From Neoscytalidium dimidiatum (lineage: Eukaryota; Ascomycota; Dothideomycetes; Botryosphaeriales; Botryosphaeriaceae): 64,000 bases of DNA. How positions within the stretch are numbered: position 1 is the first letter of the stretch; every line of letters begins with the position of its first letter. Under the pieces are notes generated by a model, which had not been told where the DNA came from, ran no database searches, and saw only the letters and a program-made list of their open reading frames with translations. The position numbers were made by a program, and so were the translations under genes. Below, one piece after another: positions 1-64,000 of the stretch. Location of the stretch: the NCBI GenBank assembly GCA_037367355.1, contig CM074701.1:558001-622000 (forward strand), written 5' to 3'.

Positions 1-2580
1 CTGCTGTCGGTTCGCGAAAGTATGGGCCGTAAGGCTGGTGCGGTGCGAGAACGTTCAGCCTAGCACGCTGGTCAGAAGCAGACGCTCCGACCGGACCAGA
101 TCGTTACCATTCTGATATCGGGAAACAGGCAGGCGCAACAGCCATAGTCTTTAGAAATCTGGGGAGTGAAGCATCAGTTGTCGTCGACTTTAGCGCGAAC
201 CAACCTTATTACGCCAGCGGGCCCACCCCCGATCTTCTCAGGCCTCCAGGCTTCCAGGCCCGTCATAGGCGCCCGCGGGCAACCGGCCCAGCGAACCCGC
301 CACACCACCTACACGCCTCCGCATTTTAGCAATGACGCCCGTACGCCTGCCATCTCCACCAAAGTGCCGCGGCGCCAGTTGCAGCAGTCGGTCACGGGCT
401 CCACGCAGCAGCCAGCCATTCCCGCCGATCCGTCGCGTGCCAGCAAACGGGACCACCTGCGCCACGCCCAGTAGTCCACGCTGTCCGCTGCTTTCCCTTG
501 CCTGTGTTGAGCTCGGCTCCCCTCATCAGTCAATCAGCGTCCAGCACCGCAGACTTTACTCAAGAACGCAAATCACGTCCCAGGGACCACGACACCGCCT
601 GCATCATGCTCATCGCCCCGTTACATCTGACCTGCCCGCAATGCCGTCCGTCCCGAGGGGCCGTCTTATCCGCGCAGATCCAGCTGAGAAGAATGCTGCT
701 GCCGCTGAGCTGCGTTGTGCTGCGCTGCACCATGCAGCCACCATGCTGTGCATCCCGTTCAGCAGCCAGCCGCCCGTCCCTGCCTGCTGTATTCAGAGGA
801 GGAAACCCGTGTAAAAATAGGCAAACACCTACCCCGTGCCCTGCCAGATTTGTGTCGCCAGGCACGCGCCTCCCTGTGCTGGCCAGGAATTCCTCTCAGG
901 CCCCTTGCCAGCCCACGCTCAGCTTCACCCCTCGCAACGCGCCTAACCGCCCTTTCAGACCCGCGAGCTCTGAAGTCAGCCTTCTCTCTGACCTGCATGC
1001 AGCTAAGCTCCTAGAACTTGTAGAGCACTTACATGCGCCTCGCCTCCCACGTATTCGCCATCGTGCCGCTTTCGTAACGTGCCGTACTCAGCTCCATCGT
1101 CATTCAATCAATCCAACACCCGACCTGTCTCACAGCGCTTCCGCCTAACGCAACCCAGCGCTCACAGCCACTCCATTTCCTCTTAAGTCCGACCAATACA
1201 AGGTAAAATTTAGTCTTTCGGTCTCGGAGTAAAGGCATCAACGGGCTCCCGTTACATACCGACACTACCCGTTCGCGTTCACCCCCCCTCCCCCCCTCCC
1301 CGCATAACGCCCTTCCGACTAACGCTCCTCCCCCCAAAAAGAAAATGAAAACCCCGAGAAACTCGCACAATGCCTTCCGGGCTCACTCGTGAGACACGCA
1401 CACGCATTCAAGTTGCATGATAGCCTTACACCCCTCGAGGCCCGGTCCAGAATGTTCCCCCTCCCAAGCTCTCTCCCTTCCCCCTCCTCTACCGACAAAC
1501 CCCTACCAAGCCCAACACAAGGTGAAAAGCACGCAAGCATTTCCCTGCACACCTGAAGCCAAGCATCTTTCAGGGACGACCGGAAGACCAGCAGGGGGGG
1601 GGGCGGGAAATGAGCGGGAAAAAGCAGGCCCAATCCCTCCACACAGCCTCCAAACCCGTCTCACCACCGCCCCAAAAGGCAAAGGACCCCACCACCCCAA
1701 AAAAAAAAAAAACCCCCCACCCAACCAACCCCCTTCCGAATCCCATCCGCCTTACAGCTTTCATGCACAAAACAATCCCCGCCCACCTAGCACGGCAGTT
1801 AGCGCGACTTGCCGCGCCTTACGGGGACACCGAGGGAACAAAAAAAGAGCGTAGCCCAGAGTCGTGATTGGTTGTGTGGATCAATGAATTATCTACGATG
1901 TGGGAACGCATGAGCGTTGTCCTTTTTGTCTCCTTACAAGTACAGTTTAAGTGATAAACGTTGATATCGACCTCTAGAGATCGTCACTTTCTCCTCTTCT
2001 GCGGCGACGGCTGTTTCCTCGCCCACCTCCCCTTATCAGGAAGCTTCGCGAGGAGTGACGACGACAAAAAGGAAAAAAAAAACCGAGCCTATCTCTGACT
2101 CCGATATCAGAAAAAGGAAAGAGAGAAGAAGCAATATCCCGGAAAATCATCCGAAGACTATTTTTTATGGTTTCGCTAGCAGGTTGGGTATCTGTAACAG
2201 TTGATACAATAAAGTGTTTTTCTTCAACCAGAAATCTTCCAGTCTCTCGGAGTTCCTCTCCGTGTGGTGTGGAAAAATGATACCGAAGACATCTCCTCTT
2301 TCCCTCGTCTCGGTTTGATGCTGTGTGATCGGGTTGGCCATATGCCAAAGACAAGCAAGGAAAACTCCCACCGGGCATAAACGCACGCTCGCTATGCCAG
2401 ACGAATCAAACCAGACCCAAACGCCACCATGCTTGATGCTGTACAAAAGAAAAGAAAAAAAAAAACCGTTCACCGAATGAACCCTTACGGACTTGTCGTC
2501 GTAGTAGTCAGAACGCCTTTAGCTCCCATATGCTGTACCGGATGTTGCAAAAACCATATCAACTTCTTCTTATCCCGAAC
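1..2580. other. Intergenic region without a recognisable gene
   Basis: Several short open frames occur on both strands, but none shows a domain, credible splice structure or protein-like composition. The stretch around 1290-1310 and 1590-1720 is C/A-rich with homopolymer runs (an A run near 1701-1713). The part from about 1900 to 2500 is A/T-richer and holds several A runs. It lies beyond the 3' end of the acyltransferase gene. I see no RNA gene in it. Confidence 0.5.
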
Positions 2581-4006
2581 TTACACGAGGGGGATCGACT
2601 TCTCCTCCTCCTCAAACACATACTTCTCCAGCTTCTGCGTTAGCTGCGCACAGTAGTTATCGACGTACGTGGTCCAGAAGTGTGCGCACGTGTACACGAT
2701 GACGATCCAGATGGGGATAGCGATAGCGAAGCCAAGCGTGCCGGGGCGCTGGAGCCAGTTGCCGATGATGATACCTTCCTCGTTGCGGACCTCCTCAAAA
2801 GGCTCGCCAGTGATACCGTACAGCATCCAGACCAGGACGGTGCGGAGGAGCGTGCCGTGGATGAGGTAGACGGCGAAGCTGTTGCGGCCGAGCCACATGA
2901 AGTACTTGTTGGAGAGGAGGTCCTTGGCGCCGGATGAGAAGATGATGCCCAGGATGATGATGTCAAGACCCAGAGCGCTATAGCGGCGCGGCACATCCGC
3001 TCCTTCGGGGAACAACCACTGAGCAGTCTCCATGAGCTGACGGGACCAGGTGAGCCATTCCGGACCGTCCGCGGGGTAGGAGGCGAGGTAAAGGCCGAAA
3101 ATGACGAGGAAGGGCGAGACCATATTGAGCGTGAAGCGGTTGTTGGCCATGAAAGCCTGAGCGGATGGGTGCAGGGAAAGATCGCAAAGGAGCATAGCAA
3201 AATACAGCTGCTGCGCGAAAGTTTCTACAGAGGATCTGTTAAAATCAAGTGATTCTTCCACATACATGCTGGTAGAGAATATCTTACCGATGAGATCATG
3301 GCTATCTTGGAAAAAGTAGCAGAACATGATGAAATAGGTGATGGCCCGGTACTTGTACTTCATGAAGATGGTAGCAGCGAGGCCGACGTATGCGAGCATG
3401 GACTCCTTCAGCAGCGGCAACATGGCCCATTGGTGATCATCGTAAGGCATGTACCCGTTGGTCCAAACTGAGCGAAAGGCGTTCCACAGATCGACAAAGG
3501 CACCGAAGAGCGAGTCAGCAGCGTGTGGGCTGGCCTCACGGAGCCAGACCTCATCGGTGCGATGAGCGACGTTGAAGGCGCCGAGTTGGGCCAGCAGCCA
3601 AGCGATGATCATTGCGATAGTGGAGGGAAGAATGAGCCTAGGAATGCGGCGGAAGGCGCTCTTAGCGATGGAAGTGAGGGCGTCGCTGTGCTGGCCGGCC
3701 CTAGCCTGGCGCAACGGCTTCAAGGCGCACACAAAACCAGTGAGGAAGCCGAAGATGGTGACTCCAATGCGGCCTTGGGGGATGACGCGGAAGATAGGCA
3801 TCTGCCATAGAATGGGAGCGACTCCCTCCCCGTCAGAGGCCAGGAAGGCTCTGAAGTACCAGGCGCGGGTAAGGTGGGTCATGATGACACTGACGGAGGC
3901 AATGCCTCGCAGGCCCTGCTCTGGCGTGAGCGACAATGCACGCATGGTGAAGCTGCTTGGGCTGAACACGTACCTCGACCCACTTCACGTTCTTCTCATT
4001 GCCCAT
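2581..4006 (-). CDS. Acyltransferase 3 family membrane protein
   Basis: Predicted integral membrane acyltransferase (Acyl_transf_3 family), which moves acyl groups onto sugars, lipids or secondary metabolites; the acceptor cannot be told. I model three exons on the minus strand: 4006-3974, 3915-3288 and 3224-2581, giving 434 aa. The first exon encodes only MGNEKNVKWVE and splices through a 58-nt GTACGT...CAG intron into GLRGIASVSVIMTHLTRAW. That rebuilds the conserved N-terminal block with the catalytic His (MTHL), which a start at 3969 inside the intron would not. The second intron (63 nt, GTAAGA...TAG) is a multiple of three without a stop, so an unspliced reading stays open. Many hydrophobic helices follow, and the C-terminal part contains the typical GRNSFAVYLIHG segment. 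The acidic tail EEEEKSIPLV is cytosol-like. Family assignment is firm, substrate unknown. Confidence 0.85.
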
Positions 4007-7000
4007 GGTTGGTAATTAAGTGCTCATCCAGTGAGGCAGGTCTATAATATAGAAATTCTAGGACTGGGCTGAAGACAGGGCGAGCGGCGGCGTCGGCGTC
4101 GGCGTCGGCGGCGTCCCAAGAACGGCGAGGTCAGTCGTGACAAAGAGCGAGAGATGCAAGGATCGGGAGGGTATGGTGGTGGTGGTTGTGGTGCTTGCGG
4201 GCGAGGACAGCGCGCAAACAAAGCTGGCGGAGTTGAAGAATGCAGGACCGCTAGCCACCGACAATTGACGAGGTCAGCTAGAGTTATGTAGGAGGTGTCA
4301 AAGCAGGCAGGACGTGGATGGAGACGAGGGATCAGCGGCTCGTGTCAGGATGGGTCGGCACAGCGTTGCCGCAGAGGCTGCTCCTTATTCTCTTGGCGGA
4401 GTCTTGGCTTGGAAGCAGGAGGGAGCCCTTACTGAGGCGCGTGTGTCGCACTGACGGCGGGATGATGTGCTAGAATACCGTTGGCAGAGGCCTGGGTCGC
4501 CGATCGGATGTGGCGCACGCCCGGACAGCGAGCGAAAAGAGCGGAAGATAACGCGCCCCCAAGACGCAGAATGACTGTGTTTCACGTAAAGAAGCGCCAG
4601 CAGAGCCGCGCGCGCACCGGCAGAGAAAGCGATCCCCCCTTTTTTGCCTCTCTTGCCCATCCGAGCGAGGGCCAGCCCTAAGTACTGGGCCTCACGGCCT
4701 GTCAGCCGCTCTGCGGGCCTGAGGCCACAGCGCGGGATGGGCAGCGTGCAGCACGCAAAGCATGGGGGACACACACGCCATAGTCGCTAAACTGCTTCAG
4801 GGCGCAAGTGAACGCGCGCCGCTGGACCGTGGCTTGAACCGCTCTCTAGGGGTGCCCTGGTGGCCCTGTTGCCCTGGCGCCAGGCCTTGCTGCTGGCGGC
4901 CGGCTCATGTGCGCCGCTATGCCTGGCGCTTCAGGTTAACCCGCGGCGGCAGCTGGCAGCGGTGGCAGGAAAGGCCTGGCGGCGACGCGCGGAGCCAAGC
5001 CAGCCAGTGTAGCGGAAGGAAACGCCAGGCTGCTCATGAGCTTCGAGATCTTGGGCGCTTGGAGTTCTTGGCCATCGTGGGTGCGGCGGACAGCGTCCCA
5101 AAACCGCCGCCCGTGACAGCTCTCTGTAGCCAAGAAAAGCGCCGATACAGCCGGCGCTGCTTCAGGGGAGGCCTGTGCCAGCTCGGCCTGTGCCAAATCC
5201 GTGGATCAGCTGGCCGAAAGGGAATGGTGGTGCAGGGGTCACCAGTCCGGGCCACAGCAGCGGCGGCGGCGGCGGCGGCGGACACGCACACAGCGCGCAG
5301 CCTAGCTGTGGCGGCGCTGCAGCAGTGACGACAGCGGGTTTTTCTGTGATGACGGCCGCTGTGGGGGGAAAGCGCTGCCAATCCACCCTGGCATCGGACC
5401 GTTGATTACCTTGATGGGCGGAGCACGTGAGCGCTCCTGGGCGTCGCCCTACCTTTCCGCAGCGGCTGCTCCACTGGCGGTGCGGCTCCCGACAAGCCCA
5501 TGCCCCTTGCAAGCTGCGAGAAGCCGCGGCTGACGGCGTGCCCGCAGGCCGGAATGGCCTTGAGCGCGCGCTCGCCGCCCCGCAGCCTCTCTGTGGCAGC
5601 GGTGGGTGGGCGGCGGCGGGCGCAGGGCGAGGTGCAGGCTCCGGTTGGGATGTGGCAGGCAGGCTGGCAGCACCGAATGAGCGGGCAGAGGCCTGGGATC
5701 GACCGTGGAATATCCGCATTGTTGCTGGGGCCCGCGGGCTTGCCAAGACGCAGCTTGGCGGCTGCGAGCTTGCCGCACTCCCGAGTCCCGGCGAGCCTTG
5801 CTTGCAGCCCATCAGCCAGCGCTGCCACACTGCCCGCCATTCCCACGCGCCCGTCAGCCCGCATTGCTCACCAGGGACCACTAACCTCGCCCGCGAAGCA
5901 CTCGCACCGCCGTCTAGCGTGTGGAGCGCCTCGCAGTCAAGCTTCGCTGCCGCGCCCTCCTGGAGCCTCTGACGGAGCGGGCGCCGTGCTAACCAGCCCG
6001 CCTGATTAGCACCACCTGAAGCTGCCGGAATCCACCGCTCAAGCTCCGTCCGGGAAGGCGTTCCATTTCCATGCCGTCCCTATCTCTGCCCGCTGCCTCA
6101 TTCCGCCTCTGCTCCAGCCTAACGAACACAAGCCGCACGCCACCGTCACACCGATCCAGACGCTCGCGTGGACGCTCAGCCTGTGCTTCCTCTAATCCTG
6201 GGGAAACTGTCCAAGGTGACGCGTCCTTCTTGATCACCAGCCCGCACCACTGCTTCTGCAAATTGCCCTGTTCCAGCGATGCGGCTGCGCACAACCTGAT
6301 AGCTGGCCCCTATCCCAGCGACCTTCCCGTTTCTTGTCGAAGAGGCAATTACGACATCACCACATTTCGGCCTCCCCAAATAGCCGTATATCTCTCCCAT
6401 GCGCCCGGCTTATCGTCGGCTGCCGTCCTGCTGCTGCTGCTGCTGCTTCTGCTGCTCTCGTATCCGCCTATCTATGAGCATGACGCTGCCCGCGGATCCT
6501 AATCGGCGGCAGCGTGGAAGCGAGCGCCACCGCGGAAATAACCTACGGCTTGGCAACTATACTATGACCGTGTAGAATTGAGCTTGGCGCTGGCTTGTGG
6601 TTCAACGCTGTGGAGATGCTCTCCCCGGAATAGCCTTCGTAGCCCTGCAACGCCTGTGCCGGTAACCCGGTTGCGGTCGTGTGAGTGGACATCACCTGTC
6701 TACAATAAGGCACCCGGAACCCCCCCCCCCAAATTGCCCGAAACACGGGGTTATTGCCATTGTTTGTGGACCAGCCAGCCCGTACTCAGGGAGCTGTGAG
6801 ATTGGTTCCCTTTTTTTTTCTCATCGGAGATAAATACCCCTGCCCGATGGTTAACTCGGACTTACTCCCAGTACACGCTCCTGCAGCACAACTTGCCCTG
6901 TCTGCTCCTGGCGGCCTGAACGCGTCCGTTTGGATGTTTGAACATGCATAAGTATCGAAACCAATTGGTAGGACAAGTGTCGGGTGTCAGGGATGCAAAC

Positions 7001-7470
7001 AGACAAACACCAACGGCTTGGCGGAACAACGTGTTTCTGCCCGGCAACATCTTCCGTCTTGACCTTGTACAGCTTCTCTCGGCGTTCACTGGAACGGTCC
7101 GCGTGCAGGACAGCAGGAACGCATGCAGTTGTGCTCACAAGGCAAGCGGCTGGGATATTATCAGGCCGGCATTCCACTTTCATCGACTCTTCATCTCAAT
7201 GCGCCGTGCAGGTTCGCAGGGTCGCGTCCCCGCACTCCCAACATGACGTCGGGTCGTCCCGCAGGAACAAGCAATCGCTTTTGCTCGTCTGAAACGAGCA
7301 CGACACTTGTCCACAGCATCACGATATCGCCCGAATCTTTTCCTTGAAACAAAGCCCAAGAGCTTGAAACACCTTTTTCGATTGCTCAAACGCCCTGGCC
7401 CCAGTCTCGCCGAGATTGCCAGAAGCCGCATAGCCGCGATCCTAGCTCGACGCCGCCCCTGTCCCGCAAT
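4007..7470. other. Long GC-rich intergenic region with simple repeats
   Basis: No gene could be supported in about 3.4 kb between the divergent acyltransferase and SDR genes. Open frames of 100-240 codons overlap on both strands here, which is expected from the high GC content, and none resembles a known family. The region holds short tandem repeats: GGCGTC/GGC units at 4083-4113, a GGC run at about 5261-5282 and a CTG run at about 6429-6453. The part nearest 7470 probably holds the SDR promoter. Confidence 0.45.
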
Positions 7471-8649
7471 ATGCCAAACCGCCTCGCTGGCAAAGTCGCC
7501 CTCATCACAGGCGCCTCGTCAGGCCTGGGTCGCGCCATCGCCGTCGCTTATGCGCAAGAAGGCGCACGCGTATGCTGCGTCGACCTTTTCCCAACCCTGC
7601 GCGACGCCAGAGATCCCGCTACCGGCAAAGCGAATCTGTTTACCCAGCGGCTGGTCGCTTCATCTTCCGCGACGCCGACCCATGAACTTCTCCGCCAATC
7701 GAATCCTGCCAGCGACGCTGTCTTTGTGCAGGCCGATCTCACCAACGCGGCAGACGTTGAGCGCGCCGTTGCCGAGTGCGTTCAAATATTCGGCCGCCTA
7801 GACGTGATGGTCAACAATGCCGGCATCAGCGTTGAGAGCAGCCACCCACGCGTGTTACGCTGCCATGAGACCCCTGAGGCTGATTATGATAAGACCATGG
7901 CCATCAACATCAAAGGTGTCTTCCTCGGCTGCAAGTACGCGTTGGCCCAGATGCTGCGCCAGGATCCTCTCGAGGGGCAGAATGGCGACAAAGGTTGGAT
8001 CGTCAACACTGCAAGTATTCAGGGGCTGCTTGCGTACCACGGCACGCGTAAGTTCCTTTCTTGTAATGCCGTGTTATCCACCCTTTCCCGGGGGCGGAAT
8101 GCGAAGAGGTAAGAACGGTTGCTGATCCTCGGACAGCCGCTTATTGTGCGTCCAAGGGCGCCGTCGTGCAACTAACCAAACAGATTGCGCTTGATTACGC
8201 GAGAGATAAGATTCACTGCAACTGCCTTTGTCCTGGCTGTAAGTATTTTCACGGTACCTTTGCGTTCGTCTATTTGTCCGTTCGTTCGTTTTCCCGCGGC
8301 GCTCGTACGTGCCTAAAGTTTAAAATGCGCCACTTCATTTACGACCGGCATCTTCGGTCATGGTCTATCATCTCAAATCTTATGTGCTCGTACGAAGACT
8401 CTCGTTTTGGCCACGTCTCTTAGCATGTGGTTTGCCTGACACGGTCATCATCCAGTTCTCCGTACTGCTATGACGCAGAACCATCAAGATGACGGGCCCG
8501 CCCAAGCTGAGGTCGATAAGGCCCATCCATTCGGTGGGATGGGCGAGACCGAGGACGTGGCACGTGTGGCAGTTGTCCTTGCAAGCGAAGACGTGCGTTG
8601 GGTCACTGGTCAGCCGTTTGTAGTCGATGGTGGGTATAGTATCCAGTAG
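7471..8649 (+). CDS. Short-chain dehydrogenase/reductase (SDR)
   Basis: NAD(P)-dependent classical SDR oxidoreductase, substrate unknown. Three exons: 7471-8047, 8137-8238 and 8456-8649, giving 290 aa. The first exon carries the nucleotide-binding motif TGASSGLG (about residues 14-21) and the NNAG motif (about 115). The splice 8047/8137 joins HGT to PAYCASKGAVV, supplying the catalytic Tyr and Lys (YxxxK). The second splice, 8238/8456, joins CPG to FLRTAMT and ends in the family-typical GQPFVVDGGYSIQ. All three phases agree (phase 1 at both junctions). The introns are 89 and 217 nt. The protein is somewhat longer than the 250-aa norm because of an insertion around residues 45-75 (after the second beta strand). 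The exon join restores every SDR motif, so the model is good. Confidence 0.9.
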
Positions 8650-10358
8650 GTGAGTGGAGTGAGGCTAAAGTGAGCATCTTGTGAGGGATGGTGCTGGTGA
8701 TTTTTCCGGTTTTTTTTTTTTCAAGTTGTTTTTGGCTTATTGAAGGTAAGGAAGCAATGACAACATTGGAAATCCTTTGCGGAAGGAAACATCGACTCAG
8801 TCTATGAGGACCCGAACGTTCACATGCGTTTGCGATACATTATCATGCAAGTGTCATTCTCTTATTGCGTTCCATAACACCTCTCGAGTGCAGTAAATCA
8901 ATCGTGGCCTTCACTGTTGGCAATCTATACTTCCTCTGCGTGTCCTTTCAGACTATCCACTAACCAGACTTATACTCTAAACAACACTGGCGATACTGTC
9001 AACACGTGCGCAGTCCCTTGTCCGTGCTCTCTCCCGCGAAGGCAAGCACACAAAAGGACTGAGGACTGTCTTTTGTCTCTGCGGCAGCATCTTCTGAGAA
9101 GCAAACAATCGCCTCCACTCTGGAACTCTCTCTCCTTGGGCTGGGTTGTTCTCACTGCTGTTTGGCTCTTTTTTTTTTTTTTCTTGTTGTTTATTCTACT
9201 ACTGCTATTTTCGCGGTTACTCAACCATGCTTGTTCAAACACAAAACGCTGGAGGAGAAAAGTCTCCTCAAAGGCAGATAGTGGCGCACACTTGCGGAAG
9301 GGAGGCGGTGGTGCTGTTCACTAAAGCCCTGCGAAGATGCTGAGCACCGTTTACCGGAATGCGTCGAATTTCAGAAAGATCAAAATTCAAGCACCGGTGT
9401 ACTGCCCTAACTTTAACTACATGTAGACGAAAATCATCATCGTTAGTGACTGCACATCTTCATCAACTGTGGTTCAACGTATACGATGAGACTCGTTTGA
9501 CGGGGGCTGGCCGTAAAGACTTCACTCGCTCGCTAATGTGGTATGTAGAGAAGGGAAAAGCCTTCTAAAAGTGACCAGCCTGCCTCGACCGCTGATTTTC
9601 ATGTGTCTATCAAGCTTATTCCTGGTGGTTTCGTTGGTGGCGGCTCGCCATGAAGGGTCATGAAGGGGAAAATCATAAGCATTTTGCATTCAGCAAATCA
9701 GATGTACTGTTTGTCTTTTTGGGATCATTGATTTCTAACGAGCCAATCTCAAGAAGTGAGTAAAAAATTCAATTACATTTGCAGTCAAAGCAATTGTCAG
9801 ATATAAACGCGAATAGGCATTAATGACGTATATGTATAGATGATTGCTTCGATTCCGTATCTACTGTTGCGACAATTTTGAGCCCGATCTCAAATTTATT
9901 TTATGCCTAGGAATTTCCAGTCTCTAGCTTTTCAGATTTGTCATCTACTCAGTGCGCGAGTAAATCGTACTCCAAGGACTGCTTCCAAAAACCAGCGGAG
10001 AATGAAATGATATTGTCGAATGCAAGCTGCGGAAAATCTACAAGCTAAGCTGTGTTGAAATTCCGAATTCAGCGCACTATATCGATTAATGACGTCTCGA
10101 ATAATTTTTTTTATCTGCCATGCAACATTCATCAAGGGATTGCCGGAAGGAGAAGATTGACATTAATGTAAAATCCGAGATTCGCTGGAAAGCGAGGCGG
10201 CTTCGGCGACGAGAAGCCGCGCCCTACGACAAGCCCGCTTATTCTTCACCGCGACTTACTCAGCATCTATACCTCCACGTTCATCATCTACACTCATCCT
10301 TTTTGTTTCTCTTCTGCCGTCTCTTCAGTCAATCGCACGAATCTAATCTAAAAGGACG
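8650..10358. other. Intergenic region, partly AT-rich
   Basis: No coding sequence is supported. The first part is the SDR 3' flank with T runs (8710-8722, 9170-9182). From about 9590 to 10120 the sequence is clearly AT-richer than its surroundings. From about 10200 a pyrimidine-rich stretch leads into the dehydratase gene and probably holds its promoter and 5' UTR. Confidence 0.45.
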
Positions 10359-11588
10359 ATGACACTCCCCAAGAAGCAACAGTTACCTACCGACACGCGC
10401 CCGTGGCGAAGCACTCCGCTCGTCGAATCCGTCGCTTTGTCCAAAGCCGCAGGATGGTATGTCCACCAATCCAAAATCTCAATTTGCAAGATAGCTAAAA
10501 TCGCAGAAGTAAAGTTTTTCTCAAGCTCGAAAACATCCAACCTTCCGGCTCCTTCAAATCCAGGTACAATACCTTTCTCCAGACCGCCTAAATTCCATCC
10601 CCACGTGAAATGTAACTGACCACTCCGGCAAAAAATAAATAGAGGTATCGGCAACTACATGACTCAACGCCTCCTCGAGCACGCCTCCCCACACTCCATC
10701 CACTTCTATTCTTCCTCGGGCGGTAACGCCGGCCTCGCCTGCGTACGGTCCCCGAACCCACCCCACCCCACCCCATCAACCCACTAACCACCACCTCCAC
10801 CACAGGTCCACGCCGCCAACGCCCTCAACCGGCCGGCCACCATCGTCGTGCCGCTGTCGACCAAGCCGTTCATGATCAACAAGCTCCGCGCGGCCGGCGC
10901 GCGCGACGTGGTCCAGACGGGCGCCACCTGGGCCGACGCGGACGCGCACCTGCGCGGCGTGCTGCTCCGGCAGAACCCGGACGGCGTGTACGTCCCGCCG
11001 TTCGACCACCCGGACGTCTGGGCCGGCAACGCGACCGTCGTGCGCGAGGCGCGGCCCCAGCTCGCGGACGCGGGCGTCCCGGACGGCCGGCCCGCCGCCG
11101 TCGTGTGCAGCGTCGGCGGCGGAGGCCTGTTCAACGGCGTCTGCGAGGGCGTGGAGGAGGCGGGCTGGTTCGCGAGGGGCACGACCGTCGTGGCGGTCGA
11201 GACGGAGGGCGCGGAGAGTTTGGCGCGGAGCGTGGCGGAGCGGAGGCTGGTCACGTTGCCTGGCATTACCAGTCGGGCGACGAGCCTGGGTGCAACGAGG
11301 GTGAGTGAGCGGGCGTTGGTGAATGGGTTGAGGGAGGGGGTGAAGACGGTGGTTCTGAAGGATGGGGAAGCGGCGATGGGGTGTTTGAGGCTGGCGGATG
11401 AGGAGAGGCTCTTGGTGGAGTTGGCCTGCGGGGTGAGTGCTGCGTTGTGCTTCGGAGGAAGGCTGGAGGGGGCGGTGGGAAGGAGGTTAGGAGAGGATGA
11501 AGCTGTTGTGGTTGTGGTTTGTGGTGGGAGTAATGTTACTATTGAGATGCTAGCGGAGTGGCGGAAGGAGTTTGGTGATGTGGAGTAG
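10359..11588 (+). CDS. L-serine/L-threonine dehydratase-like PLP enzyme
   Basis: Fold-type II PLP enzyme of the serine/threonine dehydratase group, expected to deaminate L-serine or L-threonine to pyruvate or 2-oxobutanoate in the cytosol. Four exons: 10359-10456, 10510-10563, 10643-10742 and 10806-11588, giving 344 aa. The assembled N-terminus reads RPWRSTPLVESVALSKAAG, then CKVFLKLENIQPSGSFKS with the PLP-binding Lys in SGSFKS. Next come SSSGGNAGLAC (substrate loop) and CSVGGGGLFNGV (the glycine-rich PLP phosphate loop). Length matches yeast-type catabolic serine dehydratases. The intron-1 acceptor is a CAGAAG tandem site; only the downstream AAG (10509) keeps the frame, because the CAG adds AAG and creates TGA. 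The last exon is markedly GC-rich. Serine versus threonine preference cannot be decided. Confidence 0.9.
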
Positions 11589-12935
11589 TGTAATTGTGAA
11601 GGAAGCAATGGGCGGGTGAAGCGGTACGGCGCTCTCCTATTCCTCTCACTTTTATCGTGTGAATAAAATATTCTGCATGAGCAGGTAGAATAGAGCATAG
11701 ATGCGGTTCTCGATGGAAGATCAACAGACCATCGCAATGTTCTTGCCCACAGCATCCTGAGCCATAATCCTGGCATTATTCGTACACGAAATGAACACAT
11801 GTACCATAGGTTTATCGAGAGTATCTTGCAAAGAATTATGCATAGATCCCACTCATACAGTTCATTCACCACTGCCATAGCTCTGTAGGTGAGGTTCCTA
11901 GTCCTGAATTGGCCCGTACAGCTTATACACAAACTCGGAGAGCTACTGTTTCGTACCAGCCTGAGCAAACAGAACATCAGTCATTCTAAATGTCTTCATA
12001 AACCCCGACTTCCACCACTATTCCCGAAAATCTAGCGTCGTCACCACCGCCCAACCGTGCGCCACATGATTATCACGGCAATGACGACCTAGCGCTTAGA
12101 GCCGCATTCATGAGCAGGTTCCAGCTCAAGCAGCCCGCATCAGTACAGGATATAGGCCGAAGATTGGTCTGCTACTCCCGGTTTCACTTCCACTGCACCA
12201 ACAATGCTTCTAGAAGCTTGATAGTCCGACAATTCGTGCCGCGGCATTTAATCCACCCGTACCTTAAAAACAGCTCTAAAGAAGCGTGAAACGCTGGCAG
12301 GTGACGTCCACAGGTTCCGGAACAAGTGTTTCGAGTTTCGAGCATCTCTTGGCAGGTGTAGAATATGGTGCTGACGTGGAGGTTTCGCTAGGCATCAGCA
12401 GAGCGGCCTTGGCAGCGGAGGTGGCGGTATGTGTGGGATATGCTGGTTGATGATGCGTGTGGAGGTCCCGGGCTCATGCAAGAAAAAGGGCAGGTGATCA
12501 GAACGGAGGGATGTGTTGCTTGGCACGATGAGAGTGCGACAGCTTCGGTGGTTGAGAAAGATCCTGGGTTGCTCATCTTGATTGTTTCACCATGATATTG
12601 AGAAAAATTCGACATCGTTATCTTAACTCCCTCCAGTTCAATGGATGTAACGAATTCCACCCACTGCTGGCTTGCTGGATTCGTCACATCACCCTGAACA
12701 TGCACGCGCAGGACTTTCTTTCGTTATGTCTACATCGCCAAGGAACGCCACATAAATTACACATGATGGCCTATTTCAGGAGATATGAAGCAGTTATCAA
12801 GGCACAAACGTTCTTACTGTTCCTGCGTAGCCAGTCTATCCTCCTACTACGGGTTTTCTTTTTGTGTATTGTCCAAGAGAGAATTATGATAAATGATTGA
12901 CGCTACTTTCGTTACAATATCCTGAAGGGCTTCGA
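11589..12935. other. Intergenic region, no gene seen
   Basis: This holds the 3' flank of the dehydratase gene and the 3' flank of the decayed SDR gene. Short open frames on either strand show no domain and no convincing splice pattern. No RNA gene recognised. Confidence 0.4.
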
Positions 12936-13930
12936 TTACAATTTTACCGTGATACTGCAGAATTGGGGGGCATTCTCGAATCTCTGCCTCATAGAAATCA
13001 ACTCATCGACATCCCAGGCGGACAAAAGGTAACGGCCCTTCAGAAAAGCCGCAGCTGGACTAGCTAGCCAAGCAGCAAATCCAGCCGGCAGACTAATGTC
13101 GTCATAAAATATGACGTCTTCCTTCATCCCAGCCTTCTACGTTGCGGGCGTGAAAAGAGTTTCCAGGTGAAAGCTATGGGCTCGAATGGGCGTGTCTTTG
13201 AGTTAGTCCAGTTCCTTTTGAAGCTGCTGCATCACCGTGTAAAGGTCAGCTTACTCGCGCCATACAATGCCAATCCCCGTAAGAGGACGTGTGCAGCCGT
13301 GGAAGAGATGTCGAGTATAACCTTTTCTTTCGCCGGTGCTGTCGAATTGCTGGTGTCCTTGACCGTGCCAGCTATTAGTGAGAGTGGGATTGGGAGTGCC
13401 TCCGGCTCCAAAAACCCCCCGAACGAGGTTAAGCCTCCCTTGCACATTGGTGTCGAAATCCCCCTGAATAATCTGCGGGTTGTATTCCGCAACGATCGAA
13501 ACAGCTCCCACACCGGCTGCACTCGTTACGAGGGGATCAATGTGCCCCTTCAAGCGTCTTCTGATATCGCTAAAGATCATCCAAGTTGCTTCAGTGTTTC
13601 GAATATCTAGGAAATAAGTCCAGACGGCCGTGTTTCGTTCTACAACGGAATTCTCAGCGTTTAGCCTGGTCGACGCTTCCTTCAATGCTTCGGAGCGGCG
13701 TGCTTGTAGAATTATGGTCGCAGCTCCGGCGGCAGAGAAAGAACGTGAGATGCCAAATAATATGCTGGCTGCTCTACTACTGATGATGACAACTTTTCTA
13801 GTCGCAGAGTTGAGATGGTTGGTGGGATCGAAGGCAGGGTACTGAGCACGGTGAACCGTTCTGGTCAAGCCGGGGAGGTCCACGTCAGCAAATGGATAAG
13901 AATCGAGGTACTTGTGATGAAGAGGAGAGG
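12936..13930 (-). pseudogene. Decayed short-chain dehydrogenase gene
   Basis: Remains of an SDR gene, read on the minus strand through three frames. The N-terminal part (from about 13920 down to 13420) matches the fungal SDR start but has lost the glycine motif: ISSRAASILFGIS stands where TGxxxGIG is expected. At a G6 run near 13420-13425 the frame must drop one base to continue. The next segment then reads sensibly into LDISSTAAHVLLRG and the catalytic LYGASKLTFTR (about 13260-13330). Another single-base shift follows (an expected R-V-M-Q stretch is broken at about 13230), then two in-frame stops. The last frame (13127-12936) encodes the C-terminal tail with LSAWDVDELISMRQRFENAP, typical of this SDR subgroup. 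No ATG is found at the expected start. Several independent lesions make a sequencing error unlikely. Confidence 0.75.
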
Positions 13931-14748
13931 GGCAAGATATGATATCTTGCTATTTGATTGAGGTCGTATTCTTCACAACCTTATAAGTTTCGCGATCCAG
14001 CACTCGGAAGGAGCGCACTCCGACCCCGATGATTACACCCAACACTGCATCTAGTCTGGCTAGTAACATCTACTGGTACTAGAATGAATTCGATAGAGGC
14101 TATCATTCGAAAACAGGGCTAAAAAAGATATATTTCTAGGTCTTTTGATTGCTCAGCTTGTTTGAATAGGTTTCTTAAGTAATAGTAAAATAGTAAGAAT
14201 GGTAGTTCAGTAAGAATAATGTTTACTGGGTATGTGCAGTTGAAGTATTCAGCCGGAGACAGGTACCCGTAGCAAACCTGTTCGGACAAAGGCATTGCTC
14301 TCCCTTTATCAACAGGCAAGCCCCACCAGATGTTTGCCGAAAGTACCAATCGGCACCGCTTGGCCACATGAGAATACTCTTCCCAACCCTTATTTCCCAT
14401 CTTAAATCAGCATGCAAGTCAGTTGTACAAGGAAATTCCTTAATTCCTCTCTTCATCATGTCCCTGTTTGTAATCAACTCTTTTGCTCTTTTTGGTATCT
14501 CCAACGCGAACCGTCACTAAAGTGTCTTGCCATCAGCAAATAGAACCTCCTATTTCACACTCATTCGTTTCTTACGCAAATGATGCGCGTAAGATGCCTA
14601 CCCAACCCAAACTTGATAACAGTAAATGCGCCAAACTCCAATGTAGCTTTTGCAATTGCCATTTAAATCCCTCAAAGCAGCCGTCACATATATAAGACCA
14701 TATTTCATTATTCACTGCACTTGCTTCTCTCGGTGTCCAAGAAAGTTT
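13931..14748. other. AT-rich intergenic region
   Basis: AT-rich stretch between the decayed SDR gene and the 3' end of the cystathionine beta-lyase gene. Small open frames on the minus strand (14119-14504) resemble nothing I recognise. Nothing else seen. Confidence 0.4.
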
Positions 14749-16300
14749 CTACTTTGTCTCCTCCGCAGGCGCCGTGCCCGCGGCTTCCGGTTCCTTGAAA
14801 CCATCCGCGGCGATTTGCTGACCGTCTGCGGTGGCCTGCGTGGCGGGATCGGTAGAGTCAAGGGCGGAGATACCGTCCATGGTGACTTTGACGGCGCCGG
14901 CTTGGACAAGCTTTTAGGAAATTAGACATCATCAAAAGCAGTCATCAAGAGAAAGATATGTACGTACCGCTCTGCGCAAATCGTCAATCAAGTCATCCGG
15001 GTCCTCGATACCCACGCATAGCCTGATGATATCCTCAGGCATGTTCCTCTCCGCGCGCGTCTTCGCATCAATGCTGGCATGGCTCATGCGGCACGGCATG
15101 CTGATCAGCGAGTTAACGCAGCCGAAAGACACTGAGATCGCGTAAAGCTTCGCACTCTCGACAATACGCTCGCTTAGGTCCACGTCGCCGGTTTCAAATG
15201 ACAAAACCGCGCCAGCACCGCGCGCCATGCTCCAGTGGAGATCGTATTGGGGGTGAGATTTAAGGCCCGGATAGCGGACACGGAATCCGGCTTCGTTCTG
15301 GAGGAATTCAGCGATGCGTTGTGCGTTAGCTTGCTGTTTCTCCATGCGGACACCGAGGGTCTTGATGCCGCGCATGAGCAGCCACGAGTCGAAGGGCGAA
15401 AGGCCGCAGCCCGAAGCGTTGATCGTAAAATACAGCTTATCGCCAATGGCGGTGTCATTGACGGCCAGTACGCCAGCCATCACGTCGTGGTGACCAGAGA
15501 GGTACTTGGTGCCAGATTCGTAGACGATGTCGGCGCCGAGATCGAGAGGGTTTTGCAAAAGTGGAGAGAGCATGGTGTTATCAACGGCGACTATGGCGGC
15601 GGGGTTGGCATTGTGGACTGCTGATGCGATGGTTGGGATGTCGACAATCTTGATGAGCGGGTTCGTCGGTGTTTCGAGGAGAACCATGGCAGTCTTCGAG
15701 CTGACAACAGCTTGCACGGCAGCTGGGTCCGTTGTGTCTACGTGGTGTACGATAATTCCGCCGTTCGTAGAGAGATACTTGAGGAGGCGGTTGGTGCCTC
15801 CGTACAGGTCGTCACCGGTCACAACCTCGTCGCCTGGCTTCAGAAGACGAGTGATGACATCCAGCGCACCCATACCGGATGAAACGACAAGGGCTCGTCG
15901 TGCGTTCATGATCTTAGCGAGGTGGCGCTCGAGGTGGGTGCGCGTAGGGTTGCCGGAGCGTGTGTAGTCATATTCGCCGCCACCGCTACCAGAGTCCTGC
16001 TTGAACGTCGCAGTCTACAGATGGACATGGTAAGCCAAAATTCTCAATTGATGGGCTGAGTGCTTCCAGAAAAGCTCCAAATTTACCTAAGAGGCTTACC
16101 TGGTAGATTGGCGTGCTGGACGCATTGTATTGGTCGTTGCCTTCGGTATAGACTAACTCTGTCGCGAGAGCGTATTTCCGGCCATTGTGCGGACTGCTAG
16201 GTGCGGGACTGGGTGGCAGGTTGTGGCCATCAAGGTCGACAGTTTGCATGGCCTTGCCCAAAGGGCCGGTCTTCTTGGGGCCGTCGTTTGGTGCGGACAT
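14749..16300 (-). CDS. STR3: Cystathionine beta-lyase
   Basis: PLP enzyme of the Cys/Met metabolism family. It should split cystathionine to homocysteine, pyruvate and ammonia in methionine synthesis by transsulfuration. Three exons on the minus strand: 16300-16100, 16014-14968 and 14910-14749 (469 aa), both introns in phase 0. The first junction joins NASSTPIYQ to TATFKQDSGSGGGEYDYTRS, an excellent family match. Family motifs are clear: SSGMGALDVI, VDNTMLSPLLQNPLDLGADI, and SGTKYLSGHHDVMAG with the PLP Lys. The HHDVMAG form favours beta-lyase over gamma-lyase or gamma-synthase. The C-terminal exon is a low-complexity tail ending APAEETK, so there is no SKL-type peroxisomal signal, unlike what is reported for the yeast STR3 product. 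Symbol given by function; strict orthology is not proven. Confidence 0.9.
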
Positions 16301-17281
16301 GGTCGGCGGGTGGGCGGAAGATGAGGACTTAAGGTTCTGACTCCCCGCGAGTGACGTGCGAGGGCGGACGAGAAAGATGAGGCCTAGAGAGGTGGGCCCC
16401 AATTGATGAAGTATTGATGAGTTGTGGTGTGGCGAGAGGAACGTGCGGTGAGAGCTGGTAGAGTTTGTTAAAAGAAACGGCGAGTAGTAGATTGGAGAGA
16501 GGGCTCTCGGAAGCTGCAGGTACGTTGCCGGGCTGGGGTGGAGCACAAACCGTGGGGTCCAGCCGAAGACTCATTCTTTGCGATGGCGTCAGATTCTTGG
16601 CCGCTCATTCGCTCCGAAGTCGGTCAGCCTCGGGTTGGGCAAAGTCCTGGCCGCTCACAATCATCGAACGGGTATCCTGACACACTTCAAGTTACACCGT
16701 TACTGACAAATGCTCACCTTTGGTGCCACGTACGGCCCTTAAATTGCGGTGTGATGGTTGTGTAAGCTGTGCTAGGGTAGGATTGACGGATATGTTCTCA
16801 ATTCCTTGTTATCGTGCAGCCCACCGGACATGAATGTCACGAATGCTCGGAACATTTACATTTAGGTAATTGCTACCTCCGTTGCCATGGTCCAGCTAGT
16901 ACAAAGCAGTTTAAACCAATCTCGTGTATTTTGATAATCCATATTCGAAGCAGCTCTTCTGGACCTCCAGGAAATCGATTGGAAGTGTGTCAGCCTGGAT
17001 GACCAACGTTGTCATCATCTGACGAATAGGATGGACGTCACCAAGCTTATGGATTGAACAGGGAAAAATTCAGCTAATCACGAAATAAAATTTTACTGCA
17101 ACGCAGTTCTGTTCCTATGAACTCCATATCCGCCCCCATTCACTATATCCAAAAGCGCCGATCCTGCTGGCTTCGCATAAAATCTGTGAGAGAAAAGTAT
17201 GATGTATCCCATGAGTTAGAACTTGGGAAGAAGTAAAGATGAGGACATCCGAAAGCGGTATGATGAAATCCCTCGCCATAA
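16301..17281. other. Intergenic region, no gene seen
   Basis: Upstream flank of the cystathionine beta-lyase gene (up to about 16700, probably its promoter) followed by the 3' flank of the DUF2415 gene. The open frames are short and without features. Confidence 0.4.
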
Positions 17282-19477
17282 TCATCTTGGTTGCACGGCA
17301 CCCCATCCCTTCCGTCCGCGCACGTCAATTTCAAACTCGAAAATGCCTTCCTCCGTACCAGCGTAAAGTTTTGTTCCGTCGTCACTCATTGCGAGTCCTG
17401 CTGTTCGGACGCCAAATGCTGGATTCCACCGACCTGACATGCCAACTCGGCGTTGCAAGCCAATTACGCCATGGTCATCGAACCCACGGGATGCTGACTG
17501 CATGTTACGGACGCGTTCACGTGCCCGTGCCAATTGTCTGAGCCGACCCATTTCATAGAGAGGGTCCATAGTGCGCGGCGCCGATGTGTTGTTGCTAGTG
17601 CTACCGCTTGGACGAGACGAGGTTGGCTCAGGACTTGTTGCCATGGCGGCCTCGATCGTCCGCCATGCTTCAGACGAGCTCATTAAACTTCTGGTTCCTG
17701 CAGTTGATGAGGAGCGGTTTGTGTCGTCATTTGCGCTGCTGCCGATGGTGAGGATGACGGACGCTTGCCGACGCGGTGGATGTGGGGGAACATACGAACC
17801 ACTCTCACGTTCGCGCTCACTGCGATCGCGGAGGAAGTCTCTGAGGGATCCAAGAGACGGGAGAGCCACGTTTCTGCCTTCGCTTCTGTTCCCAGTCAAG
17901 GACGGGAAGCTTTCCGTTGAGAGCTCTGATCTCTGTTGTCGTGTCTCGCCAGTTGAGTAGTTGATACTACGAGGTATCGACGCGATCCGCTCGCGTTCGC
18001 GCTGCACTATGTCTCGATGCTCTCTGGTCCTTAAGGCATCGAGGATTGAGCGCTCTTGTGCTGTCAAGCCGTGCGGGTCATTATCCGACTCGACGACTCC
18101 AGCATGTCGTCTTCGCTGGAGAACTGCGCTCATGAACTCACCAACGACTTCGAGCGCTGCCGAAGTATCATTTGCCGCCGAAGCTAAAGCTCGTCTGTGT
18201 CTGTTGATGAGGTCTTGCTCTTGAGTCAACTCTGACTCGAGGCGGGCGATTTCTCGATTGCGCTCACTGCTCGATGATTCTCCATCTTCTTCAATATCCA
18301 CTAGAGGTGTTTCGATCCTGATCACGCTGTCTTCCTTGGGATCAAGTGATAGGACCTGTCTTGCGAGGAGTCCTGCTCGCAAGTCAGCGACACAAACTCG
18401 TGCCTGATCCTCCGCCCAGATCAAAAGATCCCACGGCTGCGGCGAGAAGCACATGGTGCGCACAGAACCCGGACCATGTGAAGTATCCGGGCGGGTTGAG
18501 CAAATGACTTGCACGATTGCATCTTCGCCGAATTCGGTTTTGGTCAGGAGATCCGTATCGAATACGGAAATGTATCCACATTCAGAACCTACGGCACACA
18601 GCGATCCAGACGGAGACCAGGCGGTTGTGAAGTACCCTGTCGCTGTGGAATTGGGTGGTAGATGAAGCTGCGCAACGCAGATGTTGGTCCAATCAGAATG
18701 ACCTATGCCGGTTCTCGTATCCGTTTTTGCAGAATGCGATCTGTTCCGCGATCGAGCACGTTCGAAAAAGAACGCTTGGTGATAATCGCCAACGGCGACC
18801 ATGAGCTTTCCGTCCGGTGATATTGTAGCATGGTTCATTGGAAAGGGCAGATCCAGCACGGCCTCCTCTAGTCCATGTGTTAGACAGTAGATACGGACGG
18901 TCTTGTCGTTGTTCGTGAGGACTGCCACTACCTCATCCTCCTCGCCTTCTTCCTCGCTGGAAAGCTTGTGTATTGATATTGAATTTACAATCTCTTCGCC
19001 TATCCTCTCCAGCTTTACCACTGGAGTCGTGGACGCTGCGGACGGACGACCAAGCGGGCGATTGCCAAGATCGAGCGGAAGAAGAGCATCGACGTCTGCT
19101 GCGAGAGAGGCAGCACCGTCCAGCTTGACTGCAGCGAAATGACCGTCATCTTCACCTCCACAGCAGAGCCAGCCATATCCTGATGCCGTACATCTTGTCT
19201 CGAAGGGGAGGGTTGCGATGTGTGTACGCTTTTGGGTGGTAGTATTGAGGGCAAAGAGGTCGGCGCCGCTGGCGTAGTAAAGCACGTCTTGGCCTTCACA
19301 GGAGATATAGTGACGAAGCTGGTAGTGGGCGACGGGTATTGAGAGAGGATAGAGGGTTTTAAGCGGAAGGACAAGGGAGTCGGTTTCGCGGAAGCTGCAT
19401 AGGGAGCAATCAGTGTGGGCGCTGAGCGAGTGCATCAGGAGCAGCGCAGCAACTCACAGGTACTCGTCAACGGCCAT
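17282..19477 (-). CDS. DUF2415 domain WD40-like protein
   Basis: Large intracellular protein of unknown function with WD40-like beta-propeller sequence. Two exons: 19477-19458 (encoding MAVDEY and part of the next codon) and 19394-17282, giving 710 aa. The 63-nt intron has GTGAGT...CAG ends, and the join gives MAVDEYLFRETDSLVLPLK. The N-terminal half has repeated WD-like strands (for example TAWSPSGSLCAVGSECGYISVFD). The DUF2415 signature is visible as GSVRTMCFSPQPWDLLIWAE near residue 315. The C-terminal half is Ser/Arg-rich and probably disordered, with an acidic/Arg-rich helix around residues 370-400. The last about 60 residues look propeller-like again (LAMSDDGTKLYAGTEEGIFEF). It is transcribed divergently from the mtHsp70 gene across about 780 bp. 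Confidence 0.88.
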
Positions 19478-20254
19478 TATCAAGTGCTGGTGATTCAAAT
19501 GCAGGCGTGTAACATGACCGTGGGAGTGCAGTGTGGTTTCTGGAGTTGCATCAGGCACGCATGAGCCGGCGGCCGCTCATACGTCACCCGGCTCGGCGGA
19601 CGGAGTAGCTAGAGGAACCAGACGGAAGCTTGGGGCGATTCGCGGCAGCGCAGAAAGGCAGTCGATCAACCGAGCAGAGCGGGCGCAATGCAGGATGCGA
19701 CGGGGAGGGAGATAGTGCAGCGAGAATGATGTAGTGTTCACGCAGGAGCTTCGCGGACAGGGCGAAGCGACCGATCTAGGCGGGCGAGGTGAAGTGAGCG
19801 CATCTGGGCTCTGTCGCCGCCGCACTGAGTCGCGCCCGCCCGCGCAGCAGTCACGTGCGCGCGACGTCTCTGTATGCTTTTTGGCTGTGCGAATGGAACG
19901 CGCCACGCACGCAGCAGCAAGGCGCGCACATGGCTTGACGAAGATTTCTCGGGCGCGGCGGGCGCGGGCAGCGCGCGGCGGCGAGGTGCTGTCTTTGCAT
20001 CATCCGCGTCGAGCTTTTTCCCGCGGCAATTGGCCACTCGGCGTCCCGGAGCTGCGCGAGCGCCAGGATTGGCGCACTGACTAGCGCGGCGTAGAAGAGC
20101 TTCGAATGCTCAACTTTTTCTCTTGTCCTCGTCCATTCTTCATCACCATCACCACCATCCGTATAATACCCAGCTTTCTCCCACCCATCCCCGTACTCTT
20201 TCCGTCAATACCCGCTGCTTGCGACGACCTCTTCGCTGAGCGCTTCCGTCCACA
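19478..20254. promoter_or_regulatory. Divergent promoter region, DUF2415 gene / SSC1
   Basis: This 777-bp region separates two divergent start codons and should hold both promoters. It is GC-rich in the middle, and the 150 bases before the SSC1 start are strongly pyrimidine-rich (CATCACC repeats near 20140-20160), as in many highly expressed fungal genes. I looked for perfect heat-shock elements (alternating GAA/TTC pentamers) and found none that meets the consensus. Confidence 0.4.
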
Positions 20255-22387
20255 ATGCTGTCCTCAAGGCTATCCAGGACCGTAAGCACGCGCTGAACCC
20301 ATGACGCCAGAGATCAAAAGCTAACACTCGCGCCAGTTCCTTCCCCGGGCTACCGCCTTCACCCGTGCCTCTCCTCTCACCAAGACTCCTCTCGGCTCAT
20401 CGTTTGTGAGACGGTATGCGGACGAGTCGGCTGAGAAGGTTAAGGGCCAGGTCATTGGTATTGACCTTGGTACCACCAACTCCGCTGTCGCTGTGATGGA
20501 GGGCAAGCAGCCGCGCATCATTGAGAACTCGGAAGGTATGCTGTCAATTAGGTCGCACGAACCTATTCTCGAAGTTTTTCTGACTTCGGCGCCGCAGGTA
20601 CCCGTACTACTCCGTCTGTTGTCGCTTTCACCAAAGATGGCGAGCGCCTTGTCGGTGTCGCCGCCAAGCGCCAGGCCGTTGTCAACCCCGAGAACACTCT
20701 CTTCGCCACCAAGCGTTTGATCGGCCGCAAGTTCACCGACCCCGAGGTCCAGCGCGACATCGGCCAGGTGCCCTACAAGATCGTCCAGCACACCAATGGC
20801 GATGCTTGGCTTGAGGCTCAAGGTCAGAAGTACTCGCCGTCCCAGATCGGTGGCTTCGTCCTCGGCAAGATGAAGGAGACCGCTGAATCCTACCTGGGCA
20901 AGAGCGTTAAGAACGCCGTTGTCACTGTTCCCGCCTACTTCAACGACTCCCAGCGCCAGGCCACCAAAGATGCCGGTCAGATCTCTGGCCTGAACGTCCT
21001 CCGTGTCGTCAACGAGCCCACCGCCGCCGCTCTTGCCTACGGTCTCGAGAAGGAGCAGGACCGTGTCATCGCTGTCTATGACCTTGGTGGTGGTACTTTC
21101 GATATTTCCATCCTTGAGATTCAGAACGGTGTTTTCGAGGTCAAGTCCACCAACGGTGACACCCACCTTGGTGGCGAGGACTTTGACATCACTCTTGTCC
21201 GTCACCTCGTTCAGCAGTTCAAGAAGGAGCAGGGCATTGACCTCTCCAACGATCGTATGGCTATCCAGCGTATCCGCGAGGCTGCTGAGAAGGCCAAGAT
21301 TGAGCTGTCCTCTTCGCTCTCCACTGATATTAACCTCCCTTTCATTACCGCCGACGCGTCTGGTCCCAAGCACATCAACACTAAGCTCACCCGTGCCCAG
21401 CTCGAGGGTCTTGTTGACCCTCTCATCAGCCGCACTGTCGAGCCCGTCCGCAAGGCTCTGAAGGATGCCAACCTCCAGGCCAAGGACATTCAGGATGTCA
21501 TCCTTGTCGGTGGTATGACCCGTATGCCTAAGGTTACCGAGTCCGTCAAGAACATTTTCGGTCGTGACCCTGCCAAGTCCGTGAACCCTGACGAGGCTGT
21601 CGCCATTGGTGCTGCTATCCAGGGTGCCGTTCTGTCCGGTGAGGTTACTGACGTCCTTCTGCTCGATGTTACCCCTCTTTCTCTCGGTATCGAAACCCTC
21701 GGCGGTGTCTTCACCCGTTTGATCAACCGCAACACCACCATTCCCACCAAGAAGTCTCAGGTCTTCTCCACCGCTGCCGACTTCCAGTCCGCTGTCGAGA
21801 TCAAGGTCTACCAGGGTGAGCGTGAACTTGTCCGTGATAACAAGCTCCTCGGCAACTTCCAGCTTGTTGGCATTCCTCCGGCACACCGTGGTGTTCCTCA
21901 AATTGAAGTCACTTTCGATATCGACGCTGATTCTATTGTCCACGTCCACGCCAAGGACAAGTCCACCGGCAAGGACCAGTCCATCACCATTGCTTCTGGC
22001 TCCGGTCTTTCCGACTCCGAGATCGAGAACATGGTTCAGGATGCCGAGCGTTACCAGGAGCAGGACAAGGAGCGCAAGGCCGCCATTGAGGCCGCCAACC
22101 GTGCTGACTCTGTTCTGAATGACACCGAAAAGGCCCTCAAGGAGTTCGAGGACCGCCTCGACAAGACCGAGGCTGGCAAGATCCGTGAGAAGATCGAGTC
22201 CCTCCGCGAGTTCGTCACGAAGAGCCAGGCTGGCGAGGGTACCGCCACCGCACAGGAGCTCAAGGAGAAGACCGATGAGCTCCAGTCTGCCTCCCTGAGC
22301 CTTTTCGACCAGATGCACAAGGCTCGTTCTGAGCAGCAGGGTGAGCAGCAGCAACAGCAGCAGGGTGAGGGTGAGAAGAAGGAGTAA
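20255..22387 (+). CDS. SSC1: Mitochondrial Hsp70 chaperone (Ssc1)
   Basis: ATP-dependent chaperone of the mitochondrial matrix, the import motor and folding Hsp70. Three exons: 20255-20281, 20337-20535 and 20598-22387, giving 671 aa. The first residues form a basic, Ser/Arg-rich targeting peptide that ends near VRRYA. The mature part begins [20 protein letters not shown]. The second junction (phase 1) joins IIENSEG to [19 protein letters not shown]. Hsp70 signatures are intact: [24 protein letters not shown] and [12 protein letters not shown]. The interdomain linker reads [18 protein letters not shown]. The tail is Gln/Glu-rich (runs of Gln, ending GEGEKKE) and does not carry the cytosolic EEVD, which fits the mitochondrial class. 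Codon use is strongly C/T-ending, as expected of a highly expressed gene. Confidence 0.97.
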
Positions 22388-23801
22388 AGAGGTCCACGGT
22401 TATACCTTCTTTCATCCCTTTTCCCTATTAGTTCTGCGTGTCTAGAAAAGCGATCTTGCATATCCCGGTCGGTTTGAGCGGAGCATTTTCCTTTCTTAAG
22501 CTGCTCCATGTAGAATATCCTCTTTCATCATTTTCTGTATTAAATCTCTCATATCCTCAGTTACGCCGGCAAAAAAAAACTCACCTTTTCGGGAACGTTG
22601 GGAGGGTGGAGTATGGGTAAGGACTTCAGGGAGCGACTAAAAGTCGTGATGGTTATTTGTTTCTTCTCTTTTGGTTCATTTGTGCGCATGATATGCTTTG
22701 CAGCGCCGAACAGATGGAGGAGAGCTTGTGAGTCTTCTGTAGGATCGAAATGACGTGTAATGAAAATTCTCCTCTCATTTATCAGTGCTACTGCGGTTTC
22801 GTTCGATATCGTTTCCGCCTATTCTGATGACAGGCGTCTCACTCCCAAACCATGCTGTAAGTTGCTTTTCCCTTCAGCTGATGACAAAAGACCTTATTTT
22901 TCAACAGGCGCTTAATCAATTATAACGATGGCGTTCGGCCGCCTGCTCTGACCCCATGTTAGATTCAGATCTTGAAAGGTTGTATTTTCTGCCACTCACT
23001 ATGACACTGCCATTTACAAATGTGTTGACGTATGAGTCGCTGCCACTATGGATTCTATCAAGCGGGATGTGAATGCAATATGGGGTTTAGGGGTACATAA
23101 TTTAACTAAGGTGAGATATCAATTATCGCGAACGCCTCGCGTCGTGCAAGCCTGCGCCGTGCCCCGACCTGCCCGTTGCCGGCCATCGCGCCCCCTGACC
23201 CACAAGCGAAGACCGCGCTTTATCGGCTGGTCTGGACTCTAAATATTGTCGATGCCTCCGATCTTCCTTTCGAACCTTTCGAACCTTTCCTGTTCCTTGC
23301 TGGTCCAAAATCATGATCTGGAGTTTTTTGGTGGTGTGAATAGATCTCGCTGTTGACGACTGTCATTCGCTTCGGGTATCTCATCCCGGTCCGCTCATTA
23401 TCTTTTGCCGCGCGTTCCTTTCCTTGTCGTTCTCTTCTTCACCCTTGGCTCTCTCCCGTTCGGAGCCAGATTTTTGATTGTCGCTCGCTACTCTTTTCGT
23501 TTGCTTGCACTGTGCATTTGGTTGCTTTATGAGGAGGTGATTTTCGTGTTGTTCTTTCTTTCGGCTACGATTGGTCGACATCCCTCTTCTGCTTCCCCTT
23601 CTCGGCAATCTTCGAACCGAGAAGTACGGGAGCTGACTTAATTTTTTTTTCTGCCACTATCCAAGTCTTGCGGTTGTCTCTCTCTTCTTTCTCTGTGTCG
23701 CGTCTTGCTCGTCCGCTCTTTTTCTACATTCTGTTTCCTTTCTTTGCTTTCGTTTTGCGATTAGTTTCAGTCTTTCACAGCAGACAAACACCACAACAGC
23801 A
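22388..23801. other. Intergenic region, no gene seen
   Basis: 3' flank of SSC1 followed by the upstream region of the DUF7918 gene. From about 23400 to 23800 the plus strand is very rich in T/C runs (TCTTTC-type), typical of a fungal 5' UTR or promoter. No protein or RNA gene could be supported. Confidence 0.4.
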
Positions 23802-24709
23802 ATGGCCGTCCTCCCCGACCGTCCCGGGATTGAAGTCTCCGTCCGCATCACCCCGCACTCCGACGGCCCCATCTCGCCCAAATCTCCGCCCCCGACACCC
23901 TGCGCCGAGTACCCGGCCCCGGACGTCCCGGACAAGCCCAACCGCACCACCAAGTACATCGAGGCCCTCTCTGACGCCGATTTCTCCGTAGTAATCAAGT
24001 TCACGGCACGGAACTCCGATCTGAAGGACTACAGTCTGGGGTTGTGCATATACGTGGACGGGACGCGGGTGCAAGGGAGCGTGATCGATTTGAAGGGGCA
24101 CGAGTTTGCGAGGGAGTGCTGGTACGTGTGCGATGGCGCGATGGGGTTCGAGGAGGGGAAGTGGGTACAGAGGGCGTTGAGGTTCAGACGGCTGAGTGTT
24201 GGTGAGTCTCTGCTTCCCGGATCTTTTCGGGTATGGTCGGGTTGACGAATGATGGTAGACAAGAACGCGCGGGAGAGTCTGTACTACACCCAGTTCGACA
24301 AGGTGCAGTGTTTGGGAGAGATCAAGGCCAGGTTTTACCGCGTGCAGGAAGTTGGGAGGATATTGAATCGGGACTGCCCCAGCCCGACGAGTCCGACCGG
24401 GTTGGTGAAGTTTGGGAAGGTGGCTGAGAAGGCGTTGGCAGGGAAAGCAGTGAGCCATCAAGCTTGGTAAGTGCTCTCCCTTGGTAGAAAATACCTATTA
24501 TCAAACGATGCTGACGATTATATAGTACGGGAAGTGTAAAGAGGACTTTTGGAAGGTGCGGCAAGGTCCTGACAGAACAGATCGACCCTACGGATGAGCC
24601 GTGGGCGGAGTTTACTTTCAGATATCGGTCAGAGGATGTGTTGAGTGCAGAGGGAATCTTGCCGAGCTCACCAGCGCCAGCCACAACATTTGACTTCCTG
24701 GATGGGTGA
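23802..24709 (+). CDS. DUF7918 family protein
   Basis: Protein of unknown function in a family restricted to fungi. Three exons: 23802-24201, 24259-24466 and 24526-24709, giving 263 aa; phases 1 and 2 agree. The N-terminus (LPDRPGIEVSVRI) and the block RTTKYIEALSDADFSVVIKF followed by LGLCIYVDGTRVQGSVI are the family hallmarks. The second junction joins AVSHQAC to TGSVKRTFGRCGK. The C-terminal part reads WAEFTFRYRSEDVLSAEGIL, also typical. There is no signal peptide or membrane segment. These proteins are often predicted nuclear or cytosolic. Expression and role are unknown. Confidence 0.85.
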
Positions 24710-25229
24710 GATAAGCAGCGTAGAATAAGGGAATATTTCCATGATTGATGCGGTCCAAAGGTGGGAGCTGCTGCAGAAAGTGGACTGCGGAAGCGTAAAA
24801 GCTGATAACCTGAAAGACAGAAAAGAGGCTGGTCAATATTCGATGCCGGAGCAGATGAAGGTGCCGAATTCGGAATCGCACTGAGATGGTTGCAATTCTG
24901 AATCAAATCAGTCAGACGCCCAATATGCCAAATGTGGTGGCGGGTACTTTATCCTCAAGTTGGCAAAGGATGGCTCTAAGTTAGAGCGGCTCTAACAGTT
25001 AGGAGCGAACCACTCGCATGCTGTAGCTATAAGCAATTGAAGCAGCCATCCGGACGGAATGTTTAAGAAACACTACATATCTACACCCGGATGGCTGCTT
25101 CCATCCCGGCTATAGACTCTTTTTCTGATATGATTTGCAGTACAGCATGCAACATACAGAGCAACGATTCTCGGAGTTTGAAAAGTTAAGATAGATAATA
25201 AATTCCCAGAATTTGTCTACAAATACATT
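24710..25229. other. Intergenic region holding fold-back copy A
   Basis: 3' flank of the DUF7918 gene. It contains fold-back element copy A at 25037-25103 and otherwise AT-rich sequence leading to the tRNA gene. Confidence 0.45.
25037..25103. repeat. Fold-back element, copy A
   Basis: A 67-bp palindromic element. The left arm at 25039-25053 (GAAGCAGCCATCCGG) and the right arm at 25087-25101 (CCGGATGGCTGCTTC) are perfect 15-bp inverted repeats around a 33-nt AT-rich loop. It belongs to a dispersed family in this window (copies B-E below) and lies 126 bp upstream of the tRNA-Arg gene. Confidence 0.75.
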
Positions 25230-25368
25230 GGCCGGTTGGCGCAATGGTAGCGCGTGGTAAGTACTTGATATGTCCTATTTCACACACACTCTTAGCTAAG
25301 AAAACAGTGCCTCCTACGACAAAATATCGTACAGCACAAGGTTGCGGGTTCGAGTCCCGTGCTGGTCG
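25230..25368 (+). tRNA. tRNA-Arg(CCU) with two introns
   Basis: The exons fold into a complete 72-nt tRNA with anticodon CCU. Acceptor stem: 25230-25236 with 25361-25367 (seven pairs, three of them G-U), discriminator G. D stem GCGC/GCGC. T stem 25344-25348 with 25356-25360 and loop TTCGAGT. The A box TGGCGCAATGG and B box GGTTCGAGTCC are canonical, and a T10 terminator follows at 25372-25381. The order of motifs and the discriminator G resemble the yeast tRNA-Arg(CCU). A 16-nt intron lies at the normal position 37/38 (25317-25332). In addition, 51 nt (25257-25307) interrupt the anticodon stem between positions 28 and 29. This insert begins GTAAGT, has GCTAAG nine bases before its end and finishes AACAG. 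Removing it gives the perfect stem TGTGC/GCACA. With it present no anticodon stem forms. Confidence 0.85.
25257..25307 (+). other. Spliceosomal-type intron inside the tRNA gene
   Basis: This 51-nt insert in the 5' side of the anticodon stem has the ends and length of this genome's mRNA introns (GTAAGT donor, GCTAAG branch-like motif at 25295-25300, CAG acceptor). The borders could be shifted by one base because a G stands on both sides. A canonical tRNA intron would lie only at 37/38, where a separate one is present. Splicing is inferred from the restored stem. Confidence 0.65.
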
Positions 25369-25908
25369 TGGTTTTTTTTTTCATTGTATATGTTAACACC
25401 GAGAAAGAACGGATCGCAACCCATTAGACTTATATATTCATTTGATTGTATGATCCTAGAGTCTTCTATTACTATAATACGCTTGCCTGTTTTGGATATC
25501 GGAAGATCTATTTGGATAATTTTATGTTCAACTGCGTAGGCTTGTTTTCTACTGTAGACTATCGCAGAGCTGCGCGAATACCAACGCCAGGCTGCGAGGG
25601 GCGTGCCTGCAGTGTTATACCTTGTCGCCAGTCGGCATTGCTTGCGCCTACCTTCTCATTGTTTACCTCTCGACAGCTCTCTCCACCTTCTCTACTCAAC
25701 ACTCACAACAAGAACTTGCTTCTCCAGTTCTGCGCTCTTCGTTCTGTACATCTCTGTCAACTCACAGTCTGATCTTCCGAAAGGCGCAGCTCTCTCTCTC
25801 TCTCTCTCCAAAATCTGCACTCTCTGCCTGACACTCTCCTCGCACATCCTCTTCTAAGTTCTTCTTGACCTTGGGCGCTCCTCTTGTCCCAAATTCACAT
25901 TTACAGTT
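25369..25908. other. Intergenic region, no gene seen
   Basis: This begins with the pol III T-run terminator of the tRNA gene (25372-25381). The rest is pyrimidine-rich upstream sequence of the decayed gene starting at 25909, including a CT repeat at about 25789-25809. Confidence 0.45.
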
Positions 25909-27406
25909 ATGGAAGATCCTTCAAATGAAGAGTAGTAAGTTCCAAGCACTATATCTGCAGTCATTCCATAGTTAGTCACAATTTCAGCACCGCTCTGGTC
26001 GATTGCCTAGTACGAGAATCTGACGTGTTCGCCGCCATCAAGTAACGTCTTCTATCCGGCCCTCGTGCTGATCAGTTCCGCGTACTCAAATTGAACAATC
26101 GGCATGATTACATCACACGCCTGATCAGACGGCTTCGTGATGGTACAGCAAAATCTACAAATGCTTCCGATTCGTCTGCTGTACTAGATGTTCTCGTGGG
26201 ATCAAAACTGGATTTCAACTTCACTACGTGTGCTCCCAGACGGTTCGCGGACGCATGGCAAGTGTGCTACAGTCCATTTATCTCCGCTTATGGCTATCGT
26301 ATCGATCTGGACACTTTCTCGAATTCTTTCAGACGCCTCGATTCTCTACTTGAGTATTCAATTGAGATCGGGCAGAGAATTACGTGGATCAATTCGGCAC
26401 GGGCCCTTCCGAAACCCTTCGCGCTTGTCGGTCTTGATGAATTCACATTCTAAACGGCAGTTTCCGCATCGACTCTGGCAAATTCTACTGGGAATGTTTC
26501 ATACGACGATCACGGAATTGATGCTGATGATGACTTGTCTCACGGTCTTATTGTCGACAACCGTCCGACTTGTGATCTTTTCCGGGCTTGTCATTTCCCT
26601 CCCGAAGACGGATTTCGTTATTTTCGGTACCACATACCAGTAATCCGGGATCTTTAGGTGCGGGATACTAGAGCATCTCGCACCCTTTTTGAACCTGTCG
26701 TTGACTTATCGAAAATGTCAACGCAAGATCGCGCTGACATTTGTTGGTTGCGCCGACAATACATGACTCCAGGATCCCAGTGCTGGCTAATAGTAGATAC
26801 GGAATTCTTACCAACGGGCGGTGGTGTCTCACCTATCCTCACTGAGATCGCTATCAGAGACCTCCAATCTGGTCAACTGCTCTTCGACTCAACTTTCAGC
26901 TACAAGGCTATTACGAAAGGTGCATTACTTTCCTCTTTTCCACAATGGACTGATAGTGAGAAAGCACGCGGGCGGATCTTGTGGGAGGTGCTGGAGCATC
27001 TCCCATGAGCCCGCCTATTGATACGTCTGCACTTGATCCGACTGTCGTCTCATTGCGAATGTTCCCATACCCGTCACGCATTCAGAAATCGGAAGCTCAT
27101 TGAAGAAGCGAGCGGTCTCAAGTGTGGGTATTGCCACAAAAAGGTGACTGATTTTGAGAAGCTTTCTGGTGTCAGACTGCATGTTACTACAAAACGAAAT
27201 CAGACGGAGCCTAGATCCAGAAGAGTCGATCTGTCTACCGTTCCAAATGCGGAGGTTGTTTCGGGGCAATGGTATATTTGGACGATCATTTGGCTGCTTA
27301 CGATGCTGGTGAAGACGAGCGCAAAGCTACAGCTCCTCTTGATCCGGTTTCTTGGGAAGTGTCATTACCGGAATCATTTCTCATTTCGTTCGGACGTTCG
27401 TTGTGA
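25909..27406 (+). pseudogene. Decayed gene, exonuclease-like fold plus zinc finger
   Basis: A formerly coding unit with several lesions. A plausible first exon starts at 25909 (MEDPSNEEY), spliced by GTAAGT...TTTCAG to TALVDCLVRESDVFAA. A single frame from about 26076 to 27008 is then interrupted by TAA at 26451 and TAG at 26655. It contains CWLIVDTEFLPTGGG and VSPILTEIAIRDLQSGQLLF, which look like the first D-x-E block of a DEDD-type exonuclease fold. After 27008 the sense continues in the next frame (SALDPTVVSLRMFPYPSRIQ), then back in the first frame with KCGYCHKKVTDFEKLSG, a zinc-finger-like Cys pair. It ends in a third frame with YLDDHLAAYDAGEDERK and a stop near 27406. I do not recognise the family. 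Only the mosaic of sense frames is certain. Confidence 0.6.
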
Positions 27407-27708
27407 TCACAAATCAGCGTTAGTATCAGCACACGTACATAGTCTCAGGTCTCCAGTTTACACTCACGTAATCAATGCATATACACAAGTATGACCCCAT
27501 TATGTTTATTCTTATCTTTAATGGGCGAGGTTGGTCGTATCTCAACGAGTCCATACCATATCTCAATTTTTCTTTGAAGGCATTCTTGTTAAACTCACTG
27601 GGATCATGATGACTCATCAATGTTTTCCCGCCGAACGCTTCACTTAATCCCCACTCTTGAATACACGACCATCTACATTTAGAACGGGACTCAAGCCAAC
27701 CCACGAAA

Positions 27709-28558
27709 ATGTCACCAGCACCAGTCAAAATTCCTAAAATCGGCGTCGGGGTCTTTATTCTAAACGATAAAGGCCAGTTCATTGTCGGCAAACGTAAGGG
27801 TGCCCATGGTTCAGGTAAGTCAAAGTTACCATATCAGACTTGTCGTTTCCGCTGTAGGAGAGTAGAAGCAGCCATGCAGCCATGTACCTTTCTTACGAAC
27901 AGACTTTTGCACTACTGGTTCACTTGGTTATGCATACTCTGTTTCTTATCGTCCGCCTCTTTCTTTCTCTCCCCTTTTTCCCCACCATTTAGTTTGGGGT
28001 ATCCCGTGCAATTGCTCGAACACGTTTCTCGCTTGGTCTAAACGGTCACGTTGTGCTACGCATCACGAATCCATCGTTATAAATACGTTGTTCCTTGCAC
28101 ACTGGTAATTCCCTGTCTAGACTGATCCCTGCTAGGCACCTGGGCGCTTCCGGGCGGGCATCTCGAGTTTGGCGAGACGTTCGAGACATGCGCTACGAGA
28201 GAGACGCTCGAAGAGGCCGCACTCGAGATCTCAGACGTGCGCTTCTTTACTGCCACGAACAACGTCATGACCGACGAAGACGCACACTACGTGACTATTT
28301 TCATGACGGCCAAGGTCAGTGGTGACAAGAAGGAGCCGGAGGTATATCTTTCGCCCGTAGCTTATCACACTCCAAGTGACACCTTCATAGATTCTAGAAC
28401 CGGATAAGTGCGAGGGATGGCGATGGATCAGCTGGGAGGAATTGCGGGAGTGGATGGAGAACCAAAAGGCAGGCCAGAAGGACGCGCCGCGCCTATTCTT
28501 GCCCCTGCTCGACCTCTTCGCGCACCGGCCCGGGCTGAGCCCCGTTCAGAATGTTTGA
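27709..28558 (+). CDS. Nudix hydrolase (NUDT15-like)
   Basis: Predicted nucleoside-diphosphate-linked pyrophosphohydrolase, probably cleaning oxidised or non-canonical nucleotides in the cytosol. Three exons: 27709-27814, 28136-28341 and 28391-28558, giving 159 aa. The first junction joins KRKGAHGS to GTWALPGGHLEFGE. The Nudix box spans about residues 42-65: GGHLEFGE, then RETLEE with the metal-binding Glu residues. The glycine normally found after EE is replaced (EEAAL), and the hydrophobic residue after RE is Thr. The rest (MTDEDAHYVTIFM and CEGWRWISWEEL) matches the NUDT15/MutT-like subgroup. Intron 1 is unusually long, 321 nt against about 55 nt for most introns here, and contains a degenerate fold-back element. 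Confidence 0.88.
27863..27923. repeat. Degenerate fold-back element inside Nudix intron 1
   Basis: The left end TAGAAGCAGCCATGC and the right end GCACTACTGGTTCAC match the two ends of fold-back copy C with a few changes. The spacing (about 61 bp) is close to the 67-69 bp of intact copies. The pairing is weaker than in copies A-D. Confidence 0.4.
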
Positions 28559-28668
28559 GTAGGCATAGACTCCAGCGTGGTCTGCAAAATAGTGGTATAT
28601 TTATCCGAATGGGTAATTTGACATGCTCCACAAATAACGAGGCTTAATTATTGACGATACACTGGCAG

Positions 28669-29307
28669 CTACGACTGTGCAGCCTTGGCCTTTTCCTTCT
28701 CTATCAACTTTCTTCTCGCGGCCAGGATCATCTCCTCGCGCCGTCGCTGCAAGTTCTGTTGGCGCTCTGCCTTGTTCTGCGACCAGGCGGATTTCTTGGG
28801 CGTTTCGTTGAGGGGTGCGGCGTCGCCGTCTTGGATTTTGGAAGCAAGGTTATATCTGGTTATCAGATCAGGTTTGGAGGACGTCGGGGTTTCGTTTCGG
28901 TTCGAGGGCGTCTGGCTGGCAGCAGGCTGGGCAGGCATCGGGGGCTGGTAGGAGGGAGGCGGCTTTGAAAGAAGCTGTGTCGGTGAGCTGTTCTCGAGGC
29001 AGTGGGCAGTATCGCGACATACCACTTCCAAGCCAGTCCCACTCAGAATGCGTTCTGTAGTGGCGGCGACGTTGTTGCCGTTACGCGACAGATCCCACAT
29101 GATATCGCGCCGGTTGAGCTGGGGGAACATCTGCGATATCTGCTCTACGGCAGCAGGATTCACGCGCGGGGCGGCATTGCGGGCGCCATGTGGCCTCTGG
29201 TGGGCCTGGGCGGGCGACGAAGAATTGTACCAGCGGAAAATGAGGAAGCTGACGACGATAATGACGAGCAGCTGAGGGATGTTGAGGGTGCTGCCGCTGT
29301 CGGACAT
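28669..29307 (-). CDS. CUE-domain membrane protein (Cue1/Cue4-like)
   Basis: Small tail-out membrane protein with a ubiquitin-binding CUE domain. The yeast relative Cue1 recruits the E2 Ubc7 to the ER for protein degradation. Two exons on the minus strand, 29307-29023 and 28974-28669, give 196 aa. A single transmembrane helix lies at residues about 9-25 (IPQLLVIIVVSFLIFRW). The CUE domain follows at about 50-90, with the MFP motif (ISQMFPQLNRRDIMWDLSRN) and the distal leucine region (TTERILSG). The C-terminal part is a Pro-rich linker and a basic coiled helix (RREEMILAARRKLIEKEKAK). The 48-nt intron (28975-29022, GTATGT...CAG) is a multiple of three without a stop. An unspliced message would therefore encode a 212-aa form. 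Cue1 and Cue4 orthologs cannot be told apart here. Confidence 0.85.
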   Translation of the reverse strand: MSDSGSTLNIPQLLVIIVVSFLIFRWYNSSSPAQAHQRPHGARNAAPRVNPAAVEQISQMFPQLNRRDIMWDLSRNGNNVAATTERILSGTGLEVVCRDTAHCLENSSPTQLLSKPPPSYQPPMPAQPAASQTPSNRNETPTSSKPDLITRYNLASKIQDGDAAPLNETPKKSAWSQNKAERQQNLQRRREEMILAARRKLIEKEKAKAAQS

Positions 29308-30419
29308 GAGCGGAGGTACGGCGGGCGTAGGCGTGGACTTGAGGGTCGGTATGCGGAGCAGGCGGTGCGGGGTGACGGGGCTGGCTCGGCGAGTGACGGG
29401 GTGTCAAAGTGCGCGACAGTCCTGTCGCGTAGATAGCGTGGGCGGTGTTGGGGGTAGGTGGGAGGGTTGAGAGGCGGCAGTGGTTGGAAAGCGTGTCGTC
29501 AGAAGGAGGGCCGAAGCGCGACCCCTGCTGCGCCCATATGTACGTCGATGTCCTCCACTCATTAACGCGCTACCGGCCGTGTTAAAACGTAATTCACGGT
29601 CACCATCCAACGCCTCCATCCAGCCAAAAAAAAAAAAAAAAAAAGCCCGTAGAGCATAGCGCAGATGTGGTCAAGCAGCAGCACCTACTGTAGTGCGGGC
29701 GCACAGGGCTTCGGTCGCGTGGGCACTTCATCCCTTGCCGCATCCGGTAACCGGCACGATGGTGGTCTATTTGCCCTGCATTGTGGCCGTCTATTGCCGT
29801 CTCACAACTACAGGGCAGCGAAATCAATGCGATTGGTTCCATGACTATTTCTCCGCCTTCTGACCGGGACTTTCTGCATGTTCGACACTATACTCGAACT
29901 TCACCGCGGGCCGCGTCTGCACTAACCAATGGCAGCATCACAGGCAGAGAAAAGACAGCCGGCTCGAGTGCGGAGACAGCAGACTAGCTGAGAAGCAGGA
30001 GCGGGCAAATGCCGACGGCGGCGATTTGATTCAGCCGGCTGGGCCCGGGAGCAGATCGACGGCGTGGGGGAGCGACAAGCTCGTGCAACAGCAGCGGATC
30101 GCCAGGTCAAGCATTCGGCTTTCCTGCATGGAGACTTCGCAGAACGCTTGCCCGAGCTGGCAGCCGGCACAGGGCCCCCGTCTTCTCCAAAATTGACCGC
30201 GTTGTCGGTCCCAGGTTGACAGCAACGGCGGCGGCTTTCCCCACGCCAAGTTTTCCCACCTATCAGCCCGCACAGAGCCCCGCCGAGGGGCACCGAGGGG
30301 CACCGTGGGGTCCAGCATTCTTCCGCCATGGTCATTTATATCCGCCGCTGCTCCAGCCATTGGCTTGACCAATCTCCCACTCTCTCCTCAATTGCTCTCC
30401 TACGCGTCCTGCTGCAGCC
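29308..30419. other. Divergent intergenic region
   Basis: This separates the CUE gene and the L-fuconate dehydratase-like gene, which are transcribed away from each other, so both promoters should lie here. It contains a 19-nt A run at 29626-29644. No gene is supported. Confidence 0.4.
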
Positions 30420-31877
30420 ATGGTCACCATCACGCATGCCACCACGCGCGATGTGCGCTTTCCGGTACCGCAAATTCAGCCGCTATCCTGCATCGCGCGC
30501 TCTCAACTGACTCTCGTCTTAGACCTCTCTTGACAAGACTGGCTCTGATGCCATGAACGCCGCCGGCGACTACTCGGCCGCCTACTGTATCTTGCACACC
30601 GACAGCGAATTCGAGGGCCACGGCATGGTATCTCCACCTACTCCCTCAGTTTGACGTCAGAACCGTGCTAATCTACTCAGACCTTCACTATTGGCCGCGG
30701 CAACGAGATTGTGTGCCAGGCAATCAGCCAGCTCGCTCTTCGCGTGCAGGGCAAGTCACTCGAGAGTCTCGTCGAGAACTGGGGCAAGACGTGGAGGTAT
30801 CTGGTCGCCGACAGCCAGCTGCGCTGGATCGGCCCTGAGAAGGGTGTCATCCACCTCGCCCTCGGCGCCGTCGTCAACGCAATTTGGGATCTATGGGCCA
30901 AGACCCTCAACAAGCCTGTGTGGCGCATCGTCTCCGAAATGTCGCCCGAGGAGTTCGTCCGCTGCATCGACTTCCGCTACATCACCGACGCCATCACCCC
31001 GGAGGAGGCAATTAAGATCCTGACAGATGCCCAGCAGGGCAAGGAGCAACGCATCAAGGACGCGGAGGCCAGCCGCGCTGTGCCTGCATACACTACCAGC
31101 GCCGGCTGGCTGGGCTACGGGCAGGACAAGATGAAGGGCCTGCTCGAGGAGACGCTGAAGGCCGGGTACAAGCATTTCAAGCTCAAGGTCGGCACGTCGG
31201 TCGAGGATGACCGCACGCGCCTGGGCATCGCGCGCGAGGTCATCGGCTACGACAAGGGCAACATCCTCATGGTCGATGCCAACCAGGTCTGGTCGGTGCC
31301 CGAGGCCATCGAGTACATGAAGAAGCTGGCCGACTTCAAGCCCTGGTTCATCGAGGAGCCCACCTCGCCTGATGACGTTTTCGGCCACAAGGCCATCCGC
31401 GAGGCCCTCAAGCCCTACGGTATTGGCGTGGCCACTGGTGAGATGTGCCAGAATCGTGTCATCTTCAAGCAGCTTCTGCAGCAGGGTGCTATCGACATCT
31501 GCCAGATCGACGCTTGCCGCATGGGTGGTGTCAACGAGGTCCTGGCTGTCCTTCTGATGGCTAAGAAGTTTAATGTCCCCATCGTCCCGCACTCTGGTGG
31601 TGTCGGTCTGCCTGAGTACACTCAGCACTTGAGCACGATTGACTACGTTGCTGTGAGTGGAAAGCTCAGCGTCTTGGAGTATGTTGATCACTTGCACGAG
31701 CACTTCTTGCATCCCAGCGAGATCAAGAACGGTTACTACGTCACGCCCACATCGCCCGGCTACAGCGTGGAGATGAAGAAGGAGAGCATGGATAAGTTTG
31801 AGTTCCCTGGTAAGGAGGGTGTCAGCTGGTGGAGGAGTGAAGAGGCAAGACCGATTCTGGAGGGCGAGAGGATATAA
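30420..31877 (+). CDS. L-fuconate dehydratase-type enolase superfamily enzyme
   Basis: Member of the mandelate racemase branch of the enolase superfamily, closest in motif order to L-fuconate dehydratases and human ENOSF1. It would dehydrate a sugar acid to its 2-keto-3-deoxy form with Mg2+. Three exons: 30420-30464, 30523-30627 and 30681-31877, giving 448 aa, all phase 0. The joins give DVRFPTSLDKTGSDAMN and EFEGHGMTFTIGRGNE, both family hallmarks. Active-site elements are present: the KxK pair in HFKLKVGTS, metal ligands in MVDANQVW, WFIEEPTSPDD and ATGEMCQNR, and the catalytic His in PHSGGVGLPEY. No signal peptide. L-fuconate is the most likely substrate, but related sugar acids cannot be excluded. 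Useful for growth on plant or algal sugars. Confidence 0.92.
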
Positions 31878-32376
31878 GCTGTTGTTGGACGCATTGGATG
31901 TTGGAACATAATGAAGTTTTGCCACGGAAAATAGATATCATTGAATATAATGCGGATTGGAACATGACCAATGCCCCCAATAACCTGTATGTATAAATGT
32001 TGCGAGATACATGTGCTAGGATACTCGAATTCTTCAGTATCCCGGTCTTTTTATTATGAGATAAGCGTCCAAGGTCGATAGAATGATAGCTGACCGCAGT
32101 GGAGGCCTATTGGATGGACCACATAAAGAGCGTAGTCAGTAGGCGGGGCACATATATTCTTCTCCCGATTCTGACTTTCCGGGACATGGATCTAATATCC
32201 AGAAACTCTTCCGTGCATAGACTGCACCTATTGCAAATAGAAAGTCGCCCGCGAACATTCGCACCCGCAAAGTCATTCACATGAACAGTCCCTCGTGGGA
32301 AAGCTATGGTAGTCGTACAGATATGACCATTGTCTACCTCTTTCAAAACTTACATCTCGCCAACTGCTTCACCACC
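31878..32376. other. Convergent 3' flanks
   Basis: This separates the 3' ends of the dehydratase gene and the alpha/beta hydrolase gene, which converge. No gene or repeat seen. Confidence 0.45.
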
Positions 32377-33462
32377 TCACCCCTCCACAAAAACCTCTTC
32401 CCACAACCACCTCGCCACACCCGCATGCATCTCCTCCGTCTTCCTCCTGGCCGTCCTCGCCCCTTCCCCAAACCCCACCATCTGATTAAATCCATGCACC
32501 TGGCCCAACACCTTCTCCCACCTCACGTTCGCCGTCCTCCAGGCGGCCCCCTCCCCCTCCACCCTCTTCGGCCCCTCGCCCTCCGCTGCCGCCAACTCCT
32601 CCGCCATCTCCTCCGCCTCCGCGCACAGCATATCCCGCTCGCACCCGACCAAGCACACCTTCCGCGGCAGGGCGTCCCTCGCGGCGAACACGGGGCTCAG
32701 CAGCGGATCGCGCAGGTCACGGCCGCGGGGCACGTAGGCCCAGCGCACCCAGCCGAAGCGCTGGTTGGGGGCGCCGCGCGTGGCCGGGTGAGCGCGGGCG
32801 CGCGCGACGCGGTGCGCGTGGTCGAGCGAGAAGTCGACGACCGGGTAGAAGGCGACGGCGGCGCGCACGCGGCGGCGCGGGCCCGCGGCCAGCAGCTGCG
32901 TCGAGGCCAGCGCCAGGTTGCCGCCGGCGCTGTAGCCGCACACGGCCGCGCGCGCGCGGTCGACGGGGAGGCTGGCGTCGGAGAGGATCGCGGCGATGAG
33001 CGCGGCGGCGTCGTGGACCGCGGCGGGGAAGCGCGCGCGCGGCGCGAGCCGGTAGCCGATCGTCGCGACGGCGATGCGGTGCGTCGTCGCGTAGATGAGG
33101 GCGTCGGCGTCGTCGATGGTCGGGGCGCCGAGGGCGAAGCCGCCGCCGTGGATGGAGATGAGGAGGGGTGGTGGGGGGCTGGAGCTGTCGTTGTTGCTGT
33201 TTTGCGGAGGGAGGAAGATGCGGACTGGGTTGTGCGGGGCGGTGGCGTAGGTTCTGGTGAGATTGGGCCGTGGACGGAGGCGAAGGAGGGAGAGAATATG
33301 CAGGATGGTCGTGTAGGTGCGGACGATGGATTTGAGGGTCCAGACAGTGAGGAAGTCAAGGAGGCGTTTAGGGAAGGGAATTGGCGGGGATGGGAGGGGA
33401 TCGACTGAGTTGTTGTTGGCTCTGCCGGAGAGGAGCGGTTGGGTTGGGTCGTCGGTTGTCAT
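32377..33462 (-). CDS. Alpha/beta hydrolase of the HSL type
   Basis: Single-exon esterase/lipase-like protein of 361 aa. The oxyanion motif HGGGF lies near residue 112 and the nucleophile elbow GYSAGG near 180, which is the order of the hormone-sensitive-lipase (alpha/beta hydrolase fold 3) family. A conserved GYRLAP precedes the elbow. A possible catalytic His lies in GQVHGFNQM near residue 326, and an acidic partner in CERDML. The N-terminal part (residues 30-65) is hydrophobic and basic and may bind membrane. The middle of the gene is extremely GC-rich at third positions, which opens long frames on the opposite strand. Substrate unknown. No neighbouring biosynthetic genes point to a specific metabolite. 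Confidence 0.85.
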   Translation of the reverse strand: MTTDDPTQPLLSGRANNNSVDPLPSPPIPFPKRLLDFLTVWTLKSIVRTYTTILHILSLLRLRPRPNLTRTYATAPHNPVRIFLPPQNSNNDSSSPPPPLLISIHGGGFALGAPTIDDADALIYATTHRIAVATIGYRLAPRARFPAAVHDAAALIAAILSDASLPVDRARAAVCGYSAGGNLALASTQLLAAGPRRRVRAAVAFYPVVDFSLDHAHRVARARAHPATRGAPNQRFGWVRWAYVPRGRDLRDPLLSPVFAARDALPRKVCLVGCERDMLCAEAEEMAEELAAAEGEGPKRVEGEGAAWRTANVRWEKVLGQVHGFNQMVGFGEGARTARRKTEEMHAGVARWLWEEVFVEG

Positions 33463-34203
33463 TCTTGAAAAGTGGAGGTTGTGGAGGTTGGTGGATCATG
33501 GGAGGTGGGAATTTCAAAGGTATAAATGGAGGCCTAGAAGGATCATTAGGGTATCTTATGTCCACATAGTGGACGCCGATCGAAGCTGGATGAGGCAAAA
33601 AATCCGTCGAATGGGGAGTGATGCGCGTAACCGAAGCTTAGCGCTGAACGCCCAAACAGGATGCAAGCCTGAACAAAGTGCGGTTTGTAGAGGGGGGAAA
33701 GATATTTGCAGAAGAGATTACCCTCGGGTCTATGGCAGGCAGTGTCGCATAGGGACTTGAAGCAATCGTTCGGACGCAATTGTCGTCGATATTGCAATGC
33801 GTTTACGTCCGAACGACTGCATAAATTCTCACCATTGCTGTTAGGGTTGTAGCTGCTATGCTGCAGCAGCAGATGAAGCTGTAAAATGTGCTGCTTGGAG
33901 GGAAAGCGAGATTTCGTCATTTTTATCCGCTTCCTCGATATGACGGATGTTGAATGTTGTCGATGGGATTTTGCTCTTTGTTAGTCAGTGTAGATGAACA
34001 AAAGACGGTCAAGGCCAACGAGACGTACATAATCTATCACACTGGTCAGTGATCCGGTCAATGAAGGACTTGGAACAAAATTATAAGAGAGAAGAATATT
34101 ATTTGCTCGCCCAGAAACTCTATTATATGCTCCGAAACGCCTAGCCGAAATGTTTGTTGTGGTATTAGGTATCGTTTTGTGGTGCGGACCAAGGCCGGGA
34201 GTC
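33463..34203. other. Intergenic region holding fold-back copy B
   Basis: Upstream flank of the alpha/beta hydrolase gene and AT-rich sequence. It contains fold-back element copy B (33757-33824). No gene is supported. Confidence 0.4.
33757..33824. repeat. Fold-back element, copy B
   Basis: A 68-bp palindromic element with left arm TTGAAGCAATCGTTCGGACG at 33757-33776 and right arm CGTCCGAACGACTGCATAA at 33806-33824. The inner 11 bases (TCGTTCGGACG) pair perfectly. They differ from copy D by a C-to-T change that is matched by the partner base on the other arm. Confidence 0.72.
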
Positions 34204-34317
34204 TCAGTACGCGAAGCAGTTCATGCACCCACTCGTGGAGTGACCACACGAATTGCAGAAGCTGGAGGGGCTTGCGCCCTCCCAGGTGGAGTCGCAGCTG
34301 CAGCAGACCCAAGGCAT
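34204..34317 (-). CDS. Possible 37-aa cysteine-rich zinc-ribbon-like peptide
   Basis: A short frame starting at 34317 encodes MPWVCCSCDSTWEG and goes on to FCNSCGHSTSGCMNCF with seven Cys and one His. The spacing (C-x-C, C-x2-C-x-H, C-x2-C) resembles small fungal proteins with a W-x-C-C-x-C start and a CGH core that probably bind zinc. The frame stays open far upstream, so a longer product or an upstream exon is possible. There is no signal peptide at this start. I cannot name a function, and expression is unproven. Confidence 0.4.
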   Translation of the reverse strand: MPWVCCSCDSTWEGASPSSFCNSCGHSTSGCMNCFAY

Positions 34318-35332
34318 TTTGATGTAACTGGGCGGGCTATTGAGTGGTTCGGAAGGGCTCTGGCTAGGCTGGTGCTGGTGGCTGTATCTTCGCGCAGAGC
34401 TGAAAATCGCTTGCGGTATGGACGAGTGCTGCAATTGCTGCGGATGTGTCCATGGCAGGACGACTGGCGTTGCATTCATATATCTGACGAAGAACGACAT
34501 TTGTAGCAGGTCACTACTCCTTCTGTGCGTGTGCGCCAACAGTGAACCTGTACAGCAGAAGCGAAGCGTTAGTGGGCGAGGAGAACAAAGCCAGATGAAC
34601 GCCACCCGTACGACAGTCACCTGCGCGCCCAGGTTTGTGAGCGTCAAGTCCGGCCTGTGGCACGCAGAGGATTGCGCATGATGTTGGTACTAACCAGCAG
34701 TAGCAAGACCGGTGGCCTGATCCTGATATCTGGGCACCCAGTAAAGGGGCAAGCAGGAAGGTGAACAGGAGGAGCGGAAAGTTTCCGGGCTCAACGCTCA
34801 AAATGACGTACTTTAGCGTGGAAGATGCTCGAGAATGGCAATATTAGATACTTTTGGAGTAGCGGGGAGTCGGGGAAAGTAGGATATGGAAGGCAAACGG
34901 GAATATGGAGGTAGTGGACAATTAAGAGAGATTGCTCTCCGCAAGGCACATGATTAAAGAACGGGCTGGAAATAAGACGTGAAGTAAAGAAAAGAGATGC
35001 TGCCAGAAACGGCGAAGCCGCAAGGTTTTGATTCATGTGTTATTAAAGAGCACGAGAGCGAGATTCGAAACAAGCTCCTATGAAGATCAGCAATCCAGCA
35101 ATCAACATTTTTCTAGAGATGCAGTGGGGGTTCTCCTGTGGAAATGGTGCGAGCAGGATGATGAAACAGCGCCTAGACCATCTGCAGCACGTGGAGGAGC
35201 ACATCAGCATTGCGCGTGGCTGAGGAACAGAAGAGAGCTGGGTTGTGCAAAGGGGCGACAAGGAGGCGGCGGCTTGATGGCGTTTGGGGAGGCACGGGAG
35301 CTTTGCAGGCGCGGGGCAGGTCTGTGCGAGAA
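34318..35332. other. Intergenic region, no gene seen
   Basis: This lies between the small cysteine-rich frame and the aldo-keto reductase. Open frames on both strands are short and without recognisable domains. The last 200 bases are probably the reductase promoter. Confidence 0.4.
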
Positions 35333-36367
35333 ATGACTTCATCTGCCGCAACACCCTGCCTCCACGCCTCTCAAGAAAACCTCCTCGCCATGCCGCCTGC
35401 GCGCCCCGGTAATGCTATTCTACATGCCATTGGCAACCCTCCCTTTATCTATGGCACTGCTTGGAAGAAAGATGCCACCGCAAACCTCGTCAAGGATGCC
35501 CTGACAGCTGGCTTCGTAGCTGTCGACACAGCCGCACAGCCGCGTCACTACCAAGAGTCTCTTGTTGGCGTCGGTATCCGCGACGCTCTAAAGGCTCATA
35601 ATCTCAAGCGGGACCAAATATACGTATGCGCATAGAGCCAGGACTCGGGTGGTTGACAGACCTAATGCAGGCAAAAGGTCCAAACAAAATTCACGTCGCC
35701 AGCAGGTCAAGATCTCAATAATATGCCGTACTCGCCCGATGACCCTGTCGCTACCCAGGTCCACACCTCCGTCAAATCCTCACTACTGAACCTGCGTTCC
35801 GACGACGATGCGAACGATACTGAGGAATCATACATCGACTGCCTTCTGCTCCATTCGCCGCTGCCGACTATGCGTCAGACGCTTGAGGCTTGGAGGACAC
35901 TCGAAACATACGTGCCACACAAGATTAGACATTTGGGCATATCCAATGTGTCACAGCCCATCCTCGAGGTGGTGTACCGGAGCTCGACGGTCAAGCCGGC
36001 CGTGATTCAGAACCGCTTCTACGCAGCAACTGGCTACGATGTGCCACTCCGCCGCTTTTGCCGCGAGAATGGCATTGTGTATGAGAGTTTCTGGACGCTG
36101 ACTGGCAACCCGCAACTGTTGAAGTCCACACCTGTAACAATGCTGGCTCAGTTCGCAGGCGTGAGCCCGGAAGTGGCGCTTTACGCCTTGGTAATGTCCG
36201 TGGATATCGTCGTCTTGAATGGCACCACAAATTTCGACAGGATGCGCGAAGATTTGGAAGGCGTGAAGAAGATACAGGATTGGAGTAAGAGTAAAGAAGA
36301 CTCGTGGAAGACAATCTTAGGTGACTTCAAGCATATGATCGGCGACGGTGAGGACCTTGAAGTCTGA
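35333..36367 (+). CDS. Aldo-keto reductase
   Basis: NADPH-dependent aldo-keto reductase with a TIM-barrel fold, 326 aa from two exons (35333-35623 and 35678-36367). The catalytic residues are in place: Asp and Tyr in AVDTAAQPRHYQE, Lys in QTKFTSP (made by the splice) and His in LLLHSPLPTM. The splice uses GTATGC...AAAAG. An alternative acceptor, ATGCAG, seven bases upstream breaks the frame. Other family features are GISNVSQP, AVIQNRFY and the C-terminal LNGTTNFDRMREDL. The start may instead be the second ATG at 35390 (MPPARPGN), which would remove 19 residues with no match to the family. Substrate unknown. Confidence 0.88.
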
Positions 36368-36854
36368 GCTTCTCCAAGTCCCGGCATCTCCATGGTAGGT
36401 CCATAGTAAGCGTAATATCAATTTGTCTTCTTGGGCATTTGAAGCGTTCGTCCGAAATGGATATGCGGGATTAACATACGAGATCGGTCTTAACGGGTAT
36501 AAGCGCCATAGAGAAGTCTGCGAAGATTTCTATTGCACCACGATAAGTCCGGTGGGGACATCATTAATGGGTTGAGAGGATCCTCCACATACGGATTCGG
36601 GAAGCGTTACTTCCGGGACAAATTCTTTATCTCCGTTTGGTAGGACTAAAGAAGTCATCCTACCCAATCTCGGCTTTCGGGAAGATTTCCGTCCTAGCCT
36701 GGATCGATTTAGCGCGTAAGCAGATTGCATATTCAGCTGAAAATGACGTGTAGCCCAGCCCCCAACTGGAACCGCGCAAACTTCACCACCTCTTCAACAG
36801 TTGGGAACGGCAGGAACTTATGCCAATCGAAGAATGTCAATCATTTTGAGCTTA
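36368..36854. other. Intergenic region, no gene seen
   Basis: Between the aldo-keto reductase and the bZIP/DUF3425 gene. A single half-site like the fold-back arm (TTTGAAGCGTTCGTCCG, near 36437) occurs without a clear partner. Nothing else seen. Confidence 0.4.
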
Positions 36855-37696
36855 ATGGCTCCGCAACAGGAGATCCATGCGGCAGACGATGACTGGACCG
36901 GCATCACCAATTCGTCTGCTCGAAGGCGAGCTCAAAATCGGCTAAATCAAAGAGCGTGGAGTGAGTCGTCTTATCACATTATACTGAAAAGGCGTGCTCA
37001 CAGTAACCACCAGGAAGACGACATAAAGAAGGCGGTGCTCTATCGCCAAAACGCTTCCCAGGTCAATTTGCGCCATTGGAGAATCCCGCTATTGGGCCAA
37101 ATATGCTTGGGAGCGGATGCCGCATGAGGACCCGCGACCTGGGACCAGCTGAGATCAATAAAGTAGAGGAATGGTTTGCCAAGCAAGCCCTTGCAGGTTC
37201 TCCGCTCGTTGATCAACTTCTTTCCCTTATTCAATTCAACACCTTCTGCGCATTTGTATCCAACATCCACCTACTTGGCCTGACCGTAGAAGGAATATAC
37301 GATGATGACTCAGTATCGTCCTTCAGCATGGTTACATCGGACAAGAATAAAATGGCCAGACTACCTTCGAACCTCCGACCTACCATGCTTCAACAGGCCA
37401 TTATTCACCATCCTTGGTTGGACATATTTCCTGTTCCTATGATGCGAGACAACCTTATCCGCGCGGGCGACACCTTCAATCATGAACAGCTCTGCATTGA
37501 CATCGCAGGCTTTTGTAACGCACCCTCGGAAAATACTGGTCTAATCATTTGGGGCGAGCCCTGGGATCCTTGGTCGTGGGAAGTAACGGAACTCTTTGCC
37601 AAAAAGTGGGGTTGGGTGGTCAGGGACTGTCCAGAGCTGCTCGCTTCCACCAACTTTTGGCGTCGCCAACGTGGGGAACGAATCATATGCTTCTAG
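36855..37696 (+). CDS. bZIP-type transcription regulator with DUF3425
   Basis: Fungal regulator of the group that couples a short basic region to a DUF3425 domain. Two exons: 36855-36960 and 37014-37696, giving 262 aa. The phase-1 splice (GTGAGT...CCACCAG) joins the basic stretch: ARRRAQNRLNQRAW continues as RRRHKEGG. A slightly longer N-terminus starting at an in-frame ATG at 36834 is possible. The DUF3425 domain is clear: LLSLIQFNTFCAFVSNIHLL, HHPWLDIFPVPMMRDNLI, GLIIWGEPWDPWSWEVTE, then KKWGWVVRDCPELLASTNFWR. Such proteins are probably nuclear. The target genes are unknown, and the neighbours (aldo-keto reductase upstream, hydrolase downstream) do not form an evident pathway. Confidence 0.85.
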
Positions 37697-37912
37697 CCGT
37701 TGCTCGGCACTATGCCAATCTAATGCATCCGGATTATCTGTGCCGATCTCTAGATCAGCGCCTAATGCGACCTGCTTACGCGCTAGCATCCATCAACCAA
37801 CGTACCTCTTTAACCATGGACCCAGATATAAAGTTGTTCTGATTCTAGTCTGGAGAACACCATAAAACCACCAGCTGTGCTCGATTCGAAATCAACAAAC
37901 ATCTCAGAGACA

Positions 37913-38895
37913 ATGGTAACCACATATTACCCTTTTCGTGACTACATTGAAGCTAATGCTGTTCAAAGTGCGCACCAGGTACCGAAGGTGCTGAGAAGAT
38001 CTCGGCTTTCGTCAAGCCCACAGTAGACCTCCTTGCTCATGGGGCGCGTACGCCGATCCTGCGCTACCCCACCGAGTACGGTCTCGAATACGAAGACGTT
38101 TTTTTCCCGTCCCTCGACGGCGTCCCGCTGGACGGCTGGTTCATTCCCAAGAAGGGCTCGAATAAATTGATCATCGCCAACCACCCGATGCCGTGTAACC
38201 GTTATGGCTATGCGGGCCACCTGCCGGAGGTGCCCAACTTCGGCGGCTTCGAGGTCAACTTCATCAAGGACTACAAGAACCTGCACGATGCCGGCTACAA
38301 CGTGCTGTGCTACGATCTGCGCAACCATGGGCGCAGCGGCGTCGGCAGTGGCGGCATCTGCGGCATCGGCCTGCTCGAATGCCGCGATGTTGTCGGCTCC
38401 ATCAAGTACGCCCGCTCGCGAGAGGATACCGAGCATATGGACATCGGCCTCCTGAGCCGCTGTCTCGGCGCCAACTCGACCATCGTCGCTTTCTCGAAAT
38501 ATCCGCAGTATTTCAAAGACATCAAATGCATGGTCGCACTGCAGCCGCTGTCCATTCGCCCGTTTGTCGAGCAGGGCGCTAAGAATGCCGGGTTGGACGT
38601 GAAGAGCACTGCAGAGGCGTTCGACACAGCGATATACCATCGCACGGGGTTCCACATGAATGACTTGAGCCCGATTGAGTATGCGAAGGATGTCAAGGTT
38701 CCAACGATGCTGGCGCAGGTGCATAGAGATGTGATGACCAGGCCGAGCGACATGGAGACTATTTATGAGAAGCTGGGATGCAAGGAGAAGAACTTGCATT
38801 GGATTGAGGGGACGACGGTGCGATTCGATGGTTACAATTATTTTGGGAAGAACCCCGAGACGATGCTTGCATGGTTCAAGAAGTACCTGGGCTAG
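37913..38895 (+). CDS. Alpha/beta hydrolase (dienelactone/polyketide-transferase-like)
   Basis: Alpha/beta hydrolase fold protein of about 309 aa. The start ATG (37913-37915) is followed at once by a GTAACC intron. Acceptor AAAG at 37968 gives M-CAPGTEGAEKIS. The alternative CACCAG acceptor at 37978 is not in frame unless the start differs. The body is continuous: EDVFFPSLDGVPLDGWFIP, ANHPMPCNRYGYAGH, CYDLRNHGRSG (HG elbow) and LLSRCLGANSTI. At the nucleophile elbow the expected Ser is Cys (SRCLGAN), as in dienelactone hydrolases. The C-terminus (WIEGTTVRFDGYNYFGKNP) offers no obvious catalytic His. The protein may therefore be a transferase or a non-canonical hydrolase. Exon 1 consists of only the start codon, so the N-terminus is the least certain part. 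Confidence 0.8.
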
Positions 38896-39548
38896 AAGGC
38901 GGGAGGAATGTCGCAATAAATTGACAGCTAGGTGTTTTGTGTAAAGAAGACAAATTGATCATGTAGCAAAGCAACGCCTCTCGAGCACTGTTATCTTGCA
39001 GGGACGGACGGAAAACTAGATATAGTGTCAGTAAAATGAACCATACACTTTTCGCCGAGAGAATTAGTTTGTTACTTATTCGTGAGCACTTACGTATGGT
39101 TGTTTGATCCTGGCGAATATCTAATGCATTAACAATACTTACTTTACAGTGTGTATATATAGAAAGATCACTCTTCGAGTCGCAATAAAAGCTATTTTGA
39201 GGAAGCAGCCGTCCGGATGAAAATGTCACCAACCTTACGCGAACTTTACGTCCGCACTGCTGCTTCAACTGCCCATGCCAGCTCTATCCGGATTTGAGGA
39301 TGGTCTCTTCTGCTACTCGCCGTGCAGTTGGCGCACACGTATTGGAAGATACCGACTGCTCCGGCTGTCCGTGGAAAGGAAGATTGAATAGAGTAGTTGG
39401 TCCCGGAACGGCAGGTATTGGCGAGGGTAAATAGATATTAAGTCTTGGCGTTGATTCTGCCACCGCCTTCGATGCGCGTCCCAAAAGTTTCTCGAGCGGC
39501 GGGCCACGACCTGCGCCGCGTTCGTCCACTGGCTACCCATCCGTCAAA
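38896..39548. other. Intergenic region holding fold-back copy C
   Basis: 3' flank of the hydrolase and upstream region of KRR1. It contains fold-back element copy C (39202-39268). No other gene is supported. Confidence 0.45.
39202..39268. repeat. Fold-back element, copy C
   Basis: A 67-bp element with left arm GAAGCAGCCGTCCGGA at 39202-39217 and right arm TCCGCACTGCTGCTTCAA at 39251-39268. Fourteen of 16 positions of the arms pair. The loop is unrelated to those of copies A, B and D. It lies about 280 bp upstream of the KRR1 start. Confidence 0.7.
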
Positions 39549-40638
<1,090 letters not shown>

Positions 40639-40923
40639 ACCGGTGTCGTTGGGCTGTGTAAAAAGGTATTCGGCATTTGCAATGGCGTTGGGGGATATCC
40701 TGGTAGCTTGGGTGCACAGTAGGTCATCTATATTGCGACTATCCGCAGCTGGCCAATTCTTGGTCCAATCGATTTGGTCTTCTACGTCAACAGCTCTCTG
40801 TATCACTGTAAACAGGAAATGCGAAAGTAGGGGACCCCAAGAGACCGTTTGCTTTTGTAAGCTCTACAAATTAACTGGAATGGATTGATGGCTAGCGTTC
40901 AAATAATCAGACTCGACTCTAGT

Positions 40924-42651
40924 CTACGACAGTTGCATCTCAAACGACTCCACAAGAACAGAACCACCAAGCGCCTGCGTGGCAAAGTTGAATATGCCAA
41001 AACGGTAGCCGATGAAGTACTGCCACGCCGTATTCATCGTGAACGTCGAGCCCAGCGTGGTGAATGTCGTCCCATCCGTGCTGTATGAGAAGACGCCCTG
41101 CTTAGTGCCGGCCGGCGCGATATCAGCCTCGACCCTCAACCAGACCCTATTGCCCGCAATATCGGCGCTCGCGACCTCCGAACCAGTGCTGTTGGTGTTC
41201 CAGCTCGAGTCCATGGTGATATCGTCCCACACGGCGACCCTGGTCGCTCCAGCCCCGTCCTTCACGATGCCGATCCAGGCCGACTGGTCGCGGAAGAGAG
41301 CCAGTCCCGCGCGGTCGCCGTCTGCCAAGGAACTGTAGTCGAGCACGATCGTGCCTGTCGACTTGGGTCCGATGATGCGGTGCGTCAGGGTGTTGCGGGC
41401 CGCATACAAGTCGTCGGTCACGGTGGCGGCCTGCAGCCTCAGCCCGCCGGCGGCCTCGAGCGACCACTTCGTGTTGTCCGGGTTGTGGTTCCACTCCCAC
41501 TGGTGGCTCAGCGCGCTGCCGGTAAAGGTGTCGACGCCGACGGGCGATTCGACCTCTCGCGGCGGCGTCGGCACGTTCGGCGACGGGTACGTCTGCGCCC
41601 ACCCGCCGTTCGCGTCCAGCGTCACGGACGGCCACCCGTCCGCGTCCCATGTGATGGGCGCCAGGACGGGCATGCGGCCGCCCGGGTACGCGTCGATGAA
41701 GGACATGTAATACCAGTCGCCGCCGGGCGTGTCCACGATGCCGCCCTGGTGCGGCGCTCCGGCGCTCGCGACCGGCGCGGCGACCCGGTCGACGAGGTAG
41801 CGGCCCTCGTAGGGGCCGAAGGGCCCGTTGGTGGACTTGAGCACGTACTCGGCATCCGGTGGGCGCGTCAGGAAGATGTAGTAGGTGCCGTTGATGTTGT
41901 AGAAGCGCGACCCCTCGATGTAGCCCGGGTTGGAGGGCGATTGGAAGACGACCTGCGTGCGCACCTCGCTCGTGCCGTCGGCGGACAGCTGCGCGACGGA
42001 GATGTCGGTGCTGCCGTACGCGACGTACAGCGTGTCGTCGTCGTCGACCAGCAGGCCCGCGTCGTAGTAGCACGTGTCGATCACTGCGTGCTTGTTCCAC
42101 GTGCCGGCCGGGTCGGACGCGGTGTAGATGTGCGTCTTGAGGTCCGACCGGATGCAGCCGCCCCAGTAGAAGAGCTGGTTGGACGGCCGGTAGTTGCAGA
42201 AGGACGCCCAGATCCCCTGCACGTACGCTTGCCCGCCGGAGAGGTCGTAGGTCGGGCCGAAGTCCAGCACCGGTACGCTGTGCCCAATGAATTCCCAGTT
42301 GGCGAGGTCGTAGGAGCGGAGGATGGGCGCGCCGGGCGAGTAGGCCATGGTGGAGGCGGAGTAGTAGAAGGTATCATCTGGAGGCCAATCAGCGTCGCTG
42401 TCGTTGTATAATGCTCAAATGTTGCCACCTGCTATGCTGAGGGCGCTGTGTTCGGCCAATTTTAGGTATCATGAATTCCGCTGCCAACTGTGGTGCAGTA
42501 GGATGGGGAGAAAAGGGAACTCACCGACACGGAAAATATCCAGATCTGCCAGATCCTCCCACAGCACCGGGTTCGTGAAGTCGGCCATGGCGGCGGCGGC
42601 GGCACTGCTCAGGAGCAAAGCCGCCTTCTTAATCGAGTTTCGCGACGCCAT
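40924..42651 (-). CDS. Secreted glycoside hydrolase family 43 enzyme
   Basis: Predicted extracellular beta-xylosidase or arabinofuranosidase acting on plant hemicellulose. Two exons on the minus strand: 42651-42525 and 42377-40924, giving 526 aa. The N-terminus has a secretion-signal pattern (KKAALLLSSAAAAAMA, then DFTNPVLW). The five-bladed propeller starts at ADLDIFRVDDTFYYSAS, which the splice completes, with the catalytic base Asp in ADLDIF. The pKa-modulating Asp lies in CYYDAGLL and the acid Glu in NPGYIEGSRFY. From about residue 320 a beta-sandwich domain follows (SALSHQWEWNHNPDNTKW onward), typical of the GH43 C-terminal module. A TATAAA box stands at 42719-42724. The exact substrate cannot be derived from sequence alone. 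Confidence 0.92.
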
Positions 42652-42718
42652 TGCGGTTGCGGCTGGCGAGGAGAATCAAGCTACATGCTATGGAGCAGGG
42701 ACGTGGGATCCTCTGCTC

Positions 42719-42724
42719 TTTATA
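42719..42724 (-). promoter_or_regulatory. TATA box of the GH43 gene
   Basis: TATAAA on the minus strand, 68 bases upstream of the GH43 start codon. The position fits a fungal core promoter with a short 5' UTR. Confidence 0.5.
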
Positions 42725-42729
42725 TGCAA

Positions 42730-44237
42730 AAAGCCAAGGCATGATAAAGTTCTCGTGTACGAGGACTGTATACGAGCGTGGTCACGCTACCACGCTACCC
42801 ACACCGGAGAGCGAGCTTCTGCAATCAACGGAGTCTCCGCAATATTGGCGTCTCGATCCACCGCGAAGCATTGAGGATGCACCGAGGGCGGTAGACAAAG
42901 GCGAGGCGGGCTAAGATCCCGTAATGGGAAGTCTCCCAGGAACGCACCAATCAGCGCAGTGACAGTCTAGATGCTCCGGTGGGATGGCTGCGGAAACCCA
43001 CATGGAATGACTATTGGGCTTTTATTTTGGTCTTAAATTCACCCGAAATTGTGGGATCTGGCGACAAGCAGGTTTAGGTTATTTGCCGGGGCTACCCCGC
43101 ACCTCGTTTGCGTATTTTTAGCCGTCTTGGGTGCCTTATGTTCGGCCGAGTTTTCATTACTGAGTTCTGAACAGCCTCTCCGCCATCATCTGCACCGAAG
43201 TGCAGGAAACATTCTCCTGGAAATATACAGCTGTGCTAGCTGAAAATCATGGTGCAGCTTCACAGACGGAAAGAAGGACCGTTAAATCTGCCGACAGCCT
43301 GGACGAGAAACCGTAACCACCATTTTATTTCAGCATGAAGAGAGTCGGGAACTGATGATTAATATATGGAGCCCTTTCCAGTGGGATTCGCTAAGTACTG
43401 TAGGTCCGCCTGAGTCCTTCAGCTATCCATGTGGCTGTTGCACTTCTTGTCTCTTCCTCTCAAGGCTATTCTAGAAACCTTGGGCGTGTCGGACGATTAA
43501 AAAAGAATAAGAGAGAAGAAAAACATTAGAGGCGGGGAACGTAGGTATTGACTTGCAGAGCCTCTTTCGCGGCGATGAGGTCGGTATCAATATATTGCAA
43601 TTACCAGAGAACGCGCACACAGAAAGTTGGAACAGCCATCCGGATAAGGACATTCGAGATGCTCTTGCAGATTCACACCCAGACTAATGCTCTGGCTATT
43701 GCTGCTAGATGTAACACCTGTAGCGATCTTTGTATAGAGGCTATCTAACAGTCTGGATCATTTTGTTAACCTCGTACCATGGCGCTTGAAACGTATGTAT
43801 TAAGATGGCTTGTGAGTTTCTCCTCTTTCTTTTTTCTTTTTCTACCTCTCTGTACAAGCTCACTTCGTTTCTTGCTGAGCAGTCCACCTTCATTCCGACA
43901 TATGCATATTTCTCTAACGACAAATGCAGAATTACGAAACCAGAACAAGATTTTTGCTCTATTCGTAAGATTTTAGCGCAAGCCTACAAACCTGATATTG
44001 GCAGGAATCTACCCTTTATTCGTGCTCCAGTGACCACTGAGCGCTTGCGGACTCCCCGCAGTCTATGCATGCTGTGCTACACCACGTCAACGCTTCGGCT
44101 CTGCAACATCCTCACATCTCAACACACAATCTCTTCTAAACTTGATTGAACTCCTATTTGCATGCGGCGCATTGCAAGTTTGAACACCAATCAGGGAACC
44201 CGCAGACCATTCCCACGAGGAAGACGGCGACTGCTGT
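42730..44237. other. Intergenic region, possible old fold-back copy
   Basis: Upstream of the GH43 gene and of the DUF4238 remnant. A single arm like copy A (GGAACAGCCATCCGG, about 43629-43643) occurs, with a weak partner (TCTGGCTATTGC) near 43691-43702. It may be a decayed fold-back element. No gene is supported. Confidence 0.35.
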
Positions 44238-46177
44238 ATGACAATGCATGGCAACGCTGGATCTCCGCAACAAGGCTCTGAGGCGAAGGCGTTCGCGGCT
44301 GATGCTCCAAATGAACGCAGCCAAGACGAACACTACATTTCTCGGTTTATCCTTCGGAACTTCGCTTATCATGTTGGATCAACAACAGTTGGTGGTGAAA
44401 GTAAAATGCGCAAGAACCAGATGAGACGGAGAAAGCCAATGAAGCCTGAAATTCTGCTTATCTTGAGATTTGGGCCGGGAGTATATCTCGGAAAGCGGCC
44501 CTTAGCCAGGGCATTTCGGACGTGCACAGGGATCTTCACCGCGCTGTCGACCAACAACATGTTGAGAATAAGCTCGCCCGCCTCGAGGACAGAGTGGCGC
44601 CCACCTATGCGAAAATTCGTCAGGAGCAAGGAGATGGAGCTGATTCCATATGGATTACACGCCAGCAATGGGACGAGTTGCGCAAAGTCCTGTTCATTAT
44701 GAAGTACCGCGGATCCAATCAGCACAAAAGGTTCTTTGACAGAAATCTGGAAACGTACTCATCCAATGACAGAAAAGATATGCTTGAGTATATGCGCAGA
44801 GAGGGTCTCCGGAAACCCATTGAGGTTTTGCATCGCAATATCGGAACTGTGCTTGATCTGAATATGGACCCCAAGGGCGAATGGATGCGGCAGCTCTGTC
44901 GCAAAATCTATGCCAGGGATGTTAGATGGGCCATCAACCATCTTCACAATATGTTCCTCGCATTTTGCACACCCAAAAGAAGTGAGGACGAGTGTATACT
45001 TACCGAAAAGTCCTATACAATCCACGAAGTTCCTGTGGACCACACGATAGATCCTCTCACGGGCAGAAAAACAAAACAAGCGTGTTTGGAATACCATATC
45101 CCGGCTCCAGTTCTGCCCAAGTTGGTGATGATGCTCAAGAGCTACCTTCTTCCTAACCTGGCCGAAGGCTCAGCTTACGAAGTACGCGAACGAGTGTATT
45201 TGCTCAGCCAAGTCGTGGAGGCAGCGCTCAAGAGCGGATGGATCCTCCTAAATCTAAACCCCAGAAAGAAAGGCTCCTTCCTTCAGCAGCTCCATCCTAT
45301 GGGCGCTTGTAACGTGCCTGCTCCTGGAAACAGAGATAGCTCTTGCCAAGCGGACAATGACTTCAACCTTCCTCTATGTCACCTTTCCTCGGATCATATC
45401 CAAAAGATCAATGCAGTCATGCTAAATGAATCTCACTCCTTCTCATCCACTGCATTTGGCTCTCATGGAGGGCTTTGCGAAGCGTTGGACTATTGCTTGA
45501 CAAAGAGAGTGAAGAAGTTGGCGCATACCCGCTCAAAACTGTTAGGAGCCGTTGGGATCTAACACGCTGGCAGTTCCATAGGATAGAAGAGGCAGCACGC
45601 CTGTTGGGGTCAGATGCTGTTTCTGTTTTCTCCATAGACGCCGAGGGAGAAATTCTGCCGGTGTCGGCGATTCTGGACACCCTCAGAGAGGACAGTTCGA
45701 AGAATGTTTCGGAGCTGGCAAGGACCGTAGAACAAAGTCTCGGCAATCTGGAGGAAAATCGCCGACCTCCGGATATAGTCTTACCTTTGAGCGAGAACGA
45801 GAGGCAAGGAGTCCGTGAAAAGGGGAATATCCCAAGTGACAAGACAGCAGCAGCAAGACGGGCCGCAGGCGTCAGCACACGGCGACTCTGTGCCCAGTCA
45901 TACCCAAAAGAACGGTAAGGAGCCAATGGAGACCGCAGAAGACGAGAATGTGGCGGCAATTCCCGAGGAAAGCGCCGCTGCTGTTACAAATTCCGATGAA
46001 ACGACATATCAGCCGAGCCGACGAGAGTCTATAACGATCATACTGGCGGTAGGCGGAATCATTTTGCTCATTCTTCTCTGTTTGGTATACTCCTCTCATA
46101 ATTTGGCTACTGCTTCGGACGTACTATTCTCTTTCGTATTCAGTCAATTTATAGCATGGTTTCAGCAGTGGACTTGA
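44238..46177 (+). pseudogene. Broken DUF4238-type gene with C-terminal membrane helix
   Basis: Four successive frames carry sense that appears to belong together. The first (44238-44400) has DEHYISRFILRNFAYHVG, the N-terminal signature of DUF4238. The second is entered after a shift near 44400 and an in-frame TGA at about 44450. It reads AYLEIWAGSISRKAALSQG and then VHRDLHRAVDQQHVENKLARLED to about 45500. The third (45475-45800) continues SVGLLLDKESEEVGAYPL. The fourth (45815-46177) follows a shift at an AAAAGGGG run and ends in a membrane helix (SITIILAVGGIILLILLCLV). No introns with valid borders explain the frame changes. Function of DUF4238 proteins is unknown. Independent sequencing errors are possible but four lesions in one gene favour decay. 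Confidence 0.55.
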
Positions 46178-47401
46178 GAAAGCGCAGTCTGCAGCCCTTA
46201 TTCCTTTGCCAGGCTGCTTATTCGGTTCTTGGCAAAACGGAGGATTTGCAGTGTACTGCTTGGCAAGGGGCGAGGAATCGTGGGGTGAGATGCCTCTTAG
46301 ATGTTGGGACAACTCCGAATCCCGATGGGGAAATCCTGATTCTCCGAGGCATCGTCTTCCCCAGAATTCTTTATGTAAAGGAGCGGGAGGAATGGCGGTA
46401 ACATGACTTAAACTTCGCGGAACGCGTCGATCGGCCATCCTCCGTAACTGCTGCGGCAACTACCTCACATGAGCCGACGTTTTGGTTTCTTACTATCCAT
46501 GACACTGTCCATAATCCCTTAGCGAACTGAGAGGGCGGACATGAGGAGCTGAAGTAGTCGTAGGAGTGGAAGTCTACTGTAGAACCCCACACTGTGTCTG
46601 TCCTCACGACAATTTCGACTCGATATAGCAAGCTGTGTTGTAGCCATACCTTCACGGATTGCTTCGTATCCAGCATCAGGCCCACCCACCATGTGAGCAA
46701 CACATGATGGCGGCCAAGAACTCAGCCTCGACCATGATGCGCCGGGATGATTCTACGAGATCACGCGTGCATACAGACCGAAAGGTGGAGGATCGGGCGG
46801 CTTTTTAATGAAAATAGGGCTGATCGGCATGCGGCTGAGGCCGTAGGGTGAAACTTGGGGTGGAAGGTTGGCCTGATCAGCCACCCGAGTCGGCCCGCAC
46901 AAGGAGCGCCGCCCTGCCGCGCATTACCTTATCGGGCAAGAGATAGACGACGACTCAGTCTCATGCTTAACAAGCTCGTCTTGAGGCTGAGTACGTAACA
47001 TCGCTAGTCAATAGCCCACATGGTATACTGTTCTGCACCAGGGGCGCTTGGATACGTCATTGGCTTAAACGGCGTTCTGAGTTTCTCGTGGGATCTTGGC
47101 TTGGTGTTGAGGCCAAGAGCGACTAAGGTTTCGACATCCCGCGCGTTCCTATTGGATGCTGTAGGGTAATGTGGGTAAGGCTGTGAGTATTCCTAGGTTG
47201 GATGACGCACTTTGGGAGCCGTCTGGATGATCAACCCTCGATCTTGCATTGCGAAGCGTCGAGAAACAGCATATAGCCGCTACTGTACGTTGTCACGCCA
47301 AGTATTCTGAAAATCAAAGGTATGAGCATATCTTCGTAATGCGCAAGGGTTATGCTTCAGAAACCTTGCCGTCCTTCCACTCATGGCAGAAACGGCACTG
47401 A
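46178..47401. other. Intergenic region, no gene seen
   Basis: No open frame here shows a recognisable domain or splice structure. No repeat or RNA gene noticed. Confidence 0.4.
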
Positions 47402-48199
47402 ATGCCGGCTTCTCCTGTCTTGCCGGCGGGTGCATCCCCGGACGTCGAGCATAAGGTTAAATGCCCCTACCAAGAGAAACACACTATGCGATGCATAATT
47501 TTGGCTGCTTACAGCTGTATGTCTTATGACCCTTGGCGAAATCATGTAGTAAGCTTCGAAATAGAGCACTCGGGAGTGATTCAACCTTATCCACGACCCA
47601 TTCGGCGAAATTATCCCCACCACCAAGAAGACCTAGTGCCACAGCAAACGAGAATACGTAGGCTAGCATCACGCAAACGGCAAATCCAGTTTGGCACCCA
47701 AACAGGAGGAAGGTGGACGTCGACGCTGCACTACAGAAAGCCTTTCTCTCGGTCAATATGCCTGCAGGACCAAAGAAGAAAAGCCTGCGCAAATTTTTTG
47801 GGAATCCAACGGACGACACCATCGACAGCAGTAGAAAAAATTCTAGAAACTCGCCGTATGAGGCACACAGCTGCCAAGCCGCGCGGAGAAACTCCAACAC
47901 TTCGACCCCACACCGGTGACAGCCGCCGGGAAGCCTATTCTGTACCTGCATATGCATCTAAACGACCCGTGCCACTGGATGCGGCGCTGATCCATACCAC
48001 ACAGGCAGCCCTACAGCACCTTGAAGGCAGTGCTGCTCTACACCAAGGAGCCAAGAATGCGTTTCCCGTGTCACCAAACATCCACACCACTATGCCGAAC
48101 GCCGACTCAAGCAGGCGGCCTTACCAGGCAGTGCAGCTCTCTTCCACCCTTCAGCCAAACCAAAGCGAGCAGACGGAAAGCTGCCAGACGAAGATATAA
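47402..48199 (+). CDS. Doubtful hypothetical ORF
   Basis: A single open frame of 265 codons ending just before the promoter of the secreted-protein gene. The protein is basic and Gln/Thr/Ser-rich, with no domain, signal peptide or membrane segment. A shorter frame inside it (47758-47919, MPAGPKKKSLRKFFGNPTDD) also looks protein-like, and its sense could pass into the long frame after a one-base shift near 47918. I cannot decide between a real gene, a decayed gene and chance. Confidence 0.2.
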   Translation: MPASPVLPAGASPDVEHKVKCPYQEKHTMRCIILAAYSCMSYDPWRNHVVSFEIEHSGVIQPYPRPIRRNYPHHQEDLVPQQTRIRRLASRKRQIQFGTQTGGRWTSTLHYRKPFSRSICLQDQRRKACANFLGIQRTTPSTAVEKILETRRMRHTAAKPRGETPTLRPHTGDSRREAYSVPAYASKRPVPLDAALIHTTQAALQHLEGSAALHQGAKNAFPVSPNIHTTMPNADSSRRPYQAVQLSSTLQPNQSEQTESCQTKI

Positions 48200-48200
48200 A
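48195..48200 (+). promoter_or_regulatory. TATA box of the secreted-protein gene
   Basis: TATAAA 127 bases upstream of the start codon at 48327, followed by a C/A-rich 5' UTR-like stretch. This is a typical layout for inducible fungal genes. Confidence 0.5.
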
Positions 48201-48326
48201 GCAGCGCGGAAACGCCTCCCCGTCCCCATCATCAGCAAGCACTTCCTCCTCAACAAGAAGCTCCTCATTCAAATCCTCCACCCACTCCAAAAACAAGCAA
48301 CCGACCGAATCCCCAACCCCACCACA

Positions 48327-49082
48327 ATGAAGACCAGCACCGCCCTCATCGCCCTCGCCGCGGCTTTCACCACCACCACCACCACCACCACCACCACCGC
48401 GGCCCCGACCCCCGAGAAGGCCGAGCACGCCGCCGCCCTCCAGAAGCGCGTTATCGACCCCATCACCGCCGGAATCATCAGCGGCGCGGCCGTGACCGCC
48501 GTCGTCGGCACGGCCTCCGGTGTCGCGGTCGGGCAGATCAACAGCCTGCTGCCGGCGCTGGGCACGTGGGAGAAGGTGCGCGAGGAGTTCACGCAGAAGA
48601 CGGTGGCCGAGATGTGGAACAAGCGGCCCGGCGACGAGTACGCCGCCATCTGCTATGTAAGATTTTCATCAACCCCCTCCCCTCTCCAAAAAAAAAAAAG
48701 AATTTTACCTTCCCAGCGTCTCGAGGAATTCTTTTATTTGTCTTTCCCATGAAACTGATGCGGAGGTTTTGGCAGAACATGGACTACACGGTTTCGAAGC
48801 CCGACCAGGTTAGCGAGCTGGCCAGCGTGGAGGTCCGCTCGGGGCCCCTGAATGCGGATTACGATTGCTTCTTCCTGAAAGGGTGAGTTCTCTCTATTCG
48901 ATAGATTCTTTTTAGAAAGTGTTTATTTTTTTTTTTTTTGGAATGTGAGTGCTGACGACGTATGTAGCCCTGATGCTCGCTTCACGCCGAACGGCGATGG
49001 TGGCTTCATCAACTACGCTGCTCAGCACAACGATGCATACTGCACGTACGACGATGCCAGCGGTGAGATCTACTGCAAGTAG
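48327..49082 (+). CDS. Small secreted four-cysteine protein
   Basis: Secreted protein of unknown function, 183 aa from three exons (48327-48656, 48776-48882, 48968-49082). The N-terminus MKTSTALIALAAAF is a signal peptide, followed by ten consecutive Thr encoded by an ACC repeat (variable-length candidate). A Kex2-type site (LQKR, residues about 39-42) suggests removal of a propeptide. The mature part would start VIDPITAGIISGAAVTAVVG, a Gly/Ala/Val-rich hydrophobic segment. Downstream come four Cys in AAICYNMDY, YDCFFLKG, DAYCTY and IYCK, enough for two disulfides. No known domain is recognised. The combination (signal, propeptide, small size, paired Cys) is typical of fungal secreted proteins that act at the cell surface or on a host or competitor, but no activity can be claimed. 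Confidence 0.8.
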
Positions 49083-49768
49083 ACTCCCTTTGATTTTTTG
49101 GGATAAGGAACTTGAGTACCTGTAGGTTTCGGGCTAGATGATTAGAGTTTCAGAGCTGTACATATGAGTAGAAAGGCAGCGTCTGGACGCTAACCTTGTA
49201 AATACATGTCAGATTGCACACATTAAAATTTCCATCATGTTGCTACTCGAGTATTGAGAAGGAAATATTTATAAAGTGCAATATCTCCACATGACGTTTC
49301 CTTACTCTCGTTCCTGAAAAACTCAATGTGCAACCTCGTAGGGAATTGAAGCAACCATACTGACGCGGGCGTCGTCAGTATTTTGAGACATTCGCGTTCG
49401 GATGTTACTCAACTCCCCATACTAAGATCGTCTCCCCCCGTCCCGAATTACCAGTACGCCGTTAGGCATGTTCACGGGTTCTGCTATCCTTTTGCTGATT
49501 TCATAAGAAATTTATGTCATTTGTCTATGTTGCTGGAAACCAAAGCAACTTTGTACGCGCTGATGACATGAAACCACAACGCTATGTATGTACCCACATT
49601 AACATTCCATCAATCATACACATCCTCATTACGGGCGCTGAGGTCAATGCAAAGAACAGGTCAGCGCCTTCGACAAGGCCGCTGCTCATCACTTTCGCCA
49701 GTGAATCTGCGTTGCGATACGGTCGCCGGTCATCAAAACCCGACGCCACGCACATCGCCTCAGCAAAT
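49083..49768. other. Convergent 3' flanks with fold-back copy E
   Basis: Between the 3' ends of the secreted-protein gene and the aspartic protease gene. It holds fold-back element copy E (49346-49412). No gene is supported. Confidence 0.45.
49346..49412. repeat. Fold-back element, copy E (diverged)
   Basis: A 67-bp element with left end TTGAAGCAACCATACTGACG and right end CGCGTTCGGATGTTACTCAA (49393-49412). The ends still match the family consensus, although pairing is imperfect. It also contains a competing perfect 9-bp hairpin (ATACTGACG / CGTCAGTAT) at 49357-49381. Confidence 0.55.
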
Positions 49769-51354
49769 TTAAGACGATCCGGAAGGAACCGAGACGTTCT
49801 GCTCAGCCTCCTTGCGCTGCACGGCGCCGAAGCGCTTGTTGCCTTGGTCGAAGATCTGCGCGGGGTGGCGTGTCAGCACTCTAATCTCACTCTGCACCAG
49901 CACCGCGCGGAGAGAAAAAGACTTACGGCATAAATGCCCTTCAAGAAGGTATCTCCGAGAATGTCGAAAGTCTATTAAAATATATTTTTTTTAGCTTCCA
50001 TTCGCGGCTAAATAATGACAGGAGTTGATACTCACCATATCGCCACGGCTCTGGATGCCGCCGTACACGAAGCCGTTCCCGGCATCCGCGAACGCCAGAT
50101 CTTCCTTCTGAACGGTGAACTGCTTATCACCAACGGCGAAGGTGACGACGGGCAGCTGATCAGCGGTCGTGCTGCTGGGGAAGACGTAGCCTTGTTGGTT
50201 GTTGTCGTACTTGCTGCCGGGGATGGCCTTGTAGATGGCCTCGACGGTTTGGTCGTCGACGAGCGCGAGCGTGGTGCCGGTGTCGGCGATGGCCGTGTTG
50301 CCGCTGCGGGTGATGGTCTGGCCGTTGACGGAGGCGGACGTGGACTGGAATTGCCAGAAACCCTGGGAATTGTCGATGTCGACGTAGTAGGGCTCATCGA
50401 CGCCGGCGGCCTTGAGGACGTCCTGGTCAATGTAGCCGAAGGTGTAGAACGACTCGCCTTTGTCGGCCTCGTTCGTGTCCTTGGTGCTGCCTAGGTACGC
50501 AGTGAAGAGCTCGGCGTCTTTGGGGATGTCCTGCTGGTCGATCATGTTCTCGATGGGCGTCTTGACGGGCGTCGGCTTGACCGTGTTGATGGAGCCCCAC
50601 GCGAGCCCGAGCAGGCCGTCGCCTGAACCCTGAATGAACTGGTCGGAGAGCTTCTTGGCCAGCTCGATGGCCTGGTTCTCGACCGTCAGGCCACCGAGCG
50701 TGATGTTGTCGGTGCCCACGGTACCCGACGCGCTGGACTGGTCGCCGTACTGGATCTGCCACGTGCTGTTATCCTGACTCTTGAAGGTGCTGGACTTGGA
50801 CGGGTCGAAGACGGTGTGGCCGGAGGACGACCCCTGTGACTGCACGTTGGATGGCAGCTCTGTCGACCACACCCACAGATCGGCAGAGCCGGTATCGAAG
50901 TCCAGCTTCAGTTTCTGTGCTGGTGTGCCGATGCCCACTTCGCATAGGTACAAGGAGTCGTTCTGGATGTCCTCGGCTGGCACCTCGCCCGAGTTGCCCG
51001 CGGCGTCGAGCTTCTTCTGGAGAACATGCTTCTGCACGCGGGCGTGGCCGCCAAGCGCTTTAGCAGCGCCGAACTTGCCCTGTTGGTGGATCTTGTTGGA
51101 GACAAAGTAGGGGCCCTCCTTGGTTGGGCCGATGCCATCTACTTGACATTAGTGGCTGGTGAAGAGTACGCGGTAATTGCAGCGTTGATTGTGCAAATAA
51201 AAAAAACAGTTTTTAGGAGGTGGACTAGTGTTCCGAGTAGCAGAAGAGAAATGCACGTACACTTGTGCAGAGCGTAGGCGTAGGACTTGATGCCACTGGC
51301 CTTGTAGTTCTTGTTCGTGATGATGGGGATGCGGGTAAAGCCTCTGCTCGCCAT
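49769..51354 (-). CDS. Pepsin-like aspartic protease (A1 family)
   Basis: Aspartic peptidase of 442 aa with the two catalytic motifs DFDTGSADLW and AIADTGTTLAL. Four exons on the minus strand: 51354-51261, 51138-50036, 49971-49927 and 49855-49769. Splices join ALHKY to GIGPTKEGPYF, GDM to TFDILGDTFLKGIYA, and then IFDQGNKRFGAVQ, all standard for the family. The 15-codon third exon carries the conserved ILGDTFLKG and would be easily missed. The N-terminus (MASRGFTRIPIITNKNYKAS) has no signal peptide. It resembles a Pezizomycotina subgroup whose members start the same way and may be intracellular or secreted unconventionally. The propeptide probably ends before QNDSLYLCEVGIGTPAQ. Confidence 0.92.
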
Positions 51355-53738
51355 GTTTGCTGTTCTTTTGGGTTTCTTTGCTATATGTTGTTTGTTCAAT
51401 GCGCGGTGAAGCTCAGGCAAAGTTGCTGTCCTGAGGGCTAGGATGGGAAAATGGAGAAGGGGAGATTGTAGCAATCATGAGCAGAGAAGGAGAGGCGGTG
51501 GTTATTTATGCAGCTCGGGCGGGCTTACCCTTGCGTGCTACGGCAACCTACTCGTGGCATGGGCTTGCTCGATGCCCTTGCAGGCAGGTAGTAGGCGGCG
51601 GCGGCGGCATGCGCGTCCCACAGACTGCCATGACGCAAGACTCGTCAAGCTTCGGTGCCCAGCTCTGGCGGCAGTGGCAGCGTGTGAATCAAGCATCGGG
51701 GCCCTGCATTGACGCACGCCCCGTGACGATCCACCACCACAGCAGTGGGCGAATGGGGCGAAAGCGCTGGCACGGGGTCACAGCCGACTGGGCGATCGCA
51801 TCGATGCGGTAGCGTTGGCCCTGGGGGGTTGGAAAAGGTGCCTGAAACGCGCTCAACAACGATGGCGTGGCGGCTGTGTGTCGTGAGCGAGCTGGCAGGC
51901 TCACAGGCTGTCCCACCAACGCCCCATCGTCCGGCGCAGCTGGTTGGTCCGATGGCGATGAGGTACCCGGCGATGGCTATTGCAGCTGCAGGGCCTCCGA
52001 CGTCGTCATGCCTCATGTCCTCAGGCGGCCAAAGCTCCTAGAGATAGGTACTGCTGCTGCATGAGCACGGAGTACTGGTAGAGTACCGGTACTTCTCCTC
52101 CTCCTCCCACTCCATCCCCCGGGAGCTTCGGCAGCGAACAAGCGGGCGTGATGGCTGCACACGCACCGTGTCCAGCGACGTCATTATTCGGCACCTTGGT
52201 CCCCGGCTACCGCAAGCTACCCTGTACGCTCGCCAGCGCCACAAAATGTGCCCGCCCGGGGTAGTTCTCGCTGCTGCAGGAGACTAGTCGTGGAATCGTG
52301 ATGGAGGGGGAAAAGCAAGCTGACGATGGAGCCGGGGTTGGATGATGGGTCCACAGCCATCCGAGACCAGATGGCGTGAATCCGAGTCGTCCGCCATGGA
52401 GAATGCCTACAGCTTGCAAGGGCTTGAGCGCCAGCGGCCGGGGTTGTGATAAGGCGATACCGCATCTGGTTCAGGCGTGGGCATCTCTCGAAACCCCAAC
52501 AGGCCGAGAAGCCAGCAAGAAGGGCCGGTCCGCGCGTCGGGGAAGGAGAAGGCGTGCGGAGTTGCCGTCTAACAGGAAGGGCTTCGCTGCCCTTGACGCT
52601 CCACTATTCTTGGAACGACGGTTAAGCCGCTCGCGCAATAAGGGGAATTACTGCTGATGCATATGCTGATTGTTCTTACACTAGATGTGCTGTCATCGCT
52701 TTGTCTCCCTCCATTGGGTCATCGACACCCGAGTCATCTGCCATCGCGCTTTTGTAGCTCAAATTTAGCAACGACACTGGCTGGGCGATCCTGCTTAATC
52801 CCTGCCTCATCACCCAATAGCCCTCCGGCAACCTCGTCGGTAGCGACGCTATAGGCAGATGAAGACAAGCATCGTGCCAAGTATCTCTTCCCCAGGGGCG
52901 ATGATGTGGTGTCGTGTCGCGAGACAACCGTGGGTGCAGCCAGCAGGTTTTTATCCGGCTCATCGGATTCCATGTCGTCAAAGAAACAAAAGATAAGGCG
53001 TCGTTTGATGCTACTTTTGCGTTGCGTTGCACAGCATGGTGGCTGATCTGCTGTGCACCGTCGCCAATCGCCTTGCTCTATGTGGCGAGCTTGCATCATG
53101 CTCTATTCATCGCATTGCACTCAAACAAGTTGTGCTCAACTCTGTGCTTCTTTTTCTGTACACGTATCCTGCACCGCCGATGCAGAAGCCGCTTCTAGTA
53201 ACCACGCAACCTGGGAGTTCACATTACACAGCCTACCACGGCCGATTCCTGAGCTCATCTTGAGTCAGTAACTGCTCTCTGTCGAGCACCCACTTCGTGT
53301 TCGGGTAGAAGTAGCAGTCGGTCTTGAAACAAAGAGCGGAGCCTTCTCCTACACCGCTCAGCTGTAGGGAATGCGGATGTGCTTCAAGCAGCATCCGCGT
53401 CTGCCGATCACCCCGGCATCCCGACAACTACCCGTCCACAGATATGCCCGCCACTTCTTGGACCGCGGTTTGGCATTCTGTGGCTGTGCAATATCCGGTC
53501 ATTACCGGGATTTATTCACATCATGAACTGAATGTAACCTGGCGTAGTAGTGAATACGCCTAACCGTTGATGTGTGGTATGCTAAGCCGGGCAATGCTAT
53601 CCGTCCGTCTAGAATATCGAACCGCCGCCAGACCGCCCAATGCATGTTATCCTGAAGAATCCAATCATCAAAAGAACCGTTTCCCCGTGTCCCCGTTCAC
53701 CTTCGCTACATTGTAGTCAACCACCCGTTTCTAGTTCC
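51355..53738. other. Long intergenic region, no gene seen
   Basis: 2.4 kb between the aspartic protease start and the 3' end of the zinc-knuckle gene. GC-rich in the first kilobase. Open frames of up to 123 codons overlap on both strands, with no recognisable domain and no matching splice sites. The 200 bases next to 51354 probably hold the protease promoter. Confidence 0.4.
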
Positions 53739-56282
53739 TCATTTCCTTCCGTTCCTGTTGTTGCGTGATCTCTTGGACGGACCTCCTCCTTGCTGTTGCT
53801 GTTGCTGTTGCTGCCGGGGTGCCACCGGCATCTGGTTGACACCTGAGCCCCCACCTCCACCACCACCACCTCCACCACCACGTCCGCGACTGCGACCACG
53901 GCCGCCTCCATGTCCACCACGCGGCGGCGGCGGCGGCGGCGGTGGAGGTGGAGGAGGTTCGTCTGGAAGCGGAGGTTGCCAGCCTCGAGCAATGGGCTCG
54001 AATTGATTGCTGTTCGGACGATACTCATCGTAACCATTATTGCCGCCACTCCTGTCATTTTTCTGCGAAAAGCGGCCGCCACGGCTACCTGCGCTGGTGT
54101 TGATGCGGATGTTGCTGCGAGAGGGACCATTATTGCTGTTGTTGCTGCGCTTGTTGCGATAAAAGTTGTCAATGTCTCCGTCATCGTCGCTGGAGGTGAA
54201 GTAGGTGTGCTGGTTCTGCGCACGACCTTTGATGGACATGCCTTGGCCGCTATGACCATTCTGCCTGAGCTCCGCTGCGGCAGCTGCGGGGTCGAGAAGA
54301 TATTTGTTCGCTTCCTTGGCGGAGAATGTATCGCAATTGACGGTAACTTTCCGAGGTCTCATGGGGCAGTCATCACCCCAATGCATGTGAGAGCCGCATT
54401 GATAGCATGACACGGTCATCCTCGGTACTTTGTTGAGATTCGGGATCTTATCAGGGTTGAAGGTGCGCCAGAGGAGAGAGCATTGCTCTTCAACGTGACC
54501 AGGCTGATTACACATGTCGCAGAAAAAGCCATCTGCAGCTGTGCGTGCGAGCTTTGATGGGCACCTGTCCTTGGTATGACCCCTCTCGCGGCATTTGGTG
54601 CATTTCGCAACCATGGGGCAGTTGTTCGTGAAGTGTTGGTCAACAGCCTTGCAATGTTGGCATGTCCGGGAAGGGCAACTCTCTTGCATGTGTCCTGGCT
54701 CAGCGCAGGTGAGACAGTGGACAGGATCGTCATCACTGGAAGAACCGAAATAGCGGGTTTGAAGTTGGCGCTCCCCTTCGGAGAGTTGCGACAAGTGGGT
54801 CCGTATTGGAGCGTTGGATATGGGAGTGGGGTCGTTGATTTGTGCAGGTGGTGAGGGTGGAGAGTATTCAGCTTCCTCGTCAGATATCTCACCCTCCTCT
54901 CCGGAGCTTGCGGCATTATCCTTGTCTCGGGTCTCGCTTGCGGGGGTGGAGGGTTTCGTGGAAGGTGCACTGGCTGCTTTGGATGTAGCCTGCGATTGAA
55001 ACTGCGAAGTCTCCTGTGCCTGGAGTAGAGAGGGCTCTACTCCGTTCTGCAAATGGTCGAAGGCATATTGAGGATCTGCTTTGACGACCCCAGCTCCAAT
55101 ATCCTGCTTAATGGCTTTGTTGAGAATCTTCCTTGGCTTCTTCGGGTTGAAGCCTTCGTATTCCTCGGGGCCCATTTTGCCCGATTCCAGTAGTGCCCTC
55201 ACGTAAGTGACTAGGCCCTCATGAAGCGACGCGGCAACGCCGCGAGTTATCTTCACCTTCAAGTTGTTTTTGAACTGGAGACCTTTGCTTTGATCTACGG
55301 CAAGCACATTGAAGACAAAGGTCTCCTTTTTGCCGTCGCCCTTTTGGGTGAACTCGACCGGCGATGCTGCAAGGCAACTCTTCAGGTCGTCGATTTGCTC
55401 CTGCTTGCGGTAGACCACCAATTGGTTGAAATTCGTCGAGGTAGGATGCTGATCATGATACATAGCCAGGAGACCAATCGGACAGTTAGCTCCAATGATG
55501 GTCGCTAGACTATTGCGGATAGTCTCCTTGTTTATAGCATTAACGATTTTGTCTGGGTTCTTCTTGTCTGGAATCTGGGGAATAGCCATCGTGACAATGG
55601 TAGCCGCCACATTTTGGCCGTAAAAGCCCTTCTGGACAGTCCAGTAACCACCGATACCGTTCTTCAGGATCCGGAGTGCTCTGTCTCCTTCGAACTGGCG
55701 GATGAGCTTGTTCTGTAACTTCGTCAAGGTAATAGGACCAGCTTCAACGGTTGGGGAGGTTTGCGCAACTGAGTCTTGACCAGCCCTATCACTGGGGTCA
55801 CTCGACTTCTCCTTCTCGCCGTCTTCACGCTCGTCATCACTGCTAAGGCCATTTGATGACGCATCGTCATTCCCGGCGGCAAAGTCATCGTCGTCCGCAG
55901 GTAGGGCAATGAAATCTTCAGCCTCGGGTGGCGGCAATGCCGGCTTCGCCGATGTCGGTGGTACAGAAACCTCAGCCTTCTCTTGTGCAGTACTAAGCTG
56001 ATCAACCTTCACGGCGGTCTCGGACTCAGTAGCCATATGAGGATAACCCAGGTCCAGCTGGGATGGCTCGTCTGGGCGTTCACGTGAAACGTCTTCTTGG
56101 GGATCCAGTGAGGGTGAGTAGTCGCTGTCATCGTCGTCCAGCTTCATCTTCTTATCCGGGGTCGGCACGGATTCTTCGGTCTGCGCATCCTGGAGTTCGC
56201 GCTGACGCTTGCGACCCACGGTCGCGGTTCGGGAGTCGTCTTCCTCCATGGTGGGTGGGAAAATGCCGTCGCCACGCGTCAA
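53739..56282 (-). CDS. Zinc-knuckle (CCHC) RNA-binding protein, Air1/2-like
   Basis: Single-exon protein of up to 847 aa; the second Met (56249, MEEDDSRTATVGRKRQ) is an equally good start, 836 aa. The centre carries five CCHC zinc knuckles at about residues 535-660 (CLTCAEPGHMQESC, CQHCKAVDQHFTNNC, CTKCRERGHTKDRC, CDMCNQPGHVEEQC, CYQCGSHMHWGDDC). This is the arrangement of Air1/Air2 in the TRAMP nuclear RNA surveillance complex. Unlike yeast Air proteins (about 350 aa), it has a long N-terminal region. That region contains a compact-looking segment of about 200 aa (LTKLQNKLIRQFEGDRALRI through KKPRKILNKAIKQDIG) that I do not recognise. The C-terminus is a Pro run, then Gly/Arg-Gly and Gln repeats, typical of RNA-binding low-complexity tails. 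Divergent from the NOP13-like gene. Confidence 0.85.
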   Translation of the reverse strand: MTRGDGIFPPTMEEDDSRTATVGRKRQRELQDAQTEESVPTPDKKMKLDDDDSDYSPSLDPQEDVSRERPDEPSQLDLGYPHMATESETAVKVDQLSTAQEKAEVSVPPTSAKPALPPPEAEDFIALPADDDDFAAGNDDASSNGLSSDDEREDGEKEKSSDPSDRAGQDSVAQTSPTVEAGPITLTKLQNKLIRQFEGDRALRILKNGIGGYWTVQKGFYGQNVAATIVTMAIPQIPDKKNPDKIVNAINKETIRNSLATIIGANCPIGLLAMYHDQHPTSTNFNQLVVYRKQEQIDDLKSCLAASPVEFTQKGDGKKETFVFNVLAVDQSKGLQFKNNLKVKITRGVAASLHEGLVTYVRALLESGKMGPEEYEGFNPKKPRKILNKAIKQDIGAGVVKADPQYAFDHLQNGVEPSLLQAQETSQFQSQATSKAASAPSTKPSTPASETRDKDNAASSGEEGEISDEEAEYSPPSPPAQINDPTPISNAPIRTHLSQLSEGERQLQTRYFGSSSDDDPVHCLTCAEPGHMQESCPSRTCQHCKAVDQHFTNNCPMVAKCTKCRERGHTKDRCPSKLARTAADGFFCDMCNQPGHVEEQCSLLWRTFNPDKIPNLNKVPRMTVSCYQCGSHMHWGDDCPMRPRKVTVNCDTFSAKEANKYLLDPAAAAAELRQNGHSGQGMSIKGRAQNQHTYFTSSDDDGDIDNFYRNKRSNNSNNGPSRSNIRINTSAGSRGGRFSQKNDRSGGNNGYDEYRPNSNQFEPIARGWQPPLPDEPPPPPPPPPPPPRGGHGGGRGRSRGRGGGGGGGGGGGSGVNQMPVAPRQQQQQQQQGGGPSKRSRNNRNGRK

Positions 56283-56559
56283 CTCAATTTCAACACGTGG
56301 CGCGACACCGAAAGACGCAAGCCCTGGCGACTTTCTGCCTGGAAAGACTGGAGCTGCTCTTAACGGAAGATGAGGTTGAGAGTTGGTGGATAAGAAGCGC
56401 CGTAAGTCTGAAGGTGTTGAGGGACGGAACGCGCCGGCAGAATATCGGCCGTACTTTTTTATGAATTTTCAGAAAAAAAAAGTTGCCGACGATCATTGCA
56501 CAGCTCACTGCTCGCGCCTACCTACGCAAACCTCAGCCTCCGTCCGCACGCAAAATACA
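56283..56559. promoter_or_regulatory. Divergent promoter, zinc-knuckle gene / NOP13-like gene
   Basis: Only 277 bp separate the two start codons, so the two nuclear RNA-processing genes probably share control elements. No specific factor site is identified with confidence. Confidence 0.4.
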
Positions 56560-57954
56560 ATGGCCTCAACAACGGCCGTTGAGGTCTCCATGAAGGAGAA
56601 GAAGAAGGAAAAGAAAGAAAAGAAGGAGAAAAAGGACCGGAAAGAAAAGAAATCCAAGCCCGAATCCGAGACGCCCGCCGAGGAGCCCACAGAAGAGCCC
56701 AAGCCCGCCAAAGACTCCTCCTCCAAGAAGCGCAAGCGCTCCGCCCTCCCCGAAGATGGCGAGCTAGAAGTCGACATCACCGCGCCCGAGCCCCTCTCCA
56801 AGCGCGAGCAGCGTCTCGCCAAGAAGGGCAAGCTCGACCCCTCCACCAAAGCTTCGAAAGCCCCCAAACCCGCCGCATCCTCCGCCGAACCCGACTCGGA
56901 TTCAGATAAGGAAGAGGACGCTGAGGGAGATGAGGCCGCGAAGAAGGATAACAAAGCGAAGAAAGCGAAGAAGGAGAAGTCTCCACACGGCATCTGGATC
57001 GGCAACCTGCCGTGGACGTCAACGCGTGACACCCTGCGCCAGTTCTTCGCCGACCGTGCGGGAATCGCCAGCGAGCGCATCACGCGTATCCACATGCCAC
57101 CGCCGGATAAGAGCGCGGTCGCGAATATGCGCATCAAGCCGCACAACAAGGGCTTCGCCTACGTTGACTTCGACGGGCCGGACGCCGTGCAAGCGGCGAT
57201 CGAGGCGTCCGAGACCCTGATTAGCGGTCGCGCGGTGCTGATCAAGGACGCAAGCAACTTCGATGGCAGGCCGCAACAGAAGAAGGAGGAGGATGGGGAA
57301 GGACAAGGGAAGGATGAGGGACGCAAGAAGTTCAGCAAGACGGAGGCGGTGCTGATAGGCGGAGGGAAGGAGCCGAGCAAGCGCGTGTTTGTGGGCAATT
57401 TGAGCTTCGAGGTTACCAAGGAGGACTTGATCGCGCACTACAGCAAGTGCGGAGAAGTCGTAGACGTGCATATCGCCACGTTCCAGGATACTGGCAAGTG
57501 CAAGGGCTATGCCTGGGTTACGTTTGAGGAGCTGGATGCTGCCGCTGCAGCAGTGGCAGGATATACCATGATCCCCGCGGATGATGAAAGTGATGAAGAA
57601 GTGGAGGACGCGGACAATGCGGATGGCGTTGAGAAGAAGAGGAAAAAGAAGAAGGCGCGCAAGTGGTATGTCAACAGGATGGACGGCAGGGAGCTGCGCG
57701 TGGAATTCGCGGAAGACGCGACTACAAGATATAAAAAGCGGTTCGGTAAGGAGAAGGAAGGGGGCAATGCAGATGCTGGTGGCGAAGAGTTCGGTGAAGT
57801 TGATGCAACAAAGCACCAGCCCAGGCACAAGGGAAAGAAAGAGGCCCGTAAAGTCGATGCACGCACTATCAAGCCTGGAGCAGCGCTGGCGAATGCACCC
57901 AGAGCGTCTGGTGCGATCGTGGAAGGGACGGGCAAGAAGATCACGTTTGAATGA
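56560..57954 (+). CDS. NOP13: Nucleolar RNA-binding protein, Nop13-like (two RRMs)
   Basis: Single-exon protein of 464 aa with two RNA recognition motifs, matching yeast Nop13 of 90S pre-ribosomes. The first 130 residues are Lys/Glu-rich (runs of KKEKK) and end with an acidic stretch (DSDSDKEEDAEGDE). RRM1 starts HGIWIGNLPWTSTRDTLRQF with RNP1 NKGFAYVDF. RRM2 starts KRVFVGNLSFEVTKEDLIAH with RNP1 CKGYAWVTF. RRM2 holds an acidic insertion (DDESDEEVEDADNADG) before KWYVNRMDGRELRVEF. The frame is open 59 codons upstream of this ATG, but that extension covers the divergent promoter and lacks family similarity, so I use the ATG at 56560. Confidence 0.92.
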   Translation: MASTTAVEVSMKEKKKEKKEKKEKKDRKEKKSKPESETPAEEPTEEPKPAKDSSSKKRKRSALPEDGELEVDITAPEPLSKREQRLAKKGKLDPSTKASKAPKPAASSAEPDSDSDKEEDAEGDEAAKKDNKAKKAKKEKSPHGIWIGNLPWTSTRDTLRQFFADRAGIASERITRIHMPPPDKSAVANMRIKPHNKGFAYVDFDGPDAVQAAIEASETLISGRAVLIKDASNFDGRPQQKKEEDGEGQGKDEGRKKFSKTEAVLIGGGKEPSKRVFVGNLSFEVTKEDLIAHYSKCGEVVDVHIATFQDTGKCKGYAWVTFEELDAAAAAVAGYTMIPADDESDEEVEDADNADGVEKKRKKKKARKWYVNRMDGRELRVEFAEDATTRYKKRFGKEKEGGNADAGGEEFGEVDATKHQPRHKGKKEARKVDARTIKPGAALANAPRASGAIVEGTGKKITFE

Positions 57955-58126
57955 TAGTCTAGAAGGTCTCAAGAATATCAGTAATATTTACGGCTGCAAT
58001 GATACTTCCGCTCTGGCCCAGGATCGCAATATCCTGCGCTTGCTCATCTTCTTTTAAGAAGGGTTACCCTGAATATACGTCTAGAACGCAACACAAAACC
58101 ACCATGAAAACCGGCACGCCCTTCCT

Positions 58127-58666
58127 CTACGACTTCCCCTCCTCCGGAATGAACTTCCTCACCACTCCCTCGACCCACTTCTGCGGCACCCCCAACCTCA
58201 CCGCATCACGCACCGCCTCATTCATCCTCCCCACATACTCCCCTTTCGGCGGGCCCTCCCCAATCCTCAACCGATCCACATAAACCAACACTTTCTTCTT
58301 CTCCGCCGCTTCCTTCCCTACATCCACCCAGCGATCCTCACTCCCCTTCCAAAAGTCGACATCCAGATACTCCTTCGTGTACGCGTCCGGCACGCCCTCA
58401 TTGACGTCAAGTCGCGCTTCGTCGTCCGGCGTAAGCGCGTACAGCATGCCGTAGACGACTGTATCGAAATCTTCTTTCTCGCCGGTGGTGGTACTCGTGG
58501 GCGAAAGGGAGACGACATTCGCGTAGCCGCGCTCATTGATAAGCCAGCGGTAATTGCATAGGCGCGCGATGCCCAGATAGGTCGAGGAAGGGCAGCGACG
58601 GGACATTTGCGCGAGCCAGAGGTTGCTGCCGTAGGCGAAGTAGAGAGTTTTGTCGGCGGGTGGCAT
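58127..58666 (-). CDS. Gamma-glutamylcyclotransferase-like protein
   Basis: Cytosolic enzyme of the GGCT/AIG2-like fold, 179 aa, single exon. The N-terminal YFAYGSNLWLAQM is the substrate-loop signature, and the catalytic Glu lies in DVNEGVPDAY. These enzymes release 5-oxoproline from gamma-glutamyl compounds, in glutathione turnover. The frame is open further upstream (to 58852), but that part is Pro/Ser/Gln-rich and precedes the conserved start MPPADKTLYFAYGSN, so I place the start at 58666. The C-terminal region is Lys/Glu-rich and ends EEGKS. Fold-back copy D lies about 220 bp upstream of the start. Confidence 0.85.
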   Translation of the reverse strand: MPPADKTLYFAYGSNLWLAQMSRRCPSSTYLGIARLCNYRWLINERGYANVVSLSPTSTTTGEKEDFDTVVYGMLYALTPDDEARLDVNEGVPDAYTKEYLDVDFWKGSEDRWVDVGKEAAEKKKVLVYVDRLRIGEGPPKGEYVGRMNEAVRDAVRLGVPQKWVEGVVRKFIPEEGKS

Positions 58667-59667
58667 GGTAAGGGTTGGTGGAGGTGAAGGTGGATCAGGC
58701 TGTCGGTCTGTTGGATCGCGTTTGTGAGCAATGGCTGCGGAGGTTGTGGCAGGTTCTCTGTAGAGTGTTGCGGAAGACTGTGTCCACCGTTGCTGTTGGT
58801 GCCACAGAGGGTGGTGAAAGAAATGATCTCCCGCGTCGCAGGACGAAGCCATTCGTGAGAACGAACAGTCAAATCATGATTTACAGGCAATTGAAGTAGT
58901 CGTCCGCACGTGAATGCCATGGAAAGTTGACGACATCTACGTCCGGACGACTGCTTCAACTAGCCATGTGCCTTCATTTGAGAGCTTATCCGTTTGATCG
59001 GACTCGTCCTACGTGGCGAAGGATGATTTCTTCTGCTACCCAATGTGGTGTTTGGCTCGAGACGCAACCGTGAATGAAGTCGAATTTGGATCAACGCATA
59101 TTCAGAAGAATTGGGGCAAGAGTGAGATGCTACATGAGGATACTCTGCTTCCCCGGACTTCGGTGAAAGCCACGTACTGGAGAAGTAGGCGAGAAACTTA
59201 AGGTCTTTTGAGGTGATAAAGGGGACATAGAGGAAGGAGTATTGGAGGAGATCTTACAAAATCTTGATGACAGCACTGGGAAAGAAAAATGCGACGTGGA
59301 CGGAAAAAGCAGCTTGGCTCGGTGATACCGTGATCTCCCGCCTTACTTCCTAAATACTCCCAAGCTCTGTCGGCTCTCTGAACTACCAGGCAGAAGGGTC
59401 TCCTCGGTCTTCGATGTTGACTCACTAGTGCTACGGACAAGCTGCAGTGCCCCAAAAGGATGTGGCCAGTCAGATTAGAAGCCGCGGTCCAAAACTAGTT
59501 CCGAGCGGTCACGTCATCGGCAACGCTTACTACAAAGCATTGACCAAGAAATTAAGAGGTTGCCGCCGAGATCCGGTTTCAACCAACATTATTATTCATT
59601 CAACTCATTTTTCGCCGTAGGTCGGCCTCTTATATATACAGCGTTATTACGGTTTTTTTTTTTTTTT
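58667..59667. other. Intergenic region holding fold-back copy D
   Basis: Upstream of the gamma-glutamylcyclotransferase-like gene and 3' flank of the carboxypeptidase gene. It contains fold-back element copy D (58891-58959). A T17 run (59653-59669) reaches into the stop codon of the carboxypeptidase. No gene is supported. Confidence 0.45.
58891..58959. repeat. Fold-back element, copy D (best conserved)
   Basis: A 69-bp element made of 21-bp arms and a 27-bp loop. The left arm starts TTGAAGTAGTCGTCCGCACG at 58891, and the right arm (58939-58959) is complementary at 19 of 21 positions. It defines the family ends TTGAAG...CTTCAA. No target-site duplication is obvious. Confidence 0.78.
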
Positions 59668-61449
59668 TTACAAAGACCACTCGATGCCCATCTGCCTCTT
59701 CGTCATCTTCGCTGTCGCATTTGCGCTGGTGAAGTTGAACCCGTTGCCGAAATCGCCCGACTGGGTGGTGAAATCGGTGCGCTCGTTCAGGCTGTCGATG
59801 CGGCCGAGGAGGAACTCGAGCTGGCGGTAAGCAGCCGAGGGCTGGTATTGCGGAACCTGTGAATCTATTAGCATCCTGTAGTAGTACTGCGTATTTGGAA
59901 GTGACTTACCATGTGACCGGACATCGCGACCTCGACCCAAGTCAGGCCACGCTCGGTGTGAGCGGTTCCCATAATGCCCGATGCGGCAAGCGTGCTCAAT
60001 GAAGCTTCTTCGTGGTACGGAACGTAGAATGGCTCGGTGGGGGCGGTCTGGAAGCCTTGTGCGCCGCCCCACGTCATGTTCTGGATCATCAGGAGGGTGC
60101 CGTTGGCAATCAGGATGTAGTCGAGGTTGCCGTGAGCGATGATGGAGCGGCCGTTGGTGCGCTCAATGACACCGGGGAGGACGGACAGGCCGGAGGCAGG
60201 AGACGTGTCGGTATCGAGAACACCGTTGGAGCACTCCGCCCACTCCTGAATTGGAGCGTTGATGGCCTTCTGAACGTCGGTGCGGTTGAAGTAGATAAAC
60301 GCGCCCTCAGGAATGTAGTCGAAGGATCCGGGGAAACCAAGCACATCCCACAGAAGCGGGCAGGTGGTCGCAACCTGGTAGATGTCAAAGCAGGGGTTCA
60401 CGGCGCTGACGGCATAGTAAATGTCGTCCCAAAGGTCACAGCCCGCAGCATCTCCGTCAACGTTCGGTGGAGTGGGCAGAGGACCCGCTGGAGGGAAAGT
60501 CAGGTAATCGTTGAAGAAATCCGTGTAGCCGCACTCGTCAGCGCGGTTGTGAATGTCGTCCAGGAAGGTCTGGTTAAGGTTGAACCACGGTGCCCAGTAG
60601 TCCACAAAGGGGACTGCGGGAATCTGCTGCTGCACAACGTCGTACGAGGTGCTAGGATCGTAGATCAAGAAAGCTTGAGCATCGTAGTACGTCGTGTCAT
60701 TTGTGTTCAGCATAGCGTCCTATAGAATGCTGTCAGACAAATTGTGTGGGGAAATTAAAGTTAGGGAACCCTCGTACGGTGATATAGGGAACATAGTAGC
60801 CGGCGTAAGACTCGCCGGCAATGTACACCTTGCGGCCGTGCAGGCCAAAGGTATCGACGAAGTTCTTCCAGAAACCAAGGAATTGAGCAGCGGCCTCTTC
60901 TTCGTTGGTAGCCGTGGGAGTGCCCTGAGTGAAGCCGGTGCCGATGGGTTGCTCAACCCAAACCATGTTGGTTAGGTTCACCCAAGTCCAGGGGTTCTTC
61001 ACAGGCTTGAAGGTACCGTACTGCCATAGCACGGGTCCGTTCTCCTGGAAAAATCCCTCAAGAGATGAGCATCCGGGACCACCATTCAACCAAATGAGAA
61101 TCTCGTCCGTAGCATCAGGGTTCTCCGAGGGGAAGAACCAGAAGTACAGCTCACTTGTCTCATTGGCCTTCTCAGAAATGGGGAGCAGGCCGGCGTAGGA
61201 CTCGCCAACATCGAAGTCGACCTCAGGAATGGCGGAGCCATTGACCGCGAACTTGGTGGTGTTTACGGTTTGCGGGATGATGTAGTCGGCGCGCTTCTCG
61301 ACGACCGGAGGGGTCTTCTTGAGCAGATCTCCACGGCGCGGGCGCGGCATCTCAGGCACCTTCTTTCCCGCATACTGCGCCGACCTTGCTTCCACGAGGA
61401 CGGACGAGGCAGCGAGGGCGCACGCCGAGAGAAGGGTTGCGACGCGCAT
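59668..61449 (-). CDS. Secreted serine carboxypeptidase (S10)
   Basis: Carboxypeptidase of 556 aa that removes C-terminal residues from peptides, probably extracellular or vacuolar. Three exons on the minus strand: 61449-60778, 60719-59910 and 59856-59668, all phase 0. The signal peptide is [24 protein letters not shown] pair ([11 protein letters not shown], about residue 52) may mark the end of a short propeptide. The catalytic triad is complete: Ser in [11 protein letters not shown], Asp in [13 protein letters not shown], His in SGHMV joined by the last splice to PQYQPSAAY. The substrate block [13 protein letters not shown] is intact. Several N-glycosylation sequons are present. The stop codon is followed at once by an A run (15 A after TAA in the coding sense). 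The first 672 nt exon ends VPYIT and continues [13 protein letters not shown]. Confidence 0.94.
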
Positions 61450-63420
61450 GTTTCGGACTTCGCTGTCAAGGTCAATGTGACAAGGGAGAATTGAACAGCG
61501 CTCAAAGGTTCCGCAGAGCTGGCGAAGGAGACCGACAGGAGGGCCACAGAAAGTAACGAGGGGCAGAGCGGCTGTAAGAATTCGAAGAGAGATTCGTACT
61601 ACATGTCTCCCGCGGCGAGCGGCACACGCCGGGATGGAGGGCGTAAATATTTACGCAGAGCAGGGATTTCGGCCAAGGCTTAGCCTTCTCGGGCAAGTAG
61701 CTTGAGGCAGCTTGTCTGTGCCTCGCATGCGCCCCGGCCTGAATGGCGGGATGCTGCGGCGGTGGTGCTCGGTGGTTACATTGCCGGCGGGCGGAGGTGC
61801 GCGACTCGACCAACGACCTTACGCCCAGCAATAACAATGACGCGCGCAAGAAAGATAGTGGCGCATCTCGCCCATTATACGGCCGTCATTCGAGAAGACG
61901 ACAGGATATTGGGCTGCAAGGGGCCCTTTGAGCTCATGTTTGTTTCCTTTGAATTTTCCGGACCAAAGCTACGAAGCGATGAGTGGAGGACCTGAGCTGC
62001 CGACAAGACCAAGACCCAGGAATCGTGCTCCTACTCACCGACATCGAATTGCTGATTGCATCCCGCTCTCTCGCAGCTTGCAGGGACCACGGCAGCCTCC
62101 GCAACTCTTGCATGATGACATTGCGCGTCTCTCTCAGAGACTCGACCATTCATCTCCTTCCCAAAGCAGCGACGCCGCCCAAAAGCCAATCGCTTCCCAG
62201 AGGCGCAGCGCCGCTCATGGGAGCAAACGGCCTCGCTCACCGGCGCGCCTTGCGCCGTATCTGACCGCTGCTGAGCCGTCCGCCACCGCCGCCCCGCCGC
62301 TGCCTCGGTCGCCCGCTTGCAAAAGCAAAAGCAAAAACAAAACGCGAGCTGTCATCGCGGGCGCCGCCCCCGCCCACGGCGCGCTCCCTGGCCGTCCCTT
62401 TTTTGTTTTCTCCACACGAGCTCCCCACCGCGGCGCCCCCGATAAGACCATTCCCGAAAGAGCAGCTCGAACACCCATCGCCCTTCAGGTACCCGAGCGT
62501 TTCGCCTGACGGGCTCCGCCCGATCATGCGAGTAATTTTCCTCTTTTTCTCCGTCGTTCGCACGCCGCAGTTGCTTATCACGCACAAGACTAATTTATGT
62601 CATTTACGCGACCTCGGCGTTCGCCGTTACGTCTGCGGCCCGAGAAAAGTGATGCCAGGTGAGGGAGGAAAATGTGGAGCGACATCATGGGGAGGCGCCA
62701 AGATGCCGCGTCCAAGCTTCGTCAAGCAGCCGCGTGGCGACGGGTGCCAAGCGGCTCTGCTGCCACAGCCGCTGGCGAGGCATAGCGCGGGCAGACCGGA
62801 GCGAAATGGCTAATTTGGCGTAGAGTCTTCCAAGCGATCCTTGGATTTTGGCTGTGATCCGTGGGCTGTGAATGGTCGGCTGCAACGCCGCCTGCTGAGT
62901 GGCTGGCGGGTGGCGAAAAGTAAACTCAAACTTCAAACGCAGAATAGTCAAGAAGGTTGGCGGAAACGGGATGGCATAAATACGAGTATAGGCTTATAGC
63001 CTATTCTTATGGTTAATGCGACATGCCGTGCTTGATGCTCATCTCGTATGGGACTCAAATATGATGAGCAAGGACGCATTGGGCCAATGATTAACCACGA
63101 CAAACGTATCCGGACATGATGTCTTGACCAGCAACATACGGAGTGTGTTTCAAAGAAATCCTAGCCGCAAGCGTAAGTGCGCAATCAGGTCTTATTGGAA
63201 CTATCCGGCTTTTCTTTTCCCCCATCATCAGTCGGATGATGGATTCAATATTGGTTTCCGTGAAACGGTAGTACTTGGAAGATTCATAGCACGACAAGAG
63301 CGGTAGTTGTAAATGTTCAAGCAGGATCATCTCTTTCCCGCTTTATTCATTCACTCCATTAGAAATTCCTTAAAAACCAAGTCGTAAGATACATGTGAAA
63401 AGAAAAAGACTGCACGTCGC
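61450..63420. other. Intergenic region, no gene seen
   Basis: Nearly 2 kb between the carboxypeptidase start and the 3' end of the sedolisin gene. The first part is GC-rich and probably contains the carboxypeptidase promoter. Open frames on both strands are short and overlapping, with no recognisable domain. No repeat of the fold-back family was found here. Confidence 0.4.
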
Positions 63421-64000
63421 TTAGTTGCGGTATCCGCCATACCTGGTCTGCACCGCCAACTTTAGGAGACCACCGAAATCAGGAGTACCCAATCCGGTAA
63501 CAGGGTCCCAACCTTCAGTAGCGTTCCATGACGCACCCGGGACGAAGGGTGCAGGCAACCCAGAATAAATATCGGTTCCAGTGCAGCCCCTGGAGCCACC
63601 GTCCACAATATCGGTCAGAGAGTTGACTCCGGTACTGTACAGCCACGGGTTCAGCCAGCCCAGGGGAGCCTGGCCGGCCTCGACCCGAGCTGAGTTGAGC
63701 AGGGCCACAATGGAAGAGAAGGTAGGGGCCGAAGCAGAAGTGCCACCAACGAGAATCTCATCGCCGCCGTCGATGACGTGGAAGCGGTAGCCTTGAGCAG
63801 CGACGTCGGGGAAACCACGACCGTTCGGGTTGTACAGGCCATCCCACTTGCTACCGAGGATGCCCAGATACTTAGTAACAGCCTCGTCTTGCCAGCTGGG
63901 GCGCTCCCACAGGTCCGAGAAACCGCCGGACGAGAAAGAGACAGCCCTCTCGGGCTCAACTTGGTAGGTACCACCGACCGAGGTGACATAGGGGCAAGCA
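63421..64000 (-). CDS. Tripeptidyl-peptidase/sedolisin (S53), C-terminal part
   Basis: The 3' part of a secreted serine-carboxyl peptidase; the gene continues beyond the window edge. About 193 codons are present, reading from [12 protein letters not shown] to the stop at 63421. The catalytic Ser lies in [14 protein letters not shown]. The oxyanion and calcium site residues are in [12 protein letters not shown] and [13 protein letters not shown], both typical of S53. The fragment [11 protein letters not shown] is also diagnostic. The catalytic Glu and Asp, the propeptide and the signal peptide must lie outside the window. It may be a tripeptidyl peptidase or an endopeptidase of the same family. 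Confidence 0.9.

Follow-up and report, generated by a model that had tools for sequence, protein, structure and literature searches.

The window, that is, the whole stretch of 64,000 nt that was analysed, contains a tRNA-Arg(CCU) gene that is interrupted at two places (Table 1). The acceptor and T stems of the gene are completely paired (7/7 and 5/5 pairs, respectively), and it has the elements by which a Pol III tRNA gene is recognised: an A box, a B box and a T-run terminator. The anticodon stem is the exception. With the 51-nt insert in place it has two of its five pairs, and without the insert it has all five (TGTGC/GCACA). When excisions of 30–79 nt starting between positions 25250 and 25269 were scanned, just two of them restored the stem and the loop. 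These two are one base apart and yield the same product; one of them is GT...AG. An earlier, sequence-only reading of the locus had proposed that an insert at 25257–25307 breaks the anticodon stem, and its borders proved exact to the base. The same reading had placed a second intron of 16 nt at 37/38 and had described the A and B boxes, the acceptor and T stems and the T10 terminator as intact, all of which was borne out.

Automatic gene finders handled the locus poorly. At its default settings ARAGORN called no tRNA in the window. With introns allowed it named the unspliced gene Thr, and after removal of the insert Arg(CCT) with a 16-nt intron. Rfam cmscan returned no match at E≤1 for the window gene or for its paralogue (loci L001 and L002).

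Two further features of the window were recorded. A perfect 15-nt inverted repeat (GAAGCAGCCATCCGG ... CCGGATGGCTGCTTC, spacer 33 nt) occupies positions 25039–25101, some 130 nt 5' of the tRNA gene. Three proteins encoded in the window are 84–96% identical to homologues from Macrophomina, Neofusicoccum, Lasiodiplodia and Diplodia, the genera varying with the protein searched. These three matches suggest that the fungus belongs to the Botryosphaeriaceae (Dothideomycetes) or is closely related to that family.

Table 1. Coordinates of the tRNA-Arg(CCU) gene, its parts and the mRNA introns used for comparison
Feature	Position	Strand	Remarks
tRNA-Arg(CCU) gene	25230..25368	+	insert at 28/29 plus separate intron at 37/38
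Exon 1, tRNA positions 1-28	25230..25256	+	27 nt, same letters in paralogue L002
A box TGGCGCAATGG	25237..25247	+	intact; read from sequence
Spliceosomal-type insert at 28/29	25257..25307	+	51 nt, GT...AG
5' splice site of insert	25257..25262	+	GTAAGT
Branch-site candidate	25296..25300	+	CTAAG; A at 25299, 8 nt before insert end
3' splice site of insert	25305..25307	+	CAG
Exon piece, positions 29-37	25308..25316	+	holds anticodon CCT
37/38 intron	25317..25332	+	16 nt; expected substrate of tRNA splicing endonuclease
Last exon piece, positions 38-73	25333..25368	+	36 nt, same letters in paralogue
B box GGTTCGAGTCC	25347..25357	+	intact; B-box pattern match, C7:583347-583357
Pol III-type terminator	25372..25381	+	T10
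KRR1 mRNA intron, yardstick	39609..39672	+	GTACGC, CTGAC, CAG; spliced alignment to homologue
Cystathionine beta-lyase mRNA intron, yardstick	14911..14967	-	GTACGT, CTAAT, AAG
Cystathionine beta-lyase mRNA intron, yardstick	16015..16099	-	GTAAGC, CTTAC, TAG
A1 protease mRNA intron, yardstick	49856..49926	-	GTAAGT, CTGAC, CAG
A1 protease mRNA intron, yardstick	49972..50035	-	GTGAGT, CTAAA, TAG
A1 protease mRNA intron, yardstick	51139..51260	-	GTACGT, CTAAT, TAG

tRNA genes with inserts outside position 37/38

The genome (43.8 Mb in 40 contigs) was searched for further genes of this kind. At least 16 tRNA genes of seven anticodon species bear inserts outside 37/38: three Arg(CCU), four Ala(AGC), two Ala(CGC), two Phe, three initiator Met, one Leu(CAG) and one Arg(CCG). 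They make up 16 of the 83 tRNA genes read, in a sample that was assembled from B-box patterns, Rfam tRNA matches and targeted fetches and is neither random nor complete; four of the 16 were chosen because a joined-exon search pointed at them. The 83 genes comprise 80 distinct nuclear genes that ARAGORN called, of which 13 have an insert and 67 have none, and also L144, L145 and L148, which ARAGORN missed. Identical copies with identical flanks were counted as one gene; a coarser grouping gives 79 instead of 80. The B-box patterns matched 75, 71 and 25 places, of which 24 nuclear places of the second set and 11 of the third lie outside the sample.

Numbered by hand from the sequences, the inserts fall at 15/16 (with a slack of several bases), 19/20, 24/25, 25/26, 26/27, 28/29, 30/31 and 57/58. 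None of the 16 is at 37/38, the position that is occupied in the window gene by the intron at 25317–25332. The spliced products of all 16 genes have fully paired acceptor (7/7) and T stems (5/5). Removal of the insert was required before ARAGORN named two Arg(CCT), one Met(CAT), one Arg(CCG), one Ala(CGC), two Phe(GAA) and one Ala(AGC) gene. The other three Ala(AGC) genes and the Leu gene are misnamed even after removal, and their 37/38 introns are placed elsewhere. On L140–L143 ARAGORN called no tRNA.

Genes for tRNA-Trp, -Tyr, -Cys, -Asn and -Pro were absent from the sample; their B box may be split or may differ, and so escape the patterns. Yeast tRNA sequences used as queries for the missing anticodon species gave no match, an outcome that says little about the presence of such genes. 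The tRNA set on contig C40 looks mitochondrial and recurs ~176.85 kb further on; this may be a large mitochondrial genome that the assembly goes round twice. A pattern made of the Arg exon and the donor had no match in the viral_contigs and genome_contigs collections. An iMet pattern did match one viral contig; on reading there was no tRNA there, and the match was put down to chance. An insert-free control pattern matched nothing either, so that no fungal sequence suited to the comparison came to light in these collections.

All 16 inserts start with GTNNGY, end with AG and are 51–61 nt long, and 14 of them have R at the third position; their 5' splice sites thus fit U1 (GTRNGY-like). A strict CTRAY motif, 10–13 nt from the insert end, is present in 12. 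The window insert is among the four without it, its CTAAG being weaker than the strict form. A looser motif, YTRAN, was found 8–17 nt before the end of every insert. In shuffles (n=5000) strict CTRAY was present in 1.5 of the inserts on average and in six at most, compared with the 12 observed. The probability that all inserts would be GT-AG by chance, taken over the equivalent excision frames and with uniform bases, is ~10^-33, a figure that describes the set and is no blind test, since GT and AG were put into the search expression after the inserts had been seen. A 17th insert, in the decayed iMet-like L147, is of the form GC...AG and is the sole insert found outside the GT-AG rule.

As a yardstick we used six mRNA introns of the window, which were defined by spliced alignment to homologues and whose branch sites were picked by eye. 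They are 57–122 nt long, all are GT-AG, five end in YAG and one in AAG, and strict CTRAY is present in four of the six. The tRNA inserts share these signals, and their length of 51–61 nt is at or below the short end of this yardstick (n=6).

Other classes of intron were considered and rejected. U12-type introns are marked by an RTATCCTT donor and a TCCTTAAC branch site; no insert (0/16) begins with RTATCC. Group I and group II introns have a conserved ribozyme structure of hundreds of nucleotides, and self-splicing was rejected on the mere 51–61 nt of the inserts and on the lack of an Rfam match at E≤1 on L001 and L002. Introner-like mobile introns, which occur as near-identical copies throughout a genome, were rejected as well: 11 of the 16 inserts were searched in their own genome, and each matched only its own locus (E≤1). 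Among the first 12 inserts just those of L079 and L089 resemble one another.

Terminators and B boxes of the insert-bearing genes

Spliceosomal introns sit mostly in Pol II transcripts, and the insert-bearing genes might accordingly carry such introns and be transcribed by RNA polymerase II rather than III. Several features argue against this. The A box of the window gene is intact. A run of at least four T starts no farther than 48 nt behind each of the 12 insert genes measured. When only runs that end within 50 nt are counted, 14 of the 15 assessable insert genes have one behind them (11/12, together with L144, L148 and L145; L146 was left out, its downstream sequence being too short). The exception is the Phe gene L017, behind which the run ends just beyond 50 nt. 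The same was found for 61 of 64 insert-free genes, whereas 12% of random 50-nt stretches of the window contain such a run.

Inside the inserts TTTT is rare: it occurs in 1/16, compared with 5/6 of the mRNA introns (Fisher p 0.0013). The difference from shuffles is not significant (p=0.18), and among the ARAGORN-placed introns of insert-free genes TTTT was found in 1/44. As evidence of Pol III transcription the rarity of TTTT is weak.

The U6 gene that was found is uninterrupted over its full length. At least 21 5S rRNA genes were found, all of them (21/21) uninterrupted; the search was for uninterrupted matches, and a split 5S gene could escape it. Such introns are thus seen here only in tRNA genes, and the U6 and 5S genes found contradict the idea, which we had considered, that introns have spread through Pol III genes at large.

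Further evidence on the polymerase came from the inserts at 57/58, which lie in the T loop. A pattern composed of GGTTCR, GTRNGY, CTRAY, AG and ANYCC matched six places in the genome, and 0 and 0 in two reversed controls. Two matches are in genes that were read fully (L144 with L149, L148 with L150); three were read as the matched stretch alone, and their hosts are putative. Introns at 57/58 split the B box, and both fully read genes lose their T stem unless the intron is spliced out. An internal B box, GTTCGANNC, is present 12–15 nt from the intron start in four of the five T-loop introns that could be read. In shuffles the average was 0.04 and never more than two; the other inserts (0/14) and the mRNA introns (0/6) have none. 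Two of the four introns with a B box resemble each other and are both on contig C3, which reduces the independent count to three of four. The T-loop intron of the Arg(CCU) gene is without an internal B box. The two very similar introns, both with an internal B box, are at C3:2873534-2873604 and C3:2888761-2888828, 15 kb apart and in opposite orientation.

We read the intron-borne B box as a putative replacement promoter element. Alternatively, it could be the remnant of a T arm that was duplicated when the intron was gained. That introns splitting the B box have a B box of their own speaks against Pol II transcription, as do the terminators and the A box, and we regard transcription by Pol II as improbable.

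Insert borders, paralogues and empty sites

Ectopic tRNA introns may also be cut by the tRNA splicing endonuclease at a bulge-helix-bulge, as in archaea, Cyanidioschyzon merolae and nucleomorphs. The window gene does have a 37/38 intron too, and passages of PMC4090602 document ectopic endonuclease introns in some eukaryotes. When the borders of the inserts were examined, a full bulge-helix-bulge (a 4-bp helix and two 3-nt bulges; 4+3 pairs) was found in none of the 16. Two inserts reached six of seven pairs, those of the Phe gene L017 (4+2) and of the Arg(CCG) gene (3+3). The mean number of pairs, 4.75, is little apart from that of shuffled inserts, 4.36. Nor would cutting by the endonuclease lead one to expect that every insert has GT-AG ends and a branch motif, and we consider it very unlikely as the way in which the inserts are removed. 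The sequence-only reading had offered two candidates, an intron of spliceosomal type within a Pol III transcript and a second endonuclease intron. The GT-AG ends of all 16 inserts, their branch motif and their length of 51–61 nt favour the former, which also gains support from empty-site paralogues and from unrelated inserts at one site.

The second tRNA-Arg(CCU) gene, L002, lies on the same contig as the window gene and has identical exons (27, 9 and 36 nt). At the same site it bears an unrelated insert of 55 nt, GTATGT...GATATTAAC...CTCAG, with TTAAC as branch motif, and its 37/38 intron also differs from that of the window gene. Identical exons and drifted introns are what is expected of two expressed genes from which the introns are removed. 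The third Arg(CCU) gene is split in the T loop. Empty sites were found in other species. L089, an Ala(AGC) gene, becomes identical letter for letter to its insert-free paralogue L050, the 37/38 intron included, when its 58-nt insert is taken out. L032 holds an insert-free Phe gene, an empty-site relative for the Phe site. The Ala(CGC) gene L148 is without the 15/16 insert of L113 and has its own insert in the T loop instead. In L113 (G000:C2, ~1250640-1250770) the intron lies inside the A box; GG is lost and the A box is damaged.

The insert-bearing genes could alternatively be pseudogenes, the inserts being dead insertions. Insert-free copies were found for Ala(AGC), Phe and Leu(CAG), so that the insert-bearing counterparts of these could be dispensable, and L147 looks decayed. 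Against this stands the conservation of the exons, which are identical in both Arg(CCU) copies with their unrelated inserts. Stems also remain paired despite changes on both sides of the insert: the acceptor stem of the initiator is AGCTGAA/TTCAGCT in L146 and AGCTGCG/CGCAGCT in L105 and L145, that of tRNA-Ala(CGC) GGGCATT/AATGTCC in L148 and GGGCACT/AGTGTCC in L113. Moreover, all the genes found for Arg(CCU) (3/3), Arg(CCG) (1/1), Ala(CGC) (2/2) and the initiator bear an insert. The sequence-only reading had held that another intact Arg(CCU) gene, together with the lack of a spliced transcript from this locus, would point to a dead insertion; all three Arg(CCU)-like genes found by similarity bear such an insert. 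The chance that the genes are dead appears very small.

All three full initiator Met genes found bear an insert. The exact insert-free junction of iMet does not occur in the genome, whereas the exact end of exon 1 followed by GT occurs three times. Allowing one mismatch in the junction gave 29 matches, none with an iMet exon 2 nearby. A divergent insert-free copy could have escaped this search; if none was missed, translation initiation needs the splicing of these introns. The iMet-like L147 (G000:C12:1574790-1574970), which has a mismatched acceptor stem and its GC...AG insert at the site used by the intact genes, looks to be decaying.

An artefact of assembly or sequencing is extremely unlikely, as the 16 inserts are spread over several contigs, have splice signals and lie in genes whose stems match.

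A proposed spliceosomal step in tRNA maturation

The 51-nt insert of the window gene is, with a probability of about 0.92 by our estimate from the sequence, a spliceosomal intron of the U2 type whose host tRNA gene is transcribed by Pol III, and one of at least 16 such introns in this genome. Pol III would transcribe the precursor from the intact A and B boxes through the T run. The spliceosome would then remove the GT-AG intron in the nucleus, which would let the anticodon stem form, and the tRNA splicing endonuclease and ligase would next take out the 37/38 intron. This order is proposed for the anticodon-stem inserts because the endonuclease requires a folded tRNA body. PMC10539383 describes the human enzyme as recognising the mature tRNA body. 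The introns appear to have been gained several times independently, at differing positions. Where an intron interrupts the B box at 57/58, a substitute would be supplied by the intron itself in most of the cases that could be read.

It is probable that in this fungus translation initiation and the reading of several codons require the spliceosome to process Pol III tRNA precursors. Introns would have entered the tRNA genes many times, a single tRNA may call for two splicing machines that are unrelated and work in a set order, and the introns that split the B box would carry a replacement promoter that is spliced out of the mature tRNA.

Related systems are known. Spliceosomal introns occur in ascomycete rDNA, also mRNA-type introns in a noncoding RNA gene; their host is a Pol I rRNA, not a tRNA. 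U6 snRNA is a Pol III product, and in fission yeast and other fungi its gene likewise contains an mRNA-type intron in a short structured RNA; here the host is U6 and not a tRNA. The canonical introns at 37/38, one of which is present in the window gene, differ in having a fixed position, recognition by structure, removal by endonuclease and ligase, and no GT-AG or branch motif. The U6 introns are cited in PMC5832005, passages of which also describe introns of the fungal U3 snoRNA as GT-AG with an RCTRAY branch, that is, as typical fungal introns in a structured noncoding RNA. U3 differs from the present genes in being a snoRNA and in having no second splicing system. As of 2017, the same passages name no small structured RNAs other than U3 and U6 in which introns are known to be frequent.

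The ectopic tRNA introns of nucleomorphs and C. merolae resemble the inserts in lying off 37/38, and there may be several per tRNA gene. In the relevant passages of PMC4090602 the eukaryotic non-37/38 introns are those of nucleomorphs and C. merolae, they are tied to splicing endonucleases and the bulge-helix-bulge, and other insertions in tRNAs are supposed to be pseudogenes. Such introns of the G. theta nucleomorph measure 3–24 nt (in the same passages of PMC4090602), compared with 51–61 nt here. Words with the stem "spliceosom" are absent from that review (0 occurrences). A 2026 review (PMC13149111) calls tRNA splicing spliceosome-independent, and passages of PMC6461891 contain no case of a spliceosomal tRNA intron. 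A search of the open-access literature, preprints excluded, found no earlier account of nuclear tRNA genes with spliceosomal introns. The introns are of a familiar type; what would be new is the class of gene that hosts them, and with it the architecture of the tRNA gene. On a stricter view this would be a familiar intron in another host.

Gene finders in standard use overlook such genes or give them the wrong name, so that they may go unrecognised in other fungal genomes. If the proposed reading is true, a set of nuclear tRNA genes breaks the rule that tRNA splicing is independent of the spliceosome. The many small, independently gained introns and their intron-free paralogues would be a good system for the question of intron origin, and translation, above all through the initiator tRNA, would be coupled to the activity of the spliceosome.
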